Assembly (NCBI RefSeq): GCF_000203815.1
Contig: NW_004457695.1
Coordinates: 3,346,054-3,410,053 of the forward strand
Source of the DNA: Cavenderia fasciculata
Taxonomy: Eukaryota; Evosea; Eumycetozoa; Acytosteliales; Cavenderiaceae
Length of the DNA: 64,000 nucleotides
Reading direction: 5' to 3'
Under the pieces are notes generated by a model. The model made no database searches. It saw only the letters and a program-made list of their open reading frames with translations, and was not told the origin of the DNA. Numbering within the stretch: position 1 is the stretch's first letter; each line of letters opens with the position of its first letter. Made by a program: the position numbers and the translations under genes. Positions 1 through 64,000 of the stretch are shown piece after piece.

Positions 1-1701
1 CCATTGAATACCATCATAGCTACCTTCGATAGAGAGTTCAAAACGCTCAGTAGTCACATGAGAAAAGAGTCCATAGGTGCCAGTGATGTGGTAAAAATCA
101 AGGGCACTGTGGACACGCTGGATGATGGTGGGAACGCTTTGGCGTTGGAGGTATCGTGTCGATGCGTACAGAGTCGACATGCCAACGAGAATGAAAATAA
201 AGGGAATCAAGAGATTCTTGGAGTTGATGTTGGACAGTGTGAATCGAATATCGGTTTTGTTTCGTTTCTCGCGATCTTGACGAGCACTTGTTGTCTTGTT
301 GTACTCGAGCATTCGGATATATTGGTAAAAGGGTGATGGGAGAATGACAGAACATGCACTGAGAATAAAAGAGTCGTCCAAAAGCATCAACAACAGTGCA
401 ATCGTGAGATAGTTGAAAAAGTTGTAGTTTCCTGTTAAAATGATACAGATTTGCAATAATATATTGATCAAACATGCTGTAATCTTGAATACTCTTGGTG
501 CAAAAAAGAATGGTGTAACAAGTATTTCAATTACCAATGTCATCATTGTTTCAAATTGATGATAATAATTTGGGAATTGATGAACATAATAACTCTAAAC
601 AAAAAAAGAAATAGAAAAATAGAAATAAATATTAGTACAAGTTTTTTGATTAATTAATTTGTGTTTTCATACAATTATATTTGGAATACATTGAGTTTCA
701 TAATGAAATGACATTGCTTTAAATGATGACCAAATGGGAGTGAGTTTAATAATACCACTACCAAAAATCAATCTAAAAACCAACCATTTTAATAAATATC
801 TGATTGGAGTTGAAGGTTTATCATCATATTTAAATGTAAATGGTGATAAGAATATAGCTAAAAATGATGTTTCCAATAATAATTGATCCCACTAGAAAAA
901 GAAAAAGAAAAAGAAAATAAATGATTTAATTAATTAATTGATTGATATTGATATCCATGAATGATCTATTTATATTTATATAACATACTTGATAGGAATA
1001 AAATATTTGACCAACATCTACAATACAATAATAAAGGAACCACATAAAGCCAATATAGGTAGCAATGGGTGTTGTAAAAAGAGATAGAGAAGAAAATACT
1101 AAACCCAAGACGCACATTAGATACAAAGTATTATTTACACTAATCCCAAAACCATTGGTTGGATGAGTCAATAGAATCCAAATTGAATTGATTTCATTGG
1201 TCGATGATGGCGATGCTGACGCCATTAAATTCTTTTGTTGTCTCTCTAATAATGTGTTTACTGGTAATATACCATCTTCACCAATTAATCCTTTAACTTG
1301 AAGACTTTTAAAACAAAATAAATAAACATAGTTAATAAATTGTATATTTATGATAATATTATATGTTTCACATACTAGGAAGAGAAAAAAGCAACAAAGA
1401 AAACAATGGATAGAATCTTTAAAAAGAACCAAGTTGATAGATAATATGATTGACGTCTTGCTTTTTCTCGTATTCTATCTTTTCTCTTTTTCAACGAGAG
1501 TAGATCGGCAATGTGTTCTGCAGCAGCCGATCCTATTCCACTACTCGATTGTTGTTGATAATGTTTTAATTGTGCTTCATCGTAATCTGACCAAGATGAA
1601 TCTTCACTACTTTGCGTTGATTTATATTTTGAGTAATGGTTGATTGATGATGATGATATTCCTCCTCCTCTTCTCTGATGTACAGTATTCTCTTTTGACA
1701 T
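1..1701 (-). CDS. Lipase maturation factor family protein, 3' end outside the window
   Basis: ER membrane protein of the LMF1/LMF2 family, known in animals to help fold and assemble secreted lipases. I read four exons: 1376-1701, 989-1304, 673-891 and 594 down to base 1, where the gene runs off the window. The first three sum to 861 nt and the frame stays open. The N-terminus is Ser/Gln-rich and charged, followed by a membrane segment (LKILSIVFFVAFF). Family landmarks follow: VKGLIGEDGILP, WDQLLLETSFLAIFLSP, RWL-like LLKWLVFRLIFGSGIIKL, and HYETQCIPN before YYVHQFP. Further hydrophobic helices lie in exon 4. The start at 1701 is the only good ATG before the first membrane segment. Assignment rests on several motifs in the family's order; which paralogue it is cannot be told. 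Confidence 0.88.
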
Positions 1702-2024
1702 GATGATATTTTGATGATCTTAACTGTTCTCTATTCTATCTATCTATCTATCTATTAATCTAATCCTTATCCTCTGTCTCCTCTTCTTTATAAAGAAGAA
1801 AAAGAAAGGAAATGAATGATGGTATTAAGTATAAAGTATATAAAATAGAATTAGATAATAAGCAAGCTATAAAAAAACAACATCAAGATTTCTTGCGAAC
1901 ATGACAAAGACCACGATCAGAACTCAAGGTTCACCTTTGCAAAAAAAAAAAAAAAAAAAAAAAAGAAAATTACTAAATATCTTTCTTTATTTATTTATTT
2001 ATTTATTTATTTATTCTCTTCATG
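1702..2024. other. Intergenic, AT-rich with simple repeats
   Basis: Lies between the start of the LMF gene and the 3' end of the F-box-like gene. It holds TCTATC repeats near 1738-1756, a long A run at about 1940-1963 and TTTA repeats at about 1988-2013. I see no gene. Confidence 0.6.
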
Positions 2025-3720
2025 TTATGAAAAATAATAAATAGATGGGGGTAGGAAACTATTGGGCCCTCCTCCATCACCTTTCCATTCGTTCGTGTAG
2101 AAATAATCTTTTAATGATTTTGATTTGAGGAAATAGTCTAATTGGTTGATTGGACATTGCCGGTAATCTTGGTCAACGACCAAGTATTGTACTGTATCAC
2201 TTTGCAATAATGCGTTGTATAGATTGGTAGCATACTTTCCAAACATGTTACCAGATACATCCAACACCTTGATTGACTTGTTTTGTTGGAATGCATGTTC
2301 CAACTCTTCACACCACTCCAAATCATTGTCACTTTTTAATGGTTTTAGAGTTTGCTATCATCTTGGAGAATGATGGTACGTATTTGGGATGCATCGTCTT
2401 TTGTGTCAATACCATAGTGGTGATGGTTTGGTTGAGAGAAATCTCATCAAAGAATTGTGATGAGATGATATGAGAGAGATACGACAGACCAAGATATTCA
2501 ATGGTAGCATTGTTTTCCCAAAGTGATCTAAAAGGTATTTCGAAAATTGGTATTGTCAGAATAGGACAGTCGATTGCACTAAAGATTTGACAACGATAAT
2601 AATCTTTGAGCAAGAGTCTTTTGAGAGTGGTGTTGTCTTGTAACCCGTCGCACAAAATAGCCCATTCCTCTCCATCAAACGTTTCAACTTGTTCATCATC
2701 AGGATGGTAGGTTTCAATGGTATCGTAGATTAAAGCACCACCATCCTCCTCGCTTGGAATGATTAAAACTGAAACTTCGAGTGATTCCAATTTTGAATCT
2801 TCCAGTGTCACCAAATCATACAATTCCATCAAATCGACATAGTCATCGTTCAATGTGATGTGCTTGGTGCGTTGTTGTCGACTAAACATATCTTTGTATT
2901 GGCAGTGTACTTGAATTAGTTGGCCACTTTGAAATAAACAGACATAGCTTGGTTTGAGGTGATCGAGGTTGTCGGGATAATTAGTCTCATCGAAAATCGA
3001 GTCTCTTATATGTACGACCATTGTACTATGATTTGGAGTGAACCCATGCATTTCGGTAAAGTCTTTTTCTGCAAGCTCCAACAACATCGTCGACTTTAAG
3101 TTTGGTACCAATACGAGTATTTGGTTGATTGTCTTTGATACATATTCTAACCATATACCACCTCTTGTTTTAATATTGATAGTATCTAGGTGTGGTAATA
3201 GATCAATGATCTCTTTGCAAATTGATGGAGTGATCTCGTCGACAACATACGTGTAATCCTTAACATCATCATCATAATTTACCAACAAACAACTCCAATG
3301 TATCTTTTGAATATTACAAAGTTGATAGATAGAGTGTTGTTGTTGCTGAATGAATGGTATAAAGATATCCTTTGTAAACCTTCCGATGATAGTCAATTCT
3401 GTTCTTGTTCCTCTGACCACTTGAAACCACCATTTCGATACCAATGCCAAGTTGATCAATTGATTATGACCACGGTGTTGATAGTGAGGTAGTTCTCCTG
3501 TATACAACAATTTACATATCTCACTATTTGATCTAATCGGTGTGTTTGATAATATATTATTACGTCTTGGTCGATCATAATATGGAGCACGTTCAGGTTC
3601 TTCACAAGAATCTGATATAGTTCGACTACATATATGATCATTTGTGTAGTTGATCAATTTGTTAATGATTATTGATTGTACATATAATGGTAAAAATGAA
3701 GAAGAAGATAAAGTATTCAT
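2025..3720 (-). CDS. F-box/LRR-like protein with a frame break
   Basis: Predicted adaptor of the dictyostelid F-box/leucine-rich family. The N-terminal segment LPLYVQSIIINKLI followed by LALVSKWWFQVV fits a divergent F-box, which would bind Skp1 in an SCF ubiquitin ligase. The remainder has LRR-like pieces such as IKVLDVSGN and IEYLGLSYL. It reads as two consecutive frames: 3720-2329 (463 codons) and then the last ~100 codons to 2025. The total of 1696 nt is one more than a multiple of three. Dropping one A from either the A4 run (2343-2346 on the plus strand TTTT) or the A5 run (2333-2337) joins them into one LRR continuing as KSDNDLEWCEELEHAF. It may be a sequencing error or a young pseudogene. 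The F-box call is by pattern only. Confidence 0.6.
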
Positions 3721-3809
3721 TATTATCGAATAAAAAAAATTTAGTAGTAGTTGAAGAACCCTAAATGTTTTTAAAAATATATATATATATTTGGTTTATT
3801 AAATTCTTT

Positions 3810-5032
3810 TTATTTATTTTCACCAATGAAAGAACCCATCTTACAATAATCACCTGGTTGAACGTTAAATTGGAAATCCTTTGATTCAAAAATTAAAACG
3901 ACGGTGCTGCCTAGATGGAATTGACCGATTTCTTGTCCACGTGATTGGGGAATGTCCTCGGCATAGTCGCTGTCATAAGAATGGCTGCCTACACCATTCC
4001 ATGAGAAATATTCCAAGTTTTTGCATCTAAAGTCTCTAGTGATCTGATTGGTCTGAGTGACATGATCGAAATTAAGAGAGATTGATCCTACATTGTATGC
4101 TCCAACCGCTGTCAATGAATAGAATCCTTGTTCCCAATCACCAGACAATACAATTCTTTCATTCAATGCAAATAAACTTGGAATTAATTTTAAAAATGGT
4201 TTATTCACTGGGAATAATGTACCTAAAAAAAGAAAGAAAATTAATTAAATATTAGTATTTATATATAAATATATATATATTGATTTGTTTTGTTGGTTTT
4301 ATGCTTACCTGGGAAATGAGATCTTTTTTTAATTACCCAATCTTCAGAAGAATGAATACGATGATAATCACCTGGACTGAGATATAATATACAATGATAT
4401 AATTTACTATTTGGATTTTTTAATAGAGTGAATGGATCGCAACCCAAGAAATGGTTGAGAGAATATGTTACACCTTTGATTTGTTCGACTGTATCGCTGA
4501 CCACCTCGCCACACGCCAATACACGTCCGTCTACAGGACTGATCATCCCCGATTCACAGATGGGACGACAACCATCTTTGATGGGACGTGAGAAAAACTC
4601 GGCCAACGATGGGTAGCTTTCGAGTGGTGCAGGTATTTCATCCATATTGCATCTAAACAATTTGGCCCATGCTCCATAAATCGGACGTCTCAAAACAACC
4701 GGTAAACGACGACGATTAAGTAATCCCCACATATATGACATTGTTACTCCTAATAAATCCCATCTAACTATTTGTGGTGGTTTTGATATTGGTACTATAA
4801 AAAAAGGAATAGAATATATTTATTAATAACTTGATTGTGATTATGATTATGATTGATTTTATGGTTTACCTTTTTTTAAAACCTTTTTAGAAAAGTTATG
4901 TGATGATTTAAATAAAGATTTGGGAATAACTTTTAATAATTTAAGAGGGTTTCTAAAATAAGATGATGATGATGATGAAGTAGTTGATGCTGATGGTGTA
5001 GCTACTGTTGTTGGTGTAACTTTTCTAGTCAT
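3810..5032 (-). CDS. psd: Phosphatidylserine decarboxylase proenzyme
   Basis: Converts phosphatidylserine to phosphatidylethanolamine. Three exons, 4870-5032, 4309-4794 and 3810-4222, total 1062 nt, giving 353 residues. The C-terminal motif LGST (Ser about residue 322) is the self-cleavage site that in this family splits the chain and creates the pyruvoyl cofactor on the small subunit. Other family marks are SYPSLAEFFSRPIK, ISPVDGRVLACGE, SPGDYHRIHS and GAYNVGSI. The N-terminus is Ser/Thr-rich with basic residues and no acids for the first ~50 positions, compatible with mitochondrial import, as for type I enzymes, although no clear membrane anchor is obvious beyond short hydrophobic stretches. 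It is tandem with the F-box-like gene and divergent from the alpha-galactosidase gene. Confidence 0.95.
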
Positions 5033-5858
5033 TCTTTATATATATGTATGTATGTTATAATATGTAATGTATGTATTTAAATGTATATCTAAGTTTTTAC
5101 GGGTGATCGTCGTCGGAGACAAGCAGGTGTAATTAAATAAATAAATAGTAGGAGGTAGGTAGGATCAAACAAACGATGTTGATGATCTTATAAGAATTGA
5201 AAGTAAAGTAAAGTAATACTTTTTTTGTAAAAGCAGGAATAGAAAGGAAAGGAGAGGAGAGGGAGGGACACAAATAATTGAATCAATAAATAATTATAAA
5301 AATTAAAATAGGAGTTAGATTTTTCCCAAACGTAAGATTTTTTGATTTAAAACGTTGGTTTGGTTTTTGTCGCTCGAGTCCTGGTTCTCAACCAACTCCA
5401 CTTCGGCGTTGACTTTTTTCATTTCCGTCAGCGCAGTCGCTTCAATTGTCCTAATCAAGTAATCACTATTTATTTTTAAAAATTGAGTACTTATACAACA
5501 TCAATAGTATAAGTATAAGTTTATGTTAATGTAGTGTGTTGTTAAAATGTTTAAACAAATACATCACACCCCACTACATCAAACAAAAAAAAAAAGGGGC
5601 GGTTAAAAAATCGGCTTTAGCATTATTATTATTGAACGGAGAAATCGAATCGTTCGTAGCATTTCTCAGAGTCATCATCGGGATTTAAAATCCCTTTGCA
5701 AACACTGCCCAGTGTTTCTCGAAAAAATCTAGACCACATGCGCTCTGACTCTAAATTGAAATGATCACCTGGATAACATGAATTCAATGTGAATGTGAAT
5801 ATTTCATTTAAATTATTGTTGAATCAAAAGAGAAAAGAGATAATAATCATCAAACAAC
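5033..5858. other. Divergent intergenic region with two short hairpins
   Basis: Separates divergent psd and alpha-galactosidase starts, so it should carry both promoters. It contains two neighbouring inverted repeats at 5680-5694 and 5700-5717 (described separately), an A run at 5584-5595 and AG-rich sequence near 5235-5270. No coding frame or tRNA was seen. Confidence 0.6.
5680..5717. repeat. Pair of perfect short inverted repeats
   Basis: GGGATTTAAAATCCC at 5680-5694 has 7-bp arms around one base. AAACACTGCCCAGTGTTT at 5700-5717 has 8-bp arms around CC. They lie five bases apart, about 140-180 bp upstream of the alpha-galactosidase ATG. They could be factor-binding palindromes or adjacent RNA hairpins; function unknown. 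Confidence 0.5.
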
Positions 5859-7314
5859 ATGTATAAATCAATCATATTAGTATTCACTGCTACAATCATT
5901 GGGCTGTCAATTGCAGTTGGTATGTTGTATAAAGTTTTATTTTTGATCAACAATATCATGAGAAGAGTTTGTCATCTAACATCTATCTATCATCACACTA
6001 CAAGATAATGGACTAGGATTGGTACCACAAATGGGATGGAACAGTTGGAATCACTTCCATTGTGATATTAATGAAACTGTAATTATGGAGTCTGCATTGG
6101 CAATGGTAACATCGGGATTAAAGGATGCTGGTTACCGTTATGTAAACATTGATGATTGTTGGGCTGTTGGTAGAGATGATAATGGTGTCATTCAAGCTGA
6201 CCCAATAGCATTCCCAAATGGAATTAAATATATTGCAGACTATGTTCATTCTTTAGGTTTATTGATTGGTATTTATACTGATGCTGGTAGTATGTATTTT
6301 AAAATAGTAAAATAATAATAATAATAGGATGTATGATCAACTATCTAATTATCTTTTATTATTATTATAGTTTTAACATGTCAAAAAAGACCTGGATCTT
6401 ATGGATACGAACAAATTGATGCTCAAAGTATGTATATATATATTAATTATTCAGAAATACTCTACATAAAAAATACTAATTGATTTAATTTTAATTAAAG
6501 CATACGCTAGCTGGGGAATTGATTACTTAAAGATGGATTGGTGTAATACTTATCTTGAAAACCCACAAGAACGTTATACTATCATGTCTAAAGCTTTAAA
6601 TGCAACTGGTAGACCAATTTTCTTTAGTTTGTATGTATCATTTCAAATTGGTTAATTTTAATTTAAATATTAATATTATTGTTTTGTTTTTATTTTAGAT
6701 GTAATTGGGGAATTTCAGAACCATGGATGTGGGCAATGGATATAGGTAATTCATGGAGAACTACCGGTGATATTGCTGATACATGGACTTCGATGACTGT
6801 TATTTTAGATCTTCAAGTACCTATTACTTCATTCTCTGGAGTTGGTGGTTGGAATGATCCTGATATGTTGGAGGTTGGTAATGGTGGTATGACCACCACT
6901 GAATACATTTCACACTTTTCATTGTGGTCTTTGTTATCGGCACCATTGATTGCAGGTAATGATATTAGATCGATTGACAATACAACATTCTCAATCTTGA
7001 CTGCTATGGAAGTGATTGCTGTCAATCAAGATACACTCGGTCGTCAAGGTTCGTTGATCAAGTCGATCAATGGTAAAGACCAACAAATCTGGGCTAAACC
7101 ACTCGCCGATGGATCAAAAGCTGTCATTCTTTTAAATCGTAATGATAATGAAAGTGCAACTATCCAATTGCAATGGGGTGATATTTGGGAATCCCCATCT
7201 ACCAGTCTCATCGTTAGAGACTTGTGGGCTCAACAAGATATTGATACTTTCACAGGTTCATATACCGCCACAAATATTCCTCCACATGGCTGTGTAATGT
7301 TAAGAGTATATTAA
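5859..7314 (+). CDS. Alpha-galactosidase, glycoside hydrolase family 27
   Basis: Secreted or lysosomal hydrolase removing terminal alpha-linked galactose. Five exons: 5859-5919, 6005-6289, 6371-6427, 6501-6630 and 6699-7314, totalling 1149 nt (382 residues). A hydrophobic signal peptide ([16 protein letters not shown]) precedes the mature start [18 protein letters not shown]. The nucleophile is the Asp in YLKMDWC (about residue 147), and the acid/base Asp is in [11 protein letters not shown] (about residue 233). [23 protein letters not shown] and [12 protein letters not shown] are also family marks. The length matches the eukaryotic GH27 alpha-galactosidases. The C-terminal beta domain ends with [12 protein letters not shown]. 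The start is chosen because it opens the signal peptide. Related alpha-N-acetylgalactosaminidase activity cannot be excluded from sequence alone. Confidence 0.95.
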
Positions 7315-7475
7315 ATATCAAAAAATAAATAAACAAAAAACAAATAAATATTAATTGTAAAGTTAATTAAAAAAAAATGAAAAAAACGAACGAAAGAAAA
7401 AAGATTACAAAGTTTGAGTAGATTCAGTTGTTTGTTGTAGAATTGTAAATAAATATAAAGAGATAGAGAGATAGA

Positions 7476-8441
7476 ATGAAGTTGGCAACTAAAAAGAATA
7501 GTGTACAGACTAAACAACAAATACCACCAACAAAAAAGATAGATAACAAACGAAAACAAATAGAGGAAGAGGAGGAAGTAGAAGTAGAAGAATTTGAAGA
7601 TGAAGAAGAAGATATAGATCAAGATGATATAGAAGAAGAAGATGAAGATGATATAGAGGAAGATGATGGTGTAGAGGAAGGGGATGGAGAAGAGGGAGAT
7701 GAAGACAATACAGAGGAAATGGAAAGAGTGACAGGTATGAAGAAACAAAATAAAGTTAGTTATGTACTCAAACAAATGACAACGGAAAAGATGGTTGAAG
7801 TACAAAAGAAGAATGAAAACAAGGGTATTGTCTATGTATCAACTATCCCAGCTGGTATGACTGCCAATAAATTAAAACAATTATTAATGAAAGAAGGAAT
7901 GGTTTCTAGAATGCATTTAGTTAAAGGTAAATACAAATACAAATATAAATAAATATATATTTAAACAAAAAAACGAATCAAAAGATCATATTTATATTAT
8001 TAACACTATTTTATCTATGATTTAGCCGACGTTGAAAGAAAACATAGAAGAAATAATATGTTTAAAGAAGGATGGATTGAATTTAATGACAAGAGAAGAG
8101 CAAGACATATTGCAACGGTTTTAAATAATTGTCCGATGGGAGGTAAAAACAGAGACAAACATAGAGACTGTCTTTGGAATCTTAGATATCTACCAAAGTT
8201 TAAATGGCATCATCTTATGGACAGACTAGTACAAAAGAAATTGGAACGTGATCAACGTCTCTTGCATGATATGGCTGCCATGAGAAAAGAGAATGCCAAG
8301 TTCCTCGAACAGGTACAATACTCTAAATACGCAATGCCCAAGTTGGAAAAGAAGGTTGCCAAGTCTGGTGAAGACAAAGTACTTCGTACATTCAAACAAC
8401 GTAAAACTCATGAATTACAAAATTCTGTTCATGATGATTAA
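7476..8441 (+). CDS. ESF2/ABT1-family ribosome biogenesis factor
   Basis: Nucleolar RNA-binding protein of the ESF2/ABT1 family, which in yeast acts in the small-subunit processome for 18S rRNA maturation. Exons 7476-7926 and 8026-8441 total 867 nt (288 residues). The first ~90 residues are a Lys-rich start and a long Glu/Asp run, typical of nucleolar proteins. An RRM-like domain follows, beginning GIVYVSTIPAGMTANKLKQLL and interrupted by the intron, then FKEGWIEFNDKRRARHIATV and CPMGGK. The family signature after it is LWNLRYLPKFKWHHL, and the tail has EQVQYSKYAM. The mammalian homologue was also named an activator of basal transcription. It lies in a plus-strand run with the alpha-galactosidase and TatD genes. 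Confidence 0.92.
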
Positions 8442-8730
8442 TAATAGTAATAATAATAATAATATTAATATTAATAATAAATTAAATTATTTAATTAAAC
8501 CAACTCAACTTAAACTCAAGTTCATACGATCATTCATTCATTGTTAAAAGAGAGACATGTCAGTCGCTGCGATTGGTTTGAGAAATCAACTTCCACACAT
8601 TTTCTCAAGTTTGTCTGCAAGTGGTACTTATCATTTCTTTTCAAAGCCCACTGATCACGATTATTATTATTAGATATAAAGATAAATATACATATACCTT
8701 TATACTTATACATATATATATACATACACA

Positions 8731-9777
8731 ATGAACGACAATGACTTCCCAGCATTAGGAGCACCAATCAAAAGAAAACCTGCTGCTGTTCAACAACAAC
8801 CAGCTTATAAACCAGCTGCTACTACTTCAGCTGCTGCTGCAGTGGTTCAGCAACAACAACCGGCACCATCAAAAGTACAATATCAACCTTCTACTGCTCC
8901 AGGTGGAGTTGTAAAACCTACAACTACCTATCATATAGCTGATATAGGTGCTAATCTAGCAGATAAACAATTTGATAGAGATTTTGATCAATTGTTACAA
9001 CGTGCATCTGGTAAAGGTGTTAATACGATTGTGATGACTGGTACATCGATACCGTCTAGTCGAAAGGCAATCGAATTGATTGAAGCAAAGCAAGAGGTGT
9101 TTAAGAGATTTGGTGTGACTGTGTATTCGACGTATGGTGTACATCCACACTCGGCGGAGCGTGCACCAGCCAACACATGTCAAGAGATTAGAGAGATGGC
9201 CAAGAAATACCCACACATTGTAAAGGCGGTTGGAGAGTGTGGACTTGACTTTAACCGTAACTTTAGTAGTCATCAATCACAGATGGATATGTTTGAGCGC
9301 CAGATAGAGGTGGCCGTCGAGTTGGGACTACCCCTCTTTCTCCACGAACGTGACGCCCACAAAGAGTTTGTCCAAGTGACCAACAAGTTTGTCAGCGCTG
9401 GCAAGATGCCCAAGGCGGTAGTGCACTGCTTTACAGGCATTGAAAAAGAGGCAGACGTCTACCTTAAAATGGGCTTTTACTTTGGATTCACTGGCGTCAT
9501 CACACAAGACAAGCGTGGAGAGACATTACGCAAGATACTCTCCTCTCGCAAGATCCCACTCAACCGTATCATGATAGAGACCGACTGTCCCTACATGACC
9601 CCCCACAACCTGCCAGCTGCCGACAAACTAAAAAAAGGAGGTGACCGTCATATCCGTAACGAACCTTCCTATCTCCCATGCGTCCTCTCTACTCTAGCTC
9701 AATGTTATGGTATCTCAGAGGAAGAAGCTGCCAATCAAACTCTTGCAACAACAAAGGAATTTTTTAATCTAAATTAA
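8731..9777 (+). CDS. TatD-family metal-dependent deoxyribonuclease
   Basis: Member of the TatD/TATDN nuclease group of the amidohydrolase superfamily. Single exon, 348 residues. The catalytic domain starts at about residue 69 (HIADIGANLADKQF). Expected metal ligands can be seen: a His-to-Asp variant of the first HxH (IADIGANL, as in several eukaryotic TATDN1 proteins), the Glu in KAVGECGLDF, the His in LFLHERDAH, the His in VVHCFTG and the Asp in MIETDCPYMTP. TGTSIPSSRKAIEL and YGVHPHSA also match. The first ~65 residues are an unrelated Gln/Ala/Pro-rich leader starting MNDNDFPALG, an odd addition to a protein family usually of 250-300 residues. Coding GC rises noticeably in the catalytic half. 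Confidence 0.94.
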   Translation: MNDNDFPALGAPIKRKPAAVQQQPAYKPAATTSAAAAVVQQQQPAPSKVQYQPSTAPGGVVKPTTTYHIADIGANLADKQFDRDFDQLLQRASGKGVNTIVMTGTSIPSSRKAIELIEAKQEVFKRFGVTVYSTYGVHPHSAERAPANTCQEIREMAKKYPHIVKAVGECGLDFNRNFSSHQSQMDMFERQIEVAVELGLPLFLHERDAHKEFVQVTNKFVSAGKMPKAVVHCFTGIEKEADVYLKMGFYFGFTGVITQDKRGETLRKILSSRKIPLNRIMIETDCPYMTPHNLPAADKLKKGGDRHIRNEPSYLPCVLSTLAQCYGISEEEAANQTLATTKEFFNLN

Positions 9778-9981
9778 GAAAAGCAAATTAAATTAAATAC
9801 TACGTATTGTATTGTATTATATTACATTTGTAATATTTATATATGTATATATAGTTGGTATTTATAATATTAAATTAATTATAATATTATAGATACTATT
9901 TGTTTGTTTTATTTTTTTTTTTTTTTTTGGAAAACATTGGGTTGATGATATACCAAATGACTGTGAAAGTGATTGGAGTGA

Positions 9982-10471
9982 TTAATCAGTAATAGTACAA
10001 TTGAATGGGTAGTTCATAGATACTGTACCAATACCAATACCACTCATACCAGCAATACGAATAGTGTCACATGCTAAACAAATAATTAAAAAAGAATTAA
10101 GAGTTTATACTTTTGGAAAAAGTTATTAATAATATTTATAACTTACATGGAACAGCTGGAAGAGAACAAATCATTGGAGAAACACCATCTTGAGTGCAAT
10201 ATGGCATCATATTGGTAGCCAATCCTTTGAGTTTAAGTTGTTGGGCGGTCCAAACCATATTGTTTGGAGTAAAGTCAATGACCAATGTTTTGTTTGTTTG
10301 ATTAATTCCAATAACTAAAAAAAGAAAAAATATATATTAATAAATCTCTTAAATAATCTAAGGGTATTTTAATAGTTTATACATACTACCAGCATCAACA
10401 GCAGAATTGGAAACAAAGAGGATGGATGAAATAAAAATAATGAAAAGTGCAGAGGTGATGATCTTGAACAT
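9982..10471 (-). CDS. Small secreted cysteine-containing protein
   Basis: Three short exons, 10387-10471, 10147-10314 and 9982-10073, join to 345 nt, a 114-residue protein too fragmented to show as one open frame. Both introns have GTATGT or GTAAGT donors and TAG acceptors. Residues 1-24 are a strong signal peptide (IITSALFIIFISSILFV then SNSA). The mature part has four Cys (in PYCTQ, MICSL, SCDTI and FNCTITD), enough for two disulphides, and NxT/NxS sites in INQTNKT and NCT. I do not recognise the family. Its start faces the potassium channel gene across about 1 kb. Confidence 0.7.
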
Positions 10472-11464
10472 TTTAGTTGGATTTAATTTTAAAAGAGTAT
10501 AAATGGAAATTAATTAATTATTATTTGATTAGATTAGATTTGTTTGAAGATGATTGTTTGAAGATGATTTGATTGATATTAATTGGATTACAATTGGACA
10601 ATATTTATATGACTTTTAAAAGGGCGATTCCAAATAGTTCGACCAAAGTTGGTTCAACTAAAAACGGTAGGCAGGTAGGTAAGGTACCAATGAGCACTTT
10701 ACAATCTCCGAGCCATAGATGGTAATACAATACAAGAGACACTATCCATTTGATTGATTGATTAATTGATTGATTAATTGATTGATTGTTCAGTGAGTCC
10801 TAAAACGGTAAATGGTACATACCCTTTTTCAAACTTAGGTCAAATACAATACAACAACAATCCAATGAGCCATATTATCGGTTTGTGTTGTAAACTACAT
10901 CTCTCAGTTTAGAAAGAGAAAGAGCAAGGTAGTTCAACAAGAGAGAGAAAGAGTAGACGACAGTGTCCGATCGCAAAGGATAGGATAGGATAGGGATAGT
11001 GATGATGCATGATCATCATCGGTAGATTTAAGTTCTTATCCTACCTTACCCTCGACCTTGTACATCACACCCAATGCGGTGATTCTGGTGTTGATGATGA
11101 TGATGATGATGATGATCATACATAGTCTATCTGCCTATTGGGTAAAGGGTAAAGACAAGTACTTAGGTGAACATCTCCATTCCAATAATGATCACACCAT
11201 GCTGACCTGTCTCTCCTTCGATCACCAAATCACTCAAACACACACAAAGTCTGGGGCAAATTAATTTTCGTTTTGTTTTTGGACCCCCATTTCACCACAC
11301 CATAGTGTTAGTGTGTGAAAACAGTTCGTTCATTCAATCATCGACAAGAACAACACGTCTTCTATCTATTCAACATACAACAACAACAACAACAACAAGT
11401 ACTTAATAAGATTTATATTTAGTGTAGTGCAGTAGATAGTAGTAGTAGAAGTAGATAGTAGACT
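10472..11464. other. Divergent intergenic region
   Basis: Carries the promoters of the small secreted-protein gene and the potassium channel gene. ATTG/ATCA simple repeats lie at about 10750-10787, GATA-like AGGATAGGATAG near 10979-10995 and a GATGAT run near 11090-11117. CCAATGAGC occurs twice, near 10688 and 10862. The open frame at 11058-11264 has no coding character. Confidence 0.55.
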
Positions 11465-14400
11465 ATGGTTCAGTGGTGCAATGCGACTGCAGATGACCCT
11501 CCCTCATCCATACCAGGAGCCAATGTGATCTTTGGACACATCCTTTTGTTGCTTGGTATATTATCGGTTGTCATCTTTTCGCTGAGCTTTGTTACACTAG
11601 CATCACGTATGCTTCGAAAGCACAATGTCAAATCATCAAAGATATCACTTAGAACACGTGCTGAAGTCTATCTCACTGCCTCTGGTATTATACAATGGAT
11701 TGTATGTACACATCAAATCAAACAATCGATCGTTTTATAAATAGGTAGTAGTTAGACTACAACATCAACTACACCTACAACCTTTTTGATTTTAATGGTT
11801 TAAACCATCAATCAATCAATCAATCGATTGATTGATTGATCCCATCTAGATCTCCCTTCTAACCCCATTTAAATCACTCCATAATATAATAGGAAGGAAT
11901 TCAAACATTACTAAGTATATTCTCAGTGATTATATTTATCTATGGTACTTATTTACCACTTGATAAAAGACCACCACTATTCTATGCATGGCTTGAATTG
12001 TCGTTGACCGTCTTTTTCACGTTACACTGGATATTGGATTACTTTATTTGCAAGGATCGTCTCAAATACCTCTTTTCCTTTTTCTCATTGGTCGATCTTG
12101 TCACTGTCCTCCCAATCTATATCGATATAGCCAATGGTGGTCTATTTAGTGAATTGTCCACCTTTCAATTTCTTCGTGTACTCAGAACTGTTAGAGTATT
12201 AAGAGCAAATAGAGTTTTACATTATTTTGAAGGTAAGTGTGTCATAAGACTATAATATACTATACTATACTATATTCCAGTTCCAGTTTTACTCATTTCT
12301 ATTTTATTTTCCTTTTCATTTTTTAGATATTACACAATATTTATTTAGAGTTGTGATTGCAATCTTTACATTTATTCTAATTGTAGCAGCATTTTATATG
12401 AATATTGATTGTAATCCAGTTACTCAGAAACCACTAGAGTTCCACTCGACCATTTATTTCTTGGTTGTCACTCTTACAACCGATGGGTATGGTGATATTC
12501 ATCCAACCAATGCAGTTGGTATGATGACCATTACCTTTGCCATTTGTATTGGTGCCGTTTTAATTCCCTATCAAGTTTCAAAATTATTAGAGAAATTTAG
12601 TTCTTATTCTCGTATGTTGGAAAAAAAAACAAACAAACAAACAAACAAATAATATTAATGATTCTAATTAATTATTTTTGGTTTATTTTTTAATTTTCTT
12701 TAGCATATAAAAGAGATTTATCAAAAGAGAATTTACATGGACATATATTATTATGTGGAGAGATTAATTTTACATCATTACTTGAATTCTTGACAGAGTT
12801 TTATTTAGAGAAATATGGTCAACTTAAAAAGACAATAGTTATCCTAAATTCAAAACCACCTTCTGATCAATTGAAAATCTTACTCTTACATCCATTTTAT
12901 AAAAATAGATTATATTATTTAGAAGGTCAACCAATGGTATGTAATGTCTATAGATAGATAAAAACAACTAATAACCCATACTTAATATCAACTTTTTTTT
13001 TAATTAATTTATGTTTAGTTGGAAAGTGATTTAAAAAGAGCAAGATTTGGATATTCATCATCTTGTTTTGTTTTCAGACCAATGTTTTGGCAAGAAGGTG
13101 ATTCAAATGCCATTTTAACAGCACTTGCAATGAAAAATCTAAAGACTTTTGGTCCAAGAATATTTACTCAATTGGTTCAACATGAAAGCAAAGTATGTAG
13201 AAGAGGAAATGAATGATAAATTTTGAATATTTAATTGATTTATTTATTAATATTTAATTTTTTTACTTTTAGTATAAAATATCATCAAATGTTAAAAATG
13301 TAATGTGTATTGAAGATTTTAGAAATGGTATTTTGGTACAATCAACATTGTGTCCTGGATTTGGTACATTGGTTTGTAATTTATTTACAAGTCGTCAACC
13401 TGAAACAACGACCGAAGATGAAAAATGGGTCGATGAATATGTTAATGGTAGTGTCAATTCAATCTACAAGATACCAGTGCCACAGGCATTGGTTGGTGAA
13501 ACGTTGGGATATGTCACTACCACCATGTATAGTGGTGCCAAGGCACTTGTGCTTGGTATCATTTTCGATGAACGTGAAACTACTATAGCTGGTGGTGTTG
13601 GTCTAGCTGCCAGTGTCAGTGGATTGAACCGATCGACAAATAGTACACCTGTTGGTGGCATACCAGGTTCACCAGGTCCAAAAATGAAAACAAGTGGGAC
13701 TGGTTTGCCAACTGGTGGTGCCAAAACAGGTAAATCCTCACGGTTGGTACTTCATCCACCCTTTTCAACTGTGCTCACTGCGTCGATGCAGTTGATCATT
13801 ATAGCACACAGTCCAACTGCACCGGTATTCAAACCAAATGTGCCATCGATTATTCGTCGTCTCGACGATAGTAGCGACGAAGCACAAAACTCGTTCCTAA
13901 CCAACCTATATAACCGGTTATTTGCACCAGAAGAGGTGCGTCGCGGGTTCCAAGAACTCAACGAAACATCTGACAATCTCTTTTCCGACTCTGTTCACAC
14001 CTTTTTCACATCGACCTATACATCTAGTCCCATTGAAATGGATACATTTAATAGTAGTACTGGAGTGGCTTCTACATCTTCTCCATCTCCTCCAACATCC
14101 CAACATCCAACTGATCCTAATAACAACAATAACAGTATCTTTATAAATGATCCAAATAATAATAATACGAATACGAATACGAATACGACGAATGAAATGA
14201 TACCAAATATTAATGTACACCATGTACAAATCAAGGAATATGAAAAACCAAATCCATTGTTGGAGCTTTGCAAAACCGAGTTTAACAATGATTGGGAAGA
14301 GTTTTTGTGTACGGTTGTGGAAAGTGTCGACGCTAAAAAGACACATTTACAATCGATTGTGGACGAGTTGGAACCTATTGTCAGATCGATCGAGAAACAT

Positions 14401-15687
14401 ACCAAACTTGACAATGACGACCTCTACGAAGAGGAGGAAGAAAATAACAACTGGCGCGAACATATTATTATTTGTGGATCGATTAATAGAATTGACTTGT
14501 TTTTGCGTGGCCTGCGTCAAAAACATATTGCCGATCATATCAACCACTTTTACTTTATCAAGAATCATCAGCCAGATAATCGGTCTTCGCCACCTGCCAT
14601 TGTCATTTTGCATCCAGAAGAGCCTGATATGAGCGAGTGGGATGATATGGATGACATTTTCTTTGTCAAGGGGTCACCCTTGGAACGCAAGGATCTCGAG
14701 TCGGTCAACATCCATCTGGCCAGCAAAATCATCATCTTGTCGGATCCCTACACTGTCCACCACAACTCTAGTCTCACCGAACAGACTTCAGTCCAACTCG
14801 ACAGCGACACGATCATGGCCTACCTCGAAATCAACGAAATGCTAACAAACAAACGAAACAGCTCGTCCTTTTTGACGGTCGAGTTGGTACACGAGCCCAA
14901 CATCCGGTTCATCTCGAGAAACACCAAGTCCATTGGCCCAACCAGCAAAAGTCGTCTCAAGCGTGAGAATGAAGAGATTGAAAAGCCAAAATACTATATT
15001 ACAAGTGAGTTTGCATCGGGCAAGGTACTTACTCTCACCACACTCGACTCGCTGCTCTGTCAATCCAACCACCAAGAGTATCTCTTGGACGTGGCTCACG
15101 AGCTAGTCCTCGGTGTCAACGGTATCAAAAGGTACCATCAAAAGTTCTCAAATCTCATGGACTCTGATTCGGACAGCAGCGGTGAAGAGTATTATGGTGG
15201 TGCAACCACCGATGAAGAGGAAGAGGGTAGTCACCGTCTCTTGCACAAGACTAAAATGTACCGTAATCTATCTAGAGGTTCGATTGGCAACAATCTAGCA
15301 TCACTCGGTGCCAGCACATCTGGTTTGATTGGAGGTAGTCCATCGGGACACGAACATAGTTCATGTCTTTTAAATCAAATCAAGGTGCCAGAATTGTTCC
15401 ATGGAAGAACCTATGGTGAATTGTTTGAAGGTTTGATTCACAAAAATATCCTTTCTCTTGGATTGTACAGATGCAAGGAAATCACAGGTGCCCCCAATCC
15501 ATACGTTTTTACCTGTCCTCCAGTATCTACCATTCTTCACGAAAACGATCTCGTCTACATTCTCTATCATCACAATCAGCTCGGTGTTTCAACCTCTGGA
15601 TCCACCTCTGGTGAAGTATCTAGAACTCATAGTTTTACCAATCTTTCCAGTCCAAGTGTTTTACATAAATTTAAACAAAGAATGTAG
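11465..15687 (+). CDS. BK-type (Slo) potassium channel alpha subunit with RCK domains
   Basis: Predicted large-conductance K+ channel gated by ligand and voltage. Six exons (11465-11701, 11893-12232, 12327-12611, 12704-12936, 13019-13192, 13273-15687) sum to 3684 nt, 1227 residues. An extra N-terminal helix (S0-like, FGHILLLLGILSVVIFSL) precedes S1-S6. S4 is RVLRTVRVLRANRVL with five Arg at every third place. The pore reads TLTTDGYGDIHP at about residues 240-250, with Asp where most channels have Val. The first RCK begins HGHILLCGEINFTSLLEF. The BK-specific segment CIEDFRNGILVQSTLCPGF follows, and a second RCK begins HIIICGSINRIDLFLRGL. Between and after them are Ser/Asn-rich linkers. An acidic stretch (DSDSDSSGEE) is present but cannot be equated with the calcium bowl. 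Confidence 0.93.
11811..11840. repeat. 30-bp perfect palindrome inside channel intron 1
   Basis: ATCA units run into their own reverse complement around a central CG (ATCAATCGATTGAT core), giving 15+15 perfectly paired bases. It lies in the 191-bp first intron of the potassium channel gene. Confidence 0.75.
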
Positions 15688-15989
15688 TAGAAAAATGAAG
15701 AGAAACCAACGTTCGTCCATCCAAAATAATAATAAACAAAAAAAAAATGGATAATAAATAATTATCATCATTTTAAACTCTATAAAAGATAAAGATATTT
15801 GATGGTTTGTTTGTTTGGATTGGATCGAGTAGTAGAATTGGTGTTTATATATATATATCATTATTAAATAATACATTTTATATAACCCACCAAACTACTC
15901 TTAATGTTTATTATTATTGATTATAATAAATATAAATATAAATATATATGAACCTGTTAGATAGACAAATAACACTTTATAGATCGTTC
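15688..15989. other. Convergent 3' intergenic region
   Basis: AT-rich sequence between the 3' ends of the channel gene and the next minus-strand gene. AATAAA-type signals occur near 15729 and 15755. Nothing else seen. Confidence 0.55.
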
Positions 15990-17247
15990 TTATTCTTCCA
16001 TTTCTTGTTGTTGTTGTTGTTGTTGTTGTGGTGGTTGAGTTGGCTTCCAAGAGAATGCAGATGATGAAAAGTTGATTGAAGAAGGAGCAAAAAAAGAGGT
16101 TGATGATCTATTAACCATGATTAATTCATCTTCATCTTCACTTTCCATATCATCTTGATTCCTACTACTACTGTTATTGAATTGTTTGCATTTAGTTGAT
16201 TGCAAATTACGATTACTACTATCCAATGACGAGGTGATTTGTCGTGGAGGTGGTTTGAAATGTTGTGTAAATCTAATTTCATTACCATCATCCTCTTCTT
16301 CACTCGTATCATAGTCTTGAACTCCTCCTCTTTGGTTTTGATAACGACTGGCTCCACCATAATAATTCCTTGATAATTCATCCTCGTAATCATCATCATC
16401 ATCGTCATAGTCATCATCCTCTTCTAGATCACTGCGTTTGTTAAATAAATATGCCATTGGATTATTCGATCGGATGTTGAGTATTGACTCGGTAGGTGAA
16501 AGTTGGTAGGATTGTCTTGTAGTTGTGTGGTTAAAAGAAGACGACTGTATAGGAGGCATTGAAATATTTTCTTGGTCATATTGGTCATATGTCCTTTCTC
16601 CTCTATGACTGTATTCTTGTTGGCCGTCGTCTTGATCATCATCATCATCATAAAATTCTATCAACTCTGGTTCATCTTCATCAAATATTTTTAATTGTTG
16701 AAATGTTAATTCAAATTGGAACTTGTTATTTCCACTACTATTCTGATGATGATGATGATGATGATGAACATTATTGTTTGTTGTATAGTTATTATTATTA
16801 TTATTACTATTAATATTATTATTATTATTAATAATATTATTATTATTGCCATTTAATAATGAAGATATGGGAGGTGGATGGGATGGAGGTGAATATAAAC
16901 ATTGATTATTATGTGAAGAAGTAAATAGAGAAGCAAATGATGGCGTTAGGGAAGTAGGAGTAGGTGGGGGTGATGATAATGTCGGAGAGTTTGGAATCAT
17001 TATATTCTTGTTGAAATAAATAGGTGATTTGGGAATAGATGTTGAAGATGATGATGATGGAGAAGTTCTTGGTGAATTGGTCCTTACATCCTAACAAAAT
17101 AAAAAAAAAATAAGTTAGTAAGCAATTCTGCTTCATGTTGTTTATCGTGCCAACTTACATGTTTAAATAATTTAACATTATGATCAATTTGATCAATGTT
17201 GTTGTTATTGTTTACAATATTTAAAGGTGGTGTATGTCTGTAATGAC

Positions 17248-17300
<53 letters not shown>

Positions 17301-17410
17301 GTACTGTTGTATGGATTAGGTGAATTATTTACATGAGATGTTGTCGTTGATAAAGAAGGTATAGTAACACTTAGATGAACTTGATTATTATTACTACTAC
17401 TACTATTGGT

Positions 17411-17470
<60 letters not shown>

Positions 17471-18077
17471 ACCAATAGATATTATTATTATTGCTATTGT
17501 TATTATTATTATTATTATTATTAGATGTTGAATCAAAGGTGAATTCACCATCTATAAAATCTCTTGATCTCTTTTTAAAACTATGATTACCATGCGCTTG
17601 ATTAAATGAAATCAGCTGAGGAGATGAATAAATGCCATAGGATTGTTGTTGTTGTTGTTGTAGCTGTAATTGTTGACTATGAGACAAGGAAGAAGATCCT
17701 AATGATGGGGACGGACATTGCTGTGGTGGTGGTGGATAATAGTAGTGATCACTATTACCATAGGATGCTCTGCCACCACCGCCACCACCTTGTAGTTGAG
17801 GAGATGTCGGTGGTAAAGAGTCTGCTATGTATCTACTAGTTGTTGGTGATCTTATAAACTGGTTGTGGCCGCTACCGCTCGCGGCGGTATCATTACTATT
17901 ATTATTATTATTGTTGTTGTTATTGCAGCTGCTACTATTGCTGTAGAGGTGGTTGTTGTTGTTGGCGGTGCTTACTTTGTGTGCTGCAATACTTTCATCT
18001 ACGTTCCCTTGTTTGTGATGATAACTCATTTCACAATACAGATGATGAACGTTGTGTGAAGAGATATTCTTTATCAT
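15990..18077 (-). CDS. Low-complexity Asn/Gln/acidic protein, unknown, with one frame break
   Basis: Unrecognised protein of about 670 residues. The 5' part is 17159-18077 and the 3' exon is 15990-17090, joined by a clear GTAAGT...TTAG intron of 68 bp after LFKH. The N-terminal half has poly-Asn, poly-Gln, a Gly run and Pro-rich YYYPPPPQQ. The C-terminal half has FQFELTFQQLKIFDEDEPEL, several Asp/Glu runs and a poly-Gln tail. Within the 5' part the frame changes between an AAT-repeat and an AAC-repeat near 17470-17500, both encoding Asn; the summed length is one more than a multiple of three. The serine-proline phosphosite-like stretches suggest a regulatory or nuclear protein, but no domain can be named. 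The start could also be the internal Met at MSYHHKQ. Confidence 0.6.
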
Positions 18078-19639
18078 CGACGACCAAGGGTGTTAGGTAG
18101 TATTCAATGTACCGAGTGTCAAGAGAACGAACCAACCAACAACAACACCCAACCAACAACAAATGAATGAGAATGGTAGTTGTGTGATATTGTGAGTGAT
18201 CGAGCAAAGGAGGATTGTTCAAGTTGAATTGATTGTAATACAAATGATAAGAATGGTTTCAAAAGAAGGTCTTTCTTCTTCCTATACCAAGATTATGTTA
18301 TGTATGAAGATGATGATAATAATAATAATGTATAATAAACCTGATTGTGTGTTGTTCTTTTTAACCAATACCTATATGATACAATCAATAAATAAGAGCT
18401 CAGCTGAGAGCAAGTGTAAACTTTAAAGTGATGTTAACCAATGAATGAAAAAGTTGTTGCTGTTTGGTAATGTTGTTGTTGTTTGGTATTGTTGTTGTTT
18501 GATTGAATGAAATATCAGTGTCTCAATTATATAATTGTTGATGAATGTTGGGTTGTTATTATTATTATGAATATTGTTTCTTGTCTAATGGTGAGAGACT
18601 TATGACTGACTGAAATGGCTCTTCTTCTGTAAAGACTGTCACTCCATCTACTTTCTCAAAGTAAATTAAATGATATTATTATTATTGTGGTTGTTATGAT
18701 TATTATTGTTGTTGTCTTATTATTATTATTATTATCTTTCCTGTCACACTTTTTAACACAAAAATAGTTTGGGTGGGGGTATTCATTTTTTAAAGTGCTC
18801 TTTTTTTGCAATTATTATTATTTATTTATTTATTTATTGGTAAATAGATAATTATCTTTCTTCTCCTTCTTTGATGAACCTCTCCCTCTCTCTGTATTAA
18901 TCATAATAATAATAAACAACAGATTCTTCTTCTTTTTATTTTTTTTTTAAAATTAGGTTCAACCATCCAATATCGATGATTAAAAATAAGGGACACTTAC
19001 CTTAACTACCAAATACTAGTTGTAGCTTTATACATACGCGATGACCAAGCCAATATTGGCGATAATTAAAGTAGAGCCTCCATTTATAGTTAAATAACCA
19101 GAATGATAGTTATAATAATCTTGATCATTAAAGTTATTCAACTATAAATGGAAGGTTACCAATATATTAATGCGTCAGTGTCCACCTCTAATCAATGCAT
19201 AAAATCTTTGTTCGTTTGTTGTGTTGGACTTGGTTCCCAAAAGGAATGATTGCATTCTGGTAGCTATTGCTAGATTGTAAAACAGTTGATCATTGTTTTC
19301 TTTTTGACCATTCTGTCCTTTATAAAATAGATATCTTTGTTTCTCATGGTCATTAATATTTTAAATTTACCTCTATTCTTGTTGAACAAAGATTTTTATT
19401 GTATGCTCGGTTGGTTGTTGTTTGTTGTCGTTAATCATGATTATCCCATTTAGTTTGTTAATTGGACTTTGTGATTAAACACACTTCTTTCTGTGTCTTA
19501 TGGTGAACTGTGCAAATAAGGATAGATTTATATCTATATATATAAACAAAATACACAAGAAGAAAAGAGGTTGCTGGTGTACGCTCACACCTAGTTTAAA
19601 AAAAATAATTTTGGTGGATAGTTTTTGTGATGAAGTTCA
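18078..19639. other. Long divergent intergenic region
   Basis: 1.56 kb between the starts of the low-complexity gene and the FNIP gene. It holds ATT repeats near 18555-18570 and 18717-18735, and a TTTA run near 18820-18838. A 74-bp inverted-repeat element lies at 19079-19152, and the palindrome GCCAATATTGGC at 19049-19060 is just upstream of it. No open frame here looks coding. Confidence 0.55.
19079..19152. repeat. 74-bp element with 20-bp terminal inverted repeats
   Basis: The arm TCCATTTATAGTTAAATAAC (19079-19098) pairs with 19133-19152 at 19 of 20 positions, around a 34-bp AT-rich centre. It could be a miniature inverted-repeat transposon, a hairpin RNA or a regulatory cruciform. No target-site duplication is obvious. 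Confidence 0.55.
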
Positions 19640-21600
19640 ATGAGAGCATTTCTTGTAAAAATGTTGGTTCTATTACCAAATACAATACTACAAATAATAT
19701 TTTATTATGTTGGACAAGATCTTGGCGAAAGTAGTAGTAGTAGGGTATCGGTGAAAGATGCTAAAAAGAAAGAATATATCCTATTCTACCGTAGACGCGA
19801 AAAGCTGGTCAAAGAGGTGATCTACACAACTCCAGCACTCAATCAACTGTGGTTGTATGATACGTGCAAGAGGTTTAGATCGCTTAGAACATCACTGCAT
19901 CTAGGAGGGATTGAGTTTAGTCAAGTGACAGGCATACGTTGGTCGTTGTTGGACCGATATGATCGTGTCCAAGTAACCTATTATCACCTGTCTACATTGC
20001 TTGCAGCATTGAAAAGACTGAATGATGTGCACGGACAAAACCACCCAATCTACTTGCACACTATAGAAATACTCAACATTCATAATCCCAAATTTAAAGT
20101 ACCGTCTCTGCCAAGCACCAGTATCACATCATTGACACTTGGTGGATGCCCGTTCACAGTGTTCCCATCACTTGACCATCTCGTGCACCTAAAGACGCTT
20201 GATATAAGATGTATCAAGTTGGAGTATCTTGGTCCCCTTCCACCAAATCTCGAGGTGTTTAGTTGTTGTGTAAAGTCATTTGCAATGGCCAATAACCCAG
20301 CTGAATATGCCGTCCTCCCAAGTGGTCTTGTCAAACTACAACTAAACGATTACAACGATGATATTGATCGTTTGCAACTAGACAAGTTGCAATCTCTAAA
20401 ATACCTTGTCTTGCGTGGCGATCAAACATGTCTGCGATCAGACTGCCTAGGTTCGATAAAGGTTGTAGAGACATTGGTTTTGGGAGGTGAGATTACAACA
20501 CTTGACACGTGCACCAAGCTACCCAATACACTGACACGGTTGGTTACTCAAAGTCCAGAGTTTAAAATGGACCTGTTGATACCGACCTTGCCAAAGATCT
20601 AAATGAATTGGTTCTCTTTACCGATTCATTGACCCCAACACTCGGAGGTCCACATCCCCTTCCAATCAACATTACGCAAATGTTTCTTTTCACTAGTGGT
20701 GTTGTCAATGCGTCTGTACTGCCTCGTAATCTAAAGAAACTCAATATCGATAGTGTCATCATGAATACTCCACTCTATATGGACGGTGTTTTACCAAACT
20801 CGATTGTTTCAATCAATCTCGGCAAATGTTGTTCACAAATACAATTTGGAAAGGATGGTACCGGTGTCAAGTTACCATCTTCACTATTGACACTAGATCT
20901 TGGAGCAGAATTCAATTGTCCAATCCCTCCACACACCTTACCAAAAGGATTAAAGAAATTGTATATGCAAGAATACAATTATCCACTTGACATGGACACA
21001 CTTCCAGACTCTATTCAACATCTTCAATTCGGTAGAGGATACACACACAAAATTAGACATTGTCATTTACCACAATCTCTCACCTACTTGGAACTACCAG
21101 CTTCATTTGATCAACCATTAGAAGAAGGGTTATTCCCAGAAGGGCTAAAGACTCTTTATCTAGGGTATAAATTTAATCATCCAATCCATCCATCTCACTT
21201 TCCAACATCACTCAAAAAACTAGTCCTCTCCTTTATGTTTAATCAACCAATTCACAATAATGATAGTAAAGAATCATTGTTACCACCTGTAGAAATATTA
21301 GAGTTTGGAACAAATTTTGATCAACCTTTTGGTAGTTGCAAAGTAGATTCAAATGACAACAAAAACAACAAGGTTGTCATATCCTTTTTACCAAGGTCAA
21401 TAAGATGGTTGTCAATTGGTAAATACAATCAACCAATTGAAAAGGGATATATTACAGATAATATAACAATTCTTCATGTCGATGACCCTTTTGCAAGATT
21501 TACCAATTCAATCTATTATCCATCCATTAAATATTGGTTACCAAATTCAACAATATTATATTTTAATAATAAAGTTCGACATGTACAAGTAATAAAGTAA
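19640..21600 (+). CDS. F-box/FNIP-repeat protein with a frame break
   Basis: Dictyostelid FNIP-repeat (IP22) protein, an LRR-related solenoid family that is greatly expanded in these amoebae. The N-terminus LPNTILQIIFYYV is F-box-like. The first frame, 19640-20602, ends LLIPTLPKI; the second carries the FNIP array from about 20600 to 21600. Repeats such as LGAEFNCPIPPHTLPKGLKKL, LPASFDQPLEEGLFPEGL, LGYKFNHPIHPSHFPTSL and LSFMFNQPI have a period near 22 residues. Total length 1961 nt is one short of a multiple of three. One extra A at AAA 20593-20595 would read LPKDLNELVLF and fuse both frames. Likely role is protein binding, perhaps as a ubiquitin-ligase substrate receptor; that is inference from the F-box-like start. 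Confidence 0.72.
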
Positions 21601-21676
21601 AGTAAAGTAAAGTAAAGTAAAGTAAAGTAAAGTAAAGTAAAGTAAAGTAAAGTAAAGTAAAGTAAAGTAAAGTAAA
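21594..21676. repeat. AAAGT pentanucleotide microsatellite overlapping a stop codon
   Basis: About 16 uninterrupted copies of AAAGT. The array begins inside the last sense codons of the FNIP gene, whose TAA stop (21598-21600) is part of the repeat. Confidence 0.9.
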
Positions 21677-21868
21677 TTGTAATTATTTAGAGGATGTTGT
21701 TATTTCATTATTGAATAGAATAACAAAAAAGGTGTTTAATAAATAAGATTTAATAAATAATGTTCAAAAGTTATAACACATGACATGTCGAATTGTCAAG
21801 TTAATATAATTATAACCTTGGATAGTGAATGTTAATCGGGGAGGTATAACCTTGGACTTTGCAAATCT

Positions 21869-22920
21869 TTAAATTTTAACATAGGTGGCTGCAAAATACA
21901 ACATGTAACAATTATCATTGGTTGCACTAAAAAAAAAGATAGATAGTCAGTATTAGAATAGAGTTGTAGTTGTCAATATTAGTTAATTTGATTATATAGC
22001 AAACATACTTGAGATAAATATGGCCTTCTTGACCCCAAGTTGAACCATATGAATTACGGATGATCCAATAGTCTTGTGGTTTGTTGTATCCAACTAGAAC
22101 AACACCATGATTAACTGAAGCTCTTTGTTGTCTACATGAATAAATACCACTTCTATACGATTGGAATCCAGCATCTGCAAATAGTGGGACAATTAATGGA
22201 CCACTCTTTAAGGCTTCGATAAAGTGTTCCTTGGAAGCTGATGTAGTGTCGTATTGACCAGTCCATCTGAATCTTGGTTCTGTAGTATTAGTACAGTTGG
22301 CCTGTTGCACAGCGGTATATGGAATATCATTTTCATAGGCAATACCAACTGGTTGCATCAATTGTAAAGCTGACATTGGCCATCCACCATTACACCCATT
22401 ATTATAACAATTCAAAACATTTTGTTCTGATAAATCAATATCATTACCTGTTTTTATCTTGTAATATCTAAAATCGAAATGATAAATGAATAAATTAAAA
22501 TTTTTAATCCAATGATTAAAAAGGGAATATGTATGTATGTATGTAGATATTTACATTTCAAGGTTTGATAATGCACTAAAGATATAACATGAACCACAGT
22601 TACGTTGGTTTTTAATACGGGTAGACATATTTCTCCAATCTGTTGATTGGCCCGACGGGTCTACTACAGGGGCACTAGTTGGCTTGGGTGGTGTCGTGGG
22701 AGCAGGAGTAGTCGTTGGAGTTGGCGTGTTGGTTGGAGTAGGAGTGGTAGTTGGAAGAGGGACACCTTCTGGATTATAAGGGAACAATCCTGGGAACCCA
22801 CCTCTTGGGAAATAGTTACATGTAATATAGTGAGTATTTCCACATAATTTATGTACGCAAGCAAATGAAGTTGTAAGATTCCAAATTCCCTATAAAATAG
22901 ATAATAATAGAATAGAAATA

Positions 22921-22959
<39 letters not shown>

Positions 22960-23378
22960 ATACTTTTGTTTTTTTTTTAGATTTATAGAAACATACAAAA
23001 TTATGAACACTAATTTGACCCTTGGCACAAGTCTTTGTTGACCAGTTATAGTAAACACTGGTTTCACCAACTTGATTCAACATTGTGGTAATGTTTAAAT
23101 TGGGGGCCATTTGAATACGGTATTCACCAACGACACCTAATTTTGATTTGGGTGAAAAGGACATGTCACACTTGTCCACATGGGCTTGGAGTTCTTCGGC
23201 CATGGTCACATTCCAAACTAGAGGATTGATAGCTCCATTTGGAGTGGGGGTTGGGGTTTGTTCTCCAAGACTTATGTTGATTGATGATGGCTGTTTGTTC
23301 ATCTGGTGTCAACTCTGAAGATACCGGTAGTATCACCACTGCACAAATTACTAGTAAAATAATAGTGAGGATATTCAT
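21869..23378 (-). CDS. Secreted CAP/SCP domain fused to papain-like cysteine protease, copy 1
   Basis: Four exons: 22997-23378, 22555-22889, 22009-22467 and 21869-21926. Order: signal peptide (LTIILLVICAVVILPVSS), CAP/SCP-like domain (AIINQHKSWRTNP, PLVWNVTMAEELQAHVDKC, then FACVHKLCGNTHYITCNYFPRG), Pro/Thr linker, and a C1A protease domain. Catalytic Cys lies in NCGSCYIFSAL, His in SVNHGVVLVGY and Asn in WIIRNSYGSTWG; the usual CW after the nucleophile is CY. There is no ERFNIN propeptide. Exon lengths total 1234 nt, one too many. The surplus base falls in the C5 run read from GGGGG at 23246-23250, where the signal-peptide frame and the CAP frame meet. Without it, 410 residues align with copy 2 throughout. 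It is either an assembly error or a young pseudogene. Confidence 0.82.
22921..22961. repeat. AAAT tetranucleotide repeat in intron
   Basis: About ten tandem AAAT units in the first intron of protease copy 1. Confidence 0.8.
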
Positions 23379-24398
23379 CCTATGTTAAAAAAAAAGAAAT
23401 AAATAAATAAATAAATAAAGAAGAGAGCAATAGAGATAAAAAGAGAATAAAATTTTAACTAGAGGTTGAATAAAAGGATAAAATAAAGAGTGATGCAACA
23501 GGATTCGTGTGATCGTCATCTGACAATCATTCATTCTCAAGCCCTGATCAAATCTAGACTTTCTCAAACGAGAATCATCGATTCATTCAAATAAACCTAT
23601 GGTGAAGGAATTCCTGTCGAGCTAGATTGTTTGGGTTGGTACTGCCCAAATACCACCTGATACTTTGAATTGAAAAGAATCTTTGTCACCTGATTTAGAA
23701 CGACGCCCCATTAGCAAGAACCCCCAAGACAAGGTCGACCTTTGCAAATTAATTGTTAATTAATTAACAACAACGGTTTGTCGAGATTCCATGGATGGGT
23801 GTTGGGATCAAAGAACAGATAGATATTTACCAAAGAATTTATGTAGATTTTTTTAAAATCGTTGTTGTTGGTCATAGAACATCTGCAAAGATAGAATAAT
23901 ATGATTAGTCACTCCTTTTCTCTATTATCTCTTACAACTTGTTACAATAGTATTACTTACGATCGTAATCGTATTGGTTGTGTCAGGACTATCAAATCTT
24001 TGCCTTTTGGTGAATGAGAATAAACAACTATCTTGTTCTGTTTATCCCTGAGAAGGAGATTGTTAGTTATCTATTCTATCCATTGAATTGATGTATTTGA
24101 ACGAATCAATAAATACAAATATACTTTTTTTAAAAATTTGAACACCCAGAGAGCATCCAACAATCAACAATAAAGAAAACATGTTAAATTATTTAGGAGG
24201 TATTATTTCTAGTTGTTGTCATCAACCAAGTATGGTTTTAAATGATTGATGACATTAATAATTTATTAGAATAGAAATACATGTTTGGGTTTGAAATAAA
24301 TAATAAATAAATAAATAAATAATAGGATAGGTTGGTGGGTTCTTAAATAATAAATAACTGTTGTTTTTTTGTCAAATAGATTATGATTGATCTAATAT
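23379..24398. other. Intergenic between the two CAP-protease genes
   Basis: Upstream region of protease copy 1 and downstream of copy 2. It contains a block shared with the copy 2 upstream region (23653-23684). A possible short open frame at 24181-24229 starts MLNYLGGIISSCC and ends at a GTATGG that could be a donor, but it cannot be extended convincingly. Confidence 0.5.
23653..23684 (-). promoter_or_regulatory. Upstream block shared with protease copy 2
   Basis: On the plus strand, CCACCT, a few bases, TAC, then TTGAATTGAAAAGAATCTT (23665-23683). Nearly the same block is at 26194-26223. Both lie about 300-340 bp upstream of a CAP-protease start codon, in the same orientation. Surrounding sequence is not alike, so this is a candidate conserved promoter element. 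Confidence 0.4.
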
Positions 24399-25874
24399 TT
24401 AAATTGTAACATAAGAACCAGCATACTTCATCATGTTACATCTATCATTGGCAGCACTAAGGTAAATGTATCCACCAACTGATCCCCATGAAGTACCTAT
24501 ATATTTTAAAAAAAGAGAATTAATTAATAATTATTTCAAAAGATTTATAAATGTATGTATGTTGTTTGTATGTATGTTTGTATATTTACCCCAAGAATTT
24601 TTAATGATCCAAGCATCCTTGGAAGCATCATAACCAGTGAGAACTACGGCATGATTGACACCAGTGTATTGTTCTGGACAAGAGTAAACACCAGATCCAT
24701 AGGATTGGAATCCACCGTCGGCAAAGAGAGCGACTACGACTGGACCAGCCTTTAAGGCATCGAGGAAATGTTGTTTGGTGACACCAGCCATATTGGCTTG
24801 ACTTGTCCATCTGAATCTTGGTTGGGTAGAGTTGGAACAGGTGGCTTGTTTGACGGCAGTGTATGGAAGAGTGTTTTCATACTCTACACCAACTGGTTGC
24901 ATCAATTGGAAGACAGTCATTGGCCATCCACCATTACAACCATTGGAATAACAATTCAAAACATTTTGTTCTGATAAATCAATATCCAAACCAGTCTTTA
25001 TCTTGTTTCTTGCTTCGGCGACGGCAAGAGCTCCGAAAATGTAACAACTGCCACAACCACCTTGATTTCTAACTGGGGTAGACTTGGATCTCCAATCGAT
25101 TGAACCTGGGGCTGGAGCAGAGGTTGGAGCTGGAGTTGGAGTGGTAGTTGGCTTTGGTGTGGTGGTTGGAGTTGGAGTAGTAGTTGGCTTGGGTGTAGTG
25201 GTTGGAGTTGGAGTGTTGGTTGGAGTTGGAGTGGTAGTTGGAGCTGGGATCGATGATGGAGTGTATGGCCAGACACCAGAGAAACCACCTCTTGGGAAAT
25301 AATCACACATAATATAATGTGATCCGTTACATTGTTTGTATCCACATGCAAATGATGTAGTAGTATTCCAAACAGCCTAAAAAAATAAAAATAAAAGAAT
25401 AGAAACAAAATAAATAATAATTAATAAACATATATTTATAAATGTGATTATTTGTTTGTTTTTGTTGTTTGTTTTTGTTATTTTAGTTTCACATACATAA
25501 TTGTGGAGACAACTACCAGGAGAACAAGCCTTGGTTGACCAGTTAAAGTAGCTACGAGTAGCATTTAAAAAGTTTAACATGCTTGGTACATTGAGAGATG
25601 GTGACATGGAGATACGGAACTCACCTACGATACCTTGAAGAGCCGATGGACTGAATCTACCGTCACACTTGTTCATGTGAGCTTGGAGAGTTGTAGCGAT
25701 GGTAGTATTCCAAACCAATGGTTTGATGGTACCCTTGGCAGCTGGGGATGGGTTGGATCTCCAAGCATTGTGTTGGTTAAAGATGGTAGTTTGATCGGCC
25801 GACGACAATTGTGATGATACCATCACAACAGAGTACAATGCAAAAATTAAAAGTGAAATAAATAATGATTTCAT
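24399..25874 (-). CDS. Secreted CAP/SCP domain fused to papain-like cysteine protease, copy 2
   Basis: Three exons, 25497-25874, 24590-25376 and 24399-24496, total 1263 nt, 420 residues, with an intact frame. Signal peptide (LFISLLIFALYSVVMVSS), then a CAP/SCP-like domain (TIFNQHNAWRSNP, PLVWNTTIATTLQAHMNKC, then TTSFACGYKQCNGSHYIMC). A Thr/Pro linker of about 45 residues leads to a C1A protease domain. Catalytic residues are present: GGCGSCYIFGAL (Cys), GVNHAVVLTGY (His), WIIKNSWGTSWGSVGG (Asn). NCYSNGCNGGWP is the usual disulphide region. The I29 propeptide that normally keeps papain enzymes inactive is absent, the CAP domain standing in its place. Intron positions in the protease half differ from copy 1. 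Likely a secreted or lysosomal protease; activation mechanism unknown. A similar domain order may occur in D. discoideum gamete-specific cysteine proteases, but I could not check this. Confidence 0.88.
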
Positions 25875-26877
25875 TCTATAAATATAAATATATAAATATC
25901 TCCTAACGTTTTATAAATAAACAAATAGAGTTGTGTTGTTGAAATAAATAAATAATAGTTGTTGTTGAAGAGAAATATAAATAAAGAAGAGTGGATTGAA
26001 GAGAGAGAGAGAGGGGGAGATGGTTGATGGTTGATGATGGATTGATCGTTGGTTGATAGTTTGACTAATTTAAATTAAAAATCATTCATCGGGGTTGCTT
26101 TGAAGGGTTTGTGATGGTCGATTCTAATTATTATAACACCTATGATGATACCCGATAGAGTTGGTCAACTAGCAGTTGATGAGTAGCACCAAGCCACCTC
26201 CTACCTTGAATTGAAAGAATCTTCTAAATCAAGCGCAGCCCGTTCGAGCGTCGAGGCGAACAGACACTTAATTAATTAACTCTCTTCGAAGCCATCGAGT
26301 TTTAGCTTCAAATAATCGAGATCTAGACCGATATTTTATAAATTTTATAAAGTCTGCAAGACACTGTTGAGGGGTGAGAGGAGGGCTGGTTTTTTTTAAA
26401 ACAATGGTGGGTTTGTCGTTTGGAATGTTGATGGCAAGCCATCGAAAAGAAGGGGTTGTTCTCCCCCTACCTCGAGATACTTTGCAGTTTTTAAAATAAT
26501 TATCACAAAAAACCATCCATTCATCTGTCAAATTGACCCAACCAACAATAATTAAACCTGCAGAACAAGTCAAGTCATTTGAAGTGTTTATCTATCATCA
26601 TCATCATCCACCCCATTGGTAACACATCATTCATTCGATCAATATAGATATCTATACTTCTCAACCAACTTCCTTTATTCTCTTTTTTTATTCATTCTTT
26701 TAATCATCTATCTCTCATCGTCATCCATCCATCCATCCATCGATATCTATTTAAAATATTAATTATTTATTTTAAATATCTTATTTCATTCCAACAAAAA
26801 ACAATATATACAATACATACATAAATAATTTTAAGCTTTTAAAAACAGATAATATATACAAATAATAATAATATAAA
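25875..26877. other. Head-to-head intergenic between protease copy 2 and the I29 gene
   Basis: Separates divergent starts at 25874 and 26878, so promoters of the protease and the inhibitor-domain gene are both here. It holds the shared block at 26194-26223 and AG-rich DNA near 26000-26020. The 101-codon minus-strand frame at 26268-26573 has no family resemblance or signal and is not called. Confidence 0.55.
26194..26223 (-). promoter_or_regulatory. Upstream block shared with protease copy 1
   Basis: Plus-strand CCACCTCCTAC followed by TTGAATTGAAAGAATCTT (26206-26223), matching the block at 23653-23684 with one indel in the A run and few substitutions. It lies about 340 bp upstream of the copy 2 start. 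Confidence 0.4.
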
Positions 26878-27648
26878 ATGATGATAAAATCAATTTTATT
26901 AACACTATGTGTTGTAATGATGATGTATGTATCATCGTCAACTGCTCAAGACCCATCGGATGCCCAACTCTTTGCTGCCTTTATCAATTGGGCTCAAAAC
27001 TATAATGTTCAATACGATAGCAGTGAATTGCAAGCCAAGTTTGCTGCCTGGAAGGCCAACGCCCAATTCATTGCCAACTACAATGCCAACAACAATGTCG
27101 CTGATATGGCTATTGACAATTCTGCCCACCCCGCTGCTGCCCAAGAAGCTGTCCTCGGTGAACTCAATATTAATGCTGGTGAAGTTGTCACTTTTCCAAG
27201 TGAATCTGTTTCTCAAAGTAAGACCAAAAAAAGAAAACAAAAAAGAAATATTCAGAATAATTATTAATATTAACTATTTCCTTTTTAATTTTTTATAGTG
27301 AACTTTAATCAATTTAGTGATTTAACATTCCAAGAGTTTGAAATTCAATACACTGGAGGTGTACCAGATGCCAATGCTGTAATTCCAGGTGCTGTTGCTG
27401 CTGGAGCTGTTCTTTCTACCGGTGCTATTATTGGTATTGCTGTTGGTGGTGCTGCTGCCGTTGCTGGTGTAACTGGTGCTTCTGTTGCTATCATCAAAAA
27501 GAAGAGAGCCGCTAAAAAGACTGTAGTTGCCATGGAGGAAGTTGCTCCACAAAAATCATCTGCACCAAAGGTTGATATCTTCAAGTTTGAAAACCCACAT
27601 CACTCTATCACTGCCAGAGCTGTTGCCATTACAAGTAATTCAAATTAA
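26878..27648 (+). CDS. Stand-alone I29 cathepsin-propeptide domain on a membrane-anchored protein
   Basis: Exons 26878-27217 and 27299-27648 give 690 nt, 229 residues. A signal peptide (ILLTLCVVMMMYVSSSTA) is followed by an I29 inhibitor domain without any protease. The ERFNIN helix pattern is complete (E-3-K-3-W-2-N-3-I-3-N in ELQAKFAAWKANAQFIANYN, with Lys for Arg and Trp for Phe). After the intron comes MNFNQFSDLTFQEF, the GNFD-type motif. Then a Gly/Ala-rich membrane segment (GAIIGIAVGGAAAVAGVTGA), a basic stop-transfer KKKR and a tail of about 60 residues. This predicts a type I protein displaying the inhibitor fold in the lumen or outside. Stand-alone I29 proteins elsewhere (CTLA-2, crammer type) inhibit cathepsins. 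Its neighbour is a papain enzyme lacking this domain. Confidence 0.82.
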
Positions 27649-27897
27649 ATATTGATAATAATAATAATACTTGAATTAAAAAAAAAAAACAAAACCAAAA
27701 AAAAAAAAACCTTATTTATTTATTTATTAATGTATTAATAATACACACAACACAACACAAACCAAACCCAAACCAATCTAATCTACACACCCAAACCCCA
27801 AATAAATTTAATATTACATCTCTATTAATTAATTTTGTAATGTAATAATTTATCATTCCATTAATATGTCTGTATCGCGTCTAATTTTTAATTCATT

Positions 27898-29540
27898 TTA
27901 TTTACTTTGGCTACTTGCTGTCTTTTTGAATTTTGAAATAAAGAAACCAATTGTTTCATGATTGGTAGAAGGATCAAAACGTTGGACTAGAGGTGATAGA
28001 TTCTCTGGGAGAATACCAGGGAGACCTGGATCACCAATATGACCTGTTTGTGGAACCAGCTGCATAAAACTACCATAATTGTCGAGTAGGTATTTAACAT
28101 TTTCTTCATTTTCACAAGGGTTGATGGTGCAGGTAGAGTATACTAGTATACCACCAGGTGCCAACAACTTGACGGCCGCATCAATCAATACACGTTGCAA
28201 ACAAGCTGAATTATCCAAATCAATTAATAATGTAGCCTCGTCGAAACGTGGACGTGTACCAAGTCCCGAACATGGACCGTCAAGTAAGATACGATCAAAT
28301 GATTCTTCTTTAAATACTCCTTCGATGAGGAGTTTCTTTGAATCACCTGCACGAACTGTTACCAAACCATTCTCATCGAATCCATTGACACGACACAAAT
28401 CGCTAACCATCTTTGCCTTTTTCTTGTTTTTGTCAATAGCTGTAATCTTGTCACCTAAACCATTATTCTTGACCAATGATGCTATCAATGTTGTCTTTCC
28501 ACCTGGTGCAGCACACATATCCAATATATTAAATGATCTCTTTTCTCTTTGTGATGGAAGAAGATCCATTTGAAAGACTGTAAGGATAGATGGAAGATGT
28601 TGAAGGAATAATTTATCGGTTAATACACCATTCAATGGTGGACAATCCCATATTCTTTCAGTCATCTTGATACCAACACCTCCACGAGTACTATAATAAT
28701 CCAAACGGTTCATCAATGACACTCCATTACCAACAAATACAGTTCTCTCTGCATAATATCCATCAATGATAAATCCTCTCTTTCCATCTTGACTCAAATC
28801 TACAAATACTGATACCATATCACCTTCTACTATATGTTTAAATGATCCAATGATTCCTGGCTAAAAATAAAATTAAATTAAATAAATAGAATGGTTGAGA
28901 TTAGGTTGACAACTTACTGCAAAGATATCACTTCCTCTTAATACTGCTTCAGCACATAATACTCCTACTACCACCTCTATATTGATATTAATTGAAAGAT
29001 ATATTAATATTTTCAATATAAAACTAAACCTCTAGATTATTAGTTTCCTTACGTACGTTTATATTTTGGTTGTGGATTAAATGGACCATGATTCTTTAAT
29101 AATATAGTTTGATTTGTTATAGATTGAATAGTTTCATTGGTATCTTCTTTGACAAGATTAGAGAATGGTATAATATTGTTATCTTGTAATTTGAATTGAA
29201 TCGATTCAAAGTAGGGACGTAGTTGATTGAGTAGGTGTGGTCTGTCACATTTGGAAGTGTTGACACGTATAGTTGTAAAGGTTGGTGGACGTACTTGAGC
29301 CTTTCTAATGGCATTCATGTGATCCTTTCCATAGTATTTCTCTAAATGATCTAATACATTCTGATGTTTGTATGCCATGATTGCATTCGGATCTGATGCA
29401 TGTACTAGATTCATCTTTGATGTATCTATAGTGACTGGTGTATTATTATTATTATCATCATGTTTCTTTCTTTTGTTATTATTATCACTACCAGTATTAC
29501 TATTACTAGTTGTAGTTGTAGTTGTTATTGTTTGCTCCAT
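27898..29540 (-). CDS. nsun6: NSUN6-type tRNA cytosine-5 methyltransferase
   Basis: SAM-dependent RNA m5C methyltransferase; in animals NSUN6 methylates C72 in the acceptor stem of certain tRNAs. Exons 29057-29540, 28918-28976 and 27898-28860 total 1506 nt (501 residues). An Asn/Thr-rich leader is followed by FTTIRVNTSKC, then a PUA-like middle part (VVVGVLCAEAVLRGSDIFA, YYAERTVFVGNGVSL). The methyltransferase core has ILDMCAAPGGKTT (SAM binding), AIDKN, RILLDGPCSGLG with the release Cys, and VYSTCTINPCENE with the catalytic Cys. The ending RFDPSTNHETIGFFISKF is typical. The PUA-like insert and closing motif favour NSUN6 over NOP2/NSUN1. The start at 29540 faces a divergent gene across 0.8 kb. 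Confidence 0.93.
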
Positions 29541-30344
29541 TCTCGATCGGGACTAACACTAACAAAGTACGTAGTTAGAGCCGACCTCGTCTTTATTTTT
29601 TTTGTAAAACGAGAGAACCTTCGGACCAAAAATTTTTATTTTTTATTAATATATTAATTCCTAATCATCATCATAGGTTTGGGCGTAGGAGATGCCCAGG
29701 AAAGGAATCTAAAAGATAATAAAATAATGTGTGTTTGCATTCTCTCTCTCTCTCAATAATTTAATCTTATCGAGTGAACATTTTTACTCACCCCCAAATT
29801 CATTGGATACCCTGATTTTTATTCATAACCCGAAATAAAGGGGTGAATCAACTCATCTACCCAATCACCCACTCCATATATATATATATATAATTATAAT
29901 CAATCTATTCATCTTGGGAGGAGGGTGGGGGTATGCATAGTAGTATTATATATTTAAAAAAAAAAAAAAAAAAAGAAGAAGAATCAACCAATCATTGGAA
30001 TCAAGTCAACAACTGTATTTTTTCTCCCTTTGTCTCTCCTCTCGATTATATTTTTTGTTATTCTACAAAACCCTGTTGATCAATCATCAATCATCAGATT
30101 AGTATAAATTAATCATAAAAATCAATTAATTTTTATTAATATTAATAGTATTAGATTGTTATCTCCATCATACATATTATTTATTATTTTGTTATCAGTC
30201 ATTTTTTATTTTTAATTTTCAAAATACTAAACTATAAAAGTATTGGTTTACCAAGATTCATTCTTACAGTCATTATTTTATTTGTATTTAAATATTTATT
30301 ATTATTATTATTTGTTATTAAAAAAACAAGCATACTTTTAAAAA
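29541..30344. other. Divergent intergenic region
   Basis: Between nsun6 and the predicted myristoylated protein gene. It contains TA repeats near 29877-29892 and an A run near 29957-29974. No gene seen. Confidence 0.55.
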
Positions 30345-31055
30345 ATGGGATCATCACCAAGTAAAGAAAACAAAGAAAAAGAGGGAAAATTATCTCCATC
30401 AACATCCAATACTTCAACTTCATCATCTGCATCTACATCCACATCTTCATCATCAACTCCACATAGTAATAGTACCGATGATATTATTAATCATCCCAAT
30501 AATAATAACAAAACAAGTTATCCAGAACATGTGATCGATGCCTCAAAAGTAGGTGACGTCTATGTCATTGTATATGGAACCAACAAGTCTCCAGTAAAAG
30601 ATAAAGATAAAGAAAACTTAATTTATACTGTTGTGATTGACGTAGCAGGTGAATCAACAGAAGTAGTACCAATGGGTTTGGAGATATTCCTTGGAAAGGA
30701 GAAAAAAGGCATACGTCTTTTTGAAGAAAGACTTTGTGAACTACGTCCCAAATATGTTTCACATCAATTGGTTGGAAAAATCGATAATCTTTATCATGCT
30801 GGACAACCACAAGAATGGGCAAAGGGTTTAAAAGGAGTCATCTCTGGAAAGTGGTTTCCTGTATTCCAACAAACCAAGGGACCATTATGGTCTCAATCTG
30901 CCAACAGCCAAAACTATGCAAAGTATCTCATCGACACACTCAAAGAGAATAATCCTCATTCTCTAACTTGGCCAAATCAATTAAAAACTCCAACCGATAA
31001 CAATAGTCCACGTGTCTATATTCCTCAATACATTGATATTTTAGCTGCCAAATAA
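30345..31055 (+). CDS. Hypothetical protein with predicted N-myristoylation site
   Basis: Single-exon gene, 236 residues, family not recognised. MGSSPSKENK fits the N-myristoyltransferase consensus (Gly2, Ser in the sixth-position region, Lys nearby), so the protein may attach to membranes. Residues 17-60 are a Ser/Thr/Asn-rich flexible stretch. From about residue 65 a folded domain is likely: DVYVIVYGTNKSP, YTVVIDVAGESTEVVPMGLE, RPKYVSHQLVGKIDNL, then KGLKGVISGKWFPVFQQ. No transmembrane segment. It might be a dictyostelid-specific signalling adaptor; that is only a guess. Confidence 0.75.
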   Translation: MGSSPSKENKEKEGKLSPSTSNTSTSSSASTSTSSSSTPHSNSTDDIINHPNNNNKTSYPEHVIDASKVGDVYVIVYGTNKSPVKDKDKENLIYTVVIDVAGESTEVVPMGLEIFLGKEKKGIRLFEERLCELRPKYVSHQLVGKIDNLYHAGQPQEWAKGLKGVISGKWFPVFQQTKGPLWSQSANSQNYAKYLIDTLKENNPHSLTWPNQLKTPTDNNSPRVYIPQYIDILAAK

Positions 31056-31336
31056 AAAATAATATAAAGTTTAATAATAATAATAGTTTCCTAAAATTAA
31101 TAATAATAATTCTAATAATAATAATAATAATAATAATATTAAATAATAATTCTTTCACCATGTTGAACAACCATTTTCAAGAAATATTAACCTGTACTCC
31201 CAAATTAATAATTAATAAATAAACAAAAATATCATCAATTTGAATTTTAAACTTTTTGGCGCCATTATTTGTATCTTTCAAGTTCACAGTCATTCATGTA
31301 GCACAGATAAAAGTATTGTATAACAAAAGATAAAAG

Positions 31337-32850
31337 ATGAAGAAATACAATGTATCATTTATAGATCAATATCCTTTAAATTGTTATAGATTGATAGAGG
31401 TATCAAATGATATATTAAACGATTTCAAAACAAATGAAAAGTATGTAGTATGATGATGAAGAACAGTCAATTTGCTTGGAGTAGTTCTAACATTCATTGT
31501 ATTGTTGTATCAATTGATATATATAGATTGATTATTAAAGGAAATGGACCAAATGATGAAGCAGTACTTTGTACATCAACAAAGACCTATTCTATCAAAT
31601 CAGCATTTACACCAAACTCTATGCTGTTGTCAATAAGGAAGAATAAGAGTTCCAGTAGTAACACTGCTACTACATCATCAATGGATGTCGATGATTCATC
31701 GTCTGCGTCGACAACAAATATATCAACACCAACAAAACAAGCTCCTCCATCATCATCATCATCATTATCGTCGATAGAAATACATTCACTTTTACAACAA
31801 CAATATGAATTGACAGAGATTCCACCAAGACTATCATTATTGAAAACAACATTACTCAAGAGACCGGTAGAGAATGATGAATCAGAGATTGACGGATCAG
31901 ACGATTCAATTGGTTACAGTCTATCTGAAATCATATCATCAACTCAAGCAAGTGAAGCTGAAATTAGACAATATATTCAAGATAAATTACATGTATTTTA
32001 TATTAATCAAGGTATTGTACTTAATATCTCGTAATTATAAACATCATATGATGTTAATGTTAATATTTGTTGTTTAATTTTAGATCGAATTGCACTTTTA
32101 TCGGAAACCTATCAACACTATTTGATTGATTTAATATTAACGGAAATTACTATAAATGGATGGTCACATTCTAAAGTACCTTTGAATGAATGTATACAAA
32201 AGATTGAAAACCAACCAAAACAATTATTGGAATATACATTTAGAATTTATGGTAGCATTGATAATAGTGTCAAAGATAAAGAGGAAAATGAAATATATTA
32301 TAAATTGGATACAAATTTAATTTGTATAAATATTGCAAATCAATTATTCAAGGTAAGAAATCATCGATGATTGGTTATTATACTAATAATGGTATCTCGG
32401 TAGATATTAATTTATTTTATTTTTGTTTAGGAAAAACAAAATTGGACAAGAGATAAATTTATGGAACAATGGATTGATAAATTACCAGCAGAGATTAAAC
32501 CATCGATTGATATGTTGAAAGGTATTGCAATTACACCAATCATTGGTAAACAAACAATGGTCAATTATTTAAATGTAGAGGATTTATCATTTGTTCCAAA
32601 GGATAGATTCGCTCATCTATTCAAACAAATGCCAAAATGGAAATTATCAGAAATTGATGTTTATATAAAGTATGTAAAATGCATCAAAGGAATAGATAGG
32701 TATTGAATCAAAACATTAATTAACTTTCTCTTATAATTATTATATTTTAGACCAATAGTACCACCAGAAAATACAATCGAACAATACTTGACTAAATTTA
32801 CAAGAACAATGACAGTTGACAAGGAAAAAGTATACATGCCAAAGTTTTAA
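31337..32850 (+). CDS. dscc1: DCC1, sister chromatid cohesion / CTF18-RFC subunit
   Basis: DCC1 joins CTF8 and CTF18 in an alternative clamp loader that loads PCNA and supports cohesion and replication. Five exons (31337-31440, 31527-32011, 32084-32352, 32431-32669, 32751-32850) total 1197 nt, 398 residues. Recognisable pieces in family order: DEAVLCTSTKTYSIKSA, the region YSLSEIISSTQASEAEI (matching the DLLDQIQASEEEI type), GWSHSKVPLNECIQ, YKLDTNLICINIANQL, MLKGIAITPI, DRFAHLFKQMPKW and EQYLTKF near the end. An Asp/Ser-rich insert near residues 75-115 is lineage-specific. Exon 1 (MKKYNVSFIDQYP) is called from its in-phase splice to LIIKGNGPNDEAV. Convergent with the MMAA gene. Confidence 0.92.
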
Positions 32851-32981
32851 ATTAAATTAAATTAAATTAAATTATTGATTATTTTAATAAATAGATCAAC
32901 TATATGATTTTTCTTATGTGTGTTTATATACAACTGTTGGTATGGTACTTTTACTGTTACAGTTTTGTTTAGATTTGTGTT

Positions 32982-34524
32982 TTAATATTTAGTAGACATG
33001 AACATTTTGATGATTTGATCAGCTGCCAAACTAGGAGATATTTCACCTTGTTTAACTTGTTGTTCAAGAATTGGAATGACTTGATTCAAAGATTTACTAG
33101 AATGTAATCTAGTCATTAATTCATCTTCAATATATCTCCACATCCATGTTTGTTTTTGATTTGATCTTTTTTCTCCCAATTCTCCAGTTCCCTAAAACAA
33201 ATAAAACAGAATATAAATTAATTAATGTCAAATCATATCTTTGTTGTTTGTCTTTACATACAATCATTAATGTTTGATATTCATTCATTGTATTCCAAAC
33301 AGTATCAATATTTTCATTGGTCAAGGATGAACATGATAATACCTTTGGTCTCCAATTCTCTGATTTTGGACGTTGTACCTTGAATGCAGACATGTATTCT
33401 GCCACTGTAAATCTTGCACGTGGAAGTAACTCTCCATCTGCTTTGTTTACAACTACTAAATCTGACATTTCAACAATACCTTTTTTCAATCCCTAAATCA
33501 ATATATATATTTGATTAACAATCGATAATAGATTCATATTCTATTCTATTCTATTCTATTCTAATCTATTACATACTTGTAATTCATCACCATTGGCAGG
33601 TGGAACCAATAACATAAATATATCAACCATTTCTTCGACTGATACTTCAGATTGACCAACACCAACAGTCTCTACAATGATGACATCATAACCTGCACCT
33701 TCACATAATACCATAGTATCTGATGTACTTTTAGTGATACCACCCAATGATCCACGTGAAGATGATGGACGTACATATGCATTTGGGTCTTTGGAAAGCT
33801 CCACCATTCTAGTCTTGTCACCAAGGATACTGCCACCTGTACGAACCGACGATGGATCAATAGCCAAGACAGCCACCTTTTTGTTTAGTTTGGTTGTTAA
33901 ATATCTACCAAATGCTTCGATAAACGTTGATTTACCTGCACCTGGTGGTCCAGATATACCAATCCGGAATGATTTAGGTTTTCCATGCTTTCCCCTAGAC
34001 TCTTCTTCTTTTTTGGCTATTTGCATCAATATTGAAATGATCAATCTTGCTTGTTGTTGATGATCTTCTTTTGATGATTCAACTAATAATAGAGAATGAA
34101 TTAGATTAGTTTGAGTGAATGAGTGATAACCAACTATTCTAATATACTTACTCAATGTAATCAATCTTGCCAATTCAACTCTATGTGAATTGCTAATACC
34201 ATCGATTAACTTTTTGTTTTGATCTGTTAGTTTCTCATACAAAACATTCTTGGAGTGATCAATGATACCGCCGTTGTTCAAGTCATTGATATGAGGTATC
34301 TTTTTCTTGATTGAAGTAGCACTTGTAAAAGTAGACGTTGATGAGTCTTGAGTTATCCCTTCTGATCCTACTGTCGATGAATAGTATTTAACATTACTAC
34401 GAGTTGTTGTTGTTGTTGATGATGATGCTGATAACAGAGGTGATGATAATGATCGACCACTACTGAACACCGATCCAATATAAGATGTTGTGGTTCTATT
34501 CAATAAACTATGTTTTAACATCAT
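32982..34524 (-). CDS. mmaa: MMAA-type G3E GTPase, methylmalonyl-CoA mutase chaperone
   Basis: Mitochondrial GTPase (MMAA/MeaB/ArgK) that guards cobalamin loading of methylmalonyl-CoA mutase in propionate breakdown. Exons 34152-34524, 33577-34082, 33262-33492 and 32982-33191 total 1320 nt (439 residues). The first 60 residues are Ser/Thr/Arg-rich with no acids, as in a transit peptide. The P-loop is GISGPPGAGKSTFIE. AVLAIDPSSVRTGGSILGDKTRM, VRPSSSRGSLGG, IIVETVGVGQSE, LLVPPANGDELQGLKKG and VVNKADG are diagnostic. The tail has KQTWMWRYIEDEL. The 69-bp first intron (34083-34151) has no in-frame stop, so it can be mistaken for coding; removing it gives the conserved ITLVESS. Confidence 0.95.
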
Positions 34525-35259
34525 TCTTCTTCATTTATAAAAGTAATGAACATCTGAAATGTGCACATTAATTGTGTTACCCATTTGAGCTTTTTTTTTT
34601 TTTAATTGGTTGGGAGGGGTCCCCCTCCAAGATGATTGATTTCTGATTTAATTTTAAACAAATTGGATAGATACTCAGTTTCGGGGCGGGGAACTGTTTA
34701 ATTCGATTAGTTGGTTGATTGATGATGTGTTAAGACATGTCTTTTAGATTTTGATTGAATCATAATGGGGTATGAGTTATAGTAAAGGTGAAGGAGAATG
34801 GGTGGGACTATGATGATAAACAAAAGTATCAAAGTATCTGATGTTTAAACGGAAATATAGTTGAACTTGAAATGTGTTTACTTTGGGGTCTGGATACTTT
34901 GATTAAAAAAAGACCGATACAAACTGAGTGTTTGCAGGGTTTTCGCGAGAGCATTCCCGAATGAGGACAGCGGATATTTGTGTCTTTGAGATTTTATGTT
35001 ATGTTTGCAACAACACAACAAAAAATGGGTCAGATATTTGCTGCATTTGTTGTTGTGTTGCTGTTCAGTGAAGAGAGGATGTATGAGACAACAAAGTCTT
35101 ATTGTTCCACATCATCATTCATTATATCTTGTCCTCCTCCTCACAGATACAACAAAGATAGATAGATAGAAATAGATAAAAGAAAGAGATAAAAAGGAGA
35201 GATAAAAAAAAAAAGAGATTAAAAAAAAAAAAATTAGACACAGATAGGAGAGGGGAAAA
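34525..35259. other. Divergent intergenic region
   Basis: Between mmaa and the Roco gene. It holds a T run near 34590-34602, an AG/AT-rich stretch from 35160 to 35235 and A runs just before the Roco ATG. The 61-codon frame at 34980 shows no coding signs. Confidence 0.55.
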
Positions 35260-37336
35260 ATGAATATAATCAAAACAACAAAATGTGTTCCAATAGTGAT
35301 AGAGTTGGGAATAGATGCAGCAGCTGATCAACAATCAGTATTGTTTGAACAAAAGTTTAGAGCTGCTCTGCAAAGACAAATAGAATCCAATGGTTCTCCA
35401 CTTGCTCATATTCAAGGTGTAGATATTGAATTATCATTTACACTCGAACCATATAAAGCACGTGCTGCAACTCAGCTCCCCGTCGACGGAGCAGACACTC
35501 CTCCCCGTTACCCAGGTAAAGATGTCATCAACTTGGTTCCAAGACAAAACAAATGTCAACAATACTCTCCAAATGAAGTATGTACAAACTCTAATCTTCC
35601 CCTCTCATACCTCGTCAATCACAATCAAACCAATCCTAACTTATATTATTTATTTATTTATTTAGTCTGTAGTAGCTGTTTTTTATGATGGAGTTGGAAC
35701 TCAAGATGTAATTGAACAAAAAAAAGATTTCTTGACTACATTTCTTTTTGATGGATCTTTGGATGATCGATTTGATGTTGTGGCCCAAAGAGTACTTGGT
35801 CATTTCTCAAATAGTAATTTGTATAAAATAATATTGTCAAAATTCAATGCTGGTGATACTCAATTTATTGATAGAATATTTGGTTTAAATGATCTTCCCG
35901 AGGTATGTAAAATTGACAATACAATATATAATATTTATAATATTTATAATATTTATAATTTTGTATTTATTTTTTGTTTTATTTTGATTTTAAAAAAGGA
36001 ATTTATACAACAAATTGATCAAGTTGGAAAGAGTATAGCAATGGATTTTTTAATTTCAAAAGATAAAATTCAAATATCAAAATATAATGGAGTATTAAAT
36101 ATTATGAATTGGTTGGATAATGTTAAAAATTCCTCTTCTTCTTCTTCGACAAGACCACATGTTCGATTGAATCTACAAGATGGTGGATTTGTATTGTTTC
36201 CAGAGATTCCATTAAAGTGTTGGCAAAATTTGATTGAATTGGATGTAGAGAATAACAAGATCAAAGAGATTAGTCCGGCCATCAAGAATATGAAACAACT
36301 CAAAGTACTCAATATCAAAAATAATTGTCTCGATAGTTTCCCCATTGAATTGTGTGAATGTCCCGAACTAAAGATCATCGAGTTCTCCAACAACCCATTG
36401 TTTTTCGTTCCCAAAGACTCGGATGCTTTCTATTCGACCAAGAACCTACTCAATTTCTACAGCAACACCAAAAAAGAACTCAAGACTGAGAAATGGCCAT
36501 TCTTTAAATTAATGTTGTTTGGTGACGAGTCGTCTGGCAAGACTAGTCTATTGGAATGCATCAAGGGTGTGAAATCGGCTGAACCACCAGCACCAACCAA
36601 ACTAGTGTCCATCAGCAAATACTACTCCAAGACCAACAAGTTTACCTTTTCAGCATGGGACTTTTCGGGCAACACAAAGTATCGGTCGGTACATCAACCA
36701 CTCATCACTCCCAACGGTCTCTATATTATCACATTTGACGTCACACAAGACAATTGGAAGGACTCGGTAGAGTATTGGCTATCGCAAGTCAGCTCGGTCA
36801 ACTTTAACCAATCGGATCGGTCACCATCTGTCTTTTTCGTCGGCACTCATACAGACACGGTCAAATCAGACCGATTAAAATCAATAGAAAATACATTCAA
36901 ACAATCCCTTCTCCCAGGCAAGACAAGTATTGCCAGTTCACTCTTTTTCGTGTCTTCGAAAAAAGAAAAAGGTATTAGCGATCTCAAAAAATCCATCTAT
37001 ATGGAAGCTCAAAAGAGAGTCACCCTCGTCAATGGCAGCCATCTCTTGTTTGAAAGACAACTCAATCACTTTACATCGACATACTATGCCAACCAAGAAG
37101 ATAGAAATGTCATCATTGTCCAGAAAATCGAACAAATGGCCCCCAAATCCTACGTTAAAAGCGCTCTCTCTGTCATCAACAATCTCAACGAAAGTGGTAT
37201 TGTAGTCTATCGCCGTCCACATATATTTATCAATTGTGAATGGTTTATCAATGAATTGGATACAAAAGTTATACTTGAAAAAGATACCCTCGTAAATTAT
37301 TACAAGGAATTATCACTAACTTATTTTAGAATATAA
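35260..37336 (+). CDS. Short Roco protein: LRR-Roc GTPase with a curtailed COR
   Basis: Roco-family GTPase. Exons 35260-35577, 35666-35902 and 35999-37336 total 1893 nt (630 residues); the second intron (96 bp) has no in-frame stop. Residues about 1-200 are family-unassigned. Three or so LRRs follow (LIELDVENNKIKEI, LKVLNIKNNCLDSF, LKIIEFSNNPLFFV). The Roc domain has P-loop FGDESSGKTSLLE (about residue 359), switch region SAWDFSGNTKY (DxxG), VFFVGTHTDT (G4) and FVSSKKEKG (G5). Only the beginning of COR is present (APKSYVKSALSVINNL, then VYRRPHIFINCEWFINEL) before a stop at 37336. No kinase domain follows. Other dictyostelid Roco proteins are much longer, so this one is C-terminally shortened, by evolution or by a missed splice. 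Confidence 0.85.
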
Positions 37337-37521
37337 CACATGTTAATAACTTCTTTGTTTAAATCCAACTCCTAAAAATTTATCTTTTCCCTACCTCCCT
37401 CCTCCTCATCCTTTTTTAAAAATAAAACTTTGTACAAAATTCTATTTCAACAAAAACTATTATTATTATTATTCTCCAACTGTAGATCAATCAAAAAGAA
37501 CAAAAAATTATTTTATTTTGA

Positions 37522-37760
37522 TGATACAAAAAAAATTGGTTGGATTTAAATTAGATATTATTATGTAAAGAGAAGTTATTATTATTGTTGTTCTTTAATG
37601 GTTCTTTCTTTTTATGGCCTTGAAAAATTCAGATAAATAGGTAATGTTGATAGACGTTCTGGATAAGGAAGGTCCATAAGATCCGACGGTCCAGTATAGC
37701 TGGAACACCAAGATGCTTTTCACCAAGTTCAAAAGAATTTTTCATGTTTGTATCCAGTGT
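37522..37760 (-). pseudogene. Broken duplicate of the 3' end of the CH-domain gene
   Basis: Minus-strand sequence matches 37921-38164 at the end of the adjacent CH-domain gene. The match covers the last coding bases ([14 protein letters not shown] versus [21 protein letters not shown]-like region with indels) and the 3' flank (TGATACAAAAAAA...TTGGTTG). After CATGTTT near 37749 it jumps to a match with 38290-38299 (TATCCAGTG), implying an internal loss of about 125 bp. Frameshifting indels show it is not a working gene. Confidence 0.85.
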
Positions 37761-38007
37761 ATGAACAAAAAAACAAAAGTATTTAATACTAATCATTATT
37801 TTCATAAAGACACCTTCATTTTTCATTCACGATAGAGGGCAATAATATTAAAATACAACTATATTTCTGGAGATGGATACATCTGATATTATATTATATG
37901 ATTATATTATTTTATTATTATGATACAAAAAAATTGGTTGAATGTAAATTATAAATTAGATATTATTATTATGTAAAGTGAAGTTATTATTATTGTTGTT
38001 TCTTTCT

Positions 38008-41000
38008 TTAAAGACCCTTTCTTTTTATGGCCTTGAAAAATTCAGATAAATAGGTAATGTTTGATAGACGTTCTGGATAAGGTAAATCCATAAGGTCCGA
38101 AGCGTCCATTATAGCTGGAACACCAAGATGCTTTTCAGCAAGTTCAAAAGAATTTTTCATGTTTTCGAATCTATTATCAGGAGAGCAAGCACCAAAGTCG
38201 ATAGCCTTTGGTGCAAATTTGTGGAGTAGAGCACAATAAGCGAGTCCGTTTGTCCACGAAGTAGTGAAATTGGTTACTTCGACTCCCTTGTATCCAGTGG
38301 TAGACTGTTTCACCCATGTTAACAACATATCTAGTGCTTTTGTGCCATCGTTTTGAGGCGATGATCTGCCAACACTACCGGTGCTTGCCGTACGGTTGAG
38401 ACCACTGGCAGCAGTCTTGAGGACGGCTGGTGGCGAGGCTGGTGGAGTGGTTGCTCCTGTCTTGGCAGTTGGCTTGAGGTTAAAGTGGTGGACTGGTGGT
38501 GGAGTGGTGGGTGCTGGGGAATTAAAGGATGGAGGTGGCTTGGCAGCCGATTTGAGCTTGACGGCGGATGGGTCAAACTTGGGCATCATCATACCTGGAA
38601 GTGCAACTGCACCCTTTGGTACATATGATTTGGGTTGGGCTGGCTTTTCCTCTTTTGGTGGATCGGCTCCGTCTGGACCACCATCATGATCAGCTTGGTT
38701 GGTGTCAGAGGATGGGGTAGTTTGTGGCTTGAGTTCCTTCAAATTGGGAATGTTGGCCTTTTCACGACTACCATCCTTTTTGAGAGCTCTTCTACTTGGT
38801 TTCTTTTTACCCTTGGCTTTGGTTCTACCAATTGTCAAATGAACTAGTTTACTATGATCCTCTGTAGTAGTATCAATGAGGGAGGAGGAAACTTCTTCGT
38901 TTGTCTTTGGAGTTGAGACCTTGGCAATTTGATCTTGTTTCTCTTTTTCTAAACGTTCCTTCTCGAGTGTTTCGAATCTTTCTTTTACCAAACGCTCCTT
39001 TTCCAATTTCTCCTTTTCGAGTTTCTCTTTTTCCAAACGTTCAGTTTCGAGTCTTTGCTTTTCCAAAAGTTCCTTTTCCAAACGCTCCTTCTCCAATTTC
39101 TCCTTTTCGAGTTTCTCTTTTTCCAAACGTTCAGTTTCGAGTCTTTCCTTTTCTAAACGTTCCTTTTCGAGTCTTTCTTTTTCGATTCTCTCCTTTTCCA
39201 AACGTTCTGTTTCGATACGTTCCTTTTCGAGTCTCTCCTTTTCCAAGCACTCCTTCTCCAATTTCTCTTTTTCTAAACGTTCATTCTCGATACGTTCCTT
39301 TTCAAGTCTCTCCTTTTCCAAACGTTCCTTTTCGATTCTTTCTTTTTCTAAACGTTCATTCTCGATACGTTCCTTTTCGATTCTCTCCTTTTCCAACTTC
39401 TCCTTTTCAAGTCTCTCTTTGTCCAAACGTTCAGTTTCGAGTCTTTGCTTTTCCAAAAGTTCCTTTTCGATTCTTTCTTTTTCGATACGTTCCTTTTCGA
39501 TTCTCTCCTTTTCCAACTTCTCCTTTTCGAGTCTCTCTTTCTCCAAGCGTTCCTTTTCGAGTTTCTCCTTTTCCAAACGTTCATTCTCGATACGAATATT
39601 TTCAATTCTTTCCTTTTCGAGTCTCTCTTTTTCTTGCTTTAAAAGATTAAAAGAAATTATAAGTATTTTTTAATCATTCACACATCAAATCACTTTTAAA
39701 TTACCTTTTCTTTTTCGAGTTTTTCTTTTTCCAAACGTTCCTTTTCCAAAAGTTCCTTCTCGATACGCTCCTTTTCAAGTCTTTCGTTTTCTTTTTGGAG
39801 TTTTTCCTTTTCCAAACGTTCAACTTCAACTCTTTGAGAGTGCTCCTTTTCTAAACGTTCCTTCTCGAGTCTTTCCTTTTCCAAACGTTCCTTTTCGAGT
39901 CTTTCATTTTCAATTCTCTCCTTTTCTAAACGTTCCTTTTCGAGTTTTTCTTTTTCCAAGCGCTCGGTTTCGATACGTTCATTTTCGATTCTCTCCTTTT
40001 CTAAACGCTCCTTGTTGAGTCTTTCATTTTCGATTCTCTCCTTTTCCAAACGTTCCTTGTTGAGTCTTTCATTTTCGATACGCTCCTTTTCCAAACGTTC
40101 CTTTTCAATTCTCTCCTTTTCCAAACGTTCCTTTTCGAGTCTTTCATTTTCAATTCTCTCCTTTTCCAAACGTTCTGTTTCGAGTCTTTGGTTTTCGATA
40201 TGCTCCTTTTCCAAACGTTCCTTTTCAATTCTTTCCTTGTCCAAACGTTCCTTTTCGAGTCTTTCATTTTCGATATGCTCCTTTTCCAAACGCACCTTTT
40301 CCAATCTCTCATTTTCAATACGTTCCTTTTCAAGTCTTTCATTTTCGATTCTTTCATTCTCTAAACGTTCCTTTTCTAATCTCTCCTTTTCCAAACGCTC
40401 CTTTTCTAATCTTTCCTTCTCCAAACGTTCATTTTCCAATCTAATCTTTTCCAAACGTTCATTTTCAATTCTTTCATTCTCTAAACGTTCATTTTCTAAT
40501 CTAATATTTTCTAAACGTTCTTTTTCATCCTACATATGATTATAATAATATAAATGAATTAATAAATATGATCCTACTAATACTACTACAATATTATTAT
40601 AAATTTAACATACTTTTTCCTTTTGAATCTTTTCTCTTTCAATACGTTCTTGTTCTTCTTTTTCCTTTTGAACTTTCTTTTCAATGGCTTGTTGAGTATC
40701 AACTTTTGTAGAGATTTCTTGTTCCCATGATGCAAAGATATCGTCGTCGGCAAAAAGAGTATCTTGTTTCTTGACAAACTTTTGTTCAAGTGAAGCAATA
40801 TCAACAATAACCTTTGGTTGTTCAGCAGCTACAGTAGTCTTTTTTGCAGATACCTTGAAAAGATCTTCAATATCTTGTGTTTTCTGTTGTTTCTCTACCT
40901 TTTTAGCTTCGGCAATGTGATCGATCGTTTCCTTTTCCTTTTTATCCTTTTTGAGAATATTGTCCAACGAAGAGGTAAATTCGTCGTCATCGGCAAAGAG

Positions 41001-42585
41001 ATCGATGCTTGCAGCAGCTGGTTTCTTCTTTTGTTGAGCAGCGAGTGGAGCAACGGCTGGATTGGTTGGTTGTTGACTCGATGGTTTGGTGCCAAATAAA
41101 AAGTCAGTGGCCACATCTTGTTGTTGTTGCTTTTGTGCTGGTTTCTTGGCTTCAACACTACGTTCCAAACCAATTGTAATATCATCGGTAAACAATGAAT
41201 CCATCTCTTTCTTTTTCTTGTCTTCAACTGTAATTTCTTTTTCTTGTTGGATTGGTTTGGCTGGTGACACTGGTTTTTGACCAATCTTGAATCCAACCCC
41301 CTCTGTCGATGCAGTCAATGGTGATACTGATGATGCTGGTGGTGTAGTTGTAGTTGTAGTAGCAACTGTAGCAATACTTAGTGCAGGGGCAGTAGTAGTT
41401 GTAGTAGATACTTGAGCTACTTCTTGTTGTTTGGGAGCTAGTGGTTTCTTAACTGCTCCACCTCTTTCCAAACCAATGGCAGCATTGTCATCAGCAAATA
41501 TTGAATCATACTCTTTCTTTGTTGTTGTTGTTGTTGTCTTTTCTTGTTTGGCTGGTTTAGCAGCAGTTGTAGTTGTCTTTTCTTGAACAACAACAACTAC
41601 AGTTGGCTCAGTAGATGACAAGAATGATTTGGCATCAAATGACTCTAATACATTGGTTTGTGAAGATTCACGAGATGGGAGTTGAGGTGGTGCAAACAAG
41701 TCGTCATCAACCTTGCTCTCTTCAAACAATGAAACTTGTGGTTGCACTGGTTGAGGTTTAGTTGTTCTCGATCTATTTCTACCAATAGCAGTTGTTGAAC
41801 GTGTCACTCCTGTTGAAGGTTTGCTTAAAGGTGACGACACTCTTAGTGGATCGTCATTGCTCGATGATGATTCATCTAATGCCACCACTGAAGATGCTTT
41901 TGATGATGGATCAGGGAGATCAAATAAACTACTATTATCTGCAAACAAGTCTGGTTTGGCTTCTACTGGTACAACAGTCTCTGTAGTAGTAGTAGTAGTA
42001 ACAGGTTCAGATTTGACAAACTCATCATCTGTGGAGGGAAGGGAAATTAATCTTTTAGTAATCTATAATTTACACAATATATATTAGGTTTAACCTACAT
42101 CTATTATATTGAATGACAGTTCGTTTAGGATCTACTTTATGTTTGTTGAATCGTTTACCAAAAGAGACAAAGTTGTTTTCACCGTCACTGCCATCGCTAA
42201 GATCAAACAAACCCTTCTTTTCACTTCTAGGAGACTTGTTGTCATCACTACTATTACTTTCATCGTCACCAGGTTTTGATGAAACCAACTCCTTTTCAAC
42301 GTTGGGGATACCCAATGTCAAATGATTGTCACTATCATCAAACAAATTATGATTTCTAGGATGTTTGTTATGATTAAAGTTTAGAGTTTCAACACTATTC
42401 CCTACTGGATGATGTTCATGTTGTTTAGTAGTAGAAGAAGAAGAAGAAGAAGAGACAGCTATATTTTGTGTTTGTTGTTGTTGTTGCTGTTGTTGTTGTT
42501 GTTGATCTACTGCTGGAGGATTGGCATTATCGGTCGTGTTAGCTGCTGGATCTCCAGATATCCATTTGAAGAAGTTGCTAAACAT
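38008..42585 (-). CDS. Calponin-homology protein with long charged EKERL-type repeat
   Basis: Predicted cytoskeletal protein, 1451 residues. Exons 42099-42585, 40614-42028, 39705-40529 and 39636-38008 total 4356 nt. The N-terminus [11 protein letters not shown] is followed by poly-Gln and Ser runs. Residues ~160-630 contain several repeated short motifs of the kind LFADD or SLFTDD with Asp/Phe ([41 protein letters not shown]), possible short linear binding motifs. About 500 residues of a five-residue unit ([20 protein letters not shown]) follow, spanning exons 3 and 4. Then a Pro-rich spacer leads to a single C-terminal CH domain ([45 protein letters not shown]) of smoothelin/EHBP type, which may bind actin. 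Function is inference from the domain. Confidence 0.85.
38950..40529 (-). repeat. Coding tandem repeat of 15-bp units (EKERL)
   Basis: Degenerate 15-bp repeat (GAAAAGGAACGTTTG type) covering most of exons 3 and 4 of the CH-domain gene, split by a 68-bp intron at 39637-39704. The antisense strand therefore shows long spurious open frames. Confidence 0.9.
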
Positions 42586-42840
42586 TTTCCCCTCTCTTGC
42601 CTCTCTCTCCTCTCTCTTATCTCTCTTATCTCTCTCTCTATCTATCTATCTCTTTAATCTAATCTATCTCTTCGTGTCTAATAATAATTAAAAGGTCAAA
42701 AATATCGTGATGAAAATGTAGAAGACAAGACACCCATGAAAATGAGTTTTGCTGGTTTTCTTTGGAAACTTCAAACCAAAAAGTGAACCGTGGTTTTCAA
42801 CTCTTTCTTTTTATCTATTTATTTATTTATTCAACTACTA

Positions 42841-43622
42841 CTACTTGGCAGTGAGGAAATCACTAGAGTAAAGAGGTTCTATAATTATATCTGTAAATAA
42901 TTTAATCTTTTCTTGATTACCACCACTCTCAGTCTGGTCACCACGACAATCATATGAATGATTATTAGTTTTGTTGATTAAATAATGAATGGAACTCTTT
43001 TCTTTGGATAGAAAGGTGGCTATTTTAGTGACTAGATTGTCTATGGTCATTTCAGAATCAACATTTAGTCTACGACAAATATTGTGTCCTTTGATTTGGT
43101 CGTTGACAACCATGATTCTAGTGGTAGCTGGTAACTGGGAGTCTGGGTCTACTTGATACTCGACTTGTTTGTCTTTTAGAAGTTGTTTGGATTCTTCTAT
43201 AGTATCGTCTAGTATTTGTGGTGGATAATTATTGGATGGATTGAATGGCAGTACAACACGTTTACACCTGTCTGTGAATTTAAAGTCAACTGTTCCAGTT
43301 GAAAATACCGAGTAGTTACCAGTATCAACATTAAACTCTGCAATTGTCGTTGTAATGATAGCAGGTGATAATACAAGATTAATGACTTTACTATAGTCAC
43401 CTTTACCTGCACTGTGTGATATATCAGTCACCTTGGCAAATGATAATTCGTATTCGTGGAATCCAAAGGTACGTCTAGTTGCATCATAACCATAGTGTCT
43501 AACAACCACCTGGTTTATAATACTTGCTTCAGTACATATACCTTGAAATATTGGGCATATGAAACTTTCATTCACTGTTAAATACTATAATATAATATAA
43601 TATAAATCAACATTATTAACTG

Positions 43623-43655
<33 letters not shown>

Positions 43656-44113
43656 GTAATTAATATATATATACTAATACTTACAAATTGTGGTTCAGGT
43701 CTATGTAAATATTCTTCAGCTTCATATGATGTCAATAGTGATGATGATGAACCATTTCTATTTCTTCTACTTCTACTTCTAGAGAGTCCCGATAATGTTT
43801 GGATGGTATGTGAGTATGTCAATGCTCTACCTTTATCTTCAAACCCATATCCAGTATGGAATTGTTTCAGTGCTTCGTAGAGTTGATCTTCCTTTTTTTT
43901 GTCTCTTGCTCTGATCTGAGCGGGTGTGCTATTGCTTGATCGTGTAGCTGTCGCCTCCTTGTCTATTTGTTCTTGTTTCGTTATTGTCTCTATAAGCTTG
44001 TCTTTGGTATGATCGCTCCACCTTGGATTAACAGAGGAGTCATGATCATTTGCATTGCTTTGATTCTTCTTATCAATCGAGAAATAGGCCACAATACTCT
44101 TTGGTTTCTCCAT
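42841..44113 (-). CDS. Hypothetical protein, two exons
   Basis: Exons 43685-44113 and 42841-43584 total 1173 nt, 390 residues; not recognised. The N-terminal ~140 residues are charged and Ser-rich (RWSDHTKDKLIETITKQEQ; SRSRSRRNRNGSSSS). The second exon appears folded: RHYGYDATRRTFGFHEYELS, ISHSAGKGDYSKVINLVLSP, TGTVDFKFTDRCKRVVLPF, then MTIDNLVTKIATFLSKEKSSI, which could be a small ubiquitin-like or DEP-like piece, but no call is justified. No signal peptide or membrane segment. Shares a 264-bp divergent promoter region with the GTPase-ankyrin gene. Confidence 0.7.
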
Positions 44114-44377
44114 CTATCTCTATCTATCTACTATACAATACTACTTGTTCATGAATGAGTACATGTTACAAACATATACTTCCATCAAGAGATATTATTA
44201 TTTTCAAAGTAGTATAAATAATTTATAATATCGCAAAGCAGAAATTAATGAGTTTGGCCACCAAACTTAATTTTATACTTTTTATTTAACATCAATGATT
44301 GAATATAATATTATGTTGTTCATTATTTATATGTTAAATCATATAAGATATAACTTGTATCAAGAAACAACACAACG

Positions 44378-45193
44378 ATGGTAGTAACCGAGTATGTATT
44401 CATTCAATCAAGTATAGTATACTCTACTGAATGTATTTTATTTATTTATTTATTTATTAACTTACCTTTTTATAATAGAATCATAAAGAGTTCAAAGTTG
44501 CTTATCACAACTAATTCACCTCACAGTGCATTGCAATTGAGACAGTTCACTGCGATGGTGCAAGGTTTAGACCCAACCAATTACCAAATCGATCGAAATG
44601 GTCTAACAATATTTCGAACTCCTTCATTGCAAGTGGATAAATCAACATCCTCTTCTTCTTCTTCTTCTTCTTCTTCTTCTTCTCCTCCTCCTTTATCATT
44701 TAATAGAATATTTCTATGGGAATTACCAAGATATTCAAGTTCAAAGATAATATTCTTTAAATCTACTATGGCAGTATTTATATTGGTGGATATGGGTGAT
44801 AGAGAATCATTGGAGCGTGCTAAAACAGCTATTTCAGACTATGAGTCAATGTATGAAATAACAACAGAGTCGATACTCGTGGGAATCCAATCACAAAACA
44901 ATGAACAAGCTGTATCTAAATATGACTTGGACCAATTAGCTCTTGAAAAGGATATGTTTCATGTAATGATAATCAATCTTTTATCACCAAATGAACCTGA
45001 TAGAGTCAAAAAAGAATTCGATGGTATTGTAGAAAGACTACAATATGTTCCATTTTGGTCGAGAAATATAAGAGATATAGGTGGACAAAACTACTCATCT
45101 CTAGCAATTGACTTGAACCTAATAATCCCTAGATATGATAATAGCATGGTTACATTTGATCAAGATCTTGTTGACTATGATCATACCAACAAC

Positions 45194-45254
<61 letters not shown>

Positions 45255-46081
45255 GAAATATTACAAAAAGACTATGTTCAACTTTATTTTCAAGTATAGT
45301 ATTTAAAAATATTTACTTGTCAAAAAAAATATTTGGTTTGGTCAGTAGTATACATACACAAGTTAACCCAACTGGTTCTACCTATCCACCTCGGAAAATA
45401 GATGAGATTGGGTTAACCAATATTGCAAAAAGAAGAAACTTTTATCTACTCGATAATCAATCAAGATCACTTAAACATATAGACCTATTTATTGATCATC
45501 GTACTGATTTTTGGGCAACATTCTTTAGTGTAAATACATCTTTGGATAGGATGATCAGGGTGCTTTCATGGTCACCAAAAGTTATATTCAATCGAAACTT
45601 TATGGTTACTGTGACGGATCTGTGTTGTGCAGGTGGTAGTTTGGAAATTGTGAAATGGTTGGCAAAACAGAATCATAGACCATCTATTAGAGGTCTCAAA
45701 AGTGCAATTGCATTTGGTCATTTAGATGTCTTTAAATTCATCTATTCTTCACTAATACCAAATGCCAACTCGAATAATACAACCTCACCCACCCTCAATT
45801 TAGAATTCCACATGGAAACGGTCAACAAACATTACAACAAAGAAGAGAAACTACAATTCCACCGATTTTCAAGTCGATTTGAAGTATCTCGTCTAAAAGA
45901 TGGACCTAATCCTCTACTACCCATCTACACTATAACCTATCAAGACCAACAAGATTATATATACTTATCAACTATTTATAATCAACCCAATATCAAAACC
46001 TATCTTTTAGATCAACCAATCATTTCATCTTCAAATATTTTTACAAACTTTATTTCTTTTTTCAAAGGATTAAAAAAATAA
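44378..46081 (+). CDS. Degenerate Ras/Rab-like domain joined to ankyrin-like repeats
   Basis: Exons 44378-44391 and 44491-46081 total 1605 nt, 534 residues; the 99-bp intron has no stop, so reading through is possible. After MVVTDSKLLITTN the order follows a small GTPase: LRQFTAMVQ at the position of the switch I lead-in, RIFLWELPRYSSSKIIFF (in place of WDTAGQE), MAVFILVDMGDRESLERAK (as in the YDVTDRESF strand), ILVGIQSQNNEQAV (in place of NKSDL) and FHVMIINLLSPNEP (in place of the SAK region). The P-loop GxxxxGK[ST] and NKxD are lost, so GTP binding is unlikely. An Asn tract (45188-45254, AAT repeat) follows. Then ankyrin-like dictyostelid units: LCCAGGSLEIVKWLAKQN and GLKSAIAFGHLDVFKFIYSS. 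Confidence 0.72.
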
Positions 46082-46181
46082 AAGGAAAAATTCATGTATA
46101 TATTATATTTTGGGGGATGGGTGATTTCCAGAGAGGTAAACTATCAATAGCTACTCGAATTTAATTTATTATTAATATCTA

Positions 46182-48201
46182 CTAGTATTGGATAAGATGT
46201 GATTTGTAACGTTTAGGAGGATCTTCCTTTTCCATAATTTCTTCAAAACACATGACACAAATTCTAACAGCTTCTTTTAACCCAAACTTTTTCAATGCAA
46301 TTTTATGTGTTGTACATTTTCCACAAAATACATTTCCACATGATCTACAATGATGCTAAAAAATGGTTAAATATTAATATTAATACTCTGATTTGATTTT
46401 GAATAACATATTATTTGTTTTTAAAACATACCATTCTATTAATTAAACTAAAATTTTCATCACATAGATTACAATTTTTTTGATTATTTTCATCCTTCCA
46501 AGATGGCATCCATAATATATTAATAATATTCGTTCCACTATTATTTAAACTATTATTATTACTATTTCTAATACTATTACCACTACTATTACTAATATTA
46601 TTATTTGGAACTTGTTGTTGTTGTTGTTTTAAATTAATTTGTTGTTGAATTAATTGTTGAATAATTAAATGATCATTTTGAACTTTTGACCAAAGAGTGA
46701 CTGGAATTTTAACCTCTAGTTTGATAGAGGGTACAGAGATGATGAAATAATGTTTGATGGTTGATAAATGACCACGGGTGGTTGGATAGACTTGATCATC
46801 TTCGACAAGTTGGGGAATAGATATTTGTATTCGAGTTGATAGTGTTTGACCATCACTAGACACCTTTTTAAGATCAAAGCTTTGTGAAAGCATCTTTGTT
46901 TTAACTAATTGTTGTTTGGTATATTGTCCTCCATAAAAATTTGATAAATTAAATTGTTGTTGTTGTTGTTGTTGTTGATGTTGAGAAGATGATGAACCAT
47001 TTGATCCATTTGATCCATTTGATCCATTTGATCCATTTGATCCATTACTATTATTATTATTATTGTTGTTGGAATAAGTTGTTGAAAAGTTATTACTCAA
47101 ATAATCAAGATAGAGTTGATGATTGTTATTACTACTACTATTGTTGTTTTGACCACTGAGTTGAATAGAGAGGGGTACACGAAGATCTATACGTTGTACC
47201 AAGTCAACGTAGAGTGTTGAGAGTGGATTGGAGGTTGGATTGCGAATTTCAACGGTTAGGACGGCTCGCTCACCAATAAAACAATTTTTGTGGCGTAGAG
47301 TAACTGCCATCTCGACTGGGCTGGCCTTGAACCCCCACAAGAACCGTGACACTCGTCCTACGGCGGGACTGTTGGCCAGTGTCAGATCCGAGTGGTTGTT
47401 TCCAATACCTCGGACAAAAAACTCGGTCGTACGGGCAATCGTATTCTCCTTCCACCCCGACCCCTTGCTATACTCTACCACGCACTTTGCAATGTAAAAT
47501 ATCGATAGAAACTCGATATAGTTGACCGACGGTGCCAAAAAACTTGGCAACTGTATTGAAAATGGAAAAGAATAGGTGCCTGCTTTAAGTTCCACAAAAT
47601 GTGGTGAAGTTGATATTGATGGATTATTACCATCTTGTTGTTGATGATGATGTTGTTGTTGTTGCATTTGTTGGTAATGTAAAAAGAGTGAAAAGTTGAT
47701 TGGCGATTGATTTGGTGATAGTGGAGGTGACTGTGGTAGAGGAGATAACACTCTTGGTGAAACCTTTAATATAACTGGTGATTTTTGTTGTTGTTGTTGT
47801 TGAGGAGGTGATGAAGAAGATGCAGAGTTACCATCACCATTTTCATTATTATTATTATTATTTATATCATTTATATCATTTGTATTTGCATTTGAACTTT
47901 CTCGAGAATCACCATGGTCCAACGATGATGATGAATTGTCGGTTGAGGGATAGACCTGATATGACTCTGAAAAGAATGGTAATGTGTAATGTTGATTGTT
48001 CTTGTCGGTGTGGTCGTGTAGATCACTGCCAAGAATGTGTGCATAGACCTTTTCAAAACCACCCAATTGTATTTGAATGTTGTGAAGATATTGTCGTTGA
48101 TAGAATGATAGATGAACGGTTCCAGTCAGTAAACCACCATTGATAAAGTATGATTGTTCCAAATCCAAACTTACTGAACAACTATATTTGTTTATATACA
48201 T
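46182..48201 (-). CDS. Arrestin-domain protein with C-terminal FYVE zinc finger
   Basis: Member of the dictyostelid arrestin-domain-containing (Adc) group, endosomal adaptors. Exons 46432-48201 and 46182-46355 total 1944 nt, 647 residues from the Met at 48201. The arrestin N-lobe starts CSVSLDLEQSYFINGGLLTG and has LHNIQIQLGGFEKVY; the C-lobe has MAVTLRHKNCFIGERAVLTVEI. Long Ser/Asn/Gln inserts and an SNG tandem run break it up. The FYVE finger spans the intron: PSWKDENNQKNCNLC, INRMHHCRSCGNVFC and AVRICVMCF, matching WxxD, RxHHCR and RVC signatures that bind PI3P. An upstream exon at 49192-49400 splices in phase (see that entry), so the true start may be there. Confidence 0.88.
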
Positions 48202-48833
48202 ATTATAAATATATTAATAATAATAATAATGATTATTATTATTGTTTGTTGTTGTTTAAATTAAAAACAATATATCATTAGTTTGAAAGTGATCAAATAA
48301 CAGATACAACATTATAGAATAGGTTAGAAAAATGCCAATTAAATAATAAAGGAATATCATCGAAGGGGAAGGGAGGGGAAAAGGTATGGATGGATGGATG
48401 GGTTGAATATCCGGGACTGAATAATGGAAAACGAATTTCGAAAGAAATTAAGGTACAAAGAAGTATGATGATGATGTTGTGGTGGTTGTGGTGGTGATGT
48501 TAATAATAGGAAATGTAAATGTATAAAGAAAGAAACAATTATGATGATAAATGTTTAAAAGTACAATTAAATTATCATCAAAACAAGTAGAAGTTATAAT
48601 GTTGCAACAAATACAAATGTAGAAAAAGAAGAAAGGGAGGAGGGTGAAGGGGAATATCAATATCCATGTCTGTTGATATTATAATAGTGAATGAAGTTAT
48701 GATGGTGGCGCAGATTGGTTCACACCATCATCATCATCATAATCATCATCATCATCCACCTATCTCCTCTATCTACTCTTTTCTTTGAGCTCTTACTTGC
48801 AACTGATTCATTTCTATTCTTTTCTTTCTGTCA

Positions 48834-48846
48834 CCCCCCCCCCCCC
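48834..48846 (+). repeat. Run of 13 cytosines
   Basis: C13 homopolymer in otherwise AT-rich noncoding DNA. Confidence 0.9.
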
Positions 48847-49091
48847 ATACAACACACAATTGCACCATCTCTCCTTGCGATGAATTAATAATAGAATGAC
48901 CAACCAAAAGTGTAAAAGGGGGTGACCAACCAATTGGTCATTCAAACTTGAGTGTGAGTGTGGGGGTGAGGAATCATAATGGTGATGATGATTCTTTAGC
49001 CAAGAGAGAGAGTGAGTCTTGATTCGTGAGGAGAGCGAGAGGTGATTGATTGAACAATATCATCGCAATTATATGAATGACAAACAACAGC

Positions 49092-49093
<2 letters not shown>

Positions 49094-49143
<50 letters not shown>
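49094..49143. repeat. AAT trinucleotide microsatellite
   Basis: About 16 AAT units in noncoding sequence. Confidence 0.9.
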
Positions 49144-49146
<3 letters not shown>

Positions 49147-49191
49147 GTGTTGTGATCACTTGATGTGATTGATTGATTGATGATTGCATAC

Positions 49192-49400
49192 CTGTCATTT
49201 GAAGTGATTTGAAGAGGATAAGTTGATGAAGAGGATGTCAAAGGGGGTGGTACTGATGAAAGAGATGTTGTCAGTCCTGTAGTAGTGCTTCGACCCGCGT
49301 CAGGTGTTGTACTACCTGGAGGAGTACTACTCGTCTTTTGTATTGTATCTTGAGATGAGTTCACACCCAATCGATTAGGTGTTGTTGAACCACTAAACAT
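49192..49400 (-). CDS. Candidate first exon of the arrestin-FYVE gene
   Basis: Open from the Met at 49400 (MFSGSTTPNRLGVNSSQD) to QITSNDR, then a GTATGC donor after CAG at 49192. The composition (Ser/Thr/Pro-rich) is like other dictyostelid N-terminal leaders. Joined to 48181 it reads SNDSCSVSLDLEQSYF in the arrestin frame, and the whole model becomes 2133 nt, an exact 710-residue protein. The alternative is a separate short gene; no other good 3' partner was seen. Confidence 0.5.
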
Positions 49401-50509
49401 GTTATGAATGTGTGGATGACGGGGGATTTGATATATATCTATCTATCTCTATCTATATCTGTATATCTCTATACAAGTTTGTTCTTCTTCTTCTTCTTGC
49501 TTCCACACAAACTAAACTAACTAATCTAAAAGATCTTTTCTTATTTTTATAAAATCCTGTTTTAAAATCTATTTATTATTAAACTAAACAATTGATAACA
49601 ATAAGTAGTAGTAGTATTGTTTAACAATACAATAATAATAGTACTACTATTATTCATAATAATAATTATAAATTTATCCTTGCACCCCAAATATGTGTTT
49701 GGGTATCCATTCGAAAATCAACTTTTCGTGTACGTTTTCATCCTTTCCCCCCTTTGTTTAAATATTTGTTCGAGAGGGAGGCAATAATGTTTTTTAATAT
49801 CGATTGCCCGGTTTTGGATTCCATCAAAAATACCATTCCAAACCGATGGAATTGCAGAATGATCAAAAAAGAATATAATATAAATAAAAGAAAAGTATTT
49901 GAGGAAACGCGGAAATTAAAAATGTAAATGGGTCATATAAATGGTTGGTGAGAATTCCGAACACATAAAGTACCCTGAGACCATGGAGGTGACCACTAAT
50001 ATCGATGACAGCTGTAGTACTTGTCATCATCCTCCTACTATCCTCTTTTGTTTGAACTTCAAATACAAGGTCAAAGAAAAAGATAATAAATGTGTCTGAT
50101 TTCAAAAAAAAGGAAAACGTTGATTTATATTATTATTATTATTATTATTTTATACAGTTACAACATATTTGTTTATATGTATACATGGTTGGTTTAGTTG
50201 GTTGGTTTTGGTTTGGGTTCAAACTTATATGTGAATTTAAAAAAATATTATTATTATTATTGCCATAAACGCGGTTGGTGGAATGGGATAAATATAATTA
50301 ATTAATTAATTAATTAATTATAATCTTTTCCATTATTACTATTTTTGTTGTTATTATTATACTTTTTTTTTTTTTGTTTTTAAATGTACATAAATAATTA
50401 TCAAACTTTTTAATTAATTTAATTATCCTATATTAAGTTAAAATAATAAATGCATAATGATGAATATAAATGATGATGAACGATGATTGCTGCCTATTTT
50501 TGTTTGATT
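49401..50509. other. Intergenic region
   Basis: Upstream of the arrestin-FYVE gene and downstream of the PRA1 gene. TATC repeats near 49436-49465, ATT repeats near 50132-50148, and an ATTA tetranucleotide run at about 50300-50320. The 80-codon minus frame at 49863-50105 has no coding signature. Confidence 0.5.
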
Positions 50510-50689
50510 TCAACTTACACTCAAGTCATTGAGAGCCTTGTTAACCTTGCTCTTGACAGATCTCTTGCGAGTGGCACTGTGAGCCAAAACAGTCAACAAT
50601 GCAACGAGTGTGGTATAGAACAAAGTCAATCCGCTAACCTTGTAGACCCAGTATACAGTAACTATAGTAAAATAGAAAGTAAAGTAAAT

Positions 50690-50721
<32 letters not shown>

Positions 50722-51172
50722 TTGGAACTAGTTGGTGGTTTATAAACAACATACTAAGAGTATAGACAACGAGTTGAATAGTCTTGGTAACGACGACTCC
50801 ACCGACAGTGTAACTTCTTGGTTGTTGGACAAACAAGAAGAAACCGACACCAGCCAATACAACAACTGCAAACAATAATGAGTAATTGGTGAACCTTTAT
50901 TATTATTGATCAATAATAAATAATAACATAATGGGTTGGGGTATAATGGTTAGTTTCCTCTTGTCAAGTTAAATCATATCATCACATTTCATATCATGTA
51001 CATACAAAGTCAACAAAAGAACAACACCAACAATGATGGCATAGTTTCCACTGTAATAGTCTAGATTAGTTTCACATCTCTCCTTGACTTGAGCGTCTGG
51101 GATTGAGAATCTATCAAGTTCAGCAAAATCGCCCCATGGACGAACATTTAACTTCTTTGAGAATTGATCCAT
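50510..51172 (-). CDS. PRA1-family (prenylated Rab acceptor) membrane protein
   Basis: Small ER/Golgi membrane protein of the PRA1/Yip3 family that acts on prenylated Rab GTPases. Exons 51006-51172, 50755-50894 and 50510-50661 total 459 nt, 152 residues. RPWGDFAELDRFSIPD and CETNLDYYSGNYAIIVGVVLLL are family marks. Hydrophobic helices follow in pairs (SLLFAVVVLAGVGFFLFV; GLTLFYTTLVALLTVLA), then AHSATRKRS. The stop used here follows NDLSVS. The bases at that point (AGT/GTAAGT) are also a perfect splice donor, so an alternative ending NDLSDN via a tiny exon near 50428 is possible. Lies just downstream of the arrestin-FYVE gene on the other side of a 1.1-kb gap, same strand. Confidence 0.92.
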
Positions 51173-51567
51173 TTCTTTTCTTTGTAATGATATCTCTGTG
51201 TGTATATATATATATATTAATATGTAGTGTTGATGGATGTAGTATAGTATAGTTTACTATTACTATTAGTTTTTTGATTGTACAATAGGAAATGTTTTCT
51301 CAAAAAACCATGTTGTTCATGAAAATTATTTGAAAGAGAGAAAAGAACAAAAAAATAAAAAAATTAAATTTGTGGGTTTGGAAGAAGTGTCTTAAGTAGA
51401 TCTTTTTGTAGTATATTTATTATGACTATGATTACTTTATTTATCTTGTTTGCACAACTTATTATATTAGTTGTATTTGTTCAAAATGGGAATGATTCCA
51501 AATCTCTATTATAATTAACATTATTTGTCTATTTATTTTTAAATTAATATATATATATATATATTAT

Positions 51568-54500
51568 TTACTCTTCATCAGATTCTTGAACTGGAGTTGA
51601 TGGTAAATCTTCATCCATTTCTTCATCGTCGTCAGCAGGAGCAAGAGATGGATTTAAAGAAAGAAGGTTATTGTTATTGTTGTTATTGGGGAATTGTAGA
51701 GTTTGGAGGTTTTGGAGATTAACTTTGATCTTTTTAATTGGGACAGCGGCTGCAGAGTTGGATTGAGCCTTTTTTCTTTTTTTGGACTGGATGTGGATTG
51801 TTTGGTTGTTCGATTTGCCATACACTGTCGCCAATGAGGTTGATCATTTGAATCAATCTCTTTTTGGACTTGTTCTTTTGCTTGAATGATTCGAGGAACT
51901 TGAGCCACAATGGTTCGAGACCGAGTGTGACAACCATACGCTTCTTGAATGTCTTGAGCATGGTCAAAAGGGCTGGGTATTGTGATTGGAGAATGTTGAC
52001 GAGGATCATGTCTACGGCAGCCTCAAACATCTTGGCAATCTCTTCTGGATAACGTCTTTGGAGCACGTCAAAGAGTGATTCGAGACGTTCGCTCTTCCAT
52101 TCCTGGTAGCAACGCTTGGCATACTTGTGGATGAGTGGGAGAACGGCGGGCAAGTGTTGAATCGAGTGTTGGTCAACTGCTTCATAGAGGCTTTCCAAAA
52201 GCATCATTTGGGTGTTTAATTCATCTTCTTCGGTGCTTGGGTGTGGGAAGATTTCAATGCATTGCTTGAACAAACCGTCCTTCATGAGCAACTCAATCTT
52301 GCTGTTGAGATTTTCTTCACGCTTCATGACAAAGACGACCAATTGTTCCTTGATCTCGGCCCATTCCTCTTCGGACGACAAGTTTCTAATACCGTCCCAT
52401 CTGGCGGCGGTTGGGTCAACCTTGAAGGCAACGATGGTTTGGTCGCGGATCACTTCACCCAAATCTTCAAAGTTGGCGGCATTGATGATGAGTTGTGTGA
52501 TGGTGAGGGTGTGTTGACAGATTTCGTCGTAGGTGTATGGTGGACGGAGAGCTTCGCTGGCAGCCAAAGTACGATCGATTTGGATTTGGATCTTGGCACG
52601 TAAAGTGTCGTCCTTTTGTTGGAGGTATTGTTGTTGGTGGACACGGTATTCCTTGGTCAACTCTTCCTTTCTCTCGATCAAGAGACGCTTCTCGTCGATG
52701 ATTTCCTCTACTACACGACCTACTTGGATGACCAATGCATATTCCTTCTTGTCAAACAAGTCTTGTGCAAACTTCATAAGTGTCTCGAGTGAAGAGATGT
52801 ACGACACGCACATCTTGGCCATTGCTTCGATTTCAGCAATAAGCTTACGACGTTGGGCTGGGACAGTGTGGAGTGACTCTTCGTCCATTGATGTGATCGA
52901 TGCTTCAAAGGCAGACTTTTGGTTGGATACCGATGAAATGAGGATGTTGGCGACTTGTAGGGCAAACTTGTCGGCATCGGCGTGTTGGAAGTCTGGACGT
53001 GCCTCGTCAATCTTTTGCTTGGCAATCAACTGGCGTAATTGACGGTGCTTCTCGGTTGGAAGACGACGACGTTGCTTGTCGAGTGCTTCCTTGTCGTCAC
53101 TGAGAACCTTTTTCTTTTCGGCGGTCGATTTGACATCGGATTGGAATGCACGGAACTTGTCAAGCTTGCTGAAAGCCAACTTGCCAACAGCACCCAAACT
53201 GGCCAACTCTTTTTTGGCGAGGAGTGTCTCCATGATGGTGATGAGGGTGTTTGGATTCTCGACATAGGTATCGATCAACTTGTGAACAAAGGCAATGTTT
53301 TCCTTGGATTGACGGATAGCTGGTTCGAGGAGTGCAGGAGTATCACCAAACTTGGAGTAGTTTTGTAGACGTGCTTGGTAGACATAGGTGATACCAAGAG
53401 TACACATGGTACTGTGGTAGGTGTGGGTAGTGAGATACTCTTCGAGGTAGGGGACTGATCCAGCGGTCTTGGTGACATGGTCACGGAGACCCTCGAGTTC
53501 ACCGAGGTCTTCATCCGACATATCCTTTTTCATGCGGGTCAAGTCGACAAGCTCCTCTTCGAGAAGGGCGAGCATTACTTGATCTTGTTTGAGTTGGCTA
53601 GCCTTGGCAGCCAATTCTTCGAGCTTGGGGTGGAAGTACTTGGCAATATCGACAAAGATTGACTCGCGACGTGGGCCAAGTTGGGTGGCAAGGTTGACAA
53701 TAAGCTTGGGGTTGTCTAAATTGGGCAAGCAGACGGCCAACGACTCGGTGATACGGTGGTTCAACAAATCACGCTCTTTGATGAGATCTTCCTCGGACAC
53801 GTTGGCAGCGATGGCCTGATTAAACATCTTTTTCTTGCGGAGCTTCTCTTCGATAAAGTTGTGGCATTCAAGCAACGACTCCATCAATGCGAGCGAAGCT
53901 TGGTACTTGGTGTCCTCGTACTGACGCTCAACGTCGAGTCTGGCATAGTGTGGCCACACTGGCAACTCTTCCAATGCCTGTTCTTGCTCCTTCTTTTTGG
54001 CAAACAATTGTTGCTGCTTTTCTGGAGTGGCACGTGGGATGCTTTCAGTGGTGGTCCTGATACGCTTGAGTGCAGAGAGACGTTCGAGACGCATGTCTTC
54101 AATCTCGGCACAACGCTTGAACAACTGGTTGGTGATCTTGATGACGACCTTGTCCTCCTTGCTACCACGCATGTGTGTGGAGAATTTGACGAGGTAGGCT
54201 GGATCCTTGAACTTTTCGAGACACAAGTGCACAAGATTCTCAAACTGACGATCGATGAGCTCCTTTTTGGCGGCGTACTCGGCAATGCCGACTTGCGATT
54301 CGAGGCTGTTCTTGCTGTCCAACACACTGCTAATCATGACGATAGCAATGAGCAAGTGCAACTCATCGTATTGATAACGATCGAACAGGTTGGCAAAATA
54401 GGGCCATGCTGGGAGTGGATCGAGCTTGGCTCTAAAGGCATCGAGCTTTTCTTGTTGGATGGCTGACAACTTGGTACCTGCAAGACGAAGGGTCTCTTCT

Positions 54501-56221
54501 TGCTTTGAAATCTCGTCGTATTGGCTTTGGATTGGCAATCTAATCTCTCTTTGGTTTTCCAACTCACCAATATACATTTGACATCTCTCACCATATCTAA
54601 GAGCTGCTTCATTCTCCTTGTGTGATTGAATCAACTTGGCCAATTCATAAATGTGTTTTGGATCTCTCAATGTATCCAAAGTTTCATACAATTTCTCATT
54701 TACATCTCCAATTGAATTATTTACATTAACCTTTGATGCTTTTTTCATTTCTATCAAAATAAAAAGTAAATTAGTATTTGGTATTTTATATTTATATTAT
54801 ATCTTTTGTTTGTTTTATATTTACCAAGAATACATTTAACACGTAATTGTGCAATTCTAAGTGTGAAATCACCAATTTGAGCATCAGAGGCTTGGTAATG
54901 AGATGGAAGGAGTTTGAATACATCGAGTTGTTTTTGAAGTGCCTTTACTTCATCGGTCTTGGCAGTGGTACTACCATTGACACGTTCAATCGATTTAATG
55001 TCTACTTGAAGATCACGAATCTTCTTTTCAAGTTGCAATTTTTCCTTTCTTGATACTTCAGTTGCATCAAGTCTCATTCTTGCTCTTTCAGTTAATAAAA
55101 TTACATGTTTAAATTGTTCCCTATGAAATTAAAGAATTTAAGTTAATATTCAATACTTTATCATTTAATATATATATTTTGTTTTTGTTTTAAACTTACT
55201 TGCTTAACAAGAATTGACCAATCTTTAAGATGAGTTCTGGATCATTGAGAACAGTTGGAATGTAGAATTCAATGATTTCCTTTAAAAGTTCACCATTTTG
55301 TAAGAGTTCAAGTTCTTGTAACTCTTGTTGGCTGAGTGCCTCCTTTTTGGCGATTTTGTCCTTGAAAAAGGCCAAAGTGGAAAAGAGGGATCCAGTGGCT
55401 CTCTCGGCAACGGCATATGGAAGTTGGTTGAGTTCGAGGTGTGATTGTACTTGATTCTTGGTGACAAGTGCTCTTTGAGCCAAGATGGCATCGGCAGCAC
55501 GTTGACAAACCTTGATGCAAAGGATACCCATCTTGTTGTCATCCAAAATCTTGGCAATCTCCATAATACAATCTGGTAATTGAATAGGTGCCAATACCTT
55601 TTCTAAAACATCTTGGAACTTTTTGTACAATGCTTCTTCTTGTGCATCACCTTCTGATGTTGTTGGTGACCCATTCTTGTTGTTATTATCAACTTCCATT
55701 GAATCAGATGGCTTGGCAGCAGAAGCAGCAATATCTGCTACAACGGCAGAAGCATTTGATGGTGGAGCATTGTTAAATTTAACAATCTTGAGTTCCTTTT
55801 GATAGGATGTGTAGGCAGCTTGGAGTAAAAGGATCGATGCATCGGTGAGCTTTCTTTGGTATTGCACGAAATTGATACGAAGACGTTCGGGAAGACCAGC
55901 ATACAGAGTACGATGGTATGCGATGTTATCCAGATTGGATCGTTCCTCGGCAGAGTATTTGTAGTATGGAATGGTTGTCTTGATTTCTGACTCGCGGGTC
56001 GATTCTTGTTTGATCGACTCCTCCAACTGTGTCTTTTTGGTGTTGATTTCATTGAGAATCTCGTGGATTCTTTCGCAAATACGAGTGACCAATTCGACGT
56101 TGTCAGTGTTTGATTTGGCAACCTCTAACAATCGATCTTCGTCATTTTTTGCTAACAAATAACCAATGATATCTTCTGACACCTGATTATCTCTTTCTAT
56201 GTTTTGTGATGGTGGTGCCAT
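51568..56221 (-). CDS. 1500-residue alpha-helical repeat protein, unknown, with one frame break
   Basis: Exons 55200-56221, 54825-55120 and 51568-54751. Not a family I can name. It is almost wholly helical and charged, and shows at least six tandem units of about 150-165 residues. Unit heads: DPELILKIGQFL, DPKHIYELAKLI, DPAYLVKFSTHM, NPKLIVNLATQL, NPNTLITIMETL, SLETLMKFAQDL. Unit tails resemble QYDELHLLIAIVMIS (compare QYEDTKYQASLALMES, DADKFALQVANILIS). The C-terminus changes frame in a tract where 51770-51783 reads CCTTTTTTCTTTTTTT on the plus strand. One base is missing for a continuous frame, after which a basic KKRKKAQS, Asn run and acidic DDDEEMDEDLP tail fit a nuclear protein. Total length then is 1500 residues. 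Divergent from the UBR gene; coding GC is high. Confidence 0.8.
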
Positions 56222-57134
56222 CTCTTTTTAATGAATCCTTTAGAAATAAAAATAAATATATAAAACAAATAATATGATACAAATAAAAAAAGGATATGAG
56301 AGCGTTGTGAGGAGAATGAATGAATGAATGATGATATCTTGTTGTTGATGAAAGATGAAACTGCAAGATATTTAAAAGTTTAGTTGTTGGAGATGAAAGA
56401 GAAAATTGAGTTTTTATCGTCGATGGTGGCCAATGAAATAGACCCCTTCTTGGAACCTCCTCATTTTGAAGAATTTTTTTTTTTTCGCTATCACATGAAA
56501 CATTCATTCAGAGTGAATACGCGCGTTCATACCGATAATAGATACCATATATCCTATTCAAGATCTTATACGAATTATCAAAGTTGAAAGACAGATACAA
56601 CACCAATCGACTTGAACAAAACAAAATAACAGATAGAAGTAGAGGTAGTAGTGGAAGACACTAATACAACTTTGTTTGTTTTGGGTAAAAAAATTGATTG
56701 TTGAAAATCGCAAAGGAAAGCGAGCAAAACAAAAATATTTACAAATTAAACAAATTATTATTATTCGCATCAATTCTGACCGACAAAGACGATGAGAAAC
56801 TGAGAATAACGACAGAGTAACTAGTTAGTTCATTAATTGTTGTTGTGTTATAACAAGATATTCGATTCGAAAGATTTATTCATTGCCAACACGCACACAT
56901 ATTATACGTACACCAACACATTTCCCTCTTTTTATTTTTAATTTTTTTCACAAAGACCCTTTCTTTTTCTTTCTTGCATTCTTTCATTATCTAGTTAGTC
57001 TTTTTCTTCTTTTCGAGAGAAAAGTATATATTTATATATTCTCATACATTATCATTCATTTATATATCAGTAAAGAAGAGAGTTATACAACATTATACAT
57101 TATACATATATAAATAGATATATCAATATAAGAG
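56222..57134. other. Divergent promoter region between repeat protein and UBR gene
   Basis: 913 bp between start codons at 56221 and 57135. T-rich stretches near 56469-56486 and 56935-56950, TATA-like sequence near 57020-57060 and an ATACATTATACATT repeat near 57086-57110 precede the UBR ATG. No gene seen. Confidence 0.55.
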
Positions 57135-60100
57135 ATGGATCAAACCACTCTCAACAAATTATCAGAGAATGTTGAATTCCTACCGGTTCAATTTGAGAAT
57201 ATGTGGAATGATTACATGCAGGATGTCAAGGCAGCGAATCGTGGAGACAAGTCGACATTGTTGCGAGCATTGCTTGAGCAGTGCACACAGATCATAGCCA
57301 ATGCATTGTCCAAAGAGGACATTGAAGCATTCTTTGACGACCTTCGAACCAAAGGTCTATTATATCACGGTGCCTGTGACACCACATGGAACTATGGAGA
57401 CACTGCTTATAAATGTAAAACTTGTCAACTTGATCCTACTACTGCTCTATGTCTTGCTTGTTTTAGATCTGGTGATCATGTAGGTCATGATTGTATGTAT
57501 CTCTCACAATATATCAAATAAAACCAATGACGGTTACACGAATAACTACTAACTAATCATTCATTCCAATTCATTTCATTTAATAATTACTATAGATTCA
57601 TTACAGAGTGTAGGAGGTGGTTTTTGCGATTGTGGAGATCCAACTGCATTTAAACCTTCAGGGTATGTCTATATATATATAAAACAAACAAAGAATGTAG
57701 AATGTTTGAAATACAAATATTAATAATCTATCTTTTTTTTTTTCCAATTTTCTTTAGTTTCTGTCAAAAACATAAAGAACAAACAATAGATGTAACAAAA
57801 TACCCAAATAGATTTATAATGTCACTTAGTTATGCGATACAATTTGTTTTGAAAAAGGTATGGTACTTTTTTGAAAGCAATAAAGAGGAAGAATACGATA
57901 TATTTATGGATTGGTTGTTAAAGTTGGCACAACGTGGAGACGTTGTCAAGATCATTGTCATCAAATACATATCCAACACGGATATTGGCAACACTACACT
58001 TTTGCCAGCCTCGCCTTTCCTTCCTACATCACTCCTCACACAATTCTATCACCCCATCAACCACGCCCTCGTGTCACCACGTATCAAAGCCACCTTTGTC
58101 AATTTCTGTGTGTTTTTGCGTGGCTCTGTCGAGTTTATTCAGGCCATGATCGAAACGGTCGTACCTATCTACAAACAGTGTATCATCGAGGCCAAGAACC
58201 ACATGATTCTTGCAAGCTATACCATCTTTTCCTCGTCGTCGGTCGAGAAGCTCCTCTTGCGATTGGGTGCCGTCAACGTTGTCATGGACACCATCAACAC
58301 CTACTTTAAAAAATATTTGGCTAATCGTGCATCGTTTGTCAGGAAGCATGCACGTGTCATCCGTTTCAAGCAAGACGAGATCATCGATCTCCCCTCGTAC
58401 AGCGCCTTCCTCCAACTCAATACTATCCCACGTCCACTCCACCGTCTTCGTACCGATATTGGATTTATCCTCGGTGACCCCATCATCTCGCGTTCGGTCG
58501 TGACTGACCTCCGTCTACTCGGTGAATGGTTCAAGATGATCTCATTGTCACAGGGTATGAACCCCAACGTCAAGTTCCGCTCCACCATGTCCGATGAGTG
58601 GGTGCCAGCCTTTGGCATTGACATTTCGCTCTCGTCTACACTTTTTTCAGTTCTCTCGGCGATCGAGTCGAGCCACGCTGGACTCAAATCCAACGACTAC
58701 AAAAACCTTTTGGTCTTGTCATCACAGTATCTCGGCAAATGGTTGTTGGGTTGGATTTCATCGGCCAAGCAAGCACTTGTAGACAAGGAAGAGAAGCAAA
58801 AGCAAAAAGAGGAAAAGGAAAAGGGAGCCGACTCTGCTGCTGCTGCTGCTGTCGTATCGAGTACTGCATCCGCTACCAACTATACAGTGTCACAATTGAT
58901 TAACCAGTCCATGTCGGGCGAGGGATTCACATTCCACTTGATTTTGCATAGAGTGGTTGCTGCATTGTTGCTCAACAGTCTGCAATTCTTTGACGACTCG
59001 AATAGCGGTGGTCTCAAGGCGCTGTTTGGCGGTATCATTGGCGAGCGCTCGCCCGTGTCGATGGACGATTACGCACGTTGTGCGATTGCCCACCCCGTCA
59101 AGTTGTTTGCGTCGATGGGTGAAATCAAGGCTGGTATGTGGAGAAGTTATGGCCGTGAAGAGGACATGAACCTCCAAACCGTCATGTACAAAAGTTTATA
59201 CTATCAACGATTCTTTGATCTCGACATTCTCCTCATTCAAATTGGTTCAGCTCTCATTGGAAACAAATCATTTATGGAACAAGTTTATCATACCTATGCT
59301 TTAGAAGATTGGTTTAAACTTGAACCTTCAAATAATAATAGTACTGTAGTTGCTACTGCTACTGCTCCAGCCACTTCTACTACTTCTACTTCTACTACTA
59401 CAAACATTAATAATACACCACCAAAAGCACCAAATACAAATCTTAGACAAAGTTCAAGTGGTACTAAAAATACACCAATTGTAGTAGATGATGAAGTAGC
59501 CAAGGAAAAGGAAAAAGAAAAGAAAAAGGAAGAGAAACGTGCCAGAAAACTTGAAGATGATCTCCAAAAGAAAAAGATTTTGGCCGAAGATTTCATTCAA
59601 TTCATTGTGATGATTTCGACCAACAAGACATTGGCCGGTATGACTGACGAACAAATTATCCGCAAGGAGCTTATTCACCGTCTCTGTTTGGGCGATTGCA
59701 CACATTCGCAAGTGACCAGAAACATCCAACGTCGTTTTGTCAACCATCCCAAGTTTGAAGAGATTCTCTTGGAGGTTGCTGTCTTTCAAAACCCACAAAA
59801 GACTGAGCAGGGCAAGTTCCAGCTCAAAGAAGCTTGTTGGGCAGAGTTTGACCCCTACTTTGCACACTACAATACACAAGACCTGCAGTCGGCCGAAGAG
59901 AGATACACCGAGTTTAACAACAAGACCAAATCCAACATTGCACGTGGCACATTCATCAACTACAAGCCACGCAATTGTTTTGAGCATATTGACCAATTAC
60001 TCTGCTCCAAGCTCGTCCATCAAGTTCTCTTTACCGTGTTGCAGAACCAATTGGTCGGTAACGGTCAAAAGGTCACTGAAACACTCTTTACACACGCTCT

Positions 60101-63100
60101 CAATGCTTTCGAGTTGTGTATCAATCAATCTATTTGGAACAACCTTCAAAACAAGGGTAAATCGACTGTCGTTGCTGGAACACCAGTGTCAACATCGTCA
60201 CAGGCTAGTTTTGAGACCAAAGCACTCGATATTGAGTATCCAAGCGAAGACAATATCTTTATCAATGCCAACCATGAAGTGCCAACCAGCGAGGGCAAGA
60301 AGTTGTCATTGATGATTGTGTTGGTCAAGCTTAGTGCCAATACTTCCATGTCCAACGAGCACAAGCAACAGATTCAAAACATTCTCAACTTGTTGATTGA
60401 TAATGACGCGACGTGCAAGGTGACTGTCGAGTCGTACTATGCTGCCATCAAGGCCAAGAAGGCTTCACAGGTGCAATCGACCCCTCTCAAAAAGGAGGAT
60501 CCAGAAGAAGAGCGTAAGCGTATGGCACGTGCCCGCCAAGCTGCTATTCTCGCACAGATGAAGTCTCAGCAGAATAACTTTAAGTTTGACGACGATGAAG
60601 ACGAGTATGACGAAGACGAGGATCAAGCTGCCATCAAGGCCGCTGAAAAGGCCAAGCAAGAGGCCAACCAGTTGATCGTCGACGGCAAGCTGTCAACCCA
60701 CACCTGCGCACTATGTCGTGAGGCTGGCAGTCTCAAGCGTCCCATGGGACGTGTCGCCTTTATCCAACCGTCTTCGGTGCTCATGTTGTCCAAGTTGACA
60801 CCCGAAGAGCGCAAGCAGCGTATGACTGACGCCATCCTCAAGGAGATGGGTGAGAAGCCAAGCGCACAACAAGCTGCACGCGGGTCGCCCGCATCGGCCG
60901 GTGGTCGCCAGACACCCCACAATGCACTCAACGAGCTGCTCGGAAACAACGATGACGACGATATGGACCCGTTGAACGACATTGACATGGGTTCGGAAGC
61001 CGACGACGACTCGGACGACGAGGTCACCAAGGCCATGTCCTTCCTCAACAAGATCTCCAACTTTGGAGAGTACTTTGATGATGGTGGTATGTTCCCCGAC
61101 GGACACCACCACGGGTTCCAAGAGGAAGAGGATGATGAAGAAATGGAAATGGATCCATACGGAGAAGGTGAAGATGACGGAGAAGACGAGGATTCAGACG
61201 ATGATGGATCCGACGACGATGATGAAGACGACGATGAAGATACTGGTTCGTCGTCTTCTTCTTCCTCTGCCGACGATAATCACATGCATGACCAGATTGT
61301 CATTGACGATGAGGACGGACAGGAATTCCCACGTGGACGTGTTAATGCCAACCAAGAGATTATCGATATCGATCACGAAGACTATTATTCGTCCATGTCA
61401 GAGGATGAAGGATTCTATGACGACGATGACGACGATGATGACGAAGCCATCTATGACTTTAACGATGGAGGTGATAGAGCTGGAGCAAACAACCTCCACG
61501 AACATGGTGATCATCATCACCACCACCACAATAGAAACCCAGGACAAGCAGCCATCCAGAATATGTTTAGAAATATTTTGTTTGGCGGTCCCCACCCACC
61601 ACTCAACGACGAAGATGAACAAGCTCTTTTTATGGACGACTATGGAGAGGATGAAGAGGAATTCCTTCACAAGGAAAAGGGTGACCCAGTCACTGGCAAC
61701 CCATGGTCACAAAAGTTTAGCAGACAAGAGTTGTTTAGAAACACAGAGCAAACTGTCAACTTGCACATGTCCTTCTGTGGTCATCAGATTCATGAAGACT
61801 GCTTCAACGACTATTCATGGAACTCTTTCAAGAATCAAGATGATGAGGAGCAGTTGATCGACACACAAAAGGGAGAGTTCCTCTGCGTACTCTGCCGTCG
61901 TATTGGTAACGCCATTGTCCCCATCATTCCCGACTCTGGTTATGCTGGCGAGTCACCATCCCAGCCACAAAGTGGATTGGGTCCCCTCCCATACGACCAG
62001 TACAAAGACTTTATCAAGGGAATGGAAGAAAAGTTGACCATCCCCATTGACAAGTTTGAGTACCCCGAGTCACTCAAACCCGTCCGCGAAGCTATCAACC
62101 AATTCGCATCCAGAGTATACTCTGTCCGTCACAACACCACCTTTTTCAACGCTGAATCCAATGAAAAGGTGACTCCACTCATTGCATCGTCGATTGCTTC
62201 GACCATTGGCAATACAGAGTTGGCCGGCCGTCTCAAAGAGGCTGAAAATGCCAGTACCACCGACTACCACTTGTTTGGTATGAGCGAGTCGAATCGTGTC
62301 GACATTCGTTCACTCTTTAGAGCATCCGTCTCGCATATTATTGCACATCCACCATTTGTACACGAAGGCAAGATGTTATGGAACTCGTTCTCTGGTGATC
62401 TTGCAGTACCACTCCCCAAGATACCTGAAAACTACAAGGATCTGTCAGAAGACGACAAGAACAAGTTTGACAAGCAATACGACGAAGCACTCCAAGAAAA
62501 CTTCCCACCCTTCCTCACATTGGACCTCTTCCACACATTTGTCCAACTCTATCTGCGCACATCGTCCAAGGACAGCTACGTCAAGGCCACCAACCGTTTC
62601 TACACCATCTTGCGTGTCTGCTTTGACGCTTATCTTGCCCAATCCATTTTCCATCAACTCGATGTTCTCAATAGCAACCCATCGTCTGTTGAAAAGGATC
62701 AATTCACTCAAGGAGTCAATCAACTCATAACCACTCCCAATGACAACCAACAAACCATTTCCAATATGCCCAAGGAGCACTCCTCGGCCATCAAGTCACA
62801 CGCTGTAGTATTTTTACGTAAATGTGCAATCTTTTTGTTTGCATGCCTCAATATCAACCCACCAACGCTCCCAAGCCACGTTTCACCATCCTCGCTCAAT
62901 CAAAACCTAGACATTGAAGTGGAATATCTTTTGCATTACCTCAAGCTTGGTTTCAACGACACTCTTTCGTTTGAACAACAATTGATCCAGGTCGTCAACA
63001 CCCTCATCACCCACTCTGACACTTCAGTGCCACTCGTCTCTGCATGGTCACAACAAATCCTCTCATCCTATGCAGTCTTTGTCTCTGAAGAGCCTGAAAA

Positions 63101-63698
63101 GGTAGAGGACAGAGACAAGACGTTGGCTTTGATCCCTTCTCCAGCCGTTCCCAAACCTTCCTTGCTCATAGATCTTCCCAAGATATACAATACTCTTTCT
63201 CAACAATATTCAACTGTCCCTTGTCTTCGTTGCAAGACCATTTCAAGTTCCCAAGCCATCTGTTTACTTTGTGGTACACTTTGTTGTCTTGGTTCTTGTT
63301 GTAAACGTGTTTTAGATCAAAAGAATGAATGTGTTTTGGTAAGAAAGAAATCAAAAGAATAATAATCAAAACAGAAAAAAAGAAAAAGAAAAATAATAAT
63401 AATATTCTAATCAATTCCTTTTTATTTATTTATTTATTTTTAGCATGCAGAACAATGTAATGCAGGAACATGTATGTTCTTGGTTCTTAAATCTAGTTCA
63501 ACTTTATTAATTCATCAACCACGTAGAACTTATTGGATCTCTCCATACTTGGATGATCACGGAGAAGAGGATATCAATCTTAGAAGAGGCAAAACTTTAT
63601 ATTTGAATACTAATAGATACACTCAACTTAATACACTCCTTTTGAATCATCAAATCGATCAAGACAGTAAAATAGCAGAAATGACAACTAGAGAATAA
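57135..63698 (+). CDS. UBR1-type N-recognin E3 ubiquitin ligase
   Basis: RING E3 of the N-degron pathway. Exons 57135-57492, 57596-57662, 57758-63338 and 63444-63698 total 6261 nt, 2086 residues. The UBR box (about residues 93-170) has CDTTWNYGDTAYKCKTCQ, ALCLACF, HVGHDYSLQSVGGGFCDCGD and FCQKH. A possible ClpS-like site for bulky N-termini is not evident. The RING is split: CALCREAG at about residue 1122, then HMSFCGHQIHEDCF and CVLCRRIGN at about 1470-1520. Between them lies an acidic insert of several hundred residues with Asp/Glu and His runs. The C-terminal UBLC domain has CLRCKTISSSQAICLLCG, CCLGSCC, ECVLHAEQC and RRTYWISPYLDDHGEED. The end, NTLLLNHQI, fits UBR1/UBR2. It shares a promoter region with the repeat protein. 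Confidence 0.94.
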
Positions 63699-63822
63699 TA
63701 ATAATAATCACACAAGAATTTATAATAATAAACACTACAACTATCTATCTATATATATCCAATTAATTAAAATCAATATTATTTATATACATTTACTATA
63801 CTTTTAATTATTTAATTAGACA

Positions 63823-64000
63823 TAAAAAAATACTATTGATTGGACAAGAGCAAATATAAAAGAATATTCAGCACCTTCAGAATTCAAAGATTTCCATTAC
63901 TTTTCAAAATTTCTTACAAATGATATAAGCTTTTGGAATAGTGATTAAAGGTAGTAAAACCATAAATGAATCCATTTCAATTGAAATTAAAGGTAATATT
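63823..64000 (+). CDS. Partial coding fragment of unknown gene, runs off the window
   Basis: After the UBR stop codon, coding-like sequence appears: NTIDWTRANIKEYSAPSEF, then KDFHYFSKFLTNDISFW before a stop. The next frame, entered across TTTT at 63931-63934 if one T is removed, continues FGIVIKGSKTINESISIEI to the edge. No start codon was found; an upstream intron acceptor at TTAATTAG (63820) does not give the right frame. It may be an internal exon of the next gene or a decayed duplicate. Confidence 0.35.

What the first reader, a model, noticed from the sequence alone, without database searches (positions are those of the whole stretch)
21869..27648. Split protease/propeptide locus: two CAP-papain fusions beside a membrane-anchored I29 domain
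Papain-family enzymes normally carry an I29 propeptide that folds and blocks the protease. Here two tandem secreted proteases keep Cys/His/Asn but have a CAP domain and a Thr/Pro linker instead. The adjacent divergent gene encodes just the I29 fold (complete ERFNIN spacing and a NxFxD motif) on a signal peptide plus membrane anchor. The arrangement suggests a trans-acting, membrane-tethered inhibitor or chaperone for these or other cathepsins, with the CAP domain as a targeting or regulatory module.
Basis: partly seen in the sequence, partly recalled or inferred. Interest (0 to 1): 0.78.

Follow-up and report, generated by a model that had tools for sequence, protein, structure and literature searches.

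The report
Membrane propeptide paired with secreted protease
In a social amoeba, a secreted enzyme appears to lack its built-in safety catch, and a separate membrane protein that looks just like that catch is encoded head-to-head beside it at six places in the genome, so the two are probably a matched pair; no experiment has shown this.

Summary
The window carries two tandem CAP–papain (CAP-C1) genes and, head-to-head, an I29 propeptide gene with signal peptide, one membrane span and a cytosolic tail. The arrangement recurs: six I29-membrane (I29-TM) genes were found in the genome, all head-to-head (466–1023 bp) with a CAP-C1 gene, while neighbouring ORFs share one weak hit. The seven CAP-C1 copies with catalytic residues sit at these six loci; the eighth, without the catalytic Cys, is alone. 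None of 16 cathepsins with their own I29 has an I29-TM neighbour. All six I29-TM proteins keep the ERFNIN pattern, N-x-F/Y, an invariant Gly and a tail motif (S-I-T-A/S-R). Distances within the two families correlate (r = 0.87; 3 of 720 permutations as high), as co-duplication alone would also give. Best reading: a split zymogen whose propeptide acts in trans as a membrane-tethered folding, inhibition and sorting partner. Binding, co-expression and other species were not testable. CAP:C1A fusions in slime molds are in print; my searches found no membrane-anchored I29 partner.

The parts
26878..27648 (+). I29-TM gene: signal peptide, I29 propeptide domain with insert, one membrane span, cytosolic tail (exons 26878-27217 and 27299-27648; 229 aa)
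27025..27084 (+). ERFNIN helix ELQAKFAAWKANAQFIANYN (aa 50-69)
   Evidence: pattern met in 6 of 6 paralogues
27307..27360 (+). NQFSDL ... YTGG (aa 117-134): NxFxD motif and the segment that in propeptides reaches the active-site cleft; TG invariant in 6 of 6
27409..27498 (+). membrane span rich in Ala/Gly/Ile (about aa 151-180), followed by Lys/Arg cluster
   Evidence: hydropathy; sequence
27571..27618 (+). conserved cytosolic tail motif VDIFKFENPHHSITAR (aa 205-220)
   Evidence: S, I, T, R invariant in 6 of 6
25875..26877 (.). shared intergenic (divergent promoter) region, 1003 bp; TTAATTAATTAA at 26268 and AATTGAAAGAAT at 26209
   Evidence: motifs found post hoc
24399..25874 (-). CAP-C1 gene A (exons 25874-25497, 25376-24590, 24496-24399; 420 aa; signal peptide, CAP, Thr/Pro linker, C1 with Gln, Cys, His, Asn)
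25299..25778 (-). CAP domain of gene A (aa 33-152, with intron inside)
   Evidence: PF00188, 29 bits, cut-off 21.1
24420..25109 (-). C1 papain domain of gene A (aa 216-414, with intron inside)
   Evidence: PF00112, 170.9 bits
21869..23378 (-). CAP-C1 gene B, tandem copy with a frame break inside about 23262-23237; exons after the break 23236-22997, 22889-22555, 22467-22009, 21926-21869
   Evidence: read as separate pieces, not mended

Best explanation
A split zymogen. The CAP-C1 proteases are cathepsin-L-like papains without an N-terminal I29 propeptide; a CAP domain and, in most copies, a Thr/Pro-rich linker stand in its place. The propeptide function is supplied in trans by a type I membrane protein encoded head-to-head with each active protease. 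In the secretory pathway the I29 ectodomain would bind its neighbour's C1 domain at the usual propeptide site, help it fold and cover the active site. The membrane span and the conserved cytosolic tail would hold and sort the silent complex. Acidification or cleavage of the I29 domain would then release active CAP-C1 protease. Shown: genes, domains, membrane-protein features, conserved residues, linkage at six loci, correlated divergence, dN well below dS. Inferred: binding, folding help, inhibition, sorting, release.
For: The six I29-TM genes found in the genome are all head-to-head with CAP-C1 genes (intergenic 466-1023 bp). The seven CAP-C1 copies that keep C/H/N are at those six loci (one of them, gene B, has the frame break); the one with Cys replaced (RDCSAAYAF, L036) has no I29 beside it. 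None of 16 cathepsin genes with their own I29 has an I29-TM gene beside it. Neighbouring ORFs of 70 aa or more are otherwise not shared among the loci (1 weak hit, 145 ORFs). The C1 domain of CAP-C1 is closest to cathepsin L/K/S/V and plant papain chains in the 60 rows shown of 184 and falls outside the cathepsin B/X-like group. ERFNIN pattern and N-x-[FY]-S in 6 of 6, helix-1 Phe and Trp invariant; the invariant TG aligns with the YTGG of pro-bromelain and by eye with the M-N-G-F-Q active-site segment of procathepsin L (PMC4089206, passages). Distance matrices correlate, r = 0.87, 3 of 720 permutations as high. NG86 dN/dS about 0.2 for both partners of the closest pair of loci. Propeptides work in trans: falcipain-2 prodomain (PMC2682653, passages); CTLA-2alpha both inhibits and stabilises cathepsin L; PDB 3f75 holds propeptide and protease as separate chains.
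Against: No binding, expression or complex prediction was possible. Correlated distances and retained linkage also follow from duplication of a two-gene block, so the six loci are not independent; the correlation rests largely on the close pairs 30/37 and 25/26 and the long 27 branch. The I29-TM tree has one well-supported branch, and the place of the window genes in the CAP-C1 tree differs. The unrooted C1 tree does not place CAP-C1 inside the I29-bearing cathepsins, so loss of a former cis I29 is not shown. The 34-44 aa insert and the Asp change in 3 of 6 could have altered binding. Whether I29-TM exists in other dictyostelids is unknown. The copy without catalytic Cys and without a partner is a single case.
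Confidence: 0.6

Rival explanations
1. Receptor and ligand: I29-TM is a cell-surface or phagosomal receptor whose I29 domain recognises the secreted CAP-C1 protease, of self or of other cells, and signals or drives uptake through the conserved tail. Folding help is not needed.
For: The tail motif is a well conserved stretch outside the I29 core, and between I29_37 and I29_30 the tail's NG86 dN is as low as the ectodomain's (0.148 versus 0.150). Small-xxx-small spacing in the span, seen by eye in the sequences, would allow dimers. Entamoeba CPBF proteins, type I in layout, are described as receptors for cysteine proteases and other hydrolases (PMC3285589, passages).
Against: SITAR-coding DNA is no more frequent than its reversed control genome-wide (26 versus 27; 5 of the 26 are I29-TM genes, the other 21 were not inspected), so there is no sign of a tail shared widely with other receptors. 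No polymorphism data.
Confidence: 0.2
2. General membrane-anchored inhibitor: I29-TM protects the cell or its membranes from cathepsin-L-type enzymes at large, like CTLA-2, crammer or BCPI with an anchor; the link to CAP-C1 is historical.
For: PMC2682653 states that many cathepsin-L-type propeptides inhibit related proteases in trans (passages); CTLA-2alpha, crammer and BCPI are free-standing inhibitors.
Against: The I29-TM genes found are linked only to C1 genes that lack their own I29, and stayed linked while flanks changed.
Confidence: 0.12
3. Linkage without function: one ancestral two-gene block was duplicated several times and stayed together because head-to-head genes share a promoter.
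For: Copies are related by descent; some shared elements in the intergenic regions (post hoc).
Against: The partner is present at each locus with a catalytic CAP-C1 and absent at the one Cys-less copy; purifying selection on ectodomain and tail.
Confidence: 0.08

Closest known systems
Soluble propeptide-like inhibitors of family I29 (CTLA-2alpha, crammer, BCPI)
   Same: I29 domain encoded apart from any protease; act in trans; CTLA-2alpha also stabilises cathepsin L (PMC4089206, abstract and passages)
   Different: Here one membrane span, conserved cytosolic tail, insert in the domain, head-to-head link to a protease that lacks its own I29; that the known ones have no membrane span is recalled
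Falcipain-2 prodomain
   Same: ERFNIN/GNFD prodomain on a membrane span; inhibits as a separate piece (PMC2682653, abstract and passages)
   Different: There in cis with the protease and type II; here a separate gene and type I
CAP:C1A proteins of slime molds and C1A:CAP proteins of Aphanomyces
   Same: Same fused domains; CAP:C1A order reported for Planoprotostelium fungivorum, Dictyostelium purpureum and Polysphondylium pallidum (PMC10084794, passages)
   Different: The term I29 does not occur in that main text, so no I29 partner gene is described there
Entamoeba CPBF receptors
   Same: Signal peptide, one span near the C-terminus, short tail; family described as receptors for cysteine proteases or other hydrolases (PMC3285589, passages)
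   Different: End in a YxxL-type motif; in I29-TM Pfam gives I29 as the only family in all six; no linkage to cargo genes in the passages read
PDB 3f75, cathepsin L protease with propeptide as separate chains
   Same: I29 chain matched by the family profile; the same entry holds a C1 chain
   Different: That both chains come from one Toxoplasma gene and form a complex is recalled, from no call

Membership tests
I29 propeptide-like inhibitors | Pfam PF08246 match | tested here: met
   6 of 6 members match at E up to 1, best 2.8e-11; window copy 41.4 bits over cut-off 24.4
I29 propeptide-like inhibitors | ERFNIN spacing | tested here: met
   6 of 6 match [EQ]x3[KR]x3[FWY]x2Nx3[IV]x3N
I29 propeptide-like inhibitors | GxNxFxD motif | tested here: inconclusive
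   N-x-[FY]-S in 6 of 6; Asp in 3 of 6, Gly or Gln in the others
I29 propeptide-like inhibitors | inhibits C1A peptidases | not testable with these tools
   needs protein
C1A papain peptidases | fold profile PF00112 and catalytic Cys/His/Asn | tested here: met
   PF00112 in 8 of 8; Cys, His, Asn in 7 of 8, Cys lost in CC_36
C1A papain peptidases | cis propeptide (I29 for L-type) | tested here: not met
   no I29 among the families matched by 8 of 8 CAP-C1 proteins at E up to 1; gene B was scanned only after its frame break
CAP superfamily | PF00188 match | tested here: met
   8 of 8 at E up to 1, best 1.3e-10
CAP superfamily | metal-binding His/Glu tetrad (recalled) | tested here: inconclusive
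   alignment shows no invariant His or Glu in the CAP part (gene B lacks its N-terminal part there); no structure made
CPBF receptors | C-terminal YxxPhi motif | tested here: not met
   none of 6 tails ends so, read by eye
Two-gene split zymogen (proposed) | propeptide gene linked to propeptide-less protease | tested here: met
   6 of 6 I29-TM genes found
Two-gene split zymogen (proposed) | the two proteins bind | not testable with these tools
   by its description the structure tool takes one chain, and only proteins that the DNA gives letter for letter, which spliced proteins are not; not tried

The most novel reading that the evidence does not exclude
Six co-duplicated, matched pairs in which a membrane propeptide serves as receptor for a secreted propeptide-less papain: each protease is recognised by its own I29 receptor, which passes the signal or cargo through a conserved SITAR tail. 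This would be a private protease-receptor code built from a split zymogen.
Probability: 0.2. Interest if true: 0.85.

Novelty: new variant of a known kind. Interest (0 to 1): 0.64.

Why it matters
Cathepsin-L-type enzymes are taught as zymogens whose propeptide is part of the same chain. A natural two-gene version with a membrane-anchored propeptide would show that folding, silencing and sorting of a papain can be moved onto a separate receptor. It gives six natural pairs, plus one CAP-C1 copy without the catalytic Cys as a control, on which propeptide specificity and sorting could be tested directly in an amoeba.

Tried and rejected
Rejected: the tail motif as a general receptor tail, because SITAR-coding DNA occurs 26 times against 27 for the reversed pattern; 21 of the 26 were not inspected one by one. 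Rejected: a resemblance of the I29 insert to the pro-bromelain segment after YTGG (−0.7 bits), as noise. Rejected: C9:33809 and C5:1686835 as further I29-TM genes. The first is a cathepsin gene whose I29 and C1 parts lie about 3.5 kb apart with transposase-like ORFs between them (by eye). The second is I29 plus a long Ser-rich stretch with no Pfam C1.

Led nowhere: a scan of prokaryote genomes with the I29-TM alignment, which used one peptide pattern, found 40 pattern matches and no relative. Paper searches for an I29 protein with a membrane span found nothing relevant: (I29, cysteine protease, Dictyostelium, propeptide) 0 papers; (inhibitor I29, transmembrane) 9 papers, seen as listing, passages of one read. 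Other searches, seen as listings: 1 paper; 6; 12 of 81 listed; 12 of 23 listed; 10 of 35 listed; passages of one listed paper on papain-like families were read. A look at the tgrB1/tgrC1 recognition genes as an analogue gave nothing usable on gene layout. Structure prediction was not used, because the tool folds one chain and accepts only unspliced translations, so the decisive complex could not be made. The I29-TM tree resolves only the 30/37 pair, and the CAP-C1 branching order differs, so congruent branching is not claimed. Intergenic motifs are post hoc.
Full report
Setting. The window is part of a 31.0 Mb genome in 21 contigs. AT-rich DNA and a neighbouring gene with FNIP-like repeats (by eye, recalled motif) point to a social amoeba. 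The size fits Cavenderia fasciculata, but that is recalled, not tested. The search tool holds no relatives of this genome.

What is there. On the minus strand lie two tandem genes for secreted proteins with a CAP domain, a Thr/Pro linker and a C1 papain domain: gene A at 25874–24399 and gene B at 23378–21869. On the plus strand, 1003 bp from gene A's start, lies a gene of two exons (26878–27217, 27299–27648). It encodes a signal peptide, an I29 propeptide domain, one hydrophobic span and a basic-then-conserved tail. Gene A and the part of gene B after its break keep the catalytic Gln, Cys, His and Asn. Gene B changes frame within about 23262–23237. I read the part after the break on its own; it keeps the conserved residues, and A versus B gives NG86 dN 0.315, dS 1.248, so the break is probably recent or a sequence error.

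Genome census. PF08246 gives 22 six-frame matches. By my reading against, 16 lie in genes with a C1 domain downstream, 4 are stand-alone I29 genes with a membrane span, one (C9:33809) is a cathepsin interrupted by foreign-looking DNA, and one (C5:1686835, L029) is an I29 protein without a recognisable C1. Two more I29-membrane genes (L030 and L037) were not in that list; an intron cuts their ERFNIN helix. They were seen in the flanks of C1 matches and confirmed by protein search. Searches with two family members each returned the same six genes and otherwise weaker matches to cathepsin propeptides and chance hits. The tool scores only its best candidates, so six is the number found, not a proven total. 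C1, CAP and protein searches give eight CAP-C1 genes.

Linkage. The six I29-TM genes are each head-to-head with a CAP-C1 gene: window; L025 (C5:262 kb); L026 (C5:2383 kb); L027 (C7:1419 kb); L030 (C13:295 kb); L037 (C14:937 kb). Intergenic lengths are 1003, 767, 877, 1023, 589 and 466 bp. The seven CAP-C1 copies with catalytic residues are at these six loci (two in the window, one of them gene B with its frame break). The eighth, L036 (C5:1728 kb), reads RDCSAAYAF where the others read CG[SG]C, so its catalytic Cys is gone, and no I29 lies beside it. None of the 16 cathepsin genes with their own I29 has an I29-TM gene beside it. Counting loci, the partner is at 6 of 7 CAP-C1 loci and at 0 of about 23 other C1 loci by my reading. 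Because the pairs arose by duplication these are not independent draws. But a comparison of 145 flanking ORFs of 70 aa or more from the six loci and L036 found one weak shared hit (28.7% over 87 aa, E 2.8e-4), so the pair has stayed together while its surroundings changed.

The I29-TM proteins. The other five share 30–44% identity with the window copy. All six match the ERFNIN pattern and keep N-x-F/Y-S, E-F and T-G, and the Phe and Trp of the first helix. The Asp of NxFxD is kept in 3 of 6. The profile matches pro-bromelain (6u7d) in two stretches, ERFNIN and N-x-F…YTGG. From the last N of ERFNIN to the N of NxF is 46–56 positions in the I29-TM family and 12 in pro-bromelain, an insert of 34–44. 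By eye the invariant Gly lines up with the Gly of the M-N-G-F-Q segment that PMC4089206 (passages) names as the part of procathepsin L that meets the active site. The hydropathy peak of the span begins 17–28 residues later in five proteins and 6 residues later in L026. The falcipain-2 prodomain keeps its potency when cut just after its GNFD motif (PMC2682653, passages), so an anchor at this place need not spoil binding. Tails end in a shared motif around I/V-[ND]-[IV]-[FM]…S-I-T-[AS]-R. SITAR-coding DNA is not enriched in the genome (26 versus 27 control; 5 of the 26 are I29-TM genes, the rest not inspected).

The proteases. The C1 domain of CAP-C1 is nearest to cathepsin L, K, S and V and plant papain chains in the 60 rows shown of 184. 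In a tree of 29 C1 domains of this genome CAP-C1 forms one group (96/94), separate from the cathepsin B/X-like group without I29 (99/95). The tree is unrooted and does not put CAP-C1 inside the I29-bearing cathepsins, so it does not show that CAP-C1 lost a former I29; CC_36 is a long branch. The 16 rows called cis-I29 there include L035, whose propeptide was judged by eye, and lack C5:713372. CAP-C1 proteases look like L-type enzymes without the I29 domain that L-type enzymes normally carry. PMC10380794 (passages) derives cathepsins L, F, H and the 26/29 kDa peptidases from one I29-bearing progenitor.

Correlated divergence. Distances within the I29-TM family and within the partner CAP-C1 family correlate with r = 0.87; 3 of 720 relabellings do as well, the true one included. 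Co-duplication alone would give this, and the value rests largely on the close 30/37 and 25/26 pairs and the long 27 branch. The I29-TM tree has one starred branch (30/37). In the CAP-C1 trees the window genes group differently. The most recent pair of loci (L030/L037) has NG86 dN/dS of 0.178/0.887 for I29-TM and 0.194/1.106 for CAP-C1, so both partners look constrained. In the intergenic regions TTAATTAATTAA occurs in 4 of 6 plus upstream of gene B, against 0.11 per kb in non-ORF background; AATTGAAAGAAT-like elements occur in the window, upstream of gene B, and in L026 and L027. These were found by looking and are only a hint of shared control.

Mechanism. I favour a split zymogen: the membrane I29 protein folds, silences and sorts its neighbour's protease. 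Steps shown are anatomy, conservation and linkage; steps inferred are binding, folding help, inhibition, sorting and release. Evidence that separate propeptides can inhibit or stabilise comes from CTLA-2alpha, crammer and BCPI and falcipain-2. A receptor-ligand reading is the main rival. The copy without catalytic Cys and without a partner fits either role, but is a single case.

Known and new. CAP:C1A proteins in slime molds are in print (PMC10084794, passages), so the fusion is not new. Soluble I29 inhibitors and membrane-anchored cis prodomains are known. I found no membrane-anchored, stand-alone I29 protein in the paper searches, seen mostly as listings of which some were partial; the library lacks most subscription journals. 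I therefore call it a new variant of a known kind.

Limits. One genome only; no expression data; no complex prediction; gene models are spliced by hand from GT–AG sites and homology.

Noticed in passing
window 23262-23237: Frame break inside the CAP part of gene B, next to a run of C; the rest of the gene is open and conserved.
   Followed up: partly
L036:1702-3271 (C5:1727.7-1729.3 kb): CAP-C1 paralogue with the catalytic Cys replaced and a linker without the Thr/Pro repeats; a likely pseudoenzyme.
   Followed up: partly
L029:2780-4147 (C5:1686835): I29 domain followed by a long Ser-rich stretch with only C1-like remnants by eye; Pfam finds I29 alone.
   Followed up: partly
L028 (C9:30.3-33.9 kb): Cathepsin gene whose I29 and C1 parts are separated by about 3.5 kb that holds transposase-like ORFs (by eye).
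   Followed up: no
L034:5065-5382: Partial tandem copy of a cathepsin-B-like exon beside the gene at 3105-4153 (by eye).
   Followed up: no
window 21600-21679: Run of a 5-base repeat (TTTAC type on the minus strand) just beyond the 3' end of gene B.
   Followed up: no
window 26209-26279, 23378-24398, L025, L026, L027, L030, L037 intergenic regions: TTAATTAATTAA palindrome or AATTGAAAGAAT-like box in the divergent intergenic regions, found post hoc.
   Followed up: partly
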